Positions 1 to 53,370 of a stretch of 53,370 nt of DNA are shown piece after piece. The notes beneath the pieces are model-generated. The model worked only from the letters and a program-made list of their open reading frames with translations, searched no databases and had not been told where the DNA came from. The first letter of the stretch is position 1. The number at the start of each line of letters is the position of its first letter. Origin of the DNA: Acidimicrobiales bacterium (GTDB taxonomy: Bacteria; Actinomycetota; Acidimicrobiia; Acidimicrobiales; AC-14). Both the position numbers and the translations under genes were made by a program. The stretch is taken from contig JAODBK010000104.1 in the NCBI GenBank assembly GCA_025463925.1, positions 1-53,370 on the forward strand, given 5' to 3'.

Positions 1-1172
1 CGGCGGCGGCGCGCGCCGGCGAGCTCCGGCTCGTCGCCCGGTCCGGGCGCCTGCTGCAGCGGAGCCTCGACATCGCCGACATCCTGCCGATGTTCGCGGT
101 CGAGCTGAGCGACGAGCTCGACCTCGACGGGATCGCGATCAGCCGGGTCTCGAGCGGCGGCGAGCTGGTGACGGCGTTCGCCTTCGGCGCGCTCCTGCAC
201 CTTCCCCGCGACCCGGCGAGCATCCCCGCGCCCCGAGCCGACGTCGACCCGGGCGAGGAGCTGACGCTGACGCTCCTGCGCGGCGATCGCGTCATCGGGG
301 CGCTCACCGTGCGGGCCGGCAAGAGCGGCCTCGGCCGCGGGCGCACGGAGGCGCTCCAAGCGGTGAGCGAGCTGCTCGCGGCGGCGCTGGCCAACGCCCG
401 CATCTACCAAGAGGAGCAGGCAGTCGTCGGCCGCCTTCGTGAGCTCGACCGGATGAAGACGACGTTCCTCGGTTCGGTGAGCCACGAGTTGCGGACGACG
501 GTCACCGCCATCAAGGGCTTCGCCCAGCTCCTCACTCGGCCCGGGCTCGACATCGCCGAGGCGGACCGCACCGACTACCTGCAGCGCATCGATCGCAACG
601 CCAACTCGCTCGCAGTGCTGGTCGACGACCTCCTGGACTTCGCGAGCCTCGAGCGCCAGAGCCTCGCGGTCACGCCGCAGGCGGTGAACCTCTCGCACCT
701 GCTGCCCGACGTCGTGAAACAGACGTCGTCGATCATGGCCAACCACTCGGTCTCCACCGCGATCGAGCCGGGCATCGTCGCCGTCGCCGACACGTCCGCG
801 GTCGAGCGCATCGTGTTCAACCTGCTCACCAATGCCGCGAAGTACACGCCGCCGGGCACCGAGGTCGTCGTCGCCTTGAGCCGTCGCGGACCCAAGGCCG
901 TGCTCACCGTCACCGACCGCGGGCCGGGGATCCCGGCCTCCGAGCAGACGCAGATCTTCGACCGCTTCTACCGCGTCGACAACGTGGCGACGCGTGCCGC
1001 GCGCGGGGTCGGCATCGGGCTGGCCCTCGTCCGCGAGCTCGTGGGCCTGCTCAACGGCACCGTTGTCTGCGAGGACACGCCCGGCGGCGGCACGCGCTTC
1101 GTCGTCGAGCTCACGCTCGTCGACACCGATCCGACGGCGCCGCCGTCGCGAACCCAACTGCAGCCCACCTAG
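1..1172 (+). CDS. Sensor histidine kinase, GAF-HisKA-HATPase (5' truncated by window edge)
   Basis: The reading frame is open from base 3, before the first ATG at 90, so the gene begins outside the window. The N-terminal part (to about base 420) looks like a GAF-type sensor domain. It is followed by a HisKA dimerisation helix with the phospho-acceptor His in VSHELRTT (about base 480), then an HATPase with N box NLLTNAAKYTPPG, G1 box DRGPGIP and G2 box GVGIGLAL. No membrane segment is visible in the part present, so it may be a soluble kinase or the C-terminal part of a larger one. It autophosphorylates on His and passes phosphate to a response regulator. The next kinase starts 8 bases downstream after a GGAG, so the two are probably co-transcribed. 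The kinase call is firm; the stimulus is unknown. Confidence 0.93.
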   Translation, partial: AAARAGELRLVARSGRLLQRSLDIADILPMFAVELSDELDLDGIAISRVSSGGELVTAFAFGALLHLPRDPASIPAPRADVDPGEELTLTLLRGDRVIGALTVRAGKSGLGRGRTEALQAVSELLAAALANARIYQEEQAVVGRLRELDRMKTTFLGSVSHELRTTVTAIKGFAQLLTRPGLDIAEADRTDYLQRIDRNANSLAVLVDDLLDFASLERQSLAVTPQAVNLSHLLPDVVKQTSSIMANHSVSTAIEPGIVAVADTSAVERIVFNLLTNAAKYTPPGTEVVVALSRRGPKAVLTVTDRGPGIPASEQTQIFDRFYRVDNVATRAARGVGIGLALVRELVGLLNGTVVCEDTPGGGTRFVVELTLVDTDPTAPPSRTQLQPT

Positions 1173-1180
1173 GAGCCCGG

Positions 1181-2827
1181 ATGTCCAACACGCGCGATCG
1201 CCTGCTCGGTCTCGTCGCCGGCGCGATGGTGGTCCTGCTCGGCGTCCTCGTCGTGATCTCGGTGCGTGACGCCGAGGCCAACGGCAAGCGGGCCCTCGAG
1301 CGGCTGCAGGTCGCCCAGGTCCAGCAGCTGGCGCGCGGCCTCGACAGCCAGGTGACGTCGGCCTTCGCCGCCCTGGCCGGGTTCGGCGGGTCCAAGCCGT
1401 GGAACCTCGCCGTCGGCGACCCGGCGGACGCCAGCCGCCTGCAGGCCCTCCAGGACCAGAACCCGACGCTGCGCACGGGCTTCCTCCTGCTCGACGCCCG
1501 CGGCATCATCACCAACGGCACGCTGCTGCAGTCGCCGGTCGCCGGTCGGCCCTACACCCGGCCCGGGATCGAGCCGGTGCTCCAACAGCGCAAGCCGGTC
1601 ATCCTCTCGGTGGCGCCCGGTCTCACGACGCCGCTGCCGACGCTGGCGATCGCGTTCCCGGTGCAGGACGCCGCCGGCGGGCTCGGCGGCGCGATGGTCA
1701 TCGAGAGCGACGTCTCTCCGGACTCGGCCTTCAACCAGCAGGTCACGGCGCTGCGGCGCGGCCGCACCGTCGTCTACAGCTTCATCGACAGCAACGGCAC
1801 CGTGGTGGCGTCGAGCGACCTGTCGAGCATCGGCAAGAAGGCGGCGCCCGATGTCCTCGACCCGCGGCTCAGCTTCCACCACAGCGGCAGCAACGTCATC
1901 GCGTCGGCGCTGGTCCCCGTCGCCGGCTGGCGCGCGGTGTTCCAGGAATCGAGCAGCGAGTTCCAAGGCAAGCTCACCGGCCCGCTGCACTCGGCGCTGC
2001 TCCTGATCGCGTTGGCCGCACTCGCCGGCGGCGGGCTGACATTCGCCGCCCTCCTCGCCCGGCTGCGATCGGCGCGTGAGGAGCAGCGACGCCTCCGCAG
2101 CATCAACGCGGCGCGAGAGGAGTTCATCAGCATCGTGTCGCACGAGCTGCGGACTCCGGCGACCGGTCAGCTCGGCTTCCTCGAGACGACGCTCGACCAT
2201 TGGGACGGGCTCGACGACACCGAGCGGCGCGAGGCGGTGAGCCACGCGCGGTCGAATGCACGGCGGCTGCACGCGTTGACACGCGACGTGCTCAGCACCG
2301 CCAGCATCGAAGCGGGCGAGCTGCCGTACGCGTTCGAGGTGGTCGACGTGCGCGGCGTCATCCGGTCGGCGGCCGACGCCATCGCGGATGCGACCGTGGC
2401 GGTCGACCTGCCCGGGCAGGCCGTCGAGGTCCGGGCCGACCCGGCGCGCATCGAACAGGTGATGACCAACCTCGTCGACAACGCGCTCAAGAACTCGCCG
2501 CCGCGCGCCGAGATCGCCGTGACGGTGGGTGCCACGGCCGAAGGCGAGGTCCTGGTCGAAGTCGCCGACCGCGGCTCGGGCATGACCGAGGAACAGGCGG
2601 CGCGGGCGTTCGACAAGTTCGCCCGGGGGCGGGACCAGTCGGTCGAAGGGACCGGCCTGGGCCTCTACATCTGCAAGAGCATCGTCGAGGCCCATGGTGG
2701 GCGGATCTGGGTCGCCCGCCGGCCGGTCGGCACGTCGATCTGCTTCACGTTGCCACTCGCCGGCGACGCCCCACCGGAACCGGAACCGACACCGGCAACC
2801 GCAACCACCGCGACCGCCGACGGATGA
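1181..2827 (+). CDS. Membrane sensor histidine kinase with extracytoplasmic sensor domain
   Basis: A 548-residue protein. A membrane helix at about residues 9-27 and a second at about 270-292 bracket a ~240-residue outside domain, probably of the Cache type (inferred from size and position). The cytoplasmic part has HisKA with His321 in IVSHELRTP, an N box NLVDNALKNSP, G1 DRGSGM, F box FDKFARG and G2 GTGLGLYICKS, so all kinase motifs are intact. The tail after residue 525 is rich in Pro, Thr and Ala. The start ATG has GGAG upstream (TAGGAGCCCGG-ATG). Its stop overlaps the start of the response regulator as ATGA, which suggests this regulator is its partner. Confidence 0.95.
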   Translation: MSNTRDRLLGLVAGAMVVLLGVLVVISVRDAEANGKRALERLQVAQVQQLARGLDSQVTSAFAALAGFGGSKPWNLAVGDPADASRLQALQDQNPTLRTGFLLLDARGIITNGTLLQSPVAGRPYTRPGIEPVLQQRKPVILSVAPGLTTPLPTLAIAFPVQDAAGGLGGAMVIESDVSPDSAFNQQVTALRRGRTVVYSFIDSNGTVVASSDLSSIGKKAAPDVLDPRLSFHHSGSNVIASALVPVAGWRAVFQESSSEFQGKLTGPLHSALLLIALAALAGGGLTFAALLARLRSAREEQRRLRSINAAREEFISIVSHELRTPATGQLGFLETTLDHWDGLDDTERREAVSHARSNARRLHALTRDVLSTASIEAGELPYAFEVVDVRGVIRSAADAIADATVAVDLPGQAVEVRADPARIEQVMTNLVDNALKNSPPRAEIAVTVGATAEGEVLVEVADRGSGMTEEQAARAFDKFARGRDQSVEGTGLGLYICKSIVEAHGGRIWVARRPVGTSICFTLPLAGDAPPEPEPTPATATTATADG

Positions 2828-3183
2828 GGCTGGTCGTCGCGGACAACGACGCCGCCGTCATCGACCTGCTGACGCTGGACATGAAGCTCGAGGGCCACGA
2901 CATCGTCGGCACCGCGATGAGTGGCGCCGCCGCGGTCGAAGCCTGCACGCGCCTCGCCCCCGAGGTGTTGATCGTCGACCTGCGGCTCGGGCCCGGGCCC
3001 GACGGCATCGACGTGGCCGGTGAGGTGCGCCGCCCGGACCTGCGGGTGATCCTGCACACCAATTACGTGTCGGCGGAGACGATCGCCCGAGCGCGGCGCG
3101 TTGGCGCGGTCGTCGTCGAGAAGGGGAGCCTGCGGGCGCTGCGGCGAGCGGTTCGCGGCGAGGGCTGGCCGGCTACGACGTGA
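2824..3183 (+). CDS. Single-domain response regulator (CheY-like)
   Basis: A 119-residue receiver domain without an output domain. Acidic pocket residues lie in VVADNDAA, the phospho-acceptor Asp in LIVDLRLGP, the switch Thr in LHTNY and the conserved Lys in VVEKGS, so it should be phosphorylatable. The ATG overlaps the stop of the upstream kinase (ATGA), so translation is coupled. It must act through protein contacts, for instance with the neighbouring REC-HPt protein or the cyclases in a phosphorelay; that partner choice is inferred. Its last 11 bases overlap the end of the convergent diguanylate cyclase gene. Confidence 0.92.
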   Translation: MRLVVADNDAAVIDLLTLDMKLEGHDIVGTAMSGAAAVEACTRLAPEVLIVDLRLGPGPDGIDVAGEVRRPDLRVILHTNYVSAETIARARRVGAVVVEKGSLRALRRAVRGEGWPATT

Positions 3184-4126
3184 CGCGGTTCTTGCCGGCG
3201 GCCTTGGCGCGGTACAGCGCGTCGTCGGCCGCGGTCAGCACGCCGGTCACCTGGGCCCCGGGCGTGAGCGACGCCACGCCGGCGCTGATGGTGACGACGC
3301 CGCCCGCGGTGTTGTTCACGTGCGGGATCCCCAGCATCATCACCGCGTTCCGCATGCGCTCGACCGCGACACACGCGCCGTCGAGCGCCTGCTCCGACAG
3401 CAGCACGACCAGCTCCTCGCCGCCGTAGCGATACACCGCGTCACCGGTGCGGCACTCCGCGGTGAGCGCGTCGGCGACCGCCTTCAACGCGTCGTCGCCG
3501 GCGCTGTGGCCGTAGGTGTCGTTGTAGGCCTTGAACGAATCGAGGTCGACGAGGGCAAGGCAGTACTCGTGCCCGTAGCGCATGGCGCGCGCGTGCAGCG
3601 CCTCGAGGTCCTCGTGCAGCCGGCGGCGGTTGCCCAGCCGCGTGAGCGGGTCGGTGCGGGCCATCTCGACCAGTTCGCCGTTGGCCCGCTCCAGCTCGGC
3701 GCGGTACCCGGCCATCTCTCTGTAGGCACCGGTGACGCGCTGTGCGGCGACGAGCCGGAGCCCGAGCTGGCGCGGGTCGAGCGGCTTGGTGAGATAGTCG
3801 TCGGCGCCCGCCTCCATCCCGGCGAGCACGTCATCGGGGTCGTCCAGCGCGGTGACGACGACGACGTAGGTGTAGCTGTCGTCGCGGAGCGCCCGGATGC
3901 GCCGGCACAGCTCGAACCCGCCGATGCCGGGCATCAGGTGGTCGGTGATGACGACGTCGGGCATCCCGTCGCGGCTGATGCGGGCCCACGCGTCGTCGCC
4001 GCTGGTCGCCTCCTCCACGATGTGGCCGAGATCCTCGACCGCGGAGCGCAACACGACCCGCGACACTGCTTCGTCGTCGACCACCATGACGTTGAGCGGG
4101 CGCGAGGGCGCCATCGTCTCCGTCAC
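3173..4126 (-). CDS. Response-regulator diguanylate cyclase (REC-GGDEF)
   Basis: About 317 residues. The N-terminal receiver (about 10-125) has VMVVDDEAVS, the phospho-acceptor Asp in VVITDHLMPG, a Thr in VVVTALDD and the Lys in LTKPLDP. A short helical linker leads to a GGDEF domain with active-site RYGGEELVVL (a GGEEL variant of GGDEF) and an upstream RTGD, which matches the RxxD inhibitory site. It should make c-di-GMP from two GTP when phosphorylated. The GTG start is chosen because it forms GTGA with the stop of the REC-HPt gene; an ATG lies four codons further in. It is last in the minus-strand signalling operon. Confidence 0.93.
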   Translation of the reverse strand: MTETMAPSRPLNVMVVDDEAVSRVVLRSAVEDLGHIVEEATSGDDAWARISRDGMPDVVITDHLMPGIGGFELCRRIRALRDDSYTYVVVVTALDDPDDVLAGMEAGADDYLTKPLDPRQLGLRLVAAQRVTGAYREMAGYRAELERANGELVEMARTDPLTRLGNRRRLHEDLEALHARAMRYGHEYCLALVDLDSFKAYNDTYGHSAGDDALKAVADALTAECRTGDAVYRYGGEELVVLLSEQALDGACVAVERMRNAVMMLGIPHVNNTAGGVVTISAGVASLTPGAQVTGVLTAADDALYRAKAAGKNRVTS

Positions 4127-4692
4127 GACACCGCCAGAACCAGGAGGGCGTCGCGGGCCGCTTCGAGCTCGGCCACGACGGTGTCGACCAGCGCCCGCGC
4201 GTCCGCCCAGCGGCCGGCGACGGCGGCGTTCTCCAAGTGGGTGCACGCCTCGCGCAGCGCGTCGGCTCCGAGGTTCCCGGCCGAGCCCCGCAGGTTGTGG
4301 GCCACGAACCTCAGCGCGTCGCGGTCCGCCAGCCCCGCGGCATCGCGCAGCGCCCCCGCACGGCTCGGTGCGGAACGGACGAACAGGTCGACCAGCTCGG
4401 CGACGAGGTCGCGTCCGGAGCGGCTGGTGGCGAGCAGCGCCAGTCGCGCCGGGTCCACCGTCGTGCGCCCGATCACGCGAGCGGTCGAGCCGGCGGCGCG
4501 CAGCCCGGCAATGCCGGACGACTCGCGATCCATGAACACTGCGGCGTAGTCCCGCGCCACTGCCGCATCGATCGCCTGCGGGCCGTCGGCGGCCTCGTCC
4601 ACGAGCCAGCCGAGGGCCTCGAGGGAGCCGCGCACCGCGCGCCGATTCTCAGGGTTTTCGTCGACGACGAGCACGGTACCGCGGCACCTCAC
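4123..4692 (-). CDS. Shortened receiver fused to histidine phosphotransfer (HPt) domain
   Basis: About 189 residues. The first ~65 residues match the beginning of a receiver domain (VLVVDENPENRRAVRGSL and FMDRESSG, keeping the acidic pair and a candidate phospho-Asp). The second half of the receiver, with its Thr and Lys, is missing and is replaced by a short unrelated linker. The C-terminal half is an HPt helical bundle with the phospho-His in AHNLRGSAGNLGA. The GTG start overlaps the stop of the upstream GGDEF-EAL gene, and its own stop overlaps the next start, both as GTGA. It probably relays phosphate from a hybrid or separate kinase to the REC-GGDEF cyclase next door; this is inferred from gene order. 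Confidence 0.8.
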   Translation of the reverse strand: MRCRGTVLVVDENPENRRAVRGSLEALGWLVDEAADGPQAIDAAVARDYAAVFMDRESSGIAGLRAAGSTARVIGRTTVDPARLALLATSRSGRDLVAELVDLFVRSAPSRAGALRDAAGLADRDALRFVAHNLRGSAGNLGADALREACTHLENAAVAGRWADARALVDTVVAELEAARDALLVLAVS

Positions 4693-7394
4693 CGCAGCGG
4701 TACCAGAAGTCTGCCGGCCCGGTCCCATTCGGCGGCCTCGCCGATGCGCTCGACCAGAAGGTCGTCGATGGCGTCCGACGTCAGCGGCCGGGAGAGGAAG
4801 TAGCCCTGCGCGGCCGGGCAGCCGAGGCGCCGCAGGTAGTCGAGCTGCGCCTGCGTCTCCACGCCCTCGGCGACGGTGGTCATCCCGACGGCTTCGGCGA
4901 GGTTCACGACCGCGGCGACGATCGCCGAGTCGACGGCGTCGGTGTCGATGCCGTCGACGAAGCTCTGGTCGATCTTCACGACGTCGACGGGGAACTGCTT
5001 GAGGTACCCCAGCGACGAGTACCCGGTGCCGAAGTCGTCGATGGCCAGCCGCACGCCGAGTGCCTTCAGCCGCTGGAGCACCGCCGTCGTCCGGCTGACG
5101 TCCTCCATGGCCAGGCTCTCGGTGATCTCCAGGCAGATCTGTGCCGGGTCGACCGCCGTGACGCGCAGCGTCCGCTCGACCTGCTCGACGAGGTCGTGCT
5201 GCTGGAACTGGCGGGCCGAGAGGTTCACGCTCATCGACACCGCGGTCCCGAAGCGGTCGCGCCAGGCGCGGGCCTTGCGGCAAGCCGCCTCGAGCACGAA
5301 CCGCCCGAGCGGGAGGATGAGACCGGTCTCCTCGGCCAGCCCGATGAACTGCCCGGGCGGCAGCAACCCGCGCGCCGGATGGTCCCAGCGCACCAGGGCC
5401 TCGGCCCCGATCACGCGACCGTCGCTGATGGAGAACAGCGGCTGGTAGTGCACGTCGAGCTGCTCACGCTCGATGGCCCGCCGGAGCTGCGCCTCGAGCT
5501 CGACGCGCTCGGCCGAGCGGGCACCCATCGCGGTGATGTCGAACACCTCGTAGTGGCCGCTGCGGCCTTTGGCCTTCGCCTGGTACATGGCGACGTCGGC
5601 GTCGTGCAGGAGGTCGTCTCGGGTCTTGCCCTCGCCGGTCAGCGCGATGCCGATGCTGAGCGTGGACACGACCTCGTGCCCCTCGGCGAGGAGGATCGGC
5701 TCGCCGAGCGCCTGGAGGATGCGGGCCGCTGCCGCGGTCGCGTCCTCGACGCCGCGCACGCCTTCGAGCAGCACGGTGAACTCGTCTCCGCCGAACCGGG
5801 CCAGGACATCCCCAGGCCGCACGCAGGTGCGGATCCGGTCGGCGATCGCGACCAGGAGCTGATCGCCGGCGTGGTGACCGAGGCTGTCGTTGATGACCTT
5901 GAACCGGTCCACGTCGGCGAACAGCACGGCGTGCTTCTCGTTGCTGCGCTCCGAACGCCGAAGCGCGTGATCGAGATGGTCGAGGAACAGTCGCCGGTTG
6001 GCCAACCCGGTCAGCGCGTCGTGGAAGGCATGCCGGGCCAGCTGCTCCTCGAACGCCTTGCGCTCGGTGATGTCGCGGAAGGCGATCACCGCGCCGACCT
6101 TCTCGTCGCCGTCGAAGATCGGCGATGCCGTGAACGCGACCGGGAAGAACTCGGCGCCCCGCTGGAAGGTGGTGTCGTCGTTGCGGATCGTCTGACCCTC
6201 GGTCATGGCGCGCAACGCCGGCGCGAGGAGGAAGCGCGGGGTGTCGCCCGACGCCGGGTCCCGGCCCTCCCACGCGAGCATCTCGGCGGCCGCCGGGTTG
6301 AAGAAGGTGACGCCACCGGAGCGGTCGAGCGCGCAGACACCCTCACCGAGGCTCGACGTGATGGCGTCCAGGCGCTCACGCTGGATCCGGCCCGCCTGGT
6401 AGAGCGCGGCATTGGTCAGCGCGCCGACGCCGACCGCCGCCAGCGCTTCGAGCAGCGAGCTGTCGGCGGCGTCGAACGGCTCGAGGCGGCTGCGCCCCGA
6501 GACGACCAGCCACAGCGTCTCGTCGTCGAGCTTCACCGCGGCGCCGAGCTGGCCCGCGGCCGGCGGCTCGTTGCTCAGCACCGCCTCCGGGCAGCGCAGG
6601 AGTGACCGGGCGGAATCGAGGATGGCCGGCAGCACCTCGCCGTGACCCATGGCCCGGTGCGCCTCGAGCGTCGCGTCGAACAGTCCCGTCAGCCGGGTGC
6701 GGTCGTGGCGGGCGCGGAAGTGACCGGCGAGGATCTGCCGGAGGATGACGAACGGCGCGACCGCGATCGGGAGCGACCAGGGATAGGCCGAGATCGCCAG
6801 CGCGGTCATCAGACCGATCACCACACTGGTACCCAGCAGCAACGCGCGCATCTCGATCCCGTCGAACACCGACTGCCGCCAGGGCGTCCCCGTCGCGGCG
6901 AGGATCGCGGTGAGCGACGCGCTGTTGATCACGAAGAACGCAACGGCACCGACAACCGCGGCCGCGAGATGCGCGGCCGTGAGCGTCGAAGTCGGCGCCG
7001 CGATGGCCCGGCTGACCACGGCCCCGCCGCCGACCGCGAGCAGCACCTGCCCGAAGTTGAACATCGACTTCATCACCGGGCGCCGACGCACGGCCTGCGC
7101 GACGACGGTCGCCATCGCGAAGGCCAGCACGGTGCCCGACACCGGAAGGATCAGCACCATCACGACGAAGAAGCCCTCGTCGAGATGGATCGCCTCGGAC
7201 TGCTCCGCCCGGTAGAGGACCAGCGGCCACAACCAGCTGCTGGCGACCAACCCGCTGAACAGGACGACGGTGAGGAGATCGACGTTGCCGAGCGCGCCGC
7301 CGGTCGCGGGTGTCATGGCCGAGGCCGCAATCGTGATCAGGCCTGCTGCGAAAGCGAGCCCGACCACGATTTTCGCTCGGAGCGGAAGATTCAC
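4689..7394 (-). CDS. Membrane PAS-GGDEF-EAL c-di-GMP turnover protein
   Basis: A 901-residue protein. The first ~230 residues hold six or seven hydrophobic helices (a MASE-like sensor), then a GAF-like stretch (about 240-340), a PAS domain (about 345-465), GGDEF with intact ARFGGDEFTVL and an RPGD inhibitory site, and EAL with GAEALVRWDHP, EITES, DDFGTGYSSL, KIDQSFV and AEGVETQ. All metal and catalytic residues I can check are present in both halves, so cyclase and phosphodiesterase activity are both possible; which dominates cannot be read from sequence. The start is a GTG with GGAC nearby. It sits 34 bases after the subtilase gene and overlaps the REC-HPt gene. Confidence 0.95.
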   Translation of the reverse strand: MNLPLRAKIVVGLAFAAGLITIAASAMTPATGGALGNVDLLTVVLFSGLVASSWLWPLVLYRAEQSEAIHLDEGFFVVMVLILPVSGTVLAFAMATVVAQAVRRRPVMKSMFNFGQVLLAVGGGAVVSRAIAAPTSTLTAAHLAAAVVGAVAFFVINSASLTAILAATGTPWRQSVFDGIEMRALLLGTSVVIGLMTALAISAYPWSLPIAVAPFVILRQILAGHFRARHDRTRLTGLFDATLEAHRAMGHGEVLPAILDSARSLLRCPEAVLSNEPPAAGQLGAAVKLDDETLWLVVSGRSRLEPFDAADSSLLEALAAVGVGALTNAALYQAGRIQRERLDAITSSLGEGVCALDRSGGVTFFNPAAAEMLAWEGRDPASGDTPRFLLAPALRAMTEGQTIRNDDTTFQRGAEFFPVAFTASPIFDGDEKVGAVIAFRDITERKAFEEQLARHAFHDALTGLANRRLFLDHLDHALRRSERSNEKHAVLFADVDRFKVINDSLGHHAGDQLLVAIADRIRTCVRPGDVLARFGGDEFTVLLEGVRGVEDATAAAARILQALGEPILLAEGHEVVSTLSIGIALTGEGKTRDDLLHDADVAMYQAKAKGRSGHYEVFDITAMGARSAERVELEAQLRRAIEREQLDVHYQPLFSISDGRVIGAEALVRWDHPARGLLPPGQFIGLAEETGLILPLGRFVLEAACRKARAWRDRFGTAVSMSVNLSARQFQQHDLVEQVERTLRVTAVDPAQICLEITESLAMEDVSRTTAVLQRLKALGVRLAIDDFGTGYSSLGYLKQFPVDVVKIDQSFVDGIDTDAVDSAIVAAVVNLAEAVGMTTVAEGVETQAQLDYLRRLGCPAAQGYFLSRPLTSDAIDDLLVERIGEAAEWDRAGRLLVPLR

Positions 7395-7428
7395 ACTGTC
7401 CTACTCGGCTGGAAGGTCTGGAACTTGA

Positions 7429-9207
7429 TCAGTTCCAGGCCGTTCCGTTCCAGGCGGTCCCGTTCCAGGCCGACCCGTTCCAGGCCGAGCCGTTCCAGGC
7501 CGAGCCGTTCCATGCGCCGCCGTTCCATGCGCCATTCCACGCGGAACCGTTCCAAGCCGACCCGTTCCAGGCGGCGCCGTTCCAGGCCGAGCCGTTCCAG
7601 GCGGACCCGTTCCACGCGGCACCCGTCCAGAACGAGGCGTTCCAGGCCGACCCGTTCCAAGCCGAGCCGTTCCAGGCGGACCCGTTCCAAGCCGACCCGT
7701 TCCAGGCGGAACCGTTCCAAGCCGACCCGTTCCAGGCCGACCCGTTCCAGGCGGTCCCGTTCCAGGCCGAGCTGCTCCAGAACGACTTGGCGTACGTGGA
7801 CGCCAGCGAGATGGATGCTCCGGGAGGCGTCGGCAGCAGCGGCGGCGACTGCGACAGCTTGGCGCCGCTCCAGTCGACCACCGCCCCGTAGACATCGAGG
7901 GCGCCGGCGCCGTCGACGAAGGGGTTGCCGACCGGGCCCAGCGCCGTCGACGAGACGAGCCGACCCTTGACGGTGTCGGGCTTGCCATTGCCGCTCGACC
8001 GGAGCACGAGGGCCGCGGCCCCGCTCGTGATGGCCGCACTGAACGACGTGCCCGACCCCACGAAGTTGCCGGATCCGATCCGCGCCGACGGGTTGTTGAC
8101 GTCGACGGTGGAGCCCGGCGCCCGGACGCTGATCACCGAGCGGCCCGGCGCCACGAGGTCGGGCTTGTACCAGCCGTCGGCGCTGGTCGGGCCGGCGCTG
8201 CTGAAGTCCGTCATCGTGTCATCGGTCGTGTCGGCAGTGCCCTGGTCGTCCAGCGCGCCCGACGTGATGACCAACGGGTCGTCGCCCGGCGAGAGGATCG
8301 TGCCGTTGAACGGGCCGGCGTTCCCCGCCGAGACCACGACCACGATCCCGCGGAGCCATGCCAACTCAACCACGCGGTCCAGCGGGTTCAGCACCGTCGA
8401 GCCCGTCGGCATGGCGCCCAGGGAGATGTTGAGCACGCCGATGCTGAGGCGGGACTGGTTGGCGATCGCCCAGCCGACACCGGCGATGACGGTCGCGATG
8501 TCGGTCTGGCCCGACGCACCCGCAACCTTGATCGAGACGAGGCCGGCGCCCGGCGCTTCGCCGATGTACGCCCCGTTCGACGAGGCGCCATTGCCGGCGA
8601 TGAGGCCGGCGACGAAGGTGCCGTGGCCGTAGCTGTCCTGGAACGGGTTGCCCTCACCGCTGAGGTCGACGCCACCGACCAGGCGGCCGGCGAAGTCGGG
8701 CAGGTTGCTGATGCCGGTGTCGAGCACGGCCACGTTGATGCCGCGCCCGATGTTGCCGTCGGCGTGGAGCTTGGTCGCGCCGGTCGACTGCGGGAACACC
8801 GCGGCCGGCGGCCGGGTGGGCGTCGTGCCGGCGTCGGCCAGGAACGCCGGGTTGTTCGGCGTGACGACGACGCTGTCGTCGAGCGCCAGCTCGGCCAGTT
8901 GGCCGGCGGTCACGTCGGCGACGACCGCGTCGGCCTCGGTGAGATCGCTCGCGACCTTGCCGTTGAGCTGCTTGACGCGTTCCTTGGCGTGGCCCCCGGC
9001 ATTGGGCGCCGACACGATCACGCGGGTGGTCGGGACGGTCGAGTCCATCTCCACGGCCATGGCGGCTTGCCCGACCGGCACCGCCAGCAGGGCGGCGGCC
9101 ATGGCCACGACCAGGGTCGACCGCCGGCACAGCCCTCGCCAGACGACCGACCTCGCGAGCCCGCCTCGCTCGCTCACGAACCGCCCCTTCTTGCCCATCA
9201 CGCCCAC
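7429..9207 (-). CDS. Secreted subtilisin-like serine protease with WNG-repeat tail
   Basis: About 592 residues. A long signal peptide (hydrophobic core about residues 33-50) is followed by an I9-like propeptide (IVSAPNAGG onward) and an S8 catalytic domain with Asp in VAVLDTGIS, His in YGHGTFVAGL, oxyanion Asn in SAGNAGPFN and Ser in GTSFSAAITSG. After a linker the last ~115 residues are a five-residue repeat, mostly SAWNG, with variants such as TAWNG, AAWNG and SFWTG. Actinobacterial AprX-like proteases often carry Trp-rich repeats, thought to hold them at the cell surface. The start may be the GTG at 9207 or the ATG at 9198; neither has a convincing ribosome site. It is the first gene of the minus-strand run into the c-di-GMP genes. 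Confidence 0.92.
   Translation of the reverse strand: MGVMGKKGRFVSERGGLARSVVWRGLCRRSTLVVAMAAALLAVPVGQAAMAVEMDSTVPTTRVIVSAPNAGGHAKERVKQLNGKVASDLTEADAVVADVTAGQLAELALDDSVVVTPNNPAFLADAGTTPTRPPAAVFPQSTGATKLHADGNIGRGINVAVLDTGISNLPDFAGRLVGGVDLSGEGNPFQDSYGHGTFVAGLIAGNGASSNGAYIGEAPGAGLVSIKVAGASGQTDIATVIAGVGWAIANQSRLSIGVLNISLGAMPTGSTVLNPLDRVVELAWLRGIVVVVSAGNAGPFNGTILSPGDDPLVITSGALDDQGTADTTDDTMTDFSSAGPTSADGWYKPDLVAPGRSVISVRAPGSTVDVNNPSARIGSGNFVGSGTSFSAAITSGAAALVLRSSGNGKPDTVKGRLVSSTALGPVGNPFVDGAGALDVYGAVVDWSGAKLSQSPPLLPTPPGASISLASTYAKSFWSSSAWNGTAWNGSAWNGSAWNGSAWNGSAWNGSAWNGSAWNGSAWNASFWTGAAWNGSAWNGSAWNGAAWNGSAWNGSAWNGAWNGGAWNGSAWNGSAWNGSAWNGTAWNGTAWN
7432..7790 (-). repeat. In-frame 15-base tandem repeats encoding (S/T/A)AWNG
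   Basis: On the plus strand the pattern CCGTTCCAGGCG/C plus three changing bases recurs about every 15 bases, over 20 times. It encodes the Trp-Asn-Gly tail of the subtilase. The units are degenerate at the third codon position and one is shortened (GAWNGGAWNG), so they are old rather than freshly copied. Such a stretch is prone to slippage and length change. Confidence 0.9.
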
Positions 9208-9237
9208 CCCGTCCCCCGATAGGAAGTCCCTCCTTGT

Positions 9238-9255
9238 GAGAGTACAAACACTCTC
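9238..9255. promoter_or_regulatory. Inverted repeat upstream of subtilase (candidate operator)
   Basis: GAGAGT-ACAAAC-ACTCTC, perfect 6-base arms with a 6-base spacer, lies 31-48 bases before the GTG of the protease gene in a 121-base gap with lower GC than its surroundings. It could bind a repressor or activator of the protease and c-di-GMP genes. No promoter box could be fixed with certainty. The rest of the gap (9256-9328) shows nothing distinctive. Confidence 0.35.
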
Positions 9256-9328
9256 CGTGAGGGCAATGGTCGGATCAGGCCATTTGTTGGGACACAGTTG
9301 GGCTAGTCATGGGGTTGTCATGGGGGTG

Positions 9329-10153
9329 TCACGTCGTCGGCGGGGCGCCTGCCGTGGTGGTCGTGGTCGGCTCGGTGCAGGCCGCCAGATTCAACGGGAA
9401 GGAGTCGGTCCCGTTGACCGTCACGGACAGCGGCTGAGGCCCGGCCGCGGTGCAGTGGACCTCCCACCGCCCGACCCCCTGGCCGTCGGCGGTGACCGCC
9501 CCGCCCGAGGCCACCGACCAGGCGGCGGACCCCGACAGCTCGAGGGTGGCGCCGGGCAGCGGGCTGGCCCGGACGACCCCTTCGGCGTCGACCGCCTGGG
9601 TCCGGGCCTGCACGACCAGGTTGGCCGGATCGCCGACCACCGGGGGGTTGGGCGCGATCGACGCCACCGCCGAGACGCCGGTGAACCGCCCGACGCTGAT
9701 CGGGACACTGCGCGCCTCGGTCGCACCGATGAACAACACGACCGGCTCGACCAGCGCGAGGTCGGGCGCCCGCCACGCGCGGATGCGGTACCGCCCGCCC
9801 TGGACGTTGGGGAGCGCCCACGTGCCGTCGGGGTTGGTCGCGACGTCGGTCTGCACGACGGCGTCGCCGACCAGCCGTTGCACCCGGACGACCGCGGCGC
9901 CAACGGGACCGTCGAGGCCGGCGGCCACGGTGCCCGACAGGTTGGCCGAGCCGGGACGGTTGTCGATGGTCGTCGTGGTCCGGCCCGTCACCGGACCGAG
10001 CCCGACCTTGCTGTAGTCGGGCAACGTGGTCGTCGTCTCGTCGACCGCGGGCGCCGGCGGGAGCGCCTTCGAGTGCGAGCCGGAGCACGCCGCCAGCAGG
10101 GCGACGATGGCGGCGAGCAGGACGGCCGAGGCGCGCGGGCGCACGGCGGTCAC
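9329..10153 (-). CDS. Lipoprotein with carboxypeptidase-regulatory-like (beta-sandwich) domain
   Basis: About 274 residues. The N-terminus is a lipoprotein signal: positive start, hydrophobic stretch and lipobox LLAAC, followed by a Ser/Thr/Pro-rich spacer with TTTT runs. Residues ~75-140 resemble a carboxypeptidase-regulatory-like fold (SGTVAAGLDGPVGAAV, then NPDGTWALPNVQGGRYRI). A second Ig-like part (about 150-260) contains ASIAPNPPVVGDPANLVV. It ends in another Thr-rich tail. It is probably an outer-face structural or binding protein; no catalytic motif is visible. The GTG start overlaps the stop of the ygfZ-like gene as GTGA, so it is the last gene of the groES-like/hisI/trpE operon, a placement that does not explain its role. 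Confidence 0.8.
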   Translation of the reverse strand: MTAVRPRASAVLLAAIVALLAACSGSHSKALPPAPAVDETTTTLPDYSKVGLGPVTGRTTTTIDNRPGSANLSGTVAAGLDGPVGAAVVRVQRLVGDAVVQTDVATNPDGTWALPNVQGGRYRIRAWRAPDLALVEPVVLFIGATEARSVPISVGRFTGVSAVASIAPNPPVVGDPANLVVQARTQAVDAEGVVRASPLPGATLELSGSAAWSVASGGAVTADGQGVGRWEVHCTAAGPQPLSVTVNGTDSFPLNLAACTEPTTTTTAGAPPTT

Positions 10154-10947
10154 CTTACGAGCGGAAGCGCCTCGATCCGCGCCGCCTCGCCGGCGACGAC
10201 GGCGTCGGCCGTCGGTTCGACGGCCCGCTTGACGAAGGCCAGGCCGAGCGGCCCGGACGCGCTGGTGACCGTCCCGACCTCGGCACCGGCGATCTCGACC
10301 GCGGCGCCGACGGGAATGGTCGCCGACGGGTCGAGCAACACGACACCGCGCAGGTGACGGGGCACGTTGCCACCACGACTGTCGATGCGCGCCACCAGCT
10401 CCTGGCCGGTGAAGCAGCCCTTGGTGAAGCTGACGGTCTGGTCGACGAACCATTGGCCGCATTCGGCCGGGATCGTCGCGTCGGTCAACTCGGCGCCCAT
10501 CACCGGCCAGCCGGCAGCGATGCGGGCCGCCTGGTACGTGGCGTCGTCCCATTCGGGCACACCGGTCGGCGGATCGACGCCCGGGCCCAGCCGATCGTCG
10601 GCGCCGAGGAAGGACTCCCGGTCGGACGACCGCACCGCGACGCACGGCCAACCGGCGAGCGGTGCGATCTCGCACTTCACCCGCATGCGGAACCGGTTGA
10701 GCCGTTCGGCGAGCCGGATGCCCCAGCCGGTGTCGGTGTCGAGCACGAACTCGTCGTCGCCGGCTCGCGTCACGCGGGCCAGCACCTCCACCTTGCCCTG
10801 CGGCTGCAGCACCAGCGTCCACGCCCGGTCGCCGGTGGCCAGCCGGTCGACGTCCTGGCTCACCTGCCCCTGGAGGAACGAGGCGGCGTCGGGGCCGGCG
10901 ACGCGGACCGCGTCGCGCTCGAACCGGAGCCATCCGGTGTCAGCCAT
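10150..10947 (-). CDS. ygfZ: YgfZ/GcvT-like folate-binding protein
   Basis: A 265-residue protein with the family signature KGCFTGQE (about residue 180) and the N-terminal motif GPDAASFLQGQVSQDV. YgfZ/IBA57 proteins bind folate and help assemble or repair iron-sulfur clusters of enzymes such as MiaB; they resemble the T-protein of glycine cleavage but lack that activity. The length is in the usual range for short actinobacterial members. The ATG overlaps the end of trpE by 8 bases, and its stop overlaps the lipoprotein start, so it is translated as part of the operon. Family assignment is firm; the exact client enzymes are unknown. Confidence 0.9.
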   Translation of the reverse strand: MADTGWLRFERDAVRVAGPDAASFLQGQVSQDVDRLATGDRAWTLVLQPQGKVEVLARVTRAGDDEFVLDTDTGWGIRLAERLNRFRMRVKCEIAPLAGWPCVAVRSSDRESFLGADDRLGPGVDPPTGVPEWDDATYQAARIAAGWPVMGAELTDATIPAECGQWFVDQTVSFTKGCFTGQELVARIDSRGGNVPRHLRGVVLLDPSATIPVGAAVEIAGAEVGTVTSASGPLGLAFVKRAVEPTADAVVAGEAARIEALPLVR

Positions 10948-12466
10948 TGCCGGCCTCGCGGCGGCGGGCCGTCATGCGGCGGGCCGCGGGCACCGCGGCG
11001 AGCAACGCCGCCGCCTTGTTGCGGCACTCCTCGTCCTCGGCCGCCGGGTCGGAGTCGGCGACGATGCCGGCGCCGGCCTGCACCGATGCGCGACCCGCGG
11101 GGGTGACGAACATCGTGCGGATCGCGATCGCGGTGTCGAGGTTGCCCGAGAAGTCGAGATAGCCGACCACGCCGGCATACGGGCCCCGCTTCGTCGGCTC
11201 GAGGGCGTCGATGATCTCCATCGCCCGGACCTTGGGCGCGCCCGACACGGTGCCGGCCGGCAGCGTCGCCCGCAGCACGTCGATCGGGCCCTTGCCGTCC
11301 GTCAGCTGGCCCGAGACCTCGGAGGTGAGATGCATCACGTGGCTGTAACGCTCGAGCGTCATCAACTCATCCACCCGCTCGGTGCCGAACCGCACGACCC
11401 GGCCGACGTCGTTGCGGGCGAGGTCGACCAGCATCACGTGCTCGGCGATCTCCTTCGGGTGCTCGGCCAGCTCGGCCGCGAGCCGCCGGTCCTCCTCCTC
11501 GGTGGCCCCGCGCCCGCGGGTGCCGGCGATCGGCCGGCTGATCACCCGGCCGTCGAGCAGCTGCACCATCGGCTCTGGCGATGATCCGATGATGCTGATC
11601 TGCGGGTGCCGCACGAAGTACATGTACGGGCTCGGGTTCACCTGCCGCAGCACGCGGTAGACGTCGAACGGGTCGGCGTCGAGGTCGAGGTCGAATCGCT
11701 GGCTCAGCACGACCTGGAAGATGTCGCCGGCGACGATGTGCTCCTTGGCGACCTCGACGGCGCGCTTGTAGTCGCTGCCGCTCATGCTGCGCTCGACGTC
11801 GGGGAGCGCGTCCGGCGCGTGCGGGGCCTCGACGACCGGCTCGTCCAGGGCGGCGCGCGCGCCATCGGCCGCGAGCCGGTCGAGCGCCGTCACCGCCTCG
11901 TCGTAGATCTGGTCGAGGTCCGCCGCGCTCGCGTCCGGCGGGACGAAGGCGTTGGCCACCAGCGTGACCTGCTGGCGCCAGTGGTCGTAGGCCGCGAGCT
12001 CACCGATCACCGACACGACCGCGTCCGGGTGACCGACGTCGTCGGGCGGGATGTCCGGGAGCCGCTCGACCTCGCGCACGACGTCGTACCCGAGGTAGCC
12101 GACGATCCCGCCGTGCAGCGGGGGCAGGTCGTCGAGCGCGGGTGAGCGGTAGTGCGCCAGCAGCGACTCCAGCGCGGCCAGCACGCCGTGGCCGAGATCG
12201 ATGCCGTCGGGCAGGCGCCCGCCCTCGACGGTGATCGCGCCGCCCCGCGCGACGAGCGTGACCGCGGGCCGGCGCCCGATGAACGACCACCGTCCCCATC
12301 GTTCGGCGTGCTCGACCGATTCCAGCAGGAAGCCCGGCTCGTCGCCGACGACGCGCAGGAACGCCGCGACCGGCGTGGTGAGGTCGGCGAGGACCTCCCG
12401 CCACACCGGCACCACGGTGTGGCTCCCGGCGAGCGCCCGGAACTCCTCCCTAGTCGGCCGGAGCAC
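10940..12466 (-). CDS. trpE: Anthranilate synthase component I
   Basis: About 508 residues. It makes anthranilate from chorismate together with a TrpG amidotransferase, which is not in the window. The N-terminal feedback motif LLES (in [10 protein letters not shown]) suggests inhibition by tryptophan. The chorismate-binding part has [38 protein letters not shown] and [18 protein letters not shown]. The start is set at the GTG at 12466 because [13 protein letters not shown] matches the usual beginning of actinobacterial TrpE; the frame stays open further upstream but only inside hisI. This start overlaps the 3' end of hisI by 17 bases. Confidence 0.95.
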
Positions 12467-12818
12467 CGAACGAGCGGAAGAAGCAACTGTGGGCGCCGGT
12501 GTGGCAGGCGCCGCGGCCTTCCTGTTCGACAACGAACAGCAGCGTGTCGCCGTCGCAGTCGTAGTACGCCTCGCGGACCCACTGGCGGTCGCCCGACGTG
12601 TCACCCTTCGCCCAGCGCTCGTGCCGCGAGCGGCTCCAGAACACGGTGCGCCCGGTCTCGAGCGTCTCGCGCAGCGTCGCCTCGTTCATCCAGGCCAGCA
12701 TCAACACGGCGCCGGTCCCCTGCTCCTGGACCACCGCGGCGACGAGCCCGTCGGCGTTGTACGTGACCGCGCCGAGGGCGTCGGCGGCAACGGCGATCGG
12801 CGTCGCAGTGGGGGTCAC
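12450..12818 (-). CDS. hisI: Phosphoribosyl-AMP cyclohydrolase
   Basis: A 122-residue HisI without a HisE domain. It opens the adenine ring of phosphoribosyl-AMP in histidine synthesis. The Mg-binding motif is DCDGDTLLF and the zinc cysteines are in [12 protein letters not shown]. The start is a GTG. It is separated from the main his operon by the plus-strand hydrolase gene and instead lies between a GroES-like gene (11 bases upstream) and trpE (overlapping), so it is probably co-transcribed with trpE. Confidence 0.95.
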
Positions 12819-12829
12819 GGCCGAAAATC

Positions 12830-13156
12830 CTAGAGGTAGAGGCCGGTGCCGCCCTCATTCCTTTCCGAGGCGACGGCGTGGATGTCGCGCTCGCGCAGGA
12901 TGAGGTACTCGTCACCCCGGACCTCGACCTCGTAGCGATCCTCCGGGTTGAACAGCACCAGGTCCCCCGGCTCGATGTTGCGGACGTGCGGCCCGGCGGC
13001 GACGACCTCGGCCCACGTGAGCCGCTTCGAGACCTGCGCGGTGGCCGGGATCAGGATGCCGCCGCGCGACTTGCGCTCCCCCTCGGCCGACGGGATCTGG
13101 ACCAGGAGCCGGTCGTTGAGCATCTTGATCGGGTGCTTGCTGTCGGCGTCCGCCAC
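12830..13156 (-). CDS. GroES-like co-chaperonin domain protein
   Basis: About 108 residues with Cpn10 features: [13 protein letters not shown] at the start, the mobile-loop region [16 protein letters not shown], then [29 protein letters not shown]. It is somewhat longer than classical GroES (about 97), with extra residues at both ends. No groEL is nearby, and it leads the operon with hisI and trpE. It may be a second GroES or a specialised relative. The GTG at 13156 is chosen because TACCGT ends 6 bases before it on the minus strand, giving a leaderless start. Confidence 0.85.
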
Positions 13157-13162
13157 GACCCG

Positions 13163-13172
13163 ACGGTACCGT
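13163..13172. promoter_or_regulatory. Symmetric divergent promoter (shared -10) for groES-like and hydrolase genes
   Basis: ACGGTACCGT is a perfect palindrome. Read right it gives TACCGT 9 bases before the hydrolase ATG; read left it gives TACCGT 6 bases before the groES-like GTG. Both -10 hexamers share the same central TA. Neither gene has a Shine-Dalgarno, so both transcripts should be leaderless or nearly so. Confidence 0.6.
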
Positions 13173-13181
13173 CTCGACCGC

Positions 13182-13823
13182 ATGTCGACGGAACGGGTGA
13201 CGCTGCAGACTGCCGACGGCCTGGCGCTCGAGGCCGAGCTGGCTGTGCCCGGCGGCGAGCCGTGGGCCGCGGCGGTCCTGGCCCATCCGCACCCGCAGTT
13301 CGGCGGCACCATGCGCTCGATCGTGCCCGGGACGCTGTTCGCCGCCCTGCCGGCCGCCAGTGTCGTCGCGCTGCGGTTCAACTTCCGCGGCGTCGAGGGG
13401 TCGGAGGGCACGTTCGGCGACGGGCGGCCCGAGCGGCAGGACGTCGTCGCCGCCATCGACGCGGTGTGGCCGATCGCCGAGGGCCTGCCGTTGCTGCTCG
13501 CCGGCTGGTCGTTCGGCGCCGACACCTCGCTCACCGTCGACGACGAGCGGGTCGGCGGTTGGCTCGCGGTCGCGCCTCCGCTGCGCCGGCCCGACGACAT
13601 GGCCGCGGTGGCCGCCGACCCCCGGCCCAAGCTGCTCGCCGTCCCCCAGCACGACCAGTACCGCGACCCCGACTCGGCCCGCGAGGTCGTCGCCGGCTGG
13701 ACCGCGACCGAGCTCCGCGTCGTCAACGGCGCCGACCACTTCCTCGTCGGCCGCGTCGACCGCGTCGCCGAGTGGGCCGTCGAGTTCGCGCGGGCCCTTC
13801 CCGCGGCGAGTAACCGGGAATAA
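13182..13823 (+). CDS. Alpha/beta-fold serine hydrolase (COG2945-like)
   Basis: A 213-residue hydrolase. Early motifs [12 protein letters not shown] and [14 protein letters not shown] are typical of the small COG2945/dienelactone-hydrolase-like group. The nucleophile Ser sits in AGWSFGAD, the acid is likely the Asp in PQHDQYRD and the base the His in GADHFLVG, so the triad appears complete. The substrate is unknown. It stands alone on the plus strand between two minus-strand operons that both carry histidine genes. Its last codons form part of a hairpin shared with the end of hisF. Confidence 0.9.
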
Positions 13824-13840
13824 TTTCCCGGTTTCTCGCC
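13805..13840. terminator. Bidirectional hairpin between hydrolase and hisF
   Basis: Arms of 16 bases (13805-13820 and 13825-13840) pair perfectly except for one T-T mismatch, around the 4-base loop TAAT. The core is AACCGGGAA / TTCCCGGTT. The left arm and loop lie within the last codons of the hydrolase gene. There is no run of T on either side, so it is either a Rho-independent terminator of the actinobacterial tail-less kind or a transcription barrier between the two convergent genes. Confidence 0.75.
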
Positions 13841-13845
13841 AAAGG

Positions 13846-14604
13846 TCAGGCCGGACGGACGGTCAGGCCGCGTTCGGCGAGGTGGGCCTTGGCCTCGGCG
13901 ATGGTGAACTCGCCGAAGTGGAAGATCGACGCCGCGAGCACGGCGTCGGCGCCGCCGTCCAACGCGCCCTCGGCCAGGTGCTCGAGGGTGCCGACGCCGC
14001 CGGACGCGATCACCGAGACGCCGACGGTGTCGGTGACGGCGCGGGTCAGCTCGATGTCGAACCCGTCGCGGGTGCCGTCGCGGTCCATCGACGTCAGCAG
14101 CACCTCGCCGGCGCCGAGCTTCTCGGCCTCGGCCGCCCACGACACCGCGTCGAGGCCGGTCGGCTTGCGCCCGCCGTGGGTGAACACCTCGTAGCCCCCG
14201 GGCGCCCGACGGGCGTCGACGGCGACGACCACGCACTGGCTGCCGAACTCGCGGGCCAGTTCCGAGATCAGCGCCGGGCGCGCGACTGCCGAGGTGTTCA
14301 CCGAGACCTTGTCGGCTCCGGCCCGCAACAGTCGCCGGGCGTCGTCGACCGACCGCACGCCACCTCCGATGGTGAATGGGATGAAGACCTCTTCGGCCGT
14401 CCGCCGAGCGACGTCGATGATCGTCTCGCGGTTGCCGGAGGACGCGGTGATGTCGAGGAACACCAGCTCGTCGGCGCCCTCGACGTCGTAGCGCGCCGCC
14501 AGCTCGACCGGGTCGCCGGCATCCCGGAGCCCGACGAAGTTCACCCCCTTCACCACGCGACCCTCGTCGACGTCGAGGCACGGGATGACGCGGACGCTGT
14601 GCAC
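13846..14604 (-). CDS. hisF: Imidazole glycerol phosphate synthase, cyclase subunit
   Basis: About 252 residues, a beta/alpha barrel. It joins ammonia from HisH with PRFAR to give imidazole glycerol phosphate and AICAR. Catalytic Asp residues are in [10 protein letters not shown] and VVAVDARR; phosphate-binding loops are TIGGGVRS and ASGGVGTLE. The GTG start gives [11 protein letters not shown], the normal beginning of the family. It is last in the operon, 11 bases after hisA, and ends at the shared hairpin. Confidence 0.96.
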
Positions 14605-14615
14605 GCCGATCGACC

Positions 14616-15344
14616 CTACCGTCCGCCTGCGCCAACGACGGACAGCGCCTGCGCGACGGTGAAGCGGCCTTCGTACAGCGCGCGACCCACGATCACGCCG
14701 GCGACACCCGTGCTGGCGAGCGCGACGAGGTCGTCCAGGGTGCCGACGCCGCCCGACGCGATCACGGGGATGTTCGTCGAGTCGACCAGCGAGGACAGCC
14801 CTTCGACGTCGGGCCCGGCCATGGTGCCGTCGCGGCTGATGTCGGTGACGTTGACCGCGGCGACGCCGGCATCCGCCAGCTCCTCCAGGACGTCGGCGAC
14901 GTCGCGGCTCGAACCCTCGACCCACCCGCGCACCGCGACCTCGCGCCCGCGCAGGTCGAGCGCCACCGCGACCTCGTGGTGCGCGGCCAGCTCGCGCACC
15001 AGCTCGGGCTGCTCCATCGCCGCCGTCCCGAGCACGATCCGCCGGACACCGGCGGCGAGCAGCTCCTCGGCCGCCGCCTGGTCGCGCACGCCGCCGCCCG
15101 ACTGCACCGACACCCCGCGTGGCGCCAGCGCGCCCGCGATCGCGGCGACGACCGGCCGGTTGACGGGCTCACCGGTGCGCGCCGCGTCGAGGTCGACGAC
15201 GTGGACCCACGTGGCGCCGGCGTCGGCGAACTCGAGCGCGGTCGACACCGGATCGGTGCCGTACGCCGTCTCGCGCCGGTAGTCGCCTTGGTACAGCCGA
15301 ACGCAGCGGCCGCCGCGCAGATCGATCGCCGGGTACAGATCCAT
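14616..15344 (-). CDS. hisA: ProFAR isomerase (HisA), possibly bifunctional PriA type
   Basis: A 242-residue barrel starting [20 protein letters not shown]. The general base Asp is in AIDLRGG and the general acid Asp in [11 protein letters not shown]. It isomerises ProFAR to PRFAR. In Actinobacteria the same protein (PriA) also performs the TrpF reaction using an Arg two residues before a Trp; here that position reads VRGWVEG, matching the PriA pattern rather than the Ser found in E. coli HisA. Dual function is therefore likely but is an inference. It lies between hisH (13 bases) and hisF (11 bases). Confidence 0.93.
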
Positions 15345-15357
15345 CGCCGCTGACCGC

Positions 15358-15966
15358 TCAAGCAGCGCGGCAGGCGGCCACGAAGTTCGTGAGGAGCTGC
15401 AGCCCCGCCTTGCCCGACTTCTCCGGATGGAACTGCGTCCCCCAGAGATTGGCGCGGTGCACCGCGGCCGCGACCTGCCCGCCGTAGTTGCAGCGGGCCA
15501 CGACGAACTCACTGTTGTCGGCCGGCGCATAGGAATGGACGAAGTACATCCACACCGGCTCGTCCAACCCGGCGAACAGCGGGCTGCCCTCGTCGTGGCG
15601 GACGACGTTCCACTGCATCTGCGGCCGCTTGACGCTGTCCGAGAGGATTCGAACCGTGCCCGGCAGCACGCCGATGCCGTCGACGCCCGGCGACTCCTCC
15701 GATCCCTCGTAGAGCATCTGGAAGCCGATGCAGATGCCGAGGAACGGCCGACCCGACGCGATGGCGTGGCGAGCCGGGTCCTCGAGGCCGGCGTCGCGGA
15801 GCGCGGCCATGCACCGGCCGAAGGCGCCGACGCCCGGGAGCACCACCCCGTCGGCGGCCGCGATCACGTCGGCGTCCGCGGTGAGCTCGGCGTCGGCGCC
15901 GACCTTCTGCAACCCCTTCTGCGCCGACCGGAGGTTGCCGATGCCGTAGTCGAGCACCGCGATCAC
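15358..15966 (-). CDS. hisH: Imidazole glycerol phosphate synthase, glutamine amidotransferase subunit
   Basis: About 202 residues. It releases ammonia from glutamine and channels it to HisF. The nucleophile Cys is in LGICIGFQML, the His-Glu pair in WGTQFHPEKS, and the N-terminus is IAVLDYGIGNLRSAQKGL. It is a typical class I amidotransferase with all residues of the triad. The GTG start overlaps the stop of hisB as GTGA. Confidence 0.95.
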   Translation of the reverse strand: MIAVLDYGIGNLRSAQKGLQKVGADAELTADADVIAAADGVVLPGVGAFGRCMAALRDAGLEDPARHAIASGRPFLGICIGFQMLYEGSEESPGVDGIGVLPGTVRILSDSVKRPQMQWNVVRHDEGSPLFAGLDEPVWMYFVHSYAPADNSEFVVARCNYGGQVAAAVHRANLWGTQFHPEKSGKAGLQLLTNFVAACRAA

Positions 15967-16559
15967 AGCTGACCCTTGGTGGAGGGAACCTCGCCGCCGA
16001 CGACCTCCACGCGCACCGCGTCGCGCAGGGCGCGGGCCACCGCCTTGAACGAGGCCTCGACGATGTGGTGCGGGTTGCGGCCGCTGATGAGGCGGACGTG
16101 CAGCGTGATCGCCGCCGCGGTCGCGAAGGACCGCCAGAAGTGCTCGGCCATGTGCGGGTCGAACGGCGGCGTGCCGATGGCGTCGGTGCCCGGGTCGACG
16201 TCGTAGACCAGGAACGGGCGACCCGAGAGGTCGAGGGCCACGTCCACCAGGGCCTCGTCGAGCGGCACCGACACCGACGCGAAGCGGCGGACGCCGGCCT
16301 TGTCGCCCAGTGCTTCCTCGAGACACTCGCCCAGCGCGATCGCGACGTCCTCGACCGTGTGGTGGGCGTCGACTTCGAGGTCGCCGGTCGCGACGATGGC
16401 GAGATCGAACCCGCCGTGCCGCCCGAGCTGGGCGAGCATGTGGTCGAAGAACGGCAAGCCGGTGGACACCTCGCTCTTGCCGGAACCGTCGACGTCGAGG
16501 CTGATCCGGATCGACGTCTCCTTGGTGACGCGCTCCCGCGACGCACTCCGGCCGCTCAC
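15963..16559 (-). CDS. hisB: Imidazoleglycerol-phosphate dehydratase
   Basis: About 198 residues, monofunctional (no phosphatase domain, as usual in Actinobacteria). It removes water from imidazole glycerol phosphate. Mn-binding motifs are present: FFDHMLAQLGRHGGFD, DAHHTVEDVAIALG, DPHMAEHFW and NPHHIVEASFKA. The GTG start at 16559 gives VSGRSASRERVTKETSIRISL and overlaps the hisC stop as GTGA; the frame is open further upstream but only inside hisC. Confidence 0.95.
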   Translation of the reverse strand: MSGRSASRERVTKETSIRISLDVDGSGKSEVSTGLPFFDHMLAQLGRHGGFDLAIVATGDLEVDAHHTVEDVAIALGECLEEALGDKAGVRRFASVSVPLDEALVDVALDLSGRPFLVYDVDPGTDAIGTPPFDPHMAEHFWRSFATAAAITLHVRLISGRNPHHIVEASFKAVARALRDAVRVEVVGGEVPSTKGQL

Positions 16560-17617
16560 GCGAGGACCGCCCGGAGGGCGTCGAGGAACGCGTCGTTCTC
16601 GGATCGCGTGCCGACCGTGACGCGAAGGCAGCCGTCGAGCCTCGGCCACGACGAGCAGTTGCGGATCAGCACCGACCGTTCGAGCAGCGCGCCGTGCACC
16701 GAGTCGCCGTCACGACCGGTCGGCCGGAAGAGCAGGAAGTTGGCGCCGGACGGCCACGTCTCCACCGGGAGCTCGGCGAGGCCGACGGTCAGCCGCCCAC
16801 GCTCCTCCACCAGCATGGAGACCCGCGCCTCCATCTCGGCGGTGAAGCGCAGGGCGAGCCGCCCGGCCACCTGCTTCATGGTGTCGAGGTGGTAGGGCAG
16901 GGCGACGGACTCGCACGCCGCGACGATCTCCGGCGGCCCGACGAGGTAGCCGAGTCGCGCCGCCGCCAGCGACCACGTCTTCGAGAACGTGCGGGTGACG
17001 ACGAGCGGCCGGTCCGGCGCGACCAGCGACAGCGCCGACCACGGCGAGAACTGGCCGTACGCCTCGTCGACCACGACCAGCCCCGGGGCCCGCGCGAGCA
17101 CCGCCTCGACGGCCTCGCGAGGCTCGACGCGACCGGTCGGGTTGTTGGGCGAGCAGAGGAACGTGATGACCGGGCCGGCCGACATCACCCGCTCGACCTC
17201 GGCGAGGTCGAGGGTGAAGTCGGCGTTGCGCTCCCCCACCACGACGCCGGTGCCGGTGATGCGGCCGATGTGGCTGTGCAGCGCGTACGTCGGCTCGAAG
17301 AGCGCGACGGTGCGACCCGGCCCGCCGAACGCCAGGCACAACGACTGCAGCACTTCGTTGGAGCCGTTGGCGGCGAAGACCTGGTCGGGACCGACGCCGT
17401 GCTGCTCGCCGATGGCCGAGCGCAACGCCTTGGCCGAACGGTCCGGGTAGCGGTTGAACGGGATCTCGCCGATCTCCGCCAGCAGCGCACGGAGGAAGGC
17501 GGGGGGCGGCGGCACCGGCGCCTCGTTGGTGTTCAGCCGCACCGCGACATCGACCTGCGGCGAGTGGTAGCCGGGCATCAGCGCCAGGTCGTCGCGCACC
17601 TTCGGCATCGGGCTCAT
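16556..17617 (-). CDS. hisC: Histidinol-phosphate aminotransferase
   Basis: A 353-residue PLP enzyme of aminotransferase fold type I. It converts imidazole acetol phosphate and glutamate to histidinol phosphate. The PLP Lys is in TRTFSKTWSLAAARLGY; NPTGRV, LVVVDEAYG and LNTNEAPVPPP are the other family motifs. The ATG overlaps the hisD stop as ATGA. Homologues may also act on aromatic amino acids, but the operon position supports HisC. Confidence 0.95.
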   Translation of the reverse strand: MSPMPKVRDDLALMPGYHSPQVDVAVRLNTNEAPVPPPPAFLRALLAEIGEIPFNRYPDRSAKALRSAIGEQHGVGPDQVFAANGSNEVLQSLCLAFGGPGRTVALFEPTYALHSHIGRITGTGVVVGERNADFTLDLAEVERVMSAGPVITFLCSPNNPTGRVEPREAVEAVLARAPGLVVVDEAYGQFSPWSALSLVAPDRPLVVTRTFSKTWSLAAARLGYLVGPPEIVAACESVALPYHLDTMKQVAGRLALRFTAEMEARVSMLVEERGRLTVGLAELPVETWPSGANFLLFRPTGRDGDSVHGALLERSVLIRNCSSWPRLDGCLRVTVGTRSENDAFLDALRAVLA

Positions 17618-18906
17618 CGCGCGATCCCACGGACGCGAACCGATTCGGCGTGCGCCGGCAGACCCTCGGCCTCGGCCAGCGCGGCAACGTGGGGCGCGAC
17701 CCGCGCCAGCGCGGCCTCGTCGAGCGTCACGACGTGCATGGTCTTCACGAAGTCGTCGACCCCCAGGGCGGACGAGAACCGCGCCGAGCCGAAGGTCGGC
17801 AGCACGTGGCTCGGCCCGGCGAGGTAGTCCCCCACCGACGCCGGCGCGTAGGCGCCGCAGAACACCGCGCCGGCGTGGCGGATGGAGGGCAGCAGCGACT
17901 CCGGGTCGGCGTTCATCAGCTCGAGGTGCTCGGGCGCGATGGCATTGGCGACCGCGACCGCTTGCTCAGGGCCGTCGACGACGACCGAGTAGCCGCCACC
18001 GGCGAGCGTCGCCGCGATGTCGGCCCGGCGGGGCGACTCGGCGACGATCCGTTCGACCGCCTCGGTGATGGCGTCGGCCGCCGCCTCGGACCACGTGACG
18101 AGCCAGGCCAGCCCGTCGGGCCCGTGCTCGGCCTGCACCACGATGTCGATGGCGGCGTACTCGACCGGCGTGACCTCGTCGGCGATCACGACCACCTCGG
18201 ACGGTCCGGTGAACGCCGACGGCACGCCGACCACGCCCTCGCCCGCGACCTCGCGCTTGGCCGTCGCGACGTAGACGTTGCCGGGGCCGACGATGACGTC
18301 CACCGCGGCGATCGTCGCGGTGCCGTACGCCATCGCCGCGATCGCCTGCGCCCCGCCGACCCGGTACACCTCGTCGACGCCGGCCATGGCGGCCGCGGCC
18401 ATCACCGTCGGATCCACCTGTCCGTCGGCGGCCGGTGGCACGCACAGGACGACCTCGCCGACACCCGCGACGCGGGCGGGCACCGCCGTCATCAGCACGG
18501 TCGACGGGTAGCTCGCCCGGCCACCCGGGACGTAGAGCCCGGCCCGGTCGACCGGCCGGCGAAGCTCGCGCACCACCACGCCGTCGCGCTCGTGCCGACC
18601 GTCGACGCGCACCTGCTCGCGGTGGAAGCCGGTGATCGAGGCCCGGGCGGCTTCGAGCGCCTCGCGGAGCAGCGGCGGGACGTCGGCCAACGCGGCGTCG
18701 AGGTCGGCTTGCGGCACCCGGAGCTCGTCGACTCGGACGCCGTCGAACCGCTCGGTCAACTCGCGCAGGGCGTCGTCGCCCCGCTTGCGGACCTCGGCGA
18801 GGATCGACCGCACCGCCTCGACGGGCGCGGCGCCTCCGGCCTCGGGCCGGGGCAACGTCGACCGCAGATCGCCTTCGAAGCCTCGCAGGTCGAGCCGCTG
18901 CAACAT
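17614..18906 (-). CDS. hisD: Histidinol dehydrogenase
   Basis: A 430-residue enzyme of usual length. It oxidises histidinol to histidine with two NAD. The catalytic Glu-His pair is in APEHLELMN; zinc ligands are in VVQAEHGPDG and DYLAGPSHVLPT; the NAD region is VGPGNVYVATAKR. It is the first gene of hisD-hisC-hisB-hisH-hisA-hisF. The ATG start at 18906 has TACCAT nine bases upstream on the minus strand and no Shine-Dalgarno. Confidence 0.96.
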   Translation of the reverse strand: MLQRLDLRGFEGDLRSTLPRPEAGGAAPVEAVRSILAEVRKRGDDALRELTERFDGVRVDELRVPQADLDAALADVPPLLREALEAARASITGFHREQVRVDGRHERDGVVVRELRRPVDRAGLYVPGGRASYPSTVLMTAVPARVAGVGEVVLCVPPAADGQVDPTVMAAAAMAGVDEVYRVGGAQAIAAMAYGTATIAAVDVIVGPGNVYVATAKREVAGEGVVGVPSAFTGPSEVVVIADEVTPVEYAAIDIVVQAEHGPDGLAWLVTWSEAAADAITEAVERIVAESPRRADIAATLAGGGYSVVVDGPEQAVAVANAIAPEHLELMNADPESLLPSIRHAGAVFCGAYAPASVGDYLAGPSHVLPTFGSARFSSALGVDDFVKTMHVVTLDEAALARVAPHVAALAEAEGLPAHAESVRVRGIAR

Positions 18907-18915
18907 GGAGAGGCG

Positions 18916-18921
18916 ATGGTA
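18916..18921 (-). promoter_or_regulatory. Candidate -10 box of the his operon
   Basis: Reads TACCAT on the minus strand, ending 9 bases before the hisD ATG. The whole gap to the divergent small gene is only 33 bases, so there is no room for an attenuator or leader peptide; control must be at initiation. No clear -35 box was seen. Confidence 0.45.
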
Positions 18922-18939
18922 ATCGGGTAGACCTGAGCG

Positions 18940-19146
18940 ATGAGCCGGGATTCGAAGGCCACCGCGGCCCAGCTCTCCTCACTGGCGACCGCGATCGAGG
19001 ATCTCACCCGGCGGATCACCGCGCTGGCCGAGTCGCACGCCGAGACGCCCGACGACGGGGTCGCGCAGGATCTCTACCGGGTGGAGCGGGCCCTCATCGA
19101 GGCCCACCGCCGGCTCTCGCGGACCGCCGACACCATCGGGACCTGA
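18940..19146 (+). CDS. Small helical protein of unknown function
   Basis: A 68-residue protein, almost all predicted helix, with heptad-like spacing (LSSLATAIEDLTRRITAL, then LYRVERALIEAHRRLSRTA). It is acidic in the middle and has no Cys or membrane segment. It looks like a short coiled-coil or dimerising protein. It is divergent from hisD with 33 bases between starts and is followed by a strong hairpin, so it is a one-gene transcript. I do not recognise a function. Confidence 0.65.
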   Translation: MSRDSKATAAQLSSLATAIEDLTRRITALAESHAETPDDGVAQDLYRVERALIEAHRRLSRTADTIGT

Positions 19147-19164
19147 CTCCGGACCGCCGAGTCG

Positions 19165-19197
19165 CGACAACGGCGCCCTTTGGGGGCGCCGCTGTCG
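19165..19197. terminator. Hairpin after the small helical gene
   Basis: CGGCGCCC / GGGCGCCG (8 base pairs) around a 5-base loop, extended after one A-C mismatch by CGACA / TGTCG. It lies 18 bases after the stop codon. No T run follows. It may stop transcription in both directions, since the next gene (19277-19753) converges on it. Confidence 0.65.
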
Positions 19198-19276
19198 GGC
19201 CGTCCGGGCGGCGGGTCCCGAACTGGCCGGCGGGACCAGGCGGCGGGAACCTGTTCCCTACGGGTCTGAACGCCCG

Positions 19277-19753
19277 CTACGCCGACGGTGTTCCCGCGGT
19301 CGCGGGCCGCTGCGCGACCGTGGTCGCCGTCCCGCCCTTGGACACCACGATGGCGCCCTTCCCGTCCCTGATGTCGGCGGCCGACGCGATGCCGCGGTAC
19401 GTGGTCGCGGCGTCGAGCGTGAGGGTGACCGACTTCCCGTCGGGCCGCTCGACGGTGATGGAGCTGCCGGTGTGGCCGGTGACCTTGCCCTTGTCGAACG
19501 TGACGGTGACGAACGTGCCGTTCTTGTCCTTGACGATCACGTCACCGTGGACGCCCCGCCGGAGCAGGGCCCGGCCGGCCGGCCGCATCGGCCGGAGCGC
19601 GGCGTCGGCCGGCCCACCGACGGCTGGCACCCCGGCCATGGCGGTGGCAGTGGCACTCGCGGGGCGGGCCGGTGCGCCCTCGGCCCAGGCATAGGCCCCG
19701 ACCCCGAGCACCAGGGCGGCGAGCACGACGACGGCGATGTTGCGCTTCAGCAT
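19277..19753 (-). CDS. Secreted or membrane-anchored protein with DUF5666-like beta domain
   Basis: A 158-residue protein. It starts with a signal peptide or single membrane anchor (VVVLAALVLGVGAYAWA), then an Ala/Pro-rich linker with AGRALLRRGVHGD, then a small beta domain (about 70-140) containing GTFVTVTFDKGKVTGHTGSS and SVTLTLDAATTYRG, reminiscent of DUF5666 repeats found in exported proteins. The ATG has a good ribosome site, AGGAG 7 bases upstream. No catalytic motif is seen. Function is unknown. Confidence 0.75.
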   Translation of the reverse strand: MLKRNIAVVVLAALVLGVGAYAWAEGAPARPASATATAMAGVPAVGGPADAALRPMRPAGRALLRRGVHGDVIVKDKNGTFVTVTFDKGKVTGHTGSSITVERPDGKSVTLTLDAATTYRGIASAADIRDGKGAIVVSKGGTATTVAQRPATAGTPSA

Positions 19754-19867
19754 GAGGGCTCCTTCGGCGACGTTGCGACCCGGTGTCGCTCGAGACGTCG
19801 GATGGCCTCACTGTGGGGGCCACCGATGAGCAGCCTGCCGACACGATGTGATGAGACGGTTAGGGCG

Positions 19868-20521
19868 TCAGACCTTGAACGCGCTGGGGCAGATGTCGGC
19901 GAGGACGCATTCGCCGCAGCGCGGCTTGCGGGCGAGGCAGACCCGGCGGCCGTGGAGGATCAGTCGCAAGCTCAGCGCGCCGCGCTCCTGCGGCGGCACC
20001 AGCGCGTTCAGGTCGTGCTCGACCTTGACGGGGTCGGTCTCGGTGGTGAGCCCGAGCCGCCGGGCCAGGCGGCCGACGTGGGTGTCGACCGGGAGCCCGG
20101 GCAGGCCGAAGGCCACGCTGAGCACCACGTTGGCGGTCTTGCGCCCGACCCCGGGCACCGTCACCAGGTCGTCGATCGTGGACGGGACCTGGCCGCCGAA
20201 CCGCTCCTCGAGGGCCAGCGCCATCCCGATCAGGCTCTTGGCCTTGTTGCGGAAGAAGCCGGTGGAGTGGATCACCGCCTCGAGCTCGCCCGGGTCGGCG
20301 GCGGCGAGGTCGGTCGGGGTGGGCCAGCGCCGGAAGACCTCCGGGGTCACCATGTTGACCCGTTCGTCGGTGGTCTGGGCCGACAGGATGGTGGCGACGA
20401 GGAGCTGGAACGGGCCGTCGTGGGCGAGCGCGCACAGCTCGGTGACAGTGCCCGGGTACTCCTCCCGCAGCCGATCGAGCACGATCCTGGCCCGGCCCTT
20501 TGGGGTGCGCGGCCGGCCCAT
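19868..20521 (-). CDS. nth: Endonuclease III (DNA glycosylase/AP lyase)
   Basis: A 217-residue enzyme that removes oxidised pyrimidines from DNA and cuts the abasic site. The helix-hairpin-helix with catalytic Lys is VPGVGRKTANVV, the catalytic Asp is in LPVDTHVGR, and the C-terminal [4Fe-4S] loop C-x6-C-x2-C-x5-C is complete (CLARKPRCGECVLADIC). LLVATILSAQTTD is also diagnostic. The 114-base gap downstream of it (19754-19867) holds the ribosome site of the next gene and nothing else I can name. Confidence 0.96.
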   Translation of the reverse strand: MGRPRTPKGRARIVLDRLREEYPGTVTELCALAHDGPFQLLVATILSAQTTDERVNMVTPEVFRRWPTPTDLAAADPGELEAVIHSTGFFRNKAKSLIGMALALEERFGGQVPSTIDDLVTVPGVGRKTANVVLSVAFGLPGLPVDTHVGRLARRLGLTTETDPVKVEHDLNALVPPQERGALSLRLILHGRRVCLARKPRCGECVLADICPSAFKV

Positions 20522-20597
20522 CGCCGGAGATTAGGCCCGGGTGGTTACCGTCCGGAGAGTTGCGGGTAGGACGGGTCGAAGGCTAAATTGCTAATTA

Positions 20598-20662
20598 CAG
20601 CAAGCACTTTGCTTGCTGCAGTCGAGTTGGCACCAACGGTGCTCGGCGGGGACCCGACTGCT
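20598..20662 (+). ncRNA. Structured leader (two hairpins and a closing helix) before 3D-domain gene
   Basis: In the 166-base gap between nth and the 3D gene. First hairpin: CAGCAAGCA / TGCTTGCTG, 9 perfect pairs around CTT (20598-20618). Then GCAGTCG (20618-20624) pairs with CGACTGC (20656-20662), enclosing an inner hairpin GCACC-AAC-GGTGC and the sequence CGGCGGGGACC. The first hairpin and the closing helix share one G, so they could switch. AT-rich sequence just before it (20584-20598) may be the promoter. Actinobacterial genes for cell-wall enzymes are often led by c-di-AMP (ydaO) riboswitches, but I do not see that consensus. A cis-acting RNA is likely; its ligand is unknown. Confidence 0.45.
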
Positions 20663-20687
20663 GACCCCGATGACGGAGAAGACAGTG

Positions 20688-21212
20688 ATGTCGCGAACCG
20701 CCACCGGGGCCGGTCTCGTCGTGACCATGGCTGTGATCGCTGGGGTCCTGGCTGGGATTGGTCCCCGATTTCTCGGCGACCGCGCCGTGGCCCAGGCGCT
20801 GCCCCCGACGACCGAGCAGATCGCGCGCACCGGCGCGGTCCAGGCCGACCTCGGCCGGGCCCGCCGCACCGCCCAGGACGAGTTCGTGCAGGGCTTGGCC
20901 GAGCGCCTCGCCGGTCTCGACGGCGGCCCGTCGCGAGGCGCCGACCGAGGCTTCGTCGGCACTTTCACCATCACGTGCTACGCGCTCGGCGGCCACACCG
21001 CCACCGGCCAGCCAGTGTCGACCGACGTGGTGGCCGTCGACCCACGGGTCATCCCGCTCGGGACGAGGATCTTCATCGGCGGCCTCGGCATCCGCACCGC
21101 GTCCGACACCGGTGGCGCCATCCGCGGCCGCCGGCTCGACATCTGGTTGCCGTCGACCGACGCGTGCCGCCAATTCGGCGTCCAACGCCGGTCGGTGTAC
21201 CGGGCGACGTAG
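20688..21212 (+). CDS. Secreted 3D-domain protein (cell-wall associated)
   Basis: About 174 residues. A signal peptide (LVVTMAVIAGVLAG) with likely cleavage after AVAQA is followed by a short helical part and a C-terminal 3D domain (about 95-174), a double-psi beta-barrel named for three Asp residues, here in VVAVDPRVIPLG, ASDTGGAI and RRLDIWLPS. Such domains occur in MltA-like and Rpf-associated murein enzymes. The ATG at 20688 is preferred since GGAGAA stands about 8 bases upstream; an ATG at 20670 is in frame. A structured RNA leader precedes it. Confidence 0.85.
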   Translation: MSRTATGAGLVVTMAVIAGVLAGIGPRFLGDRAVAQALPPTTEQIARTGAVQADLGRARRTAQDEFVQGLAERLAGLDGGPSRGADRGFVGTFTITCYALGGHTATGQPVSTDVVAVDPRVIPLGTRIFIGGLGIRTASDTGGAIRGRRLDIWLPSTDACRQFGVQRRSVYRAT

Positions 21213-21216
21213 CGGT

Positions 21217-21222
21217 TACCCT
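21217..21222 (+). promoter_or_regulatory. Candidate -10 box of mshD
   Basis: TACCCT, 7 bases before the GTG at 21230 and just after the stop of the 3D gene. It supports both a leaderless mshD transcript and the choice of this GTG. Confidence 0.5.
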
Positions 21223-21229
21223 CCGCGGC

Positions 21230-22162
21230 GTGCCGCGGCTCGAGATCAAACGGGAGATGGCCCCCGGCGACATCGACGCCGTCTCCGAGCTGCTCGCGGT
21301 TGCCGCGGAGGCCGACGGGCACGCGCCACTGGGTGAGCACCAGTGGCTCGACCTCGTCCAGGGAGGACGCGAAGGGTTCGCCGGCCTGGTCGCCTGGGAA
21401 CCCGGCCACGACCATCCCGTCGGCTACGCCCAGTTGACGCTCGAGCCCGACCGCGAAGGCCACGCCCGGTCGTGGCAACTCGAGTTCGTGGTGGATCCGC
21501 ATCACCGCACCGACGACGGCGCCGTCGGCCGGACGGTCGTCGAGCGCGCGATCGGCATCGTCCGCAACGAGGGCGGCGGCCACGTCCACATGTGGGTCTC
21601 GAAGCCGACTCCGGCGCACGATCGCATCGCCGAGGAAGTCGGGTTGAAGCGCGGTCGCGAGCTGCTGCAGATGCGCCGGCCCCTGCCGGTGGAGCGCGAG
21701 ATCGCGTCGACCGCGACGCCGATCGACCTGCGGCCGTTCCGGCCCGGCGAGGACGAGGCGGCGTGGCTCGAGGTCAACAACCGCGCCTTCGAGTGGCACC
21801 CCGAGCAGGGCGGCTGGGACATGGCGACGCTGCTCGAGCGCGAGCAGCTCGACTGGTTCGACCCGGCCGGGTTCCTGCTGCACGAACGCGACGGCCGGCT
21901 CGCCGGCTTCTGCTGGACGAAGGTGCACGCCGACGCCGACCCGCCGCTGGGTGAGATCTACGTCATCGCCACCGACCCCGACTTCCAGGGCCTCGGGCTC
22001 GGCCGGGCGCTCACGCTGGCCGGTCTCGACTCACTCGCCCGCCGCGGCATCACCGTCGGCATGCTCTACGTCGACGGCGAGAACACCCGGGCGGTGGCCC
22101 TCTACCGCGACCTCGGCTTCGAGCTCAACCACGTCGACCGGGCCTACGTCGGCGACTTCTAG
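21230..22162 (+). CDS. mshD: Mycothiol synthase (double GNAT acetyltransferase)
   Basis: About 310 residues made of two GNAT domains. It acetylates Cys-GlcN-Ins with acetyl-CoA in the last step of mycothiol synthesis, the thiol buffer specific to Actinobacteria. Diagnostic sequence is NNRAFEWHPEQGGWD followed by DWFDPAGFLL; the C-terminal acetyl-CoA site is ATDPDFQGLGLGRALT and the product-binding end has LYVDGENTRAVALYRDLGF. The GTG start gives V-P-R-L-E and fits a TACCCT seven bases upstream. It ends 19 bases before a long terminator. Confidence 0.93.
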   Translation: MPRLEIKREMAPGDIDAVSELLAVAAEADGHAPLGEHQWLDLVQGGREGFAGLVAWEPGHDHPVGYAQLTLEPDREGHARSWQLEFVVDPHHRTDDGAVGRTVVERAIGIVRNEGGGHVHMWVSKPTPAHDRIAEEVGLKRGRELLQMRRPLPVEREIASTATPIDLRPFRPGEDEAAWLEVNNRAFEWHPEQGGWDMATLLEREQLDWFDPAGFLLHERDGRLAGFCWTKVHADADPPLGEIYVIATDPDFQGLGLGRALTLAGLDSLARRGITVGMLYVDGENTRAVALYRDLGFELNHVDRAYVGDF

Positions 22163-22181
22163 CCCGACCTCGACGGGCTTC

Positions 22182-22222
22182 TCCGGTCACGAATGTCGGC
22201 GCGGCCGACATTCGTGACCGGA
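22182..22222. terminator. Long perfect bidirectional terminator
   Basis: 19-base perfect arms (22182-22200 and 22204-22222) around the loop GCG. It is followed by AAAA and preceded by TTCT on the plus strand, so it gives a short T run for minus-strand transcripts. It separates the convergent mshD and VIT1-like genes. Confidence 0.85.
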
Positions 22223-22228
22223 AAACCG

Positions 22229-22987
22229 TTATGAGACCGTTGCGCCCACGGCGCTGCCGATGCCGAAGGTGAGGGCGGCCGGGACGGCGGCGAACAGCAG
22301 CTGGCGGACCGCGCTCCACAGTTGCCGGCGACCGGTGAAGCGGCCGATGACCCAGCCGACGACGACCGCGGTGACCCCGGTCAGGACGATCGACGTGACG
22401 ATCGCGGCGACGCCGACGCCGAAGAACCACGGCACCAACGGCACCAGCGCGCCGAACGCGAACGCCACGAACGACGACACCGCGGCGAGCAGCGGCGAGC
22501 CGAGCGAGTCCGGGTCGATGCCGAGCTCCTCGCGCGCGTGCGTCTGCAGCGCGAGGTCCGGGTCGCGCATCATCTCTGCGGCCAGTTGTCGCGAGAGGTC
22601 GGGGTCCATGCCGCGCGACTGGTAGATCAGGCTGAGCTCCACCTGCTCGACGTGCGGTCGGCGGCCGAGCTCGCGGCGCTCCATGTCGAGCTCGCGCTCG
22701 AAGAGCTCGCGCTGCACCCGCATCGAGTTGTACTCGCCCGACGCCATCGAAACCGATCCGCCGATCAACCCCACCAGTCCGGCGAGGAGCACCGCGGAGC
22801 CGCGCGGCGCGGCGCCGGCGATGCCGAGGATCAGGGTGACGTTGCTGACCAGGCCGTCGCTGACGCCGAACACCGCGGCGCGCGCCGCGCCGCTCTGGAT
22901 GTCGCGGTGGTGGGACTCGGGCCGATTCGGGCGGTCGACGTCGGTCGGTCGGCGGCCGTCGGCGCGGACCTCGGGTTCGGTCGCCAT
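22229..22987 (-). CDS. VIT1/CCC1-family iron/manganese transporter
   Basis: About 252 residues. The first helix carries the family signature AAVFGVSDGLVSNVTLILG; then GLIGGSVSMASGEYNSMRVQ leads into the cytoplasmic, Glu-rich metal-binding segment (RELFERELDMERRELG). Three more helices follow near the C-terminus, giving five as expected. These proteins move Fe2+ or Mn2+ out of the cytosol. The ATG at 22987 is preferred to one at 23017 because TAGCGT on the minus strand ends 10 bases before it. Metal choice cannot be decided from sequence. Confidence 0.88.
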   Translation of the reverse strand: MATEPEVRADGRRPTDVDRPNRPESHHRDIQSGAARAAVFGVSDGLVSNVTLILGIAGAAPRGSAVLLAGLVGLIGGSVSMASGEYNSMRVQRELFERELDMERRELGRRPHVEQVELSLIYQSRGMDPDLSRQLAAEMMRDPDLALQTHAREELGIDPDSLGSPLLAAVSSFVAFAFGALVPLVPWFFGVGVAAIVTSIVLTGVTAVVVGWVIGRFTGRRQLWSAVRQLLFAAVPAALTFGIGSAVGATVS

Positions 22988-23032
22988 GGCACCGTCAACG
23001 CTACCGCTGTCCTGCATGTTCTCCGGCGCTCA

Positions 23033-23038
23033 TACGCT
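23033..23038 (+). promoter_or_regulatory. Candidate -10 box of rlmN
   Basis: TACGCT, 7 bases before the GTG at 23046. It argues for that GTG rather than the GTG one codon earlier or the ATG at 23016. Confidence 0.45.
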
Positions 23039-23045
23039 CTGTGTG

Positions 23046-24095
23046 GTGCCCGCTCGATTCGACGTCAGCCGAGCCGAACTCGAGGCGTGGCTCGGCCGGC
23101 TCGGCCAGCCGCGCTACCGCGTCGAGCAGGTGTGGTCCGGGCTCCATCGACGCCTGCTCGACCCGGAGCAGATGACCGACCTCCCGGTCACCCTGCGAGG
23201 CGAGTTGGCCGCCCGGCTGCCGCCCGGGCTGGCGGTGGAGAAGGAATCGGTGAGCGAGGGCGGCGACACCGTCAAGTGGCTGTGGCGCCTCGGCGACGGC
23301 GCCGCGGTCGAGACCGTGCTGATGCACTATCCCGGCCGATCGACCGTCTGCATCTCGACCCAGGCGGGCTGCGCGATGGCCTGCGGGTTCTGCGCGACCG
23401 GTCAGGCCGGCTTCACCCGCAACCTCACGAGCGGCGAGATCGTCGAGCAGGTCGTGGTCGCCGGCCGGCGCGCCGCGGCGTCGAACCGCCGCGTCGGCAA
23501 CGTCGTGTTCATGGGGATGGGCGAGCCGATGGCCAACTACGACAACACGTGGGGCGCGGTGGAGCGGCTGCACGACGACGTCGGCCTGTCGTCCCGGCAC
23601 CTCACCGTGTCGACGGTCGGCATCGTGCCGGGCATCCGCCGGCTCGCCGGTGAGCGACTGCCCGTGAACCTGGCGGTGTCGCTGCACGCCGCCGACGACG
23701 AACTGCGCGACCGGCTCGTGCCGATCAACAGGCGCTACCCCATCGACGCGCTGCTCGATGCCTGCCGCGCCTACCTCGCCGCCAAGGGCCGCCGGTTGTC
23801 GTTCGAGTGGGCGCTGATCGACGCGGTCAACGACCGGCCGGCGGATGCCGACCGGCTGGCCCGGCTGGTGCGCCCGCTCGCGGCCCATGTGAACCTCATC
23901 CCGCTCAACCCGACACCCGGCTGGCCGACGCGGGGCACGCCACCGTCCGGCGTGCGCGACTTCCGCGACCGGCTGAAGGCTGCGGGCGTCAACGTGACAG
24001 TCCGGCGCAACCGCGGCAACGACATCGACGCCGCGTGCGGCCAGCTGGCGGGATCGGCCGCGGTGGCGGTGCCCATCAGCGGACGAGGACGGTGA
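23046..24095 (+). CDS. rlmN: 23S rRNA/tRNA adenine-C2 methyltransferase (radical SAM)
   Basis: About 349 residues. It methylates A2503 of 23S rRNA and A37 of some tRNAs. The radical SAM cluster motif is CAMACGFC, the second catalytic Cys is in NDIDAACGQL near the end, and FMGMGEPMANYDN and VSLHAADDELRDRLVP are family motifs. The start is one of two adjacent GTG codons; the second fits the TACGCT seven bases upstream. The last 20 bases overlap the convergent nucleotidyltransferase gene. Confidence 0.95.
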   Translation: MPARFDVSRAELEAWLGRLGQPRYRVEQVWSGLHRRLLDPEQMTDLPVTLRGELAARLPPGLAVEKESVSEGGDTVKWLWRLGDGAAVETVLMHYPGRSTVCISTQAGCAMACGFCATGQAGFTRNLTSGEIVEQVVVAGRRAAASNRRVGNVVFMGMGEPMANYDNTWGAVERLHDDVGLSSRHLTVSTVGIVPGIRRLAGERLPVNLAVSLHAADDELRDRLVPINRRYPIDALLDACRAYLAAKGRRLSFEWALIDAVNDRPADADRLARLVRPLAAHVNLIPLNPTPGWPTRGTPPSGVRDFRDRLKAAGVNVTVRRNRGNDIDAACGQLAGSAAVAVPISGRGR

Positions 24096-24837
24096 CGCGG
24101 TCGTCGGTGCGGATGGCCCGGACGAGGCGCTCGTACGCCGCGACCTCCCCGCCGGGCCACACCACCGACTCGTGGATCTCGCCGTCGACGACCGCGCCGC
24201 GCCCGATCACCGACGCGCCGCCCGACGCCGCCATGTTGGCCGCGAGGTAATCGGCCGCCGTCCCGCAGTCGAAGAACGGGCCGACGTGGTCGACGAGCTC
24301 CAGCCGGCCGGTCGCCTCGGCGTCCCGCCACGACACCTCGTAGAGGCCGGCCGGTTCGTCGGGCAACGCGTCGACGGCGCGCCACGGCATCAGCGCGACA
24401 CCGGCGTAGCGCCGGTGCCCGAAGTCGGGCCGGCGACCGCCCGGCGCGACGAGGAGGCGGACGCGCTCGCGGTCCCAGTCCTCGACGAATTGCGACAGGT
24501 CGACGTCCGCGCCCAGCCAGATGTCGGCATTGGTCACGAGCACCGGTCGCCCGTCGATCCACGGCCGGAGGTGGGCCACGCCGCCCGCGGTGCCGAGCGC
24601 CCGGTCGGCCTCGATCGAGAGGTGGACCCGACCAGCGAGGTGCGACTCCATCGGCATCCGTCCGTGGTGGACGTTGACGGCGATGCGGTCGGTGACCGTC
24701 CCGGCGCGCGCCACGGCGATGTCCACCAGCGGGATGTTGCCGACCGGGCAGAGCGCCTTGGGCCGCAACCGGGTGAGCGGCCAGAGTCGCGTCCCCGCTC
24801 CGGCCGCCAGGACGACTGCTGCCAGACTGTCATCCAT
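24076..24837 (-). CDS. Sugar-phosphate nucleotidyltransferase
   Basis: About 253 residues. The nucleotide loop is VLAAGAGTRLWPLTRLRPK, the base-binding motif is ALGTAGGV and the metal Asp is in VTNADIWL. A short tail with SVIGRGAVVDGEIHESVVW looks like one or two turns of a left-handed beta-helix. It is of the mannose-1-phosphate guanylyltransferase / glucose-1-phosphate thymidylyltransferase type; the sugar cannot be read from sequence. The ATG at 24837 begins the family core directly; a GTG at 24864 would add 9 residues. This ATG overlaps the ATG of the divergent gene in the tetramer CATG. Confidence 0.87.
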   Translation of the reverse strand: MDDSLAAVVLAAGAGTRLWPLTRLRPKALCPVGNIPLVDIAVARAGTVTDRIAVNVHHGRMPMESHLAGRVHLSIEADRALGTAGGVAHLRPWIDGRPVLVTNADIWLGADVDLSQFVEDWDRERVRLLVAPGGRRPDFGHRRYAGVALMPWRAVDALPDEPAGLYEVSWRDAEATGRLELVDHVGPFFDCGTAADYLAANMAASGGASVIGRGAVVDGEIHESVVWPGGEVAAYERLVRAIRTDDRVTVLVR

Positions 24838-25180
24838 GCGGATCGAGCGGTGGGTCAACCCCACGCAACCCCAGACGCTGCAGATCGCCGTGTTCCTCTT
24901 CTACTTCAACGCGGTGTTCCAGTTGATCGGCGCGCTCGACCTGCTCGGCCTCGCGATCGCGATCGGCTTCGTGGCCGCGGGCGTCGGCATCGCGAACGAG
25001 TACAAGTGGGGCTACCTGCTCGGCGTGGTGATGGCGTTCATGCCGTTCCTCTTGCGACTGGCGTTCTTCGGCGACCCGATCGCCGGAGCCGGCGTGCTCG
25101 GGCTCATGTTCGATGTCGCGCTGGTAGCACTCCTGCTCCACCCACAGAGCCGCGACTACCAGCGGATCTGGTTCAAGTGA
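24836..25180 (+). CDS. Small membrane protein, unknown function
   Basis: A 114-residue protein with four hydrophobic helices (about 17-35, 37-53, 58-75, 83-100) and a short charged tail (QSRDYQRIWFK). Similar small membrane proteins are common in Actinobacteria but carry no known role. The ATG overlaps the start of the divergent nucleotidyltransferase; CAGACT seven bases before it could be a weak -10. Its last 8 bases overlap the end of the convergent SDR gene. Confidence 0.7.
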   Translation: MRIERWVNPTQPQTLQIAVFLFYFNAVFQLIGALDLLGLAIAIGFVAAGVGIANEYKWGYLLGVVMAFMPFLLRLAFFGDPIAGAGVLGLMFDVALVALLLHPQSRDYQRIWFK

Positions 25181-26108
25181 GAAGGAATCGCACACCGGTC
25201 AGCTCCTCGGAGATCTCCCAGAGCCGCCGGCCGTCGTCCTCGCGTCGTGAGCGCCGCGACGACCCGACCCGCGTCGGGAGGCCGCGCCACCCGACCAGCC
25301 GCGGACCGAAGTACTGGCCGCCTTCCACGTCGGGCGCGGTGGCGGCCCGAAGCTGCGGCAGCGCGCCCATCGCGTCCGACTGACCGATGAGGCCGTTCAG
25401 CGCCGACCAGCCGGCCGTGCGCAGGCTGCGCAGCGCGCCGCCCGCCATCTCGACTGAGGCCTCTTGCAGATGCGTCGACGCGTATCCCGGGTGGGCGGCC
25501 GCGGCGACGAGCGGCACACCGGCGGCCCGCGCCTTGCGGTCCAGCTCGTAGGTGAAGAGCAGGTTCGCCAGCTTCGACTGCCCGTACGCGCCCCACTTGC
25601 GGTAGTGGCGCTCCGCGTTGAGGTCGTCCCAACGCATCGCCCCGACGAGGTGCACCATCGACGAGGTCGTCACGACACGAGGCGCGCCCGACGCGAGCAG
25701 CCGCGGCATCAGCAGGCCGGTCAGCGCGAAGTGGCCGAGGTGGTTGGTGGCGAACTGCATCTCCCAGCCGACCGAGTTGCGTCGCAACGGGATCGCCATC
25801 ACCCCGGCGTTGTTCATCAGCACGTCGACCGCGCCCGCGCGCTCGACGATCGCGTCCACCGCGGTCCGGATCGACGCCGGCTCGGACAAATCGAGCGAGA
25901 TCAACTGCGGCTCCGGGCCGGTGGCCACCTCTGCCACCAGGTCGAGTGCGACCTTGCCCTTGGCCTCGTTGCGACAGCCCATGAGCACGGTGGCACCGGC
26001 GCGGGCCAGCGCCTCGGACGAGCGGAGGCCGAGCCCGCTGTTGGCGCCGGTCACGACGATGGTGCGGCCGTGCTGGTCGGGCATGTCTCGTTCGGTCCAA
26101 CCGGTCAT
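25173..26108 (-). CDS. Short-chain dehydrogenase/reductase
   Basis: About 311 residues. The cofactor loop is VVTGANSGLGLRSSE, then NNAGVMAIP, a Ser in VTTSSMVH and the catalytic Tyr-Lys in YGQSKLANLLF. The N-terminal TGWTERDMPDQHGRT matches a large actinobacterial group annotated only as SDR oxidoreductases, related to retinol-dehydrogenase-like proteins. The substrate is unknown. The ATG at 26108 is chosen since it starts this conserved segment; the frame is open to 26156. Confidence 0.9.
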   Translation of the reverse strand: MTGWTERDMPDQHGRTIVVTGANSGLGLRSSEALARAGATVLMGCRNEAKGKVALDLVAEVATGPEPQLISLDLSEPASIRTAVDAIVERAGAVDVLMNNAGVMAIPLRRNSVGWEMQFATNHLGHFALTGLLMPRLLASGAPRVVTTSSMVHLVGAMRWDDLNAERHYRKWGAYGQSKLANLLFTYELDRKARAAGVPLVAAAAHPGYASTHLQEASVEMAGGALRSLRTAGWSALNGLIGQSDAMGALPQLRAATAPDVEGGQYFGPRLVGWRGLPTRVGSSRRSRREDDGRRLWEISEELTGVRFLLT

Positions 26109-26174
26109 TGCGGCCTGGGCCCACTGAACGTGCTCTGCTCGGTCATGCCGAGACATTCTCGCCGAACCGGTGGA

Positions 26175-26180
26175 TAGCCT
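26175..26180 (+). promoter_or_regulatory. Candidate -10 box of MaoC gene
   Basis: TAGCCT, 8 bases before the ATG at 26189; no Shine-Dalgarno is present. Confidence 0.5.
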
Positions 26181-26188
26181 GCCGCGCC

Positions 26189-26644
26189 ATGACCACGAAG
26201 ATCGACGGTGTCGAGGGATTGAAGGCGAAGCTGGGCGAGCACCTGGGCTACAGCGACTGGCTCGAGATCACCCAGGACCGCGTCAACCGGTTCGCCGAGG
26301 CGACCGGTGACCATCAGTGGATCCACGTCGATGTCGAGAAGGCCAAGCAGGGCCCGTTCGGCGGCCCCATCGCCCACGGGTACCTGACGCTGTCACTCCT
26401 GCCGATGATGCTCGGCAAGACCGTGCAGGTCGGCGGCTTCGCCATGGGCGTGAACTACGGGCTCAACAAGCTGCGCTTCCCGTCACCCGTGCCGGTCGGC
26501 TCGAAGCTGCGGGTGGGCGCCAAGCTCGTCAACCTGGAGGAGGTCGCCGGCGGCGTGCAGCTGACCTACGAGTGCACCTTCGAGGTCGAGGGCGCCGCCA
26601 AGCCGGCGTGCGTCGCCGAGGTCCTGTTCCGCTACTACGAGTAG
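26189..26644 (+). CDS. MaoC-type (R)-specific enoyl-CoA hydratase
   Basis: A 151-residue single hot-dog domain. The hydratase-2 motif with catalytic Asp and His is present: FAEATGDHQWIHVD followed by GGPIAHGYLTLSLLP. It adds water to trans-2-enoyl-CoA to form the (R)-3-hydroxyacyl-CoA. Close mycobacterial relatives are of this same short type. It lies beside an acyl-CoA synthetase and, further on, an acyl-CoA dehydrogenase, which suits fatty acid turnover. Confidence 0.92.
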   Translation: MTTKIDGVEGLKAKLGEHLGYSDWLEITQDRVNRFAEATGDHQWIHVDVEKAKQGPFGGPIAHGYLTLSLLPMMLGKTVQVGGFAMGVNYGLNKLRFPSPVPVGSKLRVGAKLVNLEEVAGGVQLTYECTFEVEGAAKPACVAEVLFRYYE

Positions 26645-26664
26645 GTCGGCGCGCTCGCCGTCGC

Positions 26665-26670
26665 TACGCT
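26665..26670 (+). promoter_or_regulatory. Candidate -10 box of zinc peptidase gene
   Basis: TACGCT, 6 bases before the ATG at 26677, in the 32-base gap after the MaoC gene. Confidence 0.45.
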
Positions 26671-26676
26671 CGGCCG

Positions 26677-28254
26677 ATGATCGTCGACGACCTCACCGCG
26701 CGGCTGCGACCCATCGAGCGCGAGGCCAACGCGGCGTGGTGGGAAGCCAACACCGACGCGTCGCCCGAGGCCGATCGGCGCCGCACCGAGCTCGAGCTCG
26801 CGCTGCGCGAGGTGCTGAGCGATTCCGACGCGTTCGCGTCGGTGCAGGGCGCGCTCGCAGACGCCGGCGATTCGGACGGGCTCACCCGGCGTCAGCTCGT
26901 CCTGCTCCGCAACCGGATGCGGGCCAACCAGGTCCCGCCCGAGCTGCGGCGCCGGATCGTCGAGCTCGAGACCGACGTCGAAGGGCGGTACGCGACCCAT
27001 CGCGGCGAGATCGACGGCGAGCGGGTGAACGACAACCAGATCGCGGAGATCCTCGCGACCTCCGACGACGTCGACCGGCGCCGGCGGGCGTGGGAGGCGT
27101 CGAAGTCGGTGGGCGCGGCGGTCAGCGAGGCCGTGCTGGACCTCGTGCGCCTGCGCAACGAGGCCGCCCGGGCGCTCGGCGCGGCCAACTGGTACGAGCT
27201 GGCCCTCGCGGGCAACGAGCTCGACCGGGATCGGCTCTTCGCCACCCTCGACGAGCTCGAGTCGGCCACCACCGAGCCATTCCGCGCGTGGAAGGCGGCG
27301 CTCGACGAGCAGCGGGCGGCGCGCTACGGCTGCCCGATCGACGAGCTGCGTCCGTGGCACGAGGACGATGTCTTCTTCCAGGAGCCGCCGCGATCGACCG
27401 GGCTCGACCTCGACCGGCTCTTCGCGGGCGCCGACCTCGTCGACCTCACCACCGCGACGTACGACGCGCTCGGGCTCGACCTCCGGGCAGTCGTCGAGCG
27501 CAGCGACCTGGTGCCGCGGGAGGGCAAGAGCCAGCACGCGTTCTGCATGGACGTCGACCGCGCCGGCGACGTGCGGGTGCTGTCCAACAACGCCACCAAC
27601 GAGCGCTGGATGGGGACGATGCTGCACGAGTTCGGCCACGCGGCGTACGACGTCGGCATCGGCGCCGACCTCCCGTGGCTCCTGCACGAGCCGGCGCACA
27701 TGCTCACCACCGAAGCGATCGCGATGCTGTTCGGTCGGCTGGTGCGCGACGCCGCGTGGCTCGAGGCGGTCGCCGGTCTGCCAGCCGACGAAGCGGCGGC
27801 GTTGCGGATCGCGGTGGAGGATGCCCAGCGCGGCGCGATGCTCGTGTTCGCCCGATGGGTGCTGGTGATGACGCACTTCGAGCGCGGGCTCTACGAGCGT
27901 CCCGACGACGACCACGACCGGCGGTGGTGGGACCTGGTGGAGCGGCTCCAGCAGGTGCGGCGACCCGACGATCGCCACGCGCCGGACTGGGCGGCCAAGA
28001 TCCACCTGGCGGTCGCGCCCGTCTATTACCAGAACTACCTGTACGGCGAGCTGTTCGCGTCGCAGCTGCACGGCGCCCTCGCGCGCGACTGCGGCGGACT
28101 CGTCGGCCGGACCGAGGCCGGCCGCTGGCTCACCGAGCGGGTCTTCCGCCCGGGCGCGTCGCTGCGATGGGATCGGCTGGTCGAGCAGGCCACCGGCGAG
28201 CCGCTGCGGGCCGGCCACTTCATCACCCAGTTCGTGTCATCGCGCCCCGGCTGA
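26677..28254 (+). CDS. Zinc metallopeptidase of the M2/M3 type (clan MA)
   Basis: A 525-residue protein, mostly helical. The zinc site is HEFGH in GTMLHEFGHAAYD (about residue 315), and the third ligand is probably the Glu in LTTEAIAMLFGRL about 25 residues later. The layout, with helices before and after and no signal peptide, is like the angiotensin-converting-enzyme/oligopeptidase families, so it probably cuts peptides in the cytoplasm. The family within clan MA is uncertain. It stands alone between the MaoC and acyl-CoA synthetase genes with its own putative promoter. Confidence 0.85.
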   Translation: MIVDDLTARLRPIEREANAAWWEANTDASPEADRRRTELELALREVLSDSDAFASVQGALADAGDSDGLTRRQLVLLRNRMRANQVPPELRRRIVELETDVEGRYATHRGEIDGERVNDNQIAEILATSDDVDRRRRAWEASKSVGAAVSEAVLDLVRLRNEAARALGAANWYELALAGNELDRDRLFATLDELESATTEPFRAWKAALDEQRAARYGCPIDELRPWHEDDVFFQEPPRSTGLDLDRLFAGADLVDLTTATYDALGLDLRAVVERSDLVPREGKSQHAFCMDVDRAGDVRVLSNNATNERWMGTMLHEFGHAAYDVGIGADLPWLLHEPAHMLTTEAIAMLFGRLVRDAAWLEAVAGLPADEAAALRIAVEDAQRGAMLVFARWVLVMTHFERGLYERPDDDHDRRWWDLVERLQQVRRPDDRHAPDWAAKIHLAVAPVYYQNYLYGELFASQLHGALARDCGGLVGRTEAGRWLTERVFRPGASLRWDRLVEQATGEPLRAGHFITQFVSSRPG

Positions 28255-28255
28255 C

Positions 28256-28261
28256 TACCGT
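28256..28261 (+). promoter_or_regulatory. Candidate -10 box of acyl-CoA synthetase gene
   Basis: TACCGT, 8 bases before the GTG at 28270, directly after the stop of the peptidase gene. Confidence 0.5.
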
Positions 28262-28269
28262 CGCCGCTC

Positions 28270-29850
28270 GTGGAGTTCAACCTCGCCGACCTGTTCGAGG
28301 CCGTCGTCGACGCGGTACCCGAGCGAGAGGCGATCGTCGACCGCGAGATGCGGCTGTCGTATGCCGCGCTCGACGAGCGGGCCAACCGCCTGGCCCACGC
28401 GCTGGCGGCGCACGGCATCGGGCCGGGCGACCACGTCGGCGTGTGGCTGTACAACGGCCGCGAGTACCTCGAGACGATGCTGGCCGCGTTCAAGCTGCGG
28501 GCCGTCCCGATCAACGTCAACTACCGCTACGTCGCCGACGAGCTGCGGTACCTGTTCACCGACGCCGACATCAAGGCGGTCGTGCACGAGCCGGACTTCG
28601 CGGCGACGCTGGCCGACATCCGCTCGGACGTGCCCCTCGTCGGGTGGGCCGTCGCCCGCGGCGACGACTACGAGGCGGCACTGGCGTCCGCGCCCGGCGG
28701 CGGCGCGCGTGACTTCGGCCCGCGCTCGGCCGACGACCTCTACATCCTCTACACCGGCGGCACCACCGGCATGCCGAAGGGCGTCATGTGGCGGGCCGAG
28801 GACATCTTCTTCGGCGCGCTGCAAGGCGGCAACGCCGGCGGCGCGCCGATCGAGCGGCCGGAACAGATCGCCGACGCCGCCCGCGCCGGGGGCGGTCGCA
28901 CGCTGCCGGCGTGCCCGTTCATGCACGGCACCGCGCACTGGGTCGCGTTCTGGGCGTTCTTCGCCGGCGGCACCGTCGTCATCTCCCCCGACCGCAAGCT
29001 CGACGCCGGCCGCCTGCTCCAGCTCATCGCCGACGAGCAGGTCACGTTCCTCGTCATCGTCGGCGACGCGTTCGCCCGCCCGCTGGTCGATGCCCTCGAA
29101 GCGGCCGACGCCTCCCGGGCCCGCCCCGATCTCTCGTCGCTCGCCGGCATCCTGTCCGGCGGCGCCATCCTGTCCCCCGCGGTGAAGGACGCGCTGATCG
29201 AGCTGCTGCCATCGACCATCGTCATCGACGGCTTCGGCGCGTCCGAGACCGGCGGGCAGGGCCAGATGATCGCGACCACCGGCGCGGCCGACGGGCGGCC
29301 ACGGTTCCGGGTCACCGACGAGACCACGGTGCTCGCCGACGACGGCACGCCGGTCGAGCCGGGCTCGGGCGTGGTCGGTCGCCTCGCGCGCCGCGGCCGC
29401 ATCCCGCTCGGCTACCACAAGGACCCGGCCAAGACCGAGGCCACGTTCCCGGTGATCGACGGTGTCCGCTGGGCGGTGCCGGGTGACATGGCCACCATCG
29501 AGGCCGACGGCACGATCACGCTGTTCGGGCGCGGGTCGGTGTCGATCAACACCGGCGGCGAGAAGGTGTTCCCCGAAGAGGTCGAGGCCGCGCTCAAGTC
29601 CCATCCGGCGGTGTTCGACGCGATCGTGGTCGGTGTCCCCGACGCCCGGTGGGGCGAACGGGTCATCGCGGTGATCGCGGTGCGCGACGGCCAGGTGGCG
29701 CCGTCGATCGACGAGTTGGCCGAGCACGCCAAGCTCCACGTCGCCGGCTACAAGGTGCCCCGCGGTGTCGTCGTCGTCGACAACGTGGTGCGGTCGCCTT
29801 CGGGCAAGCCCGACTATCGCTGGGCCAAGGCGACCGCCGCCGGCGAGTAG
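28270..29850 (+). CDS. Acyl-CoA synthetase (AMP-forming)
   Basis: A 526-residue member of the adenylate-forming family. The ATP loop is YTGGTTGMPKGVM, the second motif is GFGASETGGQG, the hinge region is FGRGSVSINTGGEKVFPEEVE and the C-terminal catalytic Lys is in SPSGKPDYRWAK. It activates a carboxylic acid through an acyl-AMP to its CoA ester. Similar actinobacterial proteins are labelled FadD-like long-chain or steroid-side-chain ligases; the substrate cannot be fixed. The start is a GTG with a good leaderless promoter. Confidence 0.93.
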   Translation: MEFNLADLFEAVVDAVPEREAIVDREMRLSYAALDERANRLAHALAAHGIGPGDHVGVWLYNGREYLETMLAAFKLRAVPINVNYRYVADELRYLFTDADIKAVVHEPDFAATLADIRSDVPLVGWAVARGDDYEAALASAPGGGARDFGPRSADDLYILYTGGTTGMPKGVMWRAEDIFFGALQGGNAGGAPIERPEQIADAARAGGGRTLPACPFMHGTAHWVAFWAFFAGGTVVISPDRKLDAGRLLQLIADEQVTFLVIVGDAFARPLVDALEAADASRARPDLSSLAGILSGGAILSPAVKDALIELLPSTIVIDGFGASETGGQGQMIATTGAADGRPRFRVTDETTVLADDGTPVEPGSGVVGRLARRGRIPLGYHKDPAKTEATFPVIDGVRWAVPGDMATIEADGTITLFGRGSVSINTGGEKVFPEEVEAALKSHPAVFDAIVVGVPDARWGERVIAVIAVRDGQVAPSIDELAEHAKLHVAGYKVPRGVVVVDNVVRSPSGKPDYRWAKATAAGE

Positions 29851-29856
29851 CCGGGC

Positions 29857-30177
29857 TCAGCTGCCGGGCGGCTTGTACTTCACGTCGCGCTGCGCGGCGC
29901 CGTCGATCTCTTCGGTCGACAGGAGCACGACGGTCTTCACCGTCGCGCCGCCACCTGCCGACACGGTGAGGGCCAGCGCGGCCGCCGCCTCGTTGTCCGG
30001 CATGTCGGCAACGGTGAACACGTCGGTGCCACCGAACGCGAAGTAGAAGTTGTCGAGCTTGCCGCCCAGGCTCTTGGCCGCCGCCTGCGCGGCGGCCTTC
30101 CGCGCCGAGCCGCCCTTGGCGAGGACACCGCGGACGCCGTCGAGCGTGTAGTTCACCTCAAGCAGGTACTTGGGCAC
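29857..30177 (-). CDS. GYD-domain protein
   Basis: A 106-residue protein similar to the GYD family (about 100 residues, ferredoxin-like fold). It begins VPKYLLEVNYTLDG and has LDNFYFAFGGTDVFTVADMPDNEAA and a final strand TVKTVVLLSTEEID. The function of the family is unknown; the fold suggests a small-molecule or dimer role. The GTG start has GGAGG seven bases upstream, and it lies 15 bases after the cupin gene, so the two form an operon. Confidence 0.8.
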   Translation of the reverse strand: MPKYLLEVNYTLDGVRGVLAKGGSARKAAAQAAAKSLGGKLDNFYFAFGGTDVFTVADMPDNEAAAALALTVSAGGGATVKTVVLLSTEEIDGAAQRDVKYKPPGS

Positions 30178-30192
30178 CGGCCTTCCTCCCGC

Positions 30193-30558
30193 TCACTTGG
30201 GCTGCGCGTACGTCGCCGCCGCGCTGCTGTCGAACTCGAACGCGACGAACGGCTGCTCGCCCACCACCCACGCGTCGTGGCCCGGCTCGACGAGATACGC
30301 CTCGCCGGGTCCGACCTCGGCCTTGGTGCCGTCGTCGTGCACCATGCCGAGCCGGCCCGAGACCACGGTGCCCACGTGGTGCGACTGGCAGCTGTCGCCA
30401 CCGACCACCGGCTTGATGCACTCCGACCAGCGCCACCCCGGCTGCAACGTCATGCGCGCCGCCTTGGTGCCGTTGAGGTCGACCACCTCGACGAGCGTCT
30501 TGTCGGGCTTCCGGGTCTCGTCCGGCGTGTCAAAGCTCTTGCTCGCGATCCCACCCAT
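30193..30558 (-). CDS. Small cupin-domain protein
   Basis: A 121-residue single cupin. Motif 1 appears as SCQSHHVGTVVSGRLGM and motif 2 as PGEAYLVEPGHDAWVVG. The His pair in SHHVG may bind a metal, but the motif is not perfect. It probably binds a small ligand or shapes a regulator; no enzyme activity can be named. It begins with ATG after a strong GGAGG site and is followed by the GYD gene. Confidence 0.82.
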   Translation of the reverse strand: MGGIASKSFDTPDETRKPDKTLVEVVDLNGTKAARMTLQPGWRWSECIKPVVGGDSCQSHHVGTVVSGRLGMVHDDGTKAEVGPGEAYLVEPGHDAWVVGEQPFVAFEFDSSAAATYAQPK

Positions 30559-30591
30559 ATCCGGCCTCCTGAGGTCAGTGACGGACGCGAG

Positions 30592-31248
30592 TCAACCACG
30601 GCTCCTCGGCAAATGGAATGGCTGCCTCGCCAGTGCCAGGACGGCGCCCACGTCGAGCGCGTCCACTTCGCGCAGCGCGGAGTCGCCGCCGAATTGGGCG
30701 AGGCGCATGGCCCGCTCGACCGCCGGCGTCGGCGACTCGGGGGTCTCGATGGCGGTGACGGGGACGGTGATGGCGGCTCGGCGGGCCGCGGTGTGGGCCC
30801 GCTCCCACACCGTCGGGAACCCGTGGGCCAGCCGCGGGTCGGGCGACGCCGCCGGCGATGACCACGCGGTCGCGTGCTGCCGGATCGCGTGCAACCACGC
30901 GTGCTGATCGGCGATCACTGCGTCCACGCCACACCACGGGCCACCGAGGCCGTCGATCAGGACCAGCGCGACCGCCCGGCCCGCCATCGCCAGCAACTCG
31001 CCGGCGTACCCGCCCCAGCGCTCGCCGACGACCACCGGCCAGTCGCCCGACCAGCCGGCGTCCGCCATCGCTCGGGACGCGACGACCGCAGCGTCGGACG
31101 CGCCGTAGTTGCCGCCTTCGGGCAGCGGCGCGTCGGCGTGGCCCGGCTGCACCGGGAGGAGGGTGGGCCCGTCCCATGCGTCGAGCAAGGGAGCCCACCG
31201 TTCGGTCGGCGTGGGATCGCCGACGTCGTGCAGCACCAGGAGCCTCAT
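30592..31248 (-). CDS. Alpha/beta-hydrolase-fold protein without the catalytic Ser
   Basis: A 218-residue protein. It has the fold marks of the family (MRLLVLHDVGD, PVQPGHADAP, VERAMRL) but the nucleophile elbow reads VVVGERWGGYAGEL, with Arg where Ser should be (G-E-R-W-G instead of G-x-S-x-G). It is therefore probably not a hydrolase, or uses another residue. Its ATG overlaps the stop of the intact hydrolase gene upstream as ATGA, so the two are coupled and could form a complex. The homology itself is moderately certain. Confidence 0.7.
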   Translation of the reverse strand: MRLLVLHDVGDPTPTERWAPLLDAWDGPTLLPVQPGHADAPLPEGGNYGASDAAVVASRAMADAGWSGDWPVVVGERWGGYAGELLAMAGRAVALVLIDGLGGPWCGVDAVIADQHAWLHAIRQHATAWSSPAASPDPRLAHGFPTVWERAHTAARRAAITVPVTAIETPESPTPAVERAMRLAQFGGDSALREVDALDVGAVLALARQPFHLPRSRG

Positions 31249-32126
31249 CCGAAGAACCGGGCGACGTGGGCCACGACGGCGTCGGGCTGCTCGACGTGAA
31301 CGTAGTGACCGGCGCCGTCGACGGCCTGGTGCTCGGCGCCGGCGATGGCATCGAGGCGGCGGTCGCGATCGGCCGCGGTGAGGAAGCTCCACTGGTCCGC
31401 TTCGCGGCCGGTCAGCACCAGCACCGGACGCGAAATGACGCGGTACGACGCCAGCAGCGTCTCCTCGGTGAACGGGCCCGGCGACCCGAGGCGGAAGTTG
31501 GGGTCGCTCTTCCAGACCCACCCCCCGGCCGGACCGCGCCGCGTGCCGTGCTCGACGAGGTGCTCGCACCACTCCAGCGGGAGCCGGGTGTTGATCTCCT
31601 TGCGCTTCCGGGCCATCTCGGCCGGCGACGGGTACTCGCGCTGCGGCTCGGTCGCGAGCCGGTCGGCGTCGGCCAGCCACTGCGCCGCCATCGCGGCGTG
31701 GTCCTGCACGAGCATCATCTCCGGCGGCGGCCCGAGACCGTCGATGTTCACCGCCCGCTCGACCAGCTCCGGGAACGCCGACGTGAATGCCAGCGTGACG
31801 CCGCCGCCGAACGAGTGGCCCACGACCCGAACCGGTCGGCCACCGAAGTGGTCGACGATGCCGGCGACGTCGAGCAGGAACATCGGCCAGAACGCGCCCG
31901 ACAGGCTCAGCCGCCCGCTGTCACCATGGCCGCGCGCGTCGGGCGCGACGACGTGGAAGCCGAGGGCCGCCAGATCGGGCGCGAGGCCGTCCCACATGCG
32001 GCCGTGGTCCCAGCCACCGTGCAGCAGCAGCACGACCGGGTCACCAGGCTCGCCCCATTCCCACACGCGCAGGCGCGTGCGGTTGGTCGCGACGAAGCCG
32101 GCGCGGTGGGGTTCGGCCAGATGCAA
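31245..32126 (-). CDS. Alpha/beta hydrolase
   Basis: A 293-residue hydrolase. The oxyanion motif is LLLHGGWDHGRMWD, the nucleophile Ser is in VVGHSFGGGVTLAF, the acid probably the Asp in TGREADQWSF and the base the His in GAGHYVHVEQPD. Substrate unknown; epoxide-hydrolase, esterase and haloalkane-type relatives all share these motifs. The start is a TTG with GGAG five bases upstream, an unusual choice, since no ATG or GTG in frame fits better. It follows the acyl-CoA dehydrogenase by 7 bases. Confidence 0.88.
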   Translation of the reverse strand: MHLAEPHRAGFVATNRTRLRVWEWGEPGDPVVLLLHGGWDHGRMWDGLAPDLAALGFHVVAPDARGHGDSGRLSLSGAFWPMFLLDVAGIVDHFGGRPVRVVGHSFGGGVTLAFTSAFPELVERAVNIDGLGPPPEMMLVQDHAAMAAQWLADADRLATEPQREYPSPAEMARKRKEINTRLPLEWCEHLVEHGTRRGPAGGWVWKSDPNFRLGSPGPFTEETLLASYRVISRPVLVLTGREADQWSFLTAADRDRRLDAIAGAEHQAVDGAGHYVHVEQPDAVVAHVARFFG

Positions 32127-32133
32127 CGGGCTC

Positions 32134-33366
32134 CTAGAGGGTGAGGTCGCCGAGCGCCGCGCTCAGCGAGCCCGTGTCGGTCCAGGCCTCGATGACATTC
32201 CTCGCGATCGTCATCTGATGGACCTCATCGGCGCCGTCGGCGAAGCGGGCCCAGCGCGCCTGCTTGAGCATCGCGGCCAGCGGCGTGTCGGTCGAGTAGC
32301 CGAGGGCGCCGTGCACCTGGACGGCGCGGTCGACGATCCGCCACAGGCTGTTGGCGACGTGGTGCTTGGCGAAGCTGACCTCCTGCTTGAACGGCAGGCC
32401 GTTCTCGATCTTGTACGCCGCGTGCAACACCATGAGCTTGCAGCTGTACAGCTCCATGGCCGAGTCGGCCATCATCCACTGGATGCCCTGCTTCTCGGAC
32501 AGCATCGACCCGTGCGCGAACCGCTTGGTCGCCCGGTCGACGAGCATCTCGAGCGCGACCTCGGCCTGACCGATCCACCGCATGCAGTGCGCCAGCCGCG
32601 CCGGACCGAGTCGCACCTGCCCGAGCTTGTGACCGCCGCCCCGCTCGCCGAGGATCGCGTCCGCCGGGACGCGCACGTCGGTGAGCCGGATCTCGCAATG
32701 GTTGTGGCCACCGGCCATGGTCTCGACGTCGCGCACGATCTCCCAGCCCGGCGTGTCGGTCGGGACGATGAACGCCGAGTTCCGCGCTTGCGGCGGCTGC
32801 GCGTCCGGATCGGTCTTGGCGATGACGATGGCGAACGACGCGCCCCGTGCTCCGCTGATGAACCACTTGTGGCCGTTGATGACCCACTCACCGGCGCGGT
32901 CGTCGAGCTCGGCGTGCGTCTGGATCAGCGTCGGGTCGGAACCAGCCACCTCGGGCTCGGTCATGGCGAAGCACGACCGCTGGTAGCCCTCGCACAGCGG
33001 CCGCAGGTACGTCTCCTTCTGCTCGGGCGTCCCGAAGTGCAGGAGGGTGTGCATGTTGCCTTCGTCCGGCGCCTGGCAGTTGAGGACGAACGGGCCGATC
33101 CCGGCCCGCGCCGCTTCCGCCGACACCGTCGCCATGCCGACCGGGCCGATCCCGAGGCCGCCGAACTCCTTCGGCATGTGCGGGAGGTACAGCTCCCACT
33201 CCTTGGCCTTCTGCCGCAGCTCGACGATGGCCCGCCGGAAGTCGCCCCTCGCCGCTCCGTCGCCGTTCAGCTTGTCCTCGACCGGGCGGACCTCGCCCTC
33301 GATGAACTCGCGGGTGCGCTGGCGCAGCGCCTCCAGATCGGGCGGAAGGGTGAAGTCGATGGCCAT
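32134..33366 (-). CDS. Acyl-CoA dehydrogenase
   Basis: A 410-residue flavoprotein that inserts a trans-2 double bond into acyl-CoA. FAD and substrate motifs are CFAMTEPEVAGSDP, KWFISGARGA and QVHGALGYSTDTPL. At the position where MCAD has its catalytic Glu (YEGT), this protein has ADGADEVH with Asp, as in the ACAD10/11-like group; substrate range may differ from classical beta-oxidation enzymes. The ATG at 33366 begins MAIDFTLPPDL and lies 8 bases after a TAGACT on the minus strand. It leads an operon with two hydrolase-fold genes. Confidence 0.93.
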   Translation of the reverse strand: MAIDFTLPPDLEALRQRTREFIEGEVRPVEDKLNGDGAARGDFRRAIVELRQKAKEWELYLPHMPKEFGGLGIGPVGMATVSAEAARAGIGPFVLNCQAPDEGNMHTLLHFGTPEQKETYLRPLCEGYQRSCFAMTEPEVAGSDPTLIQTHAELDDRAGEWVINGHKWFISGARGASFAIVIAKTDPDAQPPQARNSAFIVPTDTPGWEIVRDVETMAGGHNHCEIRLTDVRVPADAILGERGGGHKLGQVRLGPARLAHCMRWIGQAEVALEMLVDRATKRFAHGSMLSEKQGIQWMMADSAMELYSCKLMVLHAAYKIENGLPFKQEVSFAKHHVANSLWRIVDRAVQVHGALGYSTDTPLAAMLKQARWARFADGADEVHQMTIARNVIEAWTDTGSLSAALGDLTL

Positions 33367-33374
33367 GAGCGCGC

Positions 33375-33384
33375 AGTCTACGGT
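33375..33384. promoter_or_regulatory. Overlapping divergent -10 boxes (acyl-CoA dehydrogenase and zinc-ribbon gene)
   Basis: The ten bases AGTCTACGGT contain TAGACT on the minus strand (8 bases before the dehydrogenase ATG) and TACGGT on the plus strand (9 bases before the ATG at 33394). The two boxes share the TA at 33379-33380. Confidence 0.5.
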
Positions 33385-33393
33385 CGGCGCGCG

Positions 33394-33573
33394 ATGGACC
33401 CTCTGGTGCGCGACGGGCTCGAAGTGCTGATGGCCGTCGCGGTCGGCGGCATGCTGTGGGCCGCGATCGGCCGCCTCCGCCGCGGCCAGATCCGCCCGCC
33501 GATGTGCCCGTCCTGCGACCGGCCGGCGTCCCGCGCGTCCGACCACTGCAAGCACTGCGGCGCCCCCCTCTAG
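33394..33573 (+). CDS. Membrane-anchored zinc-ribbon microprotein
   Basis: A 59-residue protein. One membrane helix (about 8-25, VLMAVAVGGMLWAAIG) is followed by a basic stretch and a C-terminal zinc ribbon of the form CPSC-x11-CKHC. The ribbon would sit on the cytoplasmic side if the basic stretch stays inside. Comparable microproteins are frequent in Actinobacteria, with no function known. It has its own candidate promoter and is followed by a terminator hairpin. Confidence 0.7.
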   Translation: MDPLVRDGLEVLMAVAVGGMLWAAIGRLRRGQIRPPMCPSCDRPASRASDHCKHCGAPL

Positions 33574-33586
33574 ACATCCCTCCCCG

Positions 33587-33607
33587 CGAGCGCGGATTCC
33601 GCGCTCG
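33587..33607. terminator. Hairpin between zinc-ribbon gene and ABC-F gene
   Basis: CGAGCGCGG / CCGCGCTCG, 9 pairs around ATT, 14 bases after the stop of the microprotein and 27 bases before the end of the convergent ABC-F gene. No T run. Confidence 0.7.
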
Positions 33608-33633
33608 GCAGGAGGCAAAACCGGTTGAGGCGG

Positions 33634-35244
<1,611 letters not shown>

Positions 35245-35252
35245 GGCCGCCC

Positions 35253-35258
35253 ACGGTA
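35253..35258 (-). promoter_or_regulatory. Candidate -10 box of ABC-F gene
   Basis: TACCGT on the minus strand, 8 bases before the GTG at 35244; this decides the start against longer in-frame possibilities up to 35316. Confidence 0.5.
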
Positions 35259-35272
35259 CGGGACGGCCGTGC

Positions 35273-35334
35273 CAATGCCCGCCGGCATTGCCGGTGGCAA
35301 TGCTGTGAGCGATCACTACTAGAGTGACCGCTCA
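35273..35334. promoter_or_regulatory. Operator region between ABC-F and merR: overlapping inverted repeats
   Basis: Two sets of repeats. First, CAATGCC (35273-35279), GGCATTGCC (35284-35292) and GGCAATGC (35296-35303) form overlapping inverted repeats. Second, TGAGCG-A-TCACT (35306-35317) is matched by AGTGA-C-CGCTCA (35323-35334), 11 of 12 bases around ACTAG. The second repeat covers the -10 box TAGAGT (35320-35325) and the first base of the merR ATG. A protein bound there would block the merR-menG-menF transcript. Confidence 0.6.
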
Positions 35335-36083
35335 TGGAGTTGCGGGTCGAGCAGCTGGCCGCCCGGGCCGAGGTCTCCGTCGACACCGTGCGCTTCTACC
35401 AGGCACGCGGCCTGCTCCCGCCGCCCCGCCGGCAGGGCCGGGTGGCCCTCTACGGCGCCGAGCACCTGGCCCGCTTGGAGCGCATCCGGGCGCTGCAGGC
35501 CAAGGGCTTCACGCTGGCGACGATCGGGCGGCTGGTCCGCGGTGAGCTCGACGCCGCCGACGAGTCGCTGGTCGCGGCGCTCGAGGCCGAGGGCGACGCC
35601 CCCGAATCGCTGTTCACCATCGAGGAGCTGGCCGATCGCAGCGGCATCCCCCTCGGGCTGCTCCAGGCGCTGGCCGACGACGGGCTGCTGATCCCCCGCC
35701 GCCACGCCGGCACCGACGGCTACACCGACGACGACGTCGCCGTGGCCCGGTCGGGCATGGCCCTCCTGTCGCACGGGTTGCCGCTCCCGGAGGTGCTCGA
35801 CCTGGCGCGGCAGCACCACGCCGCGATGCGGGCCGTCGCCGAACGGGCGGTCGCGCTGTTCGACGAGCACGTGCGCCAGCCGATCCGGCACGCCGGTCTG
35901 GCCGACGACGACGCCGCCGCGCAGTTGGTGGACGCGTTCCGCTCGCTGCTGCCGGCGACGACCGACGTGGTGTCGCACCACTTCCGGCGGACCCTGCTCG
36001 CGGTCGCGCAGGAGCACATCGAGTCGGTGGGCGCGGATGCCGAGCGCGCCGCGGTCGACGCGCAGACCGCGCAGATGCGATGA
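35334..36083 (+). CDS. MerR-family regulator with two MerR-type DNA-binding heads
   Basis: A 249-residue protein. The N-terminal winged helix is a clear MerR head: LRVEQLAARAEVSVDTVRFY, ARGLLPPPRRQG, RLERIRALQAKGFTLATI. A second, weaker head begins at about residue 92: SLFTIEELADRSGIPLGLLQ, ADDGLLIPRR, GYTDDDVAVAR. The C-terminal ~80 residues are helical with many His (DLARQHHAAMRAV, VVSHHFRRTL), perhaps a ligand site. The first head starts at residue 1, and the ATG lies 8 bases after TAGAGT. Its stop overlaps menG as ATGA, so it probably controls the menaquinone genes and itself. Confidence 0.85.
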   Translation: MELRVEQLAARAEVSVDTVRFYQARGLLPPPRRQGRVALYGAEHLARLERIRALQAKGFTLATIGRLVRGELDAADESLVAALEAEGDAPESLFTIEELADRSGIPLGLLQALADDGLLIPRRHAGTDGYTDDDVAVARSGMALLSHGLPLPEVLDLARQHHAAMRAVAERAVALFDEHVRQPIRHAGLADDDAAAQLVDAFRSLLPATTDVVSHHFRRTLLAVAQEHIESVGADAERAAVDAQTAQMR

Positions 36084-36775
36084 CGTCGGTGGACGCGCTG
36101 CCGGTCGGCGAGGCCAAGGCGCGCGCCGTGCGCGACATGTTCGACACCATCGCGCCGCGCTACGACCTCATGAACCGATTGCTCACGTTCCGGCTCGACG
36201 TCGGCTGGCGACGGCGGGCCGTCCGCGCCCTCACCGGTGTCGCGCCCGGCGAGGCGGTGGTGGACGTGGCCTGCGGCACCGGTGACCTGTGCCGGGAGCT
36301 CCGGTCCGCCGGCTTCGCCCCCATCGGTGTCGACCTGTCGGCCGGCATGCTCGCCGCGGCCCGCACCGACGCGCCGCTCGTCGAGGCCGACGCGCTGGCG
36401 ATGCCGCTGCCCGATGGATCGGTCGGCGGGGTCACGTGCGGGTTCGCGCTGCGCAACTTCGTCGCGCTCGCGCCGGCGCTGGTCGAGATGGGCCGGGTCG
36501 TCCGGCCGGGCGGGCGGGTGGCGCTGCTGGAGGTGGCCGAGCCCGCCAACCCCCTGCTGCGCTGGGGTCACCGCGTCTACTTCGGCACCGTGGTGCCGTT
36601 CGTCGGCGGGCTGCTGTCCGACCGGGCGGCGTACCGGTACCTCCCGCGCTCGGTGGCGTACCTGCCGCCGCCGGACGACCTCCTGGCGCTGGTCGCGGCC
36701 GCCGGCTTCACGGGCGTCGGGCGAACAGTCCTGTCCGGCGGGATCGCGCAACTCATCGTCGGCACGCGTTCGTGA
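36080..36775 (+). CDS. menG: Demethylmenaquinone methyltransferase
   Basis: A 231-residue SAM-dependent methyltransferase of the UbiE/MenG family. It methylates demethylmenaquinone in the last step of menaquinone synthesis. Motif I is VVDVACGTGDLCREL; FDTIAPRYDLMNRLLTF and GGVTCGFALRNFVAL are family marks. The order merR-menG-menF with ATGA and GTGA junctions shows a coupled operon. Confidence 0.93.
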   Translation: MTSVDALPVGEAKARAVRDMFDTIAPRYDLMNRLLTFRLDVGWRRRAVRALTGVAPGEAVVDVACGTGDLCRELRSAGFAPIGVDLSAGMLAAARTDAPLVEADALAMPLPDGSVGGVTCGFALRNFVALAPALVEMGRVVRPGGRVALLEVAEPANPLLRWGHRVYFGTVVPFVGGLLSDRAAYRYLPRSVAYLPPPDDLLALVAAAGFTGVGRTVLSGGIAQLIVGTRS

Positions 36776-37995
36776 CGCCGACGGTCACCACCACCCAGCT
36801 GGTGGCGCGGACCGAAGTGCTCGACGTCGAGCCCGAGTCGCTCGACCTGGTCGGCATCGCCGGTGCGCGCGGCGTCCTGTTCCGGCGCGACGGGTTCGCG
36901 CTGGCCGGCCGGGGCGAGGCGGTGCGCGTGGCCCCGTCCGACGCGGCCGAGACCCTGCGCGCCATCGCTCGCGACGGCGAGGGACCGGCGCCGATCGCGA
37001 TCGGCGCGCTGCCCTTCGCATCGGATGGCGCTGCTGGCTCGCTCCTCGTGCCGGCCGACGCGGTCGTCGTCCGGGACGGCCGCGCCTTTCGCGTGACGGT
37101 CGCGCCGGCGGACGCGCTCGGTCCCGACCCGTTGGTCGCCGAGCGCCGAGCCGAACAACGGTCGCCGTCGGACTTCCAACTGCACGCGTCACCCGACCAC
37201 GACTCGTGGACCGCGGCGATCACCGGCGCGCTCGCTGCCATCGACGGCGGCGAAGTCCGCAAGGTCGTCCTGGCCCGCAGCGTCGTCGTCACCGCCGACG
37301 GCCCACTCGTCGTCACCGACATCCTGCGGCGGCTGGTCGCGCTCTTCCCGTCGTGCACGACGTTCTCGGTCGACGGCTTCGTCGGCGCCAGCCCGGAACT
37401 TCTCGTACGGCGGACGGGGGCCGAGGTGCGGTGCCAGCCGCTGGCCGGAACGGTCGCCCGCAGCGGCGATCCCGACACCGACGCCCGCCTCGCGGCCGCG
37501 CTGATGGCGTCGGCCAAGGATCGCCGCGAGCACGCGTTCGTCGTCGACGCGGTGGTGCACGCGCTGGCGCGGGTGTGCGACGACGTCGACGCGCCGGCCG
37601 AGCCGACCGTCGTGCCCCTTCGCAATGTGGCCCACCTGGCCACGCCAATCCGGGGCCGCTTGTCGGGCCCGACCGCCGGCCGGCCGTCGGCGCTGGCCCT
37701 GGCGACGATGCTGCACCCGACGCCCGCCGTCGCCGGCACCCCAACGGACGCCGCCCTGCGGGTCATCGAGCGACTCGAGCGCGAGTCGCGCGGCCGCTAC
37801 GCCGGCCCGGTCGGCTGGGTCGACGCCGACGGTGACGGGGAATGGGTGGTCGGCATCCGCTCGGCCGAGATCGACGGCAACCGGGCCCGGCTGATGTCCG
37901 GCGTCGGCGTCGTCGCCGGGTCGGACCCCGAGGCCGAGCTGGCCGAGACGCAGCTCAAGCTGCAGGCGCTGCTGGCCGCGATCGTCCGGCCGTAA
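36772..37995 (+). CDS. menF: Isochorismate synthase
   Basis: About 407 residues. It converts chorismate to isochorismate, the first committed step to menaquinone. The chorismate-binding domain has GGEVRKVVLARSV, FVGASPELLVRR, PLAGTVARSGD and LHPTPAVAGTPTDAAL, with the metal region near GSDPEAELAETQLKLQAL. The GTG start overlaps the menG stop as GTGA. Salicylate or enterobactin-type synthases share the fold, but the men context settles the role. Confidence 0.93.
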   Translation: MTPTVTTTQLVARTEVLDVEPESLDLVGIAGARGVLFRRDGFALAGRGEAVRVAPSDAAETLRAIARDGEGPAPIAIGALPFASDGAAGSLLVPADAVVVRDGRAFRVTVAPADALGPDPLVAERRAEQRSPSDFQLHASPDHDSWTAAITGALAAIDGGEVRKVVLARSVVVTADGPLVVTDILRRLVALFPSCTTFSVDGFVGASPELLVRRTGAEVRCQPLAGTVARSGDPDTDARLAAALMASAKDRREHAFVVDAVVHALARVCDDVDAPAEPTVVPLRNVAHLATPIRGRLSGPTAGRPSALALATMLHPTPAVAGTPTDAALRVIERLERESRGRYAGPVGWVDADGDGEWVVGIRSAEIDGNRARLMSGVGVVAGSDPEAELAETQLKLQALLAAIVRP

Positions 37996-38004
37996 CCGCC
38001 GGAA

Positions 38005-39654
38005 TCAGCCGACCGCGGCCGCGATCGCGGCGTGCAGCTCGTCGTGCACCGCGACGTTGGCGGCCCGGTCGGTCTGCACTCGGACGACGCGCACGCCGGC
38101 CGTCCCGTCGTCGCCGTCGCCGGCGAGCGCCATCACCGGCACGCCGTAGGCAGCCGCGAGCGCGCCGACGTCGATGCCGTGCGGGGTGCCGAACAGCTGC
38201 TCGAAACGATCGGCCGGCAGCGCGTCGGCCTGCGGCAGGAACGAGAAGATCCCGCCGCCGTCGTTGTCGACGACGACGAGCGTGCAGTCGACGTCGCGGC
38301 CGGTCGCCCACAACAGGCCGCCGACGTCGTGCAGGAACGCGAGGTCGCCGATCAATGCGACCGTCGAACGGCCCGATCCGGCGGCGACGCCGAGCGCGGT
38401 CGACACCACGCCGTCGATGCCGTTGGCGCCGCGGTTCGCGACCACTCGGATGTCGTCGCGGGGCGCGCTGTACCACTCAACGTCGCGCACCGGCATGGAC
38501 GACGACATCACGAGGACGCCGCCCGCCGGCACCGCCGCGGTGACCGCACGCGCGACCGCGGGCTCGGTCGGCTCGGCGTGGCGATCGAGCACCGACTCGA
38601 TGGCGCGCTGTGCGCCGGCCTCGGCGCGCTGCCACCACGCGGCCCACGCGACCGGAGCGCGCTCGGCGCCCGCGGCCCACACCCGGCACGCGCCCGCGGG
38701 ATCGGCTCGAATCACTCGGGCCGCGCCGCGGTCGGGATCCGGCCACGCGCCGAGCGGATCGACCAGCCACTGGTCGGCGTCCGAGGCCGCGAGCCACTGC
38801 GCCAGCGCCTTCGACGCCGGCGGCCGGCCCAGTCGTACGACGACCGCGGGTTCCGGCGCGCCGGCGCGCACGATGCCGTCGAACGCGGCGACGACCAACG
38901 GGTGCGGCACCCGGCAGCCCGACAGGGGGTCCGCCAGCACCGGCCACCCGCTCGCCTCGGCGAGCGCCAGCACCGCCGCCGGGTCGCCGGCACCGGCGCC
39001 TGCGACGATCACGCCGTTCTGCGAGGTGCGGGTCGGGCCCTGCCCGACGAAACCTCCACGCGCCGGCAGCACGTCGTGCCACGGCGCGCCATCCGGCCGG
39101 CCCGGCGGCAACCCATCGGGCTCGCCGAGCAGCGGCTCCCGGAAGGCCAGGTTCAGGTGCACCGGGCCGGGACCGGTCGGGCCCGACGTCGCCTCGGCGA
39201 CCGCCCGCGACGCCAGCGACCGCCACGTCGGCGACGACGCCTCGTCCGGCACGCCCGGGGCCGCCGACCAGCGCGTCGCGCCGCCGAACAGGTGCAGCTG
39301 ATCGATGGCCTGCGGCGCCCCGACGCCGATGAGCTCGGGGGGGCGGTCGGCGGTGACCGCGAGCAACGGCACCGACGCGTGGTGCGCCTCGACGATCGCC
39401 GGGTGCAGCTCGACCGCGGCGGTGCCGCTCGTCGTGAGCACGACCGCGGGCCGGCCGGACCCGATGCCCAGCCCGAGCGCGAAGAACGCCGCCGAGCGCT
39501 CGTCGAGGTGGACGTGTACGCGGATGCGGACGTCGGCGGTCAGCGCCATCGCCAGCGGCGTCGAGCGCGACCCGGGCGCGATGACGGCATCCGTCACGCC
39601 GGCGCGCGTCCACTCGTCGACGAGGGTCGCCGCGAAGGTGGCCTGTACCGTCAC
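38005..39654 (-). CDS. menD: 2-succinyl-5-enolpyruvyl-6-hydroxy-3-cyclohexene-1-carboxylate synthase
   Basis: A 549-residue thiamine-diphosphate enzyme. It adds succinyl from 2-oxoglutarate to isochorismate. The N-terminal catalytic region is VIAPGSRSTPLAMAL and LDERSAAFFALG, and the cofactor motif is GDLAFLHDVGGLL ending VVDNDGGGIFSFLPQ. The start is a GTG. It is convergent with menF (9 bases apart) and divergent from menH with only 5 bases between start codons. Confidence 0.95.
   Translation of the reverse strand: MTVQATFAATLVDEWTRAGVTDAVIAPGSRSTPLAMALTADVRIRVHVHLDERSAAFFALGLGIGSGRPAVVLTTSGTAAVELHPAIVEAHHASVPLLAVTADRPPELIGVGAPQAIDQLHLFGGATRWSAAPGVPDEASSPTWRSLASRAVAEATSGPTGPGPVHLNLAFREPLLGEPDGLPPGRPDGAPWHDVLPARGGFVGQGPTRTSQNGVIVAGAGAGDPAAVLALAEASGWPVLADPLSGCRVPHPLVVAAFDGIVRAGAPEPAVVVRLGRPPASKALAQWLAASDADQWLVDPLGAWPDPDRGAARVIRADPAGACRVWAAGAERAPVAWAAWWQRAEAGAQRAIESVLDRHAEPTEPAVARAVTAAVPAGGVLVMSSSMPVRDVEWYSAPRDDIRVVANRGANGIDGVVSTALGVAAGSGRSTVALIGDLAFLHDVGGLLWATGRDVDCTLVVVDNDGGGIFSFLPQADALPADRFEQLFGTPHGIDVGALAAAYGVPVMALAGDGDDGTAGVRVVRVQTDRAANVAVHDELHAAIAAAVG
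39646..39651 (+). promoter_or_regulatory. Candidate -10 box of menH
   Basis: TACCGT, 8 bases before the menH ATG, overlapping the first codons of the divergent menD gene. Confidence 0.5.
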
Positions 39655-39659
39655 CGGCG

Positions 39660-40385
39660 ATGGCCCGCGTCGTGCTCGTCCACGGGTTCACCCAGACCGG
39701 CCGCTCGTGGACCGCGATCGCGGAGCGGCTGGTCGCCGCCGGCCACGAGGTCCGGTGCCCGGACGCCCCCGGGCACGGCGACTCCGGCGACGTGCGGGCC
39801 GACCTGTGGCAGGCAGCCGACCAGCTCGCGTCGGCCGGCGGGCTGGCGGTGTACGCCGGGTACTCGATGGGCGGGCGCATCGCCCTGCACACCGCGCTGG
39901 CTCATCCCGACCTGGTGCGCGGCCTGGTGCTGCTCGGCGCGACGGCGGGCATCGAGGACGACGCCGGGCGCGCCGCGCGTCGGCAGGAGGACGAGGCCCG
40001 CGCTCGCGACCTCGAGCGCGACGGCGTGGCCGCGTTCCTCGATCAGTGGCTCGCCACGCCCTTGCTGGCGTCGGTGCCGCCCCACGCCGCGGGTCTCGAG
40101 GACCGGCTGCGCAACACCGCTGCCGGTCTCGCGTCGAGCCTGCGGCTCGCGGGCACCGGCGCGCAGGAGCCGCTGTGGGACCGGCTTCCCGAGTTGGCCA
40201 TGCCGGTGCTGTGCCTGGCGGGCGAGCGCGACGAGCGGTTCGCGGCACTGGCCCGCCGCATGGCTGAGGCCATCGGCCCGAACGGGTCGTCCGAGACGAT
40301 CGCCGGCGCCGGCCACGCCGCCCACCTCGAGGCGCCGGCGGTGTTCGCCGACCGGCTGGCGCGCTTCGTCGTCGAGCACGGCTAA
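39660..40385 (+). CDS. menH: MenH-like hydrolase (SHCHC synthase candidate)
   Basis: A 241-residue alpha/beta-fold protein. It has LVHGFTQTGRSWTAIAERL, CPDAPGHGDSG, nucleophile Ser in YAGYSMGGRIAL, acid in AGERDERFA and base in AGAGHAAHLEAP, matching MenH, which removes pyruvate to give SHCHC. Assignment rests on both the sequence and its place beside menD. Its end overlaps the convergent menA by 4 bases. Confidence 0.88.
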   Translation: MARVVLVHGFTQTGRSWTAIAERLVAAGHEVRCPDAPGHGDSGDVRADLWQAADQLASAGGLAVYAGYSMGGRIALHTALAHPDLVRGLVLLGATAGIEDDAGRAARRQEDEARARDLERDGVAAFLDQWLATPLLASVPPHAAGLEDRLRNTAAGLASSLRLAGTGAQEPLWDRLPELAMPVLCLAGERDERFAALARRMAEAIGPNGSSETIAGAGHAAHLEAPAVFADRLARFVVEHG

Positions 40386-41245
40386 CCGAGGGCGAGGCCG
40401 GCACCGAGCGCGAGGCCCGTGAACAGCAGGACCCGTCCGGTCGCGCCGAGCACCGGGATCAACTTCGGCCCGGTCGCGCCCTCGCGCACGAGCGCGATCG
40501 GACCGGCCACGAGCAGCCCGGCCAGCAGCGCCCAGAGCGCGCCCGGCCGGCCGGCGAACGCCAGCACCACCGGCCACAGCGCAGCCGCGGCGACGAGCGC
40601 GGTGAACAGATCGCGCGTCCGCGCGTCCCCGAGCCGCACCGCGAGCGTGCGCTTGCCGGCCACCGCGTCGGTCGGGATGTCGCGCAGGTTGTTGACGACC
40701 AGCAGCGCGGTGGCGAGCAGTCCGACGGGGACCGCGGCGACCACCATCACCCCAGTGAGCCGGCCCTCGGCGACGTACGCCGTGCCCGCGGTCGCGACGA
40801 GGCCGAAGAACACGAAGACGAACACCTCGCCGAGCCCGGCGTACCCGTACGGGCGCGGGCCCCCGGTGTACAGCCACCCCGCGGCGAAGCACGCGGCCCC
40901 GACCGGAACCAGCCACCAGCTCACGGCGGCGGCCAGCACGAGCCCGGCGGCGCCCGCGACGGCGAACGACAGCAGGGCCGCGAGCCGGACCGCGGCCGGT
41001 GCGGCGAGGCCGGCCGCGACCAATCGCACCGGGCCGACACGGGCCGAGTCGGTGCCGCGGATGCCGTCGCTGTAGTCGTTGGCGTAGTTGGTGCCGACCT
41101 GGATGGCCAGCGCGACGATCAACGCGAGACCGATCCGCCACCATGTCGCCCGGCCATCGCCGACGGCGACGCCGGCCCCGACGAGCACCGGCGCGATGGC
41201 CGCCGGCAACGTGCGTGGCCGCGCACCCGCGACCCAGACGTTCAC
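40382..41245 (-). CDS. menA: 1,4-dihydroxy-2-naphthoate polyprenyltransferase
   Basis: A 287-residue integral membrane prenyltransferase of the UbiA family. The two Asp-rich motifs that bind the prenyl diphosphate are NYANDYSDGIRGTD and NNLRDIPTDAVAGKRT. About eight to nine hydrophobic helices fill the rest. It attaches the polyprenyl tail to give demethylmenaquinone. The GTG start lies 4 bases after the menB stop, so it is co-transcribed with menB. Confidence 0.95.
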   Translation of the reverse strand: MNVWVAGARPRTLPAAIAPVLVGAGVAVGDGRATWWRIGLALIVALAIQVGTNYANDYSDGIRGTDSARVGPVRLVAAGLAAPAAVRLAALLSFAVAGAAGLVLAAAVSWWLVPVGAACFAAGWLYTGGPRPYGYAGLGEVFVFVFFGLVATAGTAYVAEGRLTGVMVVAAVPVGLLATALLVVNNLRDIPTDAVAGKRTLAVRLGDARTRDLFTALVAAAALWPVVLAFAGRPGALWALLAGLLVAGPIALVREGATGPKLIPVLGATGRVLLFTGLALGAGLALG

Positions 41246-41249
41246 CGCG

Positions 41250-42089
41250 TCACGGCCGCTTCGGGAACTTCTCGAATTCGGGCCGCCGCTTGCCGAGATA
41301 GGCGTTCTTGCCCTCCTGCGCCTCTTCGGTCATGTAGTAGAGGAGGGTGGCGTCGCCGGCCAGCTGCTGGATGCCGGCCAAGCCGTCGTCGGCCGCGTTC
41401 AACGACGCCTTCACCATGCGGAGCGCGAGCGGCGAGTGCTGCAGCATGCGGCGGCACCACGCCATCGTCTCGTCCTCGAGCTGCGCCAACGGCACGACCT
41501 TGTTGACGAGGCCCATGTCGAGCGCGGCGTGCGCGTCGTACTGCTCGCAGAGGAACCAGATCTCACGCGCCTTCTTCTGGCCGACCGATCGGGCCAGCAG
41601 CCCCGAGCCGAAGCCGCCGTCGAAGCTGCCCACCCGCGGGCCGGTCTGCCCGAACCGGGCGTTGTCGGCCGCGATGGTGAGGTCGCACACGATGTGGAGC
41701 ACGTGGCCGCCGCCGATGGCGTAGCCGGCGACCATCGCCACCACCGGCTTCGGCGTGCGGCGGATCTGGATCTGGAGGTCGAGCACGTTCAGCCGGCCGA
41801 TGCCGTGCTCGTCCTTGTAGCCGTCGTCGCCCCGCACCCGCTGGTCGCCACCCGAGCAGAACGCCTCGGTCCCTTCACCGGTGAAGACGATGACGCCGAC
41901 GGTCGGGTCGTCGCGAGCGACGTTGAAGGCGTGGGCCAGCTCGAACAGGGTCTGGGGCCGGAAGGCGTTGCGCACCTCGGGCCGGCAGATCGTGATCTTG
42001 GCGACGCCGGCGATGCTGTCGGCGGTGGCGTCCTCGACCGAGGTCTCGTACCGGATGTCGCCGTACTCGCCCGATTGGGCCCACCTCAT
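41250..42089 (-). CDS. menB: 1,4-dihydroxy-2-naphthoyl-CoA synthase
   Basis: About 279 residues of the crotonase fold. It closes the second ring from O-succinylbenzoyl-CoA. Characteristic motifs are [48 protein letters not shown] and [16 protein letters not shown]. The ATG at 42089 is chosen because GAGGT stands 6 bases before it; a GTG at 42113 would add 8 residues. Confidence 0.94.
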
Positions 42090-42140
42090 CGCCGGCACCT
42101 CATGACCGATCACTCCGAGAGCAGTTGCTCATAAGGTCGA

Positions 42141-42146
42141 TAACCT
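42141..42146 (+). promoter_or_regulatory. Candidate -10 box of menE
   Basis: TAACCT, 7 bases before the GTG at 42154, in the 64-base AT-richer gap between divergent menB and menE. Confidence 0.5.
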
Positions 42147-42153
42147 AGCCGAC

Positions 42154-43221
42154 GTGCCCCGGCTCCTTCCCATCGACGAGCCGCCCGGGCCGGGGTTCGT
42201 GGCCGCGCTGCAGCGGGCCTGGGACGGCGGCGACGCGGTGCTGGCGATCGACCGGCGCCTCCCGCGGCCGGCGCTCGCGGCGGTGCTCGCCGCCGCCCGG
42301 CCCGACGAGCCGACCGAGCCCGGTGACGCGGTGGTCATGGCCACCAGCGGGTCGACCGGCGCGCCCAAGGCCGTGGTGCTGACCCACGACGCCCTCCGGG
42401 CTTCGGCCGTCGCCGGCAGCGAGGCGCTCGGCGTCGACCCGGCCGTCGACGGGTGGCTGGCCTGCATGCCGCTGTCGCACATGAGCGGGCTCGGCGTCGT
42501 CACCCGCGCCCTCATCACCGGCACACCGTTGACCGTGCACGACGGCTTCGACGGGGCCGCGGTCGACGCCGCTCCGGCCGCCGGCTGCACGCTGACCACC
42601 TTCGTGCCCACCGCGCTGGCCCGGGTCGACGCGTCGCGGTGGCGGCGGATCGTCGTCGGCGGCGCCCCCGTGCCGGGCGGGCTGCCGGCGAACTGCGTGA
42701 CGAGCTACGGCCTCACCGAGACGGCCGGCGGGTGCGTCTACGACGGGCGGCCGTTCGCCGGTGTCGAGATCCGGATCGGCGGCGACGGCCAGGTGCTCGT
42801 GCGCGGCCTCGTCCTCCTGCGCGCCTACCGCGACGGCACCGACCCCCGAGACGCGGACGGATGGCTGCCCACCGGCGACGCCGGGCACGTCGACGACGAC
42901 GGCCGGCTGGTCGTCGACGGCCGCGTGAACGACCTGATCATCACCGGCGGCGAGAACGTGTGGCCGGCCGCAGTGGAGCGCTCGCTGCGGACGCACGCCG
43001 CGGTCGCCGAGGTCGCGGTCGCCGGTCGGGCCGACGCGGAATGGGGCGAGCGGGTGGTCGCCTTCGTCGTCCCGGCGGACACCGACGCGCCGCCGTCGGT
43101 CGACGAGCTGCGCGACCACGTGAAGGCCGAGCTGCCGCCCTGGTGCGCGCCCCGCGAGGTCGTGATCGTCGCCGACCTCCCGCGCACGAGGAGCGGCAAG
43201 GTGCGAGCGCCGGCCGACTGA
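42154..43221 (+). CDS. menE: O-succinylbenzoate-CoA ligase
   Basis: A 355-residue adenylate-forming enzyme, short as usual for actinobacterial MenE. Motifs are MATSGSTGAPKAVVLTH, PLSHMSGLGVV, SYGLTETAGGC, TGDAGHVDDDGRL and the C-terminal Lys in RTRSGKVRAPAD. It activates O-succinylbenzoate with ATP and CoA. It is divergent from menB. The SMP-30-like gene follows after 14 bases and may share its transcript. Confidence 0.93.
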   Translation: MPRLLPIDEPPGPGFVAALQRAWDGGDAVLAIDRRLPRPALAAVLAAARPDEPTEPGDAVVMATSGSTGAPKAVVLTHDALRASAVAGSEALGVDPAVDGWLACMPLSHMSGLGVVTRALITGTPLTVHDGFDGAAVDAAPAAGCTLTTFVPTALARVDASRWRRIVVGGAPVPGGLPANCVTSYGLTETAGGCVYDGRPFAGVEIRIGGDGQVLVRGLVLLRAYRDGTDPRDADGWLPTGDAGHVDDDGRLVVDGRVNDLIITGGENVWPAAVERSLRTHAAVAEVAVAGRADAEWGERVVAFVVPADTDAPPSVDELRDHVKAELPPWCAPREVVIVADLPRTRSGKVRAPAD

Positions 43222-43235
43222 GAGACTCCCGCGCC

Positions 43236-44114
43236 ATGAAGGCCGAGGTGGTCGTGGACGGGGTGCGGTTCGGCGAGGGGCCGGTGTGGCGCGCCGGGCA
43301 CCACGACCTGATCGTCACCAGCGTGTGCGACGGCCTGCTGTGGCGCGTCGACGTCGAGCGCGGCACCAAGGAGGTCTTCGCCGACACCGACGGCGGGGCC
43401 AACGGCGCCGCACTGTGCGATGACGGCGGCCTGCTCGTCACCAACAACGGCGGCATCGACTTCTCCAAGATGCCGCCGGGCACGGTGCCGCCGGGCCTGC
43501 CGACGCGGCTGGCGACGCCCGGCCTCCAGCGAGCGGCGCCGGACGGCACCGTCACCTATCTGGCCGACACCGGCCTGCTCGCACCCAACGACCTGTGCGT
43601 CGGCGACGACGGCACCGTGTTCTTCACCGACCCTGGCCACTTCCCGCCCCCGGCCGGTCAGCTCGTCGGGCGGGTCATGGCCTACCGCCCGGACCGGACG
43701 GTCGACGTGGTGGCCGACGGCTTCTTCTATTGCAACGGCATCGCGCTCGATCGTGACGGTTCGCTGGTGATCATCGAGAAGCGCGGCCTCATGCGGCTCG
43801 AGCCCGACGGCGGGCGCACGTGGATCGTGCAGGTGCTCGGGCGGGGCGCGGGCGATGGCTTCTGCCTCGACGCCGACGGCCGCCTCTACGTGGCGTCGAC
43901 GGTGGAGCACGGCGTGCGGGTCGTCGATCCCGACGGCGCGATCGTCGACTTCCTCGAGATCGACGGGCCGGGCACGACCACCAACTGCTGCTTCGGCGGC
44001 CGGGACAACCGCACGCTCTTCGCGACCGACGCGGTGCCGGGCAACGTCGTCGCGTGGGAGGGCCTGCCGACGCCGGGCCTGCCGATGACGACCTGGCCTA
44101 CACGACTGCTCTGA
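43236..44114 (+). CDS. SMP-30/gluconolactonase-like beta-propeller protein
   Basis: A 292-residue six-bladed propeller. The metal site residues are likely the Glu in RFGEGPVW, Asn in LLAPNDLCVG and Asn/Asp in FFYCNGIALDRDG; FFTDPGHF is also typical. These enzymes hydrolyse lactones or related cyclic esters. The product of its link to menE, if any, is not obvious; it may only be read through. Its last 17 bases overlap the convergent SDR gene. Confidence 0.88.
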   Translation: MKAEVVVDGVRFGEGPVWRAGHHDLIVTSVCDGLLWRVDVERGTKEVFADTDGGANGAALCDDGGLLVTNNGGIDFSKMPPGTVPPGLPTRLATPGLQRAAPDGTVTYLADTGLLAPNDLCVGDDGTVFFTDPGHFPPPAGQLVGRVMAYRPDRTVDVVADGFFYCNGIALDRDGSLVIIEKRGLMRLEPDGGRTWIVQVLGRGAGDGFCLDADGRLYVASTVEHGVRVVDPDGAIVDFLEIDGPGTTTNCCFGGRDNRTLFATDAVPGNVVAWEGLPTPGLPMTTWPTRLL

Positions 44115-44847
44115 GCAGCGCGCCGCCGTCCACCACCATCACCTCGCCGGTGACCCACGACGCGGCGTCGCTGACGAGGAACAGCGCGGCGTTGGCGATG
44201 TCCGGCGGCTCGCCCAGCCGTTCGAGCGGGAGATGGCGCGCGATGCCGTCCTCGTTGGGCTCCCACAGGGCGCGGGCGAAGTCGGTCTTCACCAGCCCGG
44301 GCGCGATGGCGTTGACGCGGACCCCGGGCGCCAGCTCGACCGCGAAGTGCTTGGTCTGGTGGATGAGGGCCGCCTTGGTGGTGTCGTACACGCCGATGCC
44401 GCCGCCGAAGCTCAAGCCACCGATCGACACGATGTTCAGCACGACGCCGCCGCGCTCGCGCATCGCCTTCCGCCACGCCAGCTGCGTCCAGACGAACGGG
44501 CCGCGCATGTTGACTTGGAAGGTCTTGTCGTAGGCCGGGAGCTCGCAGTCGATCGCCGGGCCCATGTACGGGTTGGTCGCCGCGTTGTTGACGAGGATGT
44601 CGAGCGCGCCGAAGCGGCCGAGCGTGGCGTCGACGCATGCTTCCGCGGCGTCGGGGTCACCCGCGTTGGCGGCGAACACCGCGGTCTCGCCGTCGATGTC
44701 GGCGGCCGCCTTCTCGAGCTCGGTCTGTTTCCGCGACGACAGCATCACCTTGGCGCCGGCCTCGGCGTATGCCCGCGCGATCGCGAGACCGATGCCCTTC
44801 GAGGCGCCGGTGACCAGCGCGACCTTCCCGTCGAGTCTGAGCTCCAT
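44098..44847 (-). CDS. Short-chain dehydrogenase/reductase (FabG-like)
   Basis: A 249-residue classical SDR. Cofactor loop VTGASKGIGLAIA, NNAATNPYMG, Ser in NIVSIGGLS and the Tyr-Lys pair in VYDTTKAALIHQTK, then PGLVKTDFA and the C-terminal VMVVDGGALL. Probably NADP- or NAD-dependent oxidation of a hydroxyl group; substrate unknown. The ATG is 8 bases after TACGCT on the minus strand. Confidence 0.92.
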   Translation of the reverse strand: MELRLDGKVALVTGASKGIGLAIARAYAEAGAKVMLSSRKQTELEKAAADIDGETAVFAANAGDPDAAEACVDATLGRFGALDILVNNAATNPYMGPAIDCELPAYDKTFQVNMRGPFVWTQLAWRKAMRERGGVVLNIVSIGGLSFGGGIGVYDTTKAALIHQTKHFAVELAPGVRVNAIAPGLVKTDFARALWEPNEDGIARHLPLERLGEPPDIANAALFLVSDAASWVTGEVMVVDGGALLRAVV

Positions 44848-44855
44848 GCTGTGGG

Positions 44856-44861
44856 AGCGTA
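44856..44861 (-). promoter_or_regulatory. Candidate -10 box of the FabG-like gene
   Basis: TACGCT on the minus strand, 8 bases before the ATG at 44847. It lies within the 19-base gap between this start and the divergent YyaL-like gene. Confidence 0.5.
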
Positions 44862-44866
44862 GTGAC

Positions 44867-46816
44867 GTGAACCGCCTGGCCGAGGAGACCAGCCCCTACC
44901 TGCGCCAGCACCGGGACAATCCGGTCGACTGGTACCCCTGGGGCGACGAGGCGTTCGCGGTGGCGCGCCACCGCGACGTCCCGATCATGCTGTCGGTCGG
45001 CTACTCGGCCTGCCACTGGTGCCACGTCATGGCGCACGAGTCGTTCGAGGACCCGAACACCGCGGCGGTGATGAACGAGTTGTTCGTCAACGTGAAGGTC
45101 GACCGCGAAGAGCGGCCTGACGTCGACGCGGTCTACATGGAAGCGGTGCAGGCGCTCACCGGTCACGGCGGCTGGCCGATGACGGTGTTCCTCGACCACG
45201 ACGGGCGGCCGTTCTTCGGCGGCACGTACTTCCCGCCCGACTCGCGCCATGGCCTCCCGGGTTGGCGGCAGCTGCTGCGAGCGGTCGACGAGGCGTGGCG
45301 CACCAAGCGGACCGACCTGGCCGAGCAGGCCGCCGAGCTGTCCGAGTCGTTGGGGCGGGCGGCGCGCCTCGCGCCCGCGCCGGGGGGCCTCGACCGTTCC
45401 GTGCTCGACGACGCGGTCCGCTCGCTGGCCGCGCAGTTCGATCCGGAGTGGGGCGGCTTCGGCCGGGCCCCCAAGTTCCCGCAGGAGATGAGCATCGAGC
45501 TGCTGCTGCGCTCGTCGCAGCCCGAGGCGGTCGCCATGGCGACGACGACGCTCGACGCCATGATCTCGGGCGGCATCTACGACCACCTCGGCGGCGGCTT
45601 CGCGCGGTACTCGGTCGACGCCTTCTGGATGGTGCCGCACTTCGAGAAGATGCTCTACAACCAGGCGCAGCTCGGGTCGGCACTGCTGCACGCGTGGCAG
45701 GTCACCGGCGAGGCCCGGTACCGGCAGGCGCTCGGCGAGACGATGGAGTACGTCCTGCGGGACCTGCGCCATCGCGACGGCGGGTTCTTCTCGGCCGAGG
45801 ACGCCGACTCCGAGGGCGAGGAGGGCAAGTTCTCCGTCTGGCGGCATTCGGAGATCGAGGCGATCGCGCCGGCCGCGATCGAGCACTGGGGGGTGACCGC
45901 CGGCGGCAACTTCGAGGGCGCCAACATCCTCCACCTGCCGAAGCGGGGTGACATCGAGCGGACGCCCGAGCTCGACGAGGCGCGGCGGCTGCTGTTCGAC
46001 GCGCGCCAGCTCCGCGTGCGACCGGGTCTCGACGACAAGATCCTCACCGAGTGGAACGGGTTGATGATCGCAACGCTCGCCGAGGCCGGCGTTGCCACCG
46101 GAGTCGGCGAGTGGGTCGACGCCGCGGTCGCCGGCGGTGAGTTCTTGTTGCGGTCGCTCCGTCGCGACGACGGTCGCTGGCTGCGGTCGTGGCAGGCCGA
46201 AGGCGGCGCCCGTCATCTGGCCTACGCCGCCGACCACGCCGCGCTGGTCCACGGGTACACGCGGCTCGCCGAGGCAACGGGGCAGGCGCGGTGGATCGCG
46301 GCGGCCCGCTCGACCGCCGACGCGATGCTCGAGCTCTTCTGGGACGACGAGGCCGGCGGGCTCTTCACCACCGGCCACGACGCCGAGCGGCTCATCACCC
46401 GAGCCAAGGACATCTTCGACTCGGCCATCCCGTCGGCCAACTCGATGGCGGCGTTCGCCCTGCTGCGCCTCGGCGCGCTCACCGGCGACGACCACTACCG
46501 CGAGCGGGCCGAGCAGATCATCGCCCTCGTCGCGCCGCTGGCCGCCCAGCACCCGACGGCGTTCACGCAGCTCGTGTCGGCGGTCGACCTCGCGACCGCG
46601 CCGATCGACGAGGTCGCGGTCGTGGGCGACCGGCCCGACCTGGTCGCCGCGTACTGGTCGCGGTACCGGCCGGGCGCGGTGCTGGCCTGGGGCGAGCCGT
46701 ACCCGTCGCCGCTGTTCGAATCGCGGTCCGAGGGATTGGCGTACGTGTGCCGCGGCTACGTCTGCGAGCGCCCGTCGGCGAGCGTCGAGGAGCTCACCAG
46801 CGCCCTCGGTGGATGA
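44867..46816 (+). CDS. YyaL-like protein: thioredoxin-fold plus alpha/alpha-barrel (DUF255)
   Basis: About 649 residues. The N-terminal ~160 residues are a thioredoxin-like domain with CHWC in GYSACHWCHVMAHESFED, and the rest is a six-hairpin (alpha/alpha) barrel like glycoside hydrolases or epimerases (GGIYDHLGGGFARYSVD, HFEKMLYNQAQL). The family (SSP411/spermatogenesis-associated protein 20) is widespread but its reaction is unknown. The GTG at 44867 gives V-NRLAEETSPYLRQH, the usual start; the ATG at 44846 would overlap the divergent start codon. Confidence 0.93.
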   Translation: MNRLAEETSPYLRQHRDNPVDWYPWGDEAFAVARHRDVPIMLSVGYSACHWCHVMAHESFEDPNTAAVMNELFVNVKVDREERPDVDAVYMEAVQALTGHGGWPMTVFLDHDGRPFFGGTYFPPDSRHGLPGWRQLLRAVDEAWRTKRTDLAEQAAELSESLGRAARLAPAPGGLDRSVLDDAVRSLAAQFDPEWGGFGRAPKFPQEMSIELLLRSSQPEAVAMATTTLDAMISGGIYDHLGGGFARYSVDAFWMVPHFEKMLYNQAQLGSALLHAWQVTGEARYRQALGETMEYVLRDLRHRDGGFFSAEDADSEGEEGKFSVWRHSEIEAIAPAAIEHWGVTAGGNFEGANILHLPKRGDIERTPELDEARRLLFDARQLRVRPGLDDKILTEWNGLMIATLAEAGVATGVGEWVDAAVAGGEFLLRSLRRDDGRWLRSWQAEGGARHLAYAADHAALVHGYTRLAEATGQARWIAAARSTADAMLELFWDDEAGGLFTTGHDAERLITRAKDIFDSAIPSANSMAAFALLRLGALTGDDHYRERAEQIIALVAPLAAQHPTAFTQLVSAVDLATAPIDEVAVVGDRPDLVAAYWSRYRPGAVLAWGEPYPSPLFESRSEGLAYVCRGYVCERPSASVEELTSALGG

Positions 46817-47387
46817 CGTCCTCCGCCGCCCGGTGGCCCCGTCGCAAGGAGGGCGACGGCTCGTCCGGCGCCGGGTGGCCGATCGCCAGCGCGCCCACGG
46901 GTGAGTAGTCGTCCGGGATGCCGAAGGCGGTCCGGAAGCGATCGGGCTCGAAGATGCCGAAGAACAGCGCGCCGAGATCGGCGTCGACCGCGGTCAGCAG
47001 CATGAGCAGCGCCGCGAAGCCGGCGTCGACGTCCCAGTAGGGCACCGGCCAGCGCGTCTCGTCGCGGTCGGTCCATCCCTTGTCGGGCTCGGCGTAGCGG
47101 TCGAGATACGCCGACTTGTGGGCCAGCGGCACGATGATCAGCGGCGCCGCGAAGAGGCCCTGCCACCGGAAGCGGCGGCGCGCCGCGTCGTCGGCGAAGG
47201 TCGCGGCCCAGAAGCGGGCCGTCTCGTCGGCGCCTTCCAGGACGAGGAACGCCCAGCCTTGGCTGAACCCGGCACTCGGTGCGCGCCGCGCGTTGGCGAG
47301 GATGCGCTCGACCGCGTCGCGATCGAGCGGCGCGTCGCGGAAGGCGCGGACCATGCGGCGGCGACGGACGACGTCCTGGAACTCCAC
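46794..47387 (-). CDS. Nitroreductase-family flavoprotein
   Basis: About 197 residues. It begins VEFQDVVRRRRMVRAFRD, with the FMN-binding Arg cluster, then RRAPSAGFSQGWAFLVLE and the C-terminal AIGHPAPDEPSPS. It probably binds FMN and reduces nitro, quinone or other acceptors with NAD(P)H. Start: GTG 47387 is preferred, since TAGGGT on the minus strand ends 10 bases before it and overlaps the alternative GTG at 47399. The end overlaps the convergent YyaL-like gene by 23 bases. Confidence 0.9.
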   Translation of the reverse strand: MEFQDVVRRRRMVRAFRDAPLDRDAVERILANARRAPSAGFSQGWAFLVLEGADETARFWAATFADDAARRRFRWQGLFAAPLIIVPLAHKSAYLDRYAEPDKGWTDRDETRWPVPYWDVDAGFAALLMLLTAVDADLGALFFGIFEPDRFRTAFGIPDDYSPVGALAIGHPAPDEPSPSLRRGHRAAEDVIHRGRW

Positions 47388-47433
47388 GGCAGCATCCACC
47401 CTACGAGCCGCGGCGGACGGCACCATCTGCGTC

Positions 47434-48087
47434 ATGCAGACGGTCGCGCTGCGCCGCACATCCGTCGTCGGCGCGCGTCTCGAGCTGCTGGTGCTGGCCG
47501 CGGAGCCGCGCGGCTGCGTCGCCGTCGACCTGGCGTCGGGCGCGTTCGTGCGGGCGCGCTACCCGATCGATCAGTGGGTGCCGCTGGCGCCGTTCGACGT
47601 CGCCGTCGCCGAGATCGCCGAAGCCGAGCACCCGGCCGACGTGTCGCGGCCCGAGTCGATCGACCTCGCCGCCGCCCCGGCCCGCAACGGCCGGATGTCG
47701 CCGCGGCGCGCCGAGCGGTGGCTGAAGGCGCTGCATCAGCCGCGCGGCCAGGTGGTGCTCGGGTTCCCCGGCCCGGCGGCGCCGTACTGGACGCTCACCG
47801 GCGACCGGCCGTCGGTCACGCTGGTCGACGCGCCGGTCGGGCTGCACGCCGTCCGCGACCCGGAGGGCTTCCGGGTGCGGCTCCCGTGGCGGGGCACCCG
47901 GCTCGACCTGCCGCTCGCCGACCACCACCTGGCCGCCGCGCTCGACGACCTCGGTCGGGCCCGCATCGGGTCGGGCGACCTCCAGCGGGTGCTCGGCTTC
48001 CGCCCGAAGCGCGTCCTCGCGGTGCTCACCCCACCGTTCCGCGGCTACTGCTACAAGGTCGCGGCCGCCCTCCTCCCCACCCGCTGA
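47434..48087 (+). CDS. Protein of unknown function (actinobacterial)
   Basis: A 217-residue protein that I do not recognise. It is rich in beta strands at the start (LELLVLAAEPRGCVAVDLASGAFV cut by loops), contains NGRMSPRRAERWLKALHQP, and near the end FRPKRVLAVLTPPFRGYCYK. No signal peptide, membrane segment or catalytic motif is visible. Codon use matches its neighbours. It is divergent from the nitroreductase and is followed by direct repeats and the left hairpin repeat of the DUF559 unit. Confidence 0.65.
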   Translation: MQTVALRRTSVVGARLELLVLAAEPRGCVAVDLASGAFVRARYPIDQWVPLAPFDVAVAEIAEAEHPADVSRPESIDLAAAPARNGRMSPRRAERWLKALHQPRGQVVLGFPGPAAPYWTLTGDRPSVTLVDAPVGLHAVRDPEGFRVRLPWRGTRLDLPLADHHLAAALDDLGRARIGSGDLQRVLGFRPKRVLAVLTPPFRGYCYKVAAALLPTR

Positions 48088-48099
48088 CCCGCACCCACT

Positions 48100-48129
48100 G
48101 CGCCCATAGCGCCCACCGCGCCCATAGCG
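48100..48129. repeat. Short direct repeat next to the DUF559 unit
   Basis: GCGCCCATAGCG occurs at 48100-48111 and again at 48118-48129, 18 bases apart. The second copy ends one base before the left hairpin repeat. It could be a slippage product or a binding array; nothing more can be said. Confidence 0.6.
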
Positions 48130-48130
48130 A

Positions 48131-48176
48131 TTCTGGACATCGCTGGTGTCGCAGAGCGGCACCAGCTGCGGGGAAA
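48131..48176 (+). repeat. Left hairpin repeat (46 bases) of the DUF559 unit
   Basis: Starts TTCTGGACATCG, then a hairpin CTGGTGTCGC-AGA-GCGGCACCAG, then CTGCGGGGAAA. It matches the reverse complement of 49138-49183 at 39 of 46 positions. It ends 37 bases before the ATG of the enclosed gene. Confidence 0.85.
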
Positions 48177-48213
48177 ACGTTGCTGTCATACCCCGCGAGT
48201 TTGATGGCGGGTC

Positions 48214-49134
48214 ATGACCGACGGGGAACGCACGCTCGACCTGATCGCCGAACAACAGCACGGCCTCATCACCCGGGAGCAAGCGCGCCGGCTCGGCGTC
48301 GACGGCTCCTGCATCGCGAGGCGCATGCGCCAGGGCCGGTGGGATCGGGTGGGCCGGTCGGTGTACCGCCTGTCGGGGTCGCCCAAGACGGCGGCGCAGA
48401 CGTTGATGGCCGCGGTCCTCGGCGCCGGACCGCAGACGGTCGCGGCCCGCGAGTCGGCGGCTGCGCTGTCGCGACTGCCCGGCTTTCGACTCGTCCCGCC
48501 CCAGATGCTCCGGCCCCAGGGCAGGGACGCCGAAGATCGTCGTCCCGGTCTGCGTCTCACGTGCTGGCTGCCGGCGTCACACATCACCGTCGTCGACGCG
48601 ATCCCGACGACGACCGCGGTTCGGACGGCATTCGATCTCTGTGGAGCCATCCACCCGAAGCGAGCCGAACGGGCGCTGGACAACGGCCTGGCGATGAAGC
48701 TGTTCACCGTCGACCAATGCACGGCTCTCGTCCACGACCTCTGCAAGTCGGGTCGCGCCGGCAGCACGCTGTTCCGCGAGCTGGTCGAAGCGCGGGGCGG
48801 CGGCTACGTGGCGCCGGAGAGCGAACTCGAGGCCCGGTTCATCGACCTCGCCGTGGCCGCCGGCTTCGATCGGCCGGTCAGGCAACTGAACCTCGGCGAC
48901 GACGCCGGCTTCATCGGGCGGGTCGACTTCGCGTGGCCGTCGGCGCGGCTCATCGTCGAGGTGGATGGGCGGCGCTGGCACGGCGCCAAGCTCGACCGCG
49001 ACGCCGACGAACAGCGACACAACCGGCTCACCGCCGCCGGCTGGCACGTCCTGCGGATCTCGTGGGACCAGCTCACCCGCCGACCCCACGAGGTCGTGGC
49101 CCTGCTCTCCGCGTTCCTCAACCGGGCCGCCTGA
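48214..49134 (+). CDS. AbiEi-type winged helix fused to DUF559 nuclease-like domain
   Basis: A 306-residue protein. The N-terminal ~60 residues form a winged helix of the AbiEi antitoxin type (LIAEQQHGLITREQARRLG, then RMRQGRWDRVGRSVYRLSG). The C-terminal ~110 residues are DUF559, a PD-(D/E)XK fold related to Vsr endonuclease: Glu in PESELEARF, Asp in GRVDFAWP, Glu-x-Asp in LIVEVDGRRWHG, then AGWHVLRISWDQLTRRP. All likely catalytic residues are present. No AbiEii toxin gene is adjacent. Solitary genes of this type are common in Actinobacteria without known function. The gene lies exactly between two inverted hairpin repeats, its stop only 3 bases from the right one. Confidence 0.88.
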   Translation: MTDGERTLDLIAEQQHGLITREQARRLGVDGSCIARRMRQGRWDRVGRSVYRLSGSPKTAAQTLMAAVLGAGPQTVAARESAAALSRLPGFRLVPPQMLRPQGRDAEDRRPGLRLTCWLPASHITVVDAIPTTTAVRTAFDLCGAIHPKRAERALDNGLAMKLFTVDQCTALVHDLCKSGRAGSTLFRELVEARGGGYVAPESELEARFIDLAVAAGFDRPVRQLNLGDDAGFIGRVDFAWPSARLIVEVDGRRWHGAKLDRDADEQRHNRLTAAGWHVLRISWDQLTRRPHEVVALLSAFLNRAA

Positions 49135-49137
49135 GGC

Positions 49138-49183
49138 TTTCCCCGCAGTTGGTGTCGCAGGGCGACACCAACGATGTTCAGAA
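49138..49183 (-). repeat. Right hairpin repeat (46 bases) of the DUF559 unit, inverted
   Basis: Reads TTTCCCCGCA, then the perfect hairpin GTTGGTGTCGC-AGG-GCGACACCAAC, then GATGTTCAGAA on the plus strand. It is the inverted partner of 48131-48176. Where the left copy has a C-G pair at the base of the hairpin, this copy has T-A, a compensatory change. It also lies between two convergent genes and could act as their terminator. Confidence 0.85.
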
Positions 49184-49195
49184 CCGCAGGAGCGG

Positions 49196-49891
49196 TTACT
49201 TGCCGGCGGGGCCGACGCGGGCGGCCAGGTCCTCGGCCATGGCCCAACCGAAGGCGATGAGCGAGTCGTGGCGCTTGTGGTTCAGGCTCTTGAAGAACGC
49301 GACGACGTCGGCCGCGACGGCGTCAGGCTTCAGCGCCTCGTGGTCGAGCGCGCCGCAGGGGTTGCCGTCGCCGGCCAGGACGAACGTCCGGTCGTCGATC
49401 CGGCTCTCGGCGCCGAACCGCTTGCTCAGCCGGCGCGACCATGCCCGCTCCTCGCCGGTGGCCTTGTGGCCGGGCCGGGGCACCAGGTCCTCGAGGCCCT
49501 TGAAGGCCTGGAACCCGGCCGGGTCGATCAGGCGGGTGCCCACCAGCACGTCCTCGTCGGGGAACGCCAGCACCGCCCGCCGGAGCTGGTCGCCCATGAC
49601 CGCCTTGAGCGCGCTGTCCCGCTTGGCGCCGCGCTTGACCGATGCCATGCCGATGAGCACGCACGGCGTGCCGCCGATGCGCTCCAGGGTGCAGAAGGAG
49701 AATCCCAGCAGCTTGCCGCCGTCCCGGGCCTGGGTGACGAGCACCCACTCCTCCCGTTGCTTCGACAGCAGCCCGACGTCGTAGCCGGCGGGGCCGTCGG
49801 CGCAGATGTCGGCCATCTCAGACAGCTCGGCATCGCTCAGCGCGGTGGTGTCCTTGGTCTCGATGTCGATCGCCATCGCGGGGTTGCTCAC
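49196..49891 (-). CDS. Protein of unknown function, possibly acetyltransferase-like fold
   Basis: About 231 residues. The central part (DGGKLLGFSFCTLERIGGTPCVLIG split by a turn) looks like the strands of a GNAT-like fold, but no acetyl-CoA loop is clear. Later FVLAGDGNPCGALDHEALKP and NHKRHDSLIAFGWAMAEDL have no match that I know. The start is the GTG at 49891 or the ATG at 49876; neither has a decisive ribosome site. It follows dnaE on the same strand after 34 bases and may be read with it. Confidence 0.7.
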   Translation of the reverse strand: MSNPAMAIDIETKDTTALSDAELSEMADICADGPAGYDVGLLSKQREEWVLVTQARDGGKLLGFSFCTLERIGGTPCVLIGMASVKRGAKRDSALKAVMGDQLRRAVLAFPDEDVLVGTRLIDPAGFQAFKGLEDLVPRPGHKATGEERAWSRRLSKRFGAESRIDDRTFVLAGDGNPCGALDHEALKPDAVAADVVAFFKSLNHKRHDSLIAFGWAMAEDLAARVGPAGK

Positions 49892-49925
49892 TCCGTTAAG
49901 TCGCGGGCCGTGCCTGACTTCGGCG

Positions 49926-52900
49926 TCAGGTCAATAGTTCAATCGGTCCCTCTAGAGTACGCAACTCGCCGCAGAACCCGTTCCCGATGGACACCCGGTA
50001 CCGGTCGGACAGCCGGATCCGGTGGGGGCCGACGTGCAGGATGACGTCCCGGTCCCCGGGATGCTCGAGCACGCACTGCTTCAGGCTTGCGATCACGGTG
50101 GCCGGCGGGTATGGCGGGAGCTTCAGCTCGACCGCGGCCCCGATGTCCCCCTCGGCCGGCAGGGCCACCGGCTTCACCTCGAGGGCCATGATCTTGGCCG
50201 GCTCCTCCCGCAGGTCCAGCCGGCCCTTCACGCAGATGACGGCGTCGTCGGACAGCATGGGCCCGACCTCCATCATCGTCTTCGGGAAGACCATCACCTC
50301 GATGGCGGCCTGGAGGTCCTCCAGCACGAACACCGCCATCAGGTCGCCCCGCTTGGTGTACTTCCGCTGCAGCGAGGTCACGACGCCGCCGACCCAGCGG
50401 CAGTCGCCGTCCTTCATCTCGCGGAACTCGGCGATGGAGCAATCCGACGCCCGCCGGAGCGCGCCCTCGGCCCCCATCAGCGGGTGGTCGCTGACATACA
50501 GCCCGAGCATCTCCTTCTCGGACGACAGTCGGAGGGTCTTGTCGAACTCGACGTCGGGGATGTCGATCCGGTCGACGGGAACGGTGTCGGCCGGATCGGC
50601 CATCGAGCCGAAGAGGTCGAACTGGCCCTCGGCCTCCTTCCGGCGCCGGTCGAGTACCCGGTCGACGATCTGCTCGAACACCAGCAGCAGACCCTTGCGC
50701 GGGTGGCCCATCGAGTCGAAGCCGCCGGCCTTGATCAGCGACTCGATGGTGCGCTTGTTGAGGACCTGCGGGTCGACGCGATCGCAGAAGTCGTAGAAGT
50801 CGGCGAACGGCCCGTTGGCCTCGCGCTCGACGAGCAGCTGCGCCACCAGGCCCTCGCCGACGTTGCGGATCGCCGACAGGCCGAACGGGATGGTGCGGTC
50901 GAGCGCGGTGAAGTCGGAGCCCGACACGTTGACGTCCGGCACCAGCACCTGGATGCCGAGGGCCCGGCACTCGGCCAGGTACACCGCGGTCTTGTCCTTG
51001 TCGCCCTTCACCGACGTCAGCAGCGCCGCCAGGTACTGCACCGGGTAGTGGGCCTTGAGGTACGCCGTCTGGTACGCGACGAAGCCGTAGCCGTACGAGT
51101 GGCTCTTGTTGAACGCGTAGTCGGCGAACGGCTCGATCATGTCGAAGAGTTGCTTGCCGAGCTCCTTGCCGTAGCCGGTGCGCTCGCACCCGTCGACGAA
51201 CTGCTCGCGCTCCTTCTTGATGAGGACGCGATCCTTCTTCCCGCAGTTGTGGACGAGGAAGTCATCGACCAGCGCGTAGGGCCGGCCGGGGTTGGCCATC
51301 CGGAAGTCGAAGCACTCCTTCTCGCCGACATACTCGACCGACACGACGGTGTCCCAGATCAGATCACCAGTGCGCAAGTCCTCGAGCCGCTCCGAGAACA
51401 GCAACATGTCGAGCGTGTAGCGGTGGAGCACCCGACAATTCGTATAGCCGACGGAACTGACGCCCAGCTGGCGCTTGCTCTTTCCCGTGACCGAGACGCG
51501 GCGCTCCAACTCGGCCGCGAGGAACGAGGACGGGATGCCAATGTTCGTCGCGCTCCATCCAGATCCCCATTCGTAGAGATGCCGCGCCGCTTTGGCGGAC
51601 TTGCGCGGCGTCAGGTGCGGCTCGACCACGAAGGCGAACTGCTTGGCCATGCTCTTGTCGGCCACCGACAGCGTCCAATGTGTCCCATGACCGGGAATTT
51701 CCCTCGAGTAGAGGTTCGACGTGAGGCCACACCGAAGGAGCATGCGCTTGAGCGCGAGGCAGACAGCCCTGCTCTTGGATCCATAATGGACACCCGATGC
51801 ATCCGCCCACCCGTCGGCACAGAAGTACAGACCCAGAAATCGCTCCACCTTCCGGCGTGGGGCATTGATGATCCGCAGCGGGATCGACTTGTCGCCCGCG
51901 AGGCCGAACGATCCCAGGACGCCTTCGAGCGACAGCAACTCCGCCTTCGTCAAACGAATCTGCGTGACACGACGCTCGTTGGTCGATTCCCTCGTCGCGG
52001 CGTAACCGAAGTGGACCGCGAACGCCGACCGGAACACACTGATCAGATCCGGATCGGCGTTGGTGAAATGACCGTTCGCGTGGAAGCCGTTTCGGAGCTC
52101 AGGGGTGTAGCCCTCGGAGATCAGAAGTGCGGCGAGGTCGATCTCCGCATCGGAGATGTGGCTGTTTCCCTCAGTCGCCGTGCGGGCTGCCACTCCGACG
52201 AGGTCGCCTGATTTGATGTCGGACAGCCGGCGCCACTCGTCCTCCACGAGGAAGGGATGGTTCCCCGTGGCCTCGATCGAGTACCCCGTCGAGGTCGTGA
52301 GCCGGTAGACCGGCTTGGAGCCGACGGACCAGACGTCGTCGACCGCTTCGAATCGGCTCGTCGCCGACGTCTGGTCGATGGTTTGCACCCGTCGGTCACG
52401 CAGTGCCATGACCCTTTCGAGCGGGACGTAGCCCCGCTCCTTGGTCAACATGAGTGATCCGGCCGGCAGGCAGGCCTTCCGGAGGTTGTCGGCGGCTTCG
52501 AGCGAGTACCCGGCGAACTTGGCCGCGACCCGCATCAGGCCCTCCTGGTAGATCACCAGGCCGTAGGTGTCGTGCAGGATCTCCTCGGCGTCGGCGTGGA
52601 AGTACACCACCGGCGTTCGGCCGTTCTTCCGGTCGGCGTACTCGTTGTGCCAGTTCTGGGCCATCGGCCCGGGCCGGTAGAGCGCGACCAGCGCGGCCAC
52701 GTCGTCGAACGACGTCGGCGCCAGCGAGCGCATCAGCGCCCGCATCGGCCCGCCTTCGAGTTGGAACACGCCGATCGACTCGCCACGACGCAGCATCGAC
52801 AACGTGAGGTCGTCGTCGAGCGGGATGGCGTCGATGTCGAGCGCCTCGCCCAAGGTCTCGCGGATGAGCGTGACCGTCATGTCCATGACGTCGAGGTTCC

Positions 52901-53370
52901 GCAGGCCGAGGAAGTCCATCTTCAGCAGGCCGAGGTCCTCGACGCCGTGCATCTCGTACTGCGTGACGATCGGCGCCTCCTCGACCGGCGCGCCGTTCTC
53001 GCCCGCCGCGCCACTCGCCGGACCACCACCACCGGGCGCTGGCTTGCGCTGGATCGGCAGGTACTCGGTGAGCGGGTCGCGCGTGATGACGACCGCCGCG
53101 GCGTGGATGCCGTCCTGGCGGCGCAGGCCCTCGAGCCCCTTCGCGACGTCGACGATCTGCTTCACGTCGGGCTCGGTGGCGTACATCGTCCGCAGGTCGG
53201 CAGCCATCTTGTAGCCGTCCTCGTACTTCGGGTGCGGCTCGAGGCAGGCGAAGAGCGGCGTGTCGCGCCCCATCACCAGAGGGGGCATCGCCTTGGACAC
53301 CCGCAACCCCACCTGGAACGGATGACCCAGCACGCGGGCCGCGTCCTGCACCGCGGCACGCGCCTTGATC
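49926..53370 (-). CDS. dnaE: DNA polymerase III alpha subunit, C-terminal part, interrupted by an intein (5' end outside window)
   Basis: The frame is open to the window edge; the N-terminal PHP domain and first two catalytic Asp lie beyond it. Present are the fingers and palm with the third catalytic Asp in LLKMDFLGLRNLDVMD, DGIHAAAVVITRDPL, GVFQLEGGPMRAL, the segment after the intein FNKSHSYGYGFVAYQTAYLKAHYP, the helix-hairpin-helix part, an OB domain (GGVVTSLQRKYTKRGDLMAVF) and the tau-binding end. It is the replicative polymerase (DnaE1 type, as shown by the long C-terminus). A 409-residue intein sits in frame at 51246-52472; without it the sequence reads on smoothly as NLRKA-CGKKDRVLIKKERE. 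Confidence 0.95.
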   Translation of the reverse strand, partial: IKARAAVQDAARVLGHPFQVGLRVSKAMPPLVMGRDTPLFACLEPHPKYEDGYKMAADLRTMYATEPDVKQIVDVAKGLEGLRRQDGIHAAAVVITRDPLTEYLPIQRKPAPGGGGPASGAAGENGAPVEEAPIVTQYEMHGVEDLGLLKMDFLGLRNLDVMDMTVTLIRETLGEALDIDAIPLDDDLTLSMLRRGESIGVFQLEGGPMRALMRSLAPTSFDDVAALVALYRPGPMAQNWHNEYADRKNGRTPVVYFHADAEEILHDTYGLVIYQEGLMRVAAKFAGYSLEAADNLRKACLPAGSLMLTKERGYVPLERVMALRDRRVQTIDQTSATSRFEAVDDVWSVGSKPVYRLTTSTGYSIEATGNHPFLVEDEWRRLSDIKSGDLVGVAARTATEGNSHISDAEIDLAALLISEGYTPELRNGFHANGHFTNADPDLISVFRSAFAVHFGYAATRESTNERRVTQIRLTKAELLSLEGVLGSFGLAGDKSIPLRIINAPRRKVERFLGLYFCADGWADASGVHYGSKSRAVCLALKRMLLRCGLTSNLYSREIPGHGTHWTLSVADKSMAKQFAFVVEPHLTPRKSAKAARHLYEWGSGWSATNIGIPSSFLAAELERRVSVTGKSKRQLGVSSVGYTNCRVLHRYTLDMLLFSERLEDLRTGDLIWDTVVSVEYVGEKECFDFRMANPGRPYALVDDFLVHNCGKKDRVLIKKEREQFVDGCERTGYGKELGKQLFDMIEPFADYAFNKSHSYGYGFVAYQTAYLKAHYPVQYLAALLTSVKGDKDKTAVYLAECRALGIQVLVPDVNVSGSDFTALDRTIPFGLSAIRNVGEGLVAQLLVEREANGPFADFYDFCDRVDPQVLNKRTIESLIKAGGFDSMGHPRKGLLLVFEQIVDRVLDRRRKEAEGQFDLFGSMADPADTVPVDRIDIPDVEFDKTLRLSSEKEMLGLYVSDHPLMGAEGALRRASDCSIAEFREMKDGDCRWVGGVVTSLQRKYTKRGDLMAVFVLEDLQAAIEVMVFPKTMMEVGPMLSDDAVICVKGRLDLREEPAKIMALEVKPVALPAEGDIGAAVELKLPPYPPATVIASLKQCVLEHPGDRDVILHVGPHRIRLSDRYRVSIGNGFCGELRTLEGPIELLT
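51246..52472 (-). mobile_element. DnaE intein with LAGLIDADG homing endonuclease
   Basis: A 409-residue in-frame insertion. It begins with Cys (CLPAGSLMLT), has a block B TGNHPFLV (residues 69-76), two LAGLIDADG motifs (DLAALLISEG at 112-121 and FLGLYFCADG at 212-221, both keeping an acidic residue), a likely helix-turn-helix (RRVSVTGKSKRQLGVSS, about 324-340), block F ECFDFRMANPGRP and the splice end VDDFLVHN. The next host residue is Cys (CGKK). All residues for protein splicing and for endonuclease activity appear intact. Base use is less GC-rich than the surrounding dnaE, which suggests recent arrival. Confidence 0.95.

Follow-up and report, generated by a model that had tools for sequence, protein, structure and literature searches.

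The window analysed here, a contig of 53,370 nt from an Acidimicrobiales bacterium, contains an AbiEi-DUF559 gene enclosed by two inverted hairpins. We interpret it, with a probability of roughly 0.6, as one locus of a nuclease-partnered palindromic repeat system in which the protein would spread hairpins of about 50 nt in trans. Our results reveal flanking repeat pairs in about half of this gene family, repeat sequences specific to each gene, dispersed copies of the repeats, and lineage-specific solo copies at gene ends. From these observations we infer that the protein spreads the hairpins, and the many related genes with hairpins of their own point to a so far unrecorded type of miniature mobile DNA.

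The left hairpin (48130-48179, + strand; covariance model R1, 72.1 bits, E 4.7e-15 in G000) is a copy of a dispersed palindromic repeat, as indicated by BLAST against its own genome and by its fold, and consists of a 5′ arm TTCTGGACATCG, an 11-bp core stem, a 3-nt loop and a 3′ arm CTGCGGGGAAAA. The right hairpin (49135-49184, − strand; 71.1 bits, E 8.2e-15) lies in inverted orientation directly after the stop codon. A repeat finder run on the window reports 50-nt arms that are 84% complementary. Direct comparison of 48131-48176 with the reverse complement of 49138-49183 confirmed the description given in the earlier note, with 39 of 46 positions identical and the mismatches concentrated in the loop and in a compensated pair: the seven mismatches occupy positions 6, 13, 23, 24, 25, 29 and 35, three of them fall inside the 3-nt loop, and positions 13 and 35 represent a C-G pair changed to T-A. 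Ungapped flank-repeat scoring gives this pair a score of 30. A scan of 325 window positions with the same geometry, from which 47000-49500 was excluded, returned five positions at 16 or above, corresponding to four distinct repeat pairs, the best of which exceeds the hairpin pair with a score of 33; the pair score alone is therefore not decisive within the window. This best-scoring pair is a 53-nt direct repeat (34115-34167 and 35093-35145), presumably coding sequence common to adjoining ABC-type genes. The reality of the hairpin pair rests on its hairpin form, on further copies in the genome and on the survey of the gene family. A search of 47900-49400 against Rfam returned no family up to E 1, and no intron was recognised around the AbiEi-DUF559 gene in this search. 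Visual inspection revealed no target site duplication at the copies in the window or at the aligned G006 sites, where the intergenic alignments are rough, and no clear cut site was found. Short tandem repeats and C-rich or G-rich runs adjoin several hairpin copies (L002, L003, L004 and 48088-48130 in the window), and at L004 CCTCCCGCGTTCTG is repeated at the boundary of the hairpin copy.

The window palindrome, about 50 nt long, was found at 24 places in the source genome using BLAST followed by a covariance model. A DUF559 relative lies beside just two of these copies, those of the window, and the other 22 have none within the flanks checked (about 1.2-1.5 kb, shorter at contig ends). The earlier view of the hairpins as a closed unit enclosing one gene does not survive this distribution, and the hairpin is widespread without DUF559 genes, an outcome that the earlier note had regarded as speaking against a mobile element. 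Neighbours could be assigned for 21 copies using a custom gene-calling script (3 of the 24 were not assignable): 10 copies lie between convergent genes, nine between co-directional genes and two between divergent genes, 19 of the 21 being downstream of at least one gene. The proposal that structure has been kept despite sequence drift is borne out by the core stem, in which 97.4% of cells are paired across 21 own-genome copies and both sides have changed at four pairs, a number reached in none of 500 shuffles; sliding the partner breaks the signal. A common outer-arm pair with small changes is found in 15 of the 21 aligned copies, and the rest have different or symmetric arms. Because the outer arms differ among copies, this family is a mosaic. 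Outside the source genome, the covariance model has matches at E 1 in 37 of 98 other genomes, mostly weak or partial, and the exact core pattern had no match in genome_contigs, a collection that possibly does not include the source genome. A search for the Y1/RAYT transposase family (PF01797) returned no match at E 1 in the source genome, which is 96.7% complete. The best full-length matches, in genus g6 of the same family, proved on closer comparison to belong to another palindrome of equal size.

Flanking repeats are a strong feature of the AbiEi-DUF559 gene family. In a set drawn from the order (90 of 149 AbiEi-DUF559 matches were taken, and nine of these 90 were dropped for short flanks), upstream and downstream flanks contain a common repeat, inverted or direct, in 40 of 81 genes at a score of at least 16 and in 34 of 81 at a score of at least 20. 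With mismatched flanks, 200 permutations averaged 0.92 such genes (maximum 7) at the lower threshold and 0.14 (maximum 1) at the higher one, and none of 133 control genes (other genes of 450-1600 bases with full flanks) reached 16. Repeat pairs were likewise detected in 16 of 24 non-redundant genes of named genomes, a set obtained with one peptide pattern (34 named loci, minus two with short flanks and eight duplicates, many of them from MAGs), and in 16 of 26 genes from across the phylum, where L332 was left out as the IMCC26256 gene again, the flanks of L355 were too short and L360 gave no match. These last two sets were cross-checked for overlap at L332 only. Counted as pairs are L341, although its 35-nt exact repeat looks non-palindromic, and L250, from a MAG labelled Acidobacteria, whose repeats are weakly palindromic (scores of 7.8 and 8.6). 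Complete genomes are also represented among the members, namely those of Actinobacteria bacterium IMCC26256 and Aquihabitans sp. G128 (Acidimicrobiales). The interpretation of the earlier note is supported in part: pairs recur in all three sets as opposed to none in the controls, so that a lack of such flanks around other DUF559 genes, which the note had named as refuting, is not the general picture, although about half of the family is without a detectable pair (41 of 81 genes in the order-level set). Palindromes downstream of the pairless genes are no commoner than in controls (5/41 versus 11/111). Of the AbiEi genes in which no DUF559 domain was recognised, L026 reached a score of 9 and L024 gave no match. 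Long repeated stretches occupy both sides of the AbiEi-DUF559 genes at L348 and L356, with scores of 64.5 and 117.5.

The repeats are specific to their gene and genome. Paralogues within one genome each have different repeats; in the source genome, four of seven AbiEi-DUF559 matches have repeat pairs, every one of them different. With 27 upstream repeats joined into one query, 15 genomes had between 5 and 57 matches each (E ≤ 0.001), counts that include the genes' own flanks, and the best 27 candidates at most were scored in each genome. Among the matches listed, each repeat matches solely its source genome, and 12 of the 15 genomes have copies elsewhere than at the gene, at 27 or more places in G003 and at 13 or more in G006; G004, G012 and G021 have no such place among the matches listed. 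The nine genomes behind the named loci have 6 to 80 repeat matches each, with both strands and the genes' own flanks counted, and among the matches listed six of them have places away from the gene and the other three none. In G100 and G105 (behind L239 and L249, and including Aquihabitans sp. G128), palindromes are often paired about 72-84 nt apart, like REP doublets. The dispersed palindrome of genus g6 is the repeat that flanks a DUF559 gene of that genus (L167). In L148 (G009:C314), a copy of the genus g6 hairpin has next to it, at about 25-180, a 52-residue piece resembling the window DUF559 protein (35% identity, E 2.7e-4).

For the 47 pairs scoring at least 20, the upstream copy ends a median of 54 nt before the start codon and the downstream copy starts a median of 3 nt after the stop codon, 40 of the 47 lying within −15 to +30. 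A palindrome score of at least 12 is reached by at least one copy in 35 of 51 pairs scoring at least 18, compared to 2.5% of random 90-mers, some of the stretches compared being longer than 90; in the other 16 pairs both copies score below 12. The motif GWWCY was considered as a terminal signature and rejected as too weak, as the 5′ end carries it in 19 and the 3′ end in 16 of 51 pairs, versus 12% per 20-nt control window. Co-divergence of hairpin and protein is visible for the closest pair only and is mostly negative beyond it: proteins with 79% identity share their hairpin, pairs with 62% and 69% identity do not, and a pair with 58% does so weakly. The Mantel correlation between protein and hairpin divergence (r of 0.19, p 0.0004) is driven mainly by a single pair.

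We compared orthologous gene-end junctions in genomes of the same genus. Thirteen G006 solo sites were fetched and seven queried, five of which had orthologues aligned across the junction (L305, unaligned, was left out), and the G006 hairpins are missing at all eight orthologous junctions aligned in G004 and G008. Other palindromes are present at three of these junctions, with scores of 20.2 and 10 in G004 (L307 and L309) and 15.6 in G008 (L308), and the G004 junction with the palindrome scoring 10 also holds further sequence. Gene-end junctions look like repeated landing sites, and the pattern of solo hairpins fits repeated insertion at gene ends, the alternative being loss. In the window, the left neighbour of the AbiEi-DUF559 gene is gene X (47434-48087, + strand; no Pfam match at E 0.001; found by tblastn in L094, L098, L099 and L111) and its right neighbour is gene Y (49196-49891, − strand; no Pfam match at E 1; present in 39 of 41 genomes). 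The earlier note had recommended looking for sites without the unit, and the DUF559 gene is indeed absent from the X/Y junction in relatives: in L094, L098, L099 and L111, X and Y are separated by 63 to 185 bases that contain no DUF559 match, and the best palindrome of each of these four gaps has a score between 5.8 and 10.2. As these four relatives belong to other genera, the exact joint cannot be seen. In L103, L104 and L105 (genus g5), a different ORF, which we take to be Uma2-like, is found at or near the X/Y junction where the window has the DUF559 unit. One G006 unit is common to G004 and missing at the G008 site, which is not a clean empty site because another coding sequence, presumably TerC-like, sits there. 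The DNA polymerase III alpha gene beside Y (49926-53348 in the window, − strand) contains an intein with a LAGLIDADG domain (Pfam Intein_splicing, LAGLIDADG_3).

The AbiEi-DUF559 gene (48214-49134, + strand; ATG at 48214, TGA ending at 49134) encodes 306 amino acid residues with Pfam matches above cut-offs to AbiEi_4 (1.2e-11, residues 7-53), MTES_1575 (2.1e-10) and DUF559 (2.5e-9), the latter two at residues 237-301. The PADLOC AbiEi model also matches the protein at 1e-26. In an AlphaFold model of the whole protein (mean pLDDT of 89.2, pTM of 0.64), residues 1-195 (48214-48798, + strand) align with the AbiEi antitoxin of S. agalactiae (6y8q, Z 13.8 over 183 residues) as a predicted winged-helix DNA-binding domain followed by the AbiEi second domain. 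Residues 201-306 (48814-49131, + strand) form a predicted Vsr/EDxHD-like nuclease domain by structure alignment, with E206, D238, E249xD251, H256 and D265, and match I-Bth0305I (3r3p, Z 12.5), 3hrl (Z 12.5) and Vsr (1cw0, Z 10.1); a profile search of the protein also recovered 3hrl (8.4e-9) and 3r3p (2.5e-4). The model alignment thus agrees with the Vsr-like nuclease and winged helix proposed earlier, and predicts an AbiEi fold joined to a nuclease of the Vsr/I-Bth0305I homing type. A strict nuclease motif regex matched only 9 of 81 proteins, and aligned columns were used instead; in these columns E206, D238, E249, D251, H256 and D265 are nearly invariant among AbiEi-DUF559 proteins, which suggests an active nuclease. 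When 36 genes scoring at least 18 were compared with 39 scoring below 16, proteins of fewer than 250 residues being left out, these residues were about equally conserved with and without repeat pairs, except D265 (36/36 versus 31/39). Because the pairless genes keep the nuclease residues about equally, the protein may have another role. No adjoining AbiEii (DUF1814) toxin gene was recognised beside the AbiEi-DUF559 gene, as genes X and Y match no Pfam family.

A possible mechanism begins with recognition of the palindrome by the AbiEi-like module, as a double-stranded inverted repeat or as an extruded hairpin, in line with the reported binding of inverted repeats by AbiEi antitoxins (PMC7319586). 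Nicking or cutting by the nuclease would follow, either at the foot of the hairpin or at target sites at gene ends, after which the replication or repair machinery of the host would place a copy of the 50-nt element at the new site. Short hairpins would thereby spread in trans and the AbiEi-DUF559 gene itself would mostly stay put, by analogy with REPtrons, which are thought to spread REPs likewise, a hydrolytic nuclease here replacing the HuH transposase. The hairpins may also double as terminators or as the operator of the AbiEi-DUF559 gene. We know of no strand-transfer step for a hydrolytic nuclease alone, and this counts against the explanation.

Movement of the whole hairpin-gene-hairpin cassette, with solo hairpins as remnants of recombination between copies, would explain both the absence of the DUF559 gene at the X/Y junction in relatives and the unit that G006 shares with G004 and that is missing at the G008 site. 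This explanation is unlikely given that solo copies are far more numerous than units, making up 22 of the 24 places in the source genome, that the pairs differ when one genome has several paired genes, and that no target duplication was seen. Another interpretation is a transcription factor regulon: the AbiEi module would act on the upstream palindrome to control its own gene, the scattered copies would serve as operators, and the nuclease domain would have another role. AbiEi proteins are described as autoregulating through inverted repeats (PMC7319586), and the placement of the upstream copies, ending a median of 54 nt before the start codon, is compatible with such a function. A copy directly after the stop codon is no obvious operator, however, the scattered copies are mostly at 3′ ends, the active-site residues are conserved and the copies differ between species of one genus, all of which make a regulon quite improbable.

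The position of the own-genome copies, 19 of 21 assigned ones being downstream of at least one gene and 10 between convergent genes, is also what would be expected of ordinary gene-end hairpins or (bidirectional) terminators under selection, between two of which a DUF559 gene merely landed. We consider this very unlikely. Copies within one genome are alike over about 50 nt, arms included, none of 133 other genes has such pairs, and the G006 hairpins are missing at eight orthologous gene ends. Moreover, upstream and downstream copies match each other and not the copies of other AbiEi-DUF559 genes, a gene-specific pairing that strains this interpretation.

If hairpins are indeed spread by their AbiEi-DUF559 partner, a second, unrelated enzyme partner would mean that hairpin spreading evolved more than once. 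A role would also emerge for an abundant protein family that currently goes under the names 'AbiEi antitoxin' or 'DUF559', with as many as 15 matches in one genome, and many gene-hairpin pairs would become available for studying the recognition of hairpins by proteins. The broader hypothesis, which in our view stands about evenly balanced, is that miniature palindromic mobile elements are widespread in Actinomycetota and owe their spread to dedicated AbiEi-Vsr-like nucleases that each recognise one particular hairpin, their own, as a second, independently evolved REPtron-like system in which nicking or cutting and host repair replace HuH strand transfer.

AbiEi-DUF559 genes with their own hairpin repeats were not found in the open-licence literature of PubMed Central. 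Several known systems share parts of this organization. The fold of residues 1-195 is that of the type IV toxin-antitoxin antitoxin AbiEi (6y8q), whereas the protein described here carries a nuclease domain and has no recognised AbiEii gene beside it. With Vsr and the EDxHD homing endonuclease I-Bth0305I (3r3p) it shares the nuclease fold and the ExD...H...D residues, which are conserved here and resemble the EDxHD signature; unlike in I-Bth0305I, the nuclease is fused to an AbiEi module and has hairpins on both sides. CGTC-tagged REPs are also dispersed palindromes, form a large class apparently without a dedicated transposase, the authors reporting none adjoining, and are mainly found in alpha-Proteobacteria (PMC3733652). 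The closest likeness is to the REPtron (TnpA_REP/RAYT). As described in PMC6006769 and PMC8266576, a REPtron gene lies between short palindromes and is paired with a repeat family of its own, the repeats are scattered through intergenic DNA, and one genome can contain several gene-repeat pairs. The enzyme partner described for dispersed bacterial palindromes is the HuH protein TnpA_REP. Here, in contrast, the enzyme combines AbiEi with a predicted Vsr-like nuclease and is not a HuH/Y1 transposase (PF01797), the palindromes are about 50 nt long with copy numbers in the tens, and the GT[AG]G foot is missing from the 21 aligned own-genome copies. The window locus thus resembles a REPtron in layout but is not a member of that group, because the flanked gene encodes no HuH transposase and the search of the source genome returned no Y1 transposase. 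The layout of a flanked gene is already known, and the novelty lies in an enzyme unrelated to HuH transposases.
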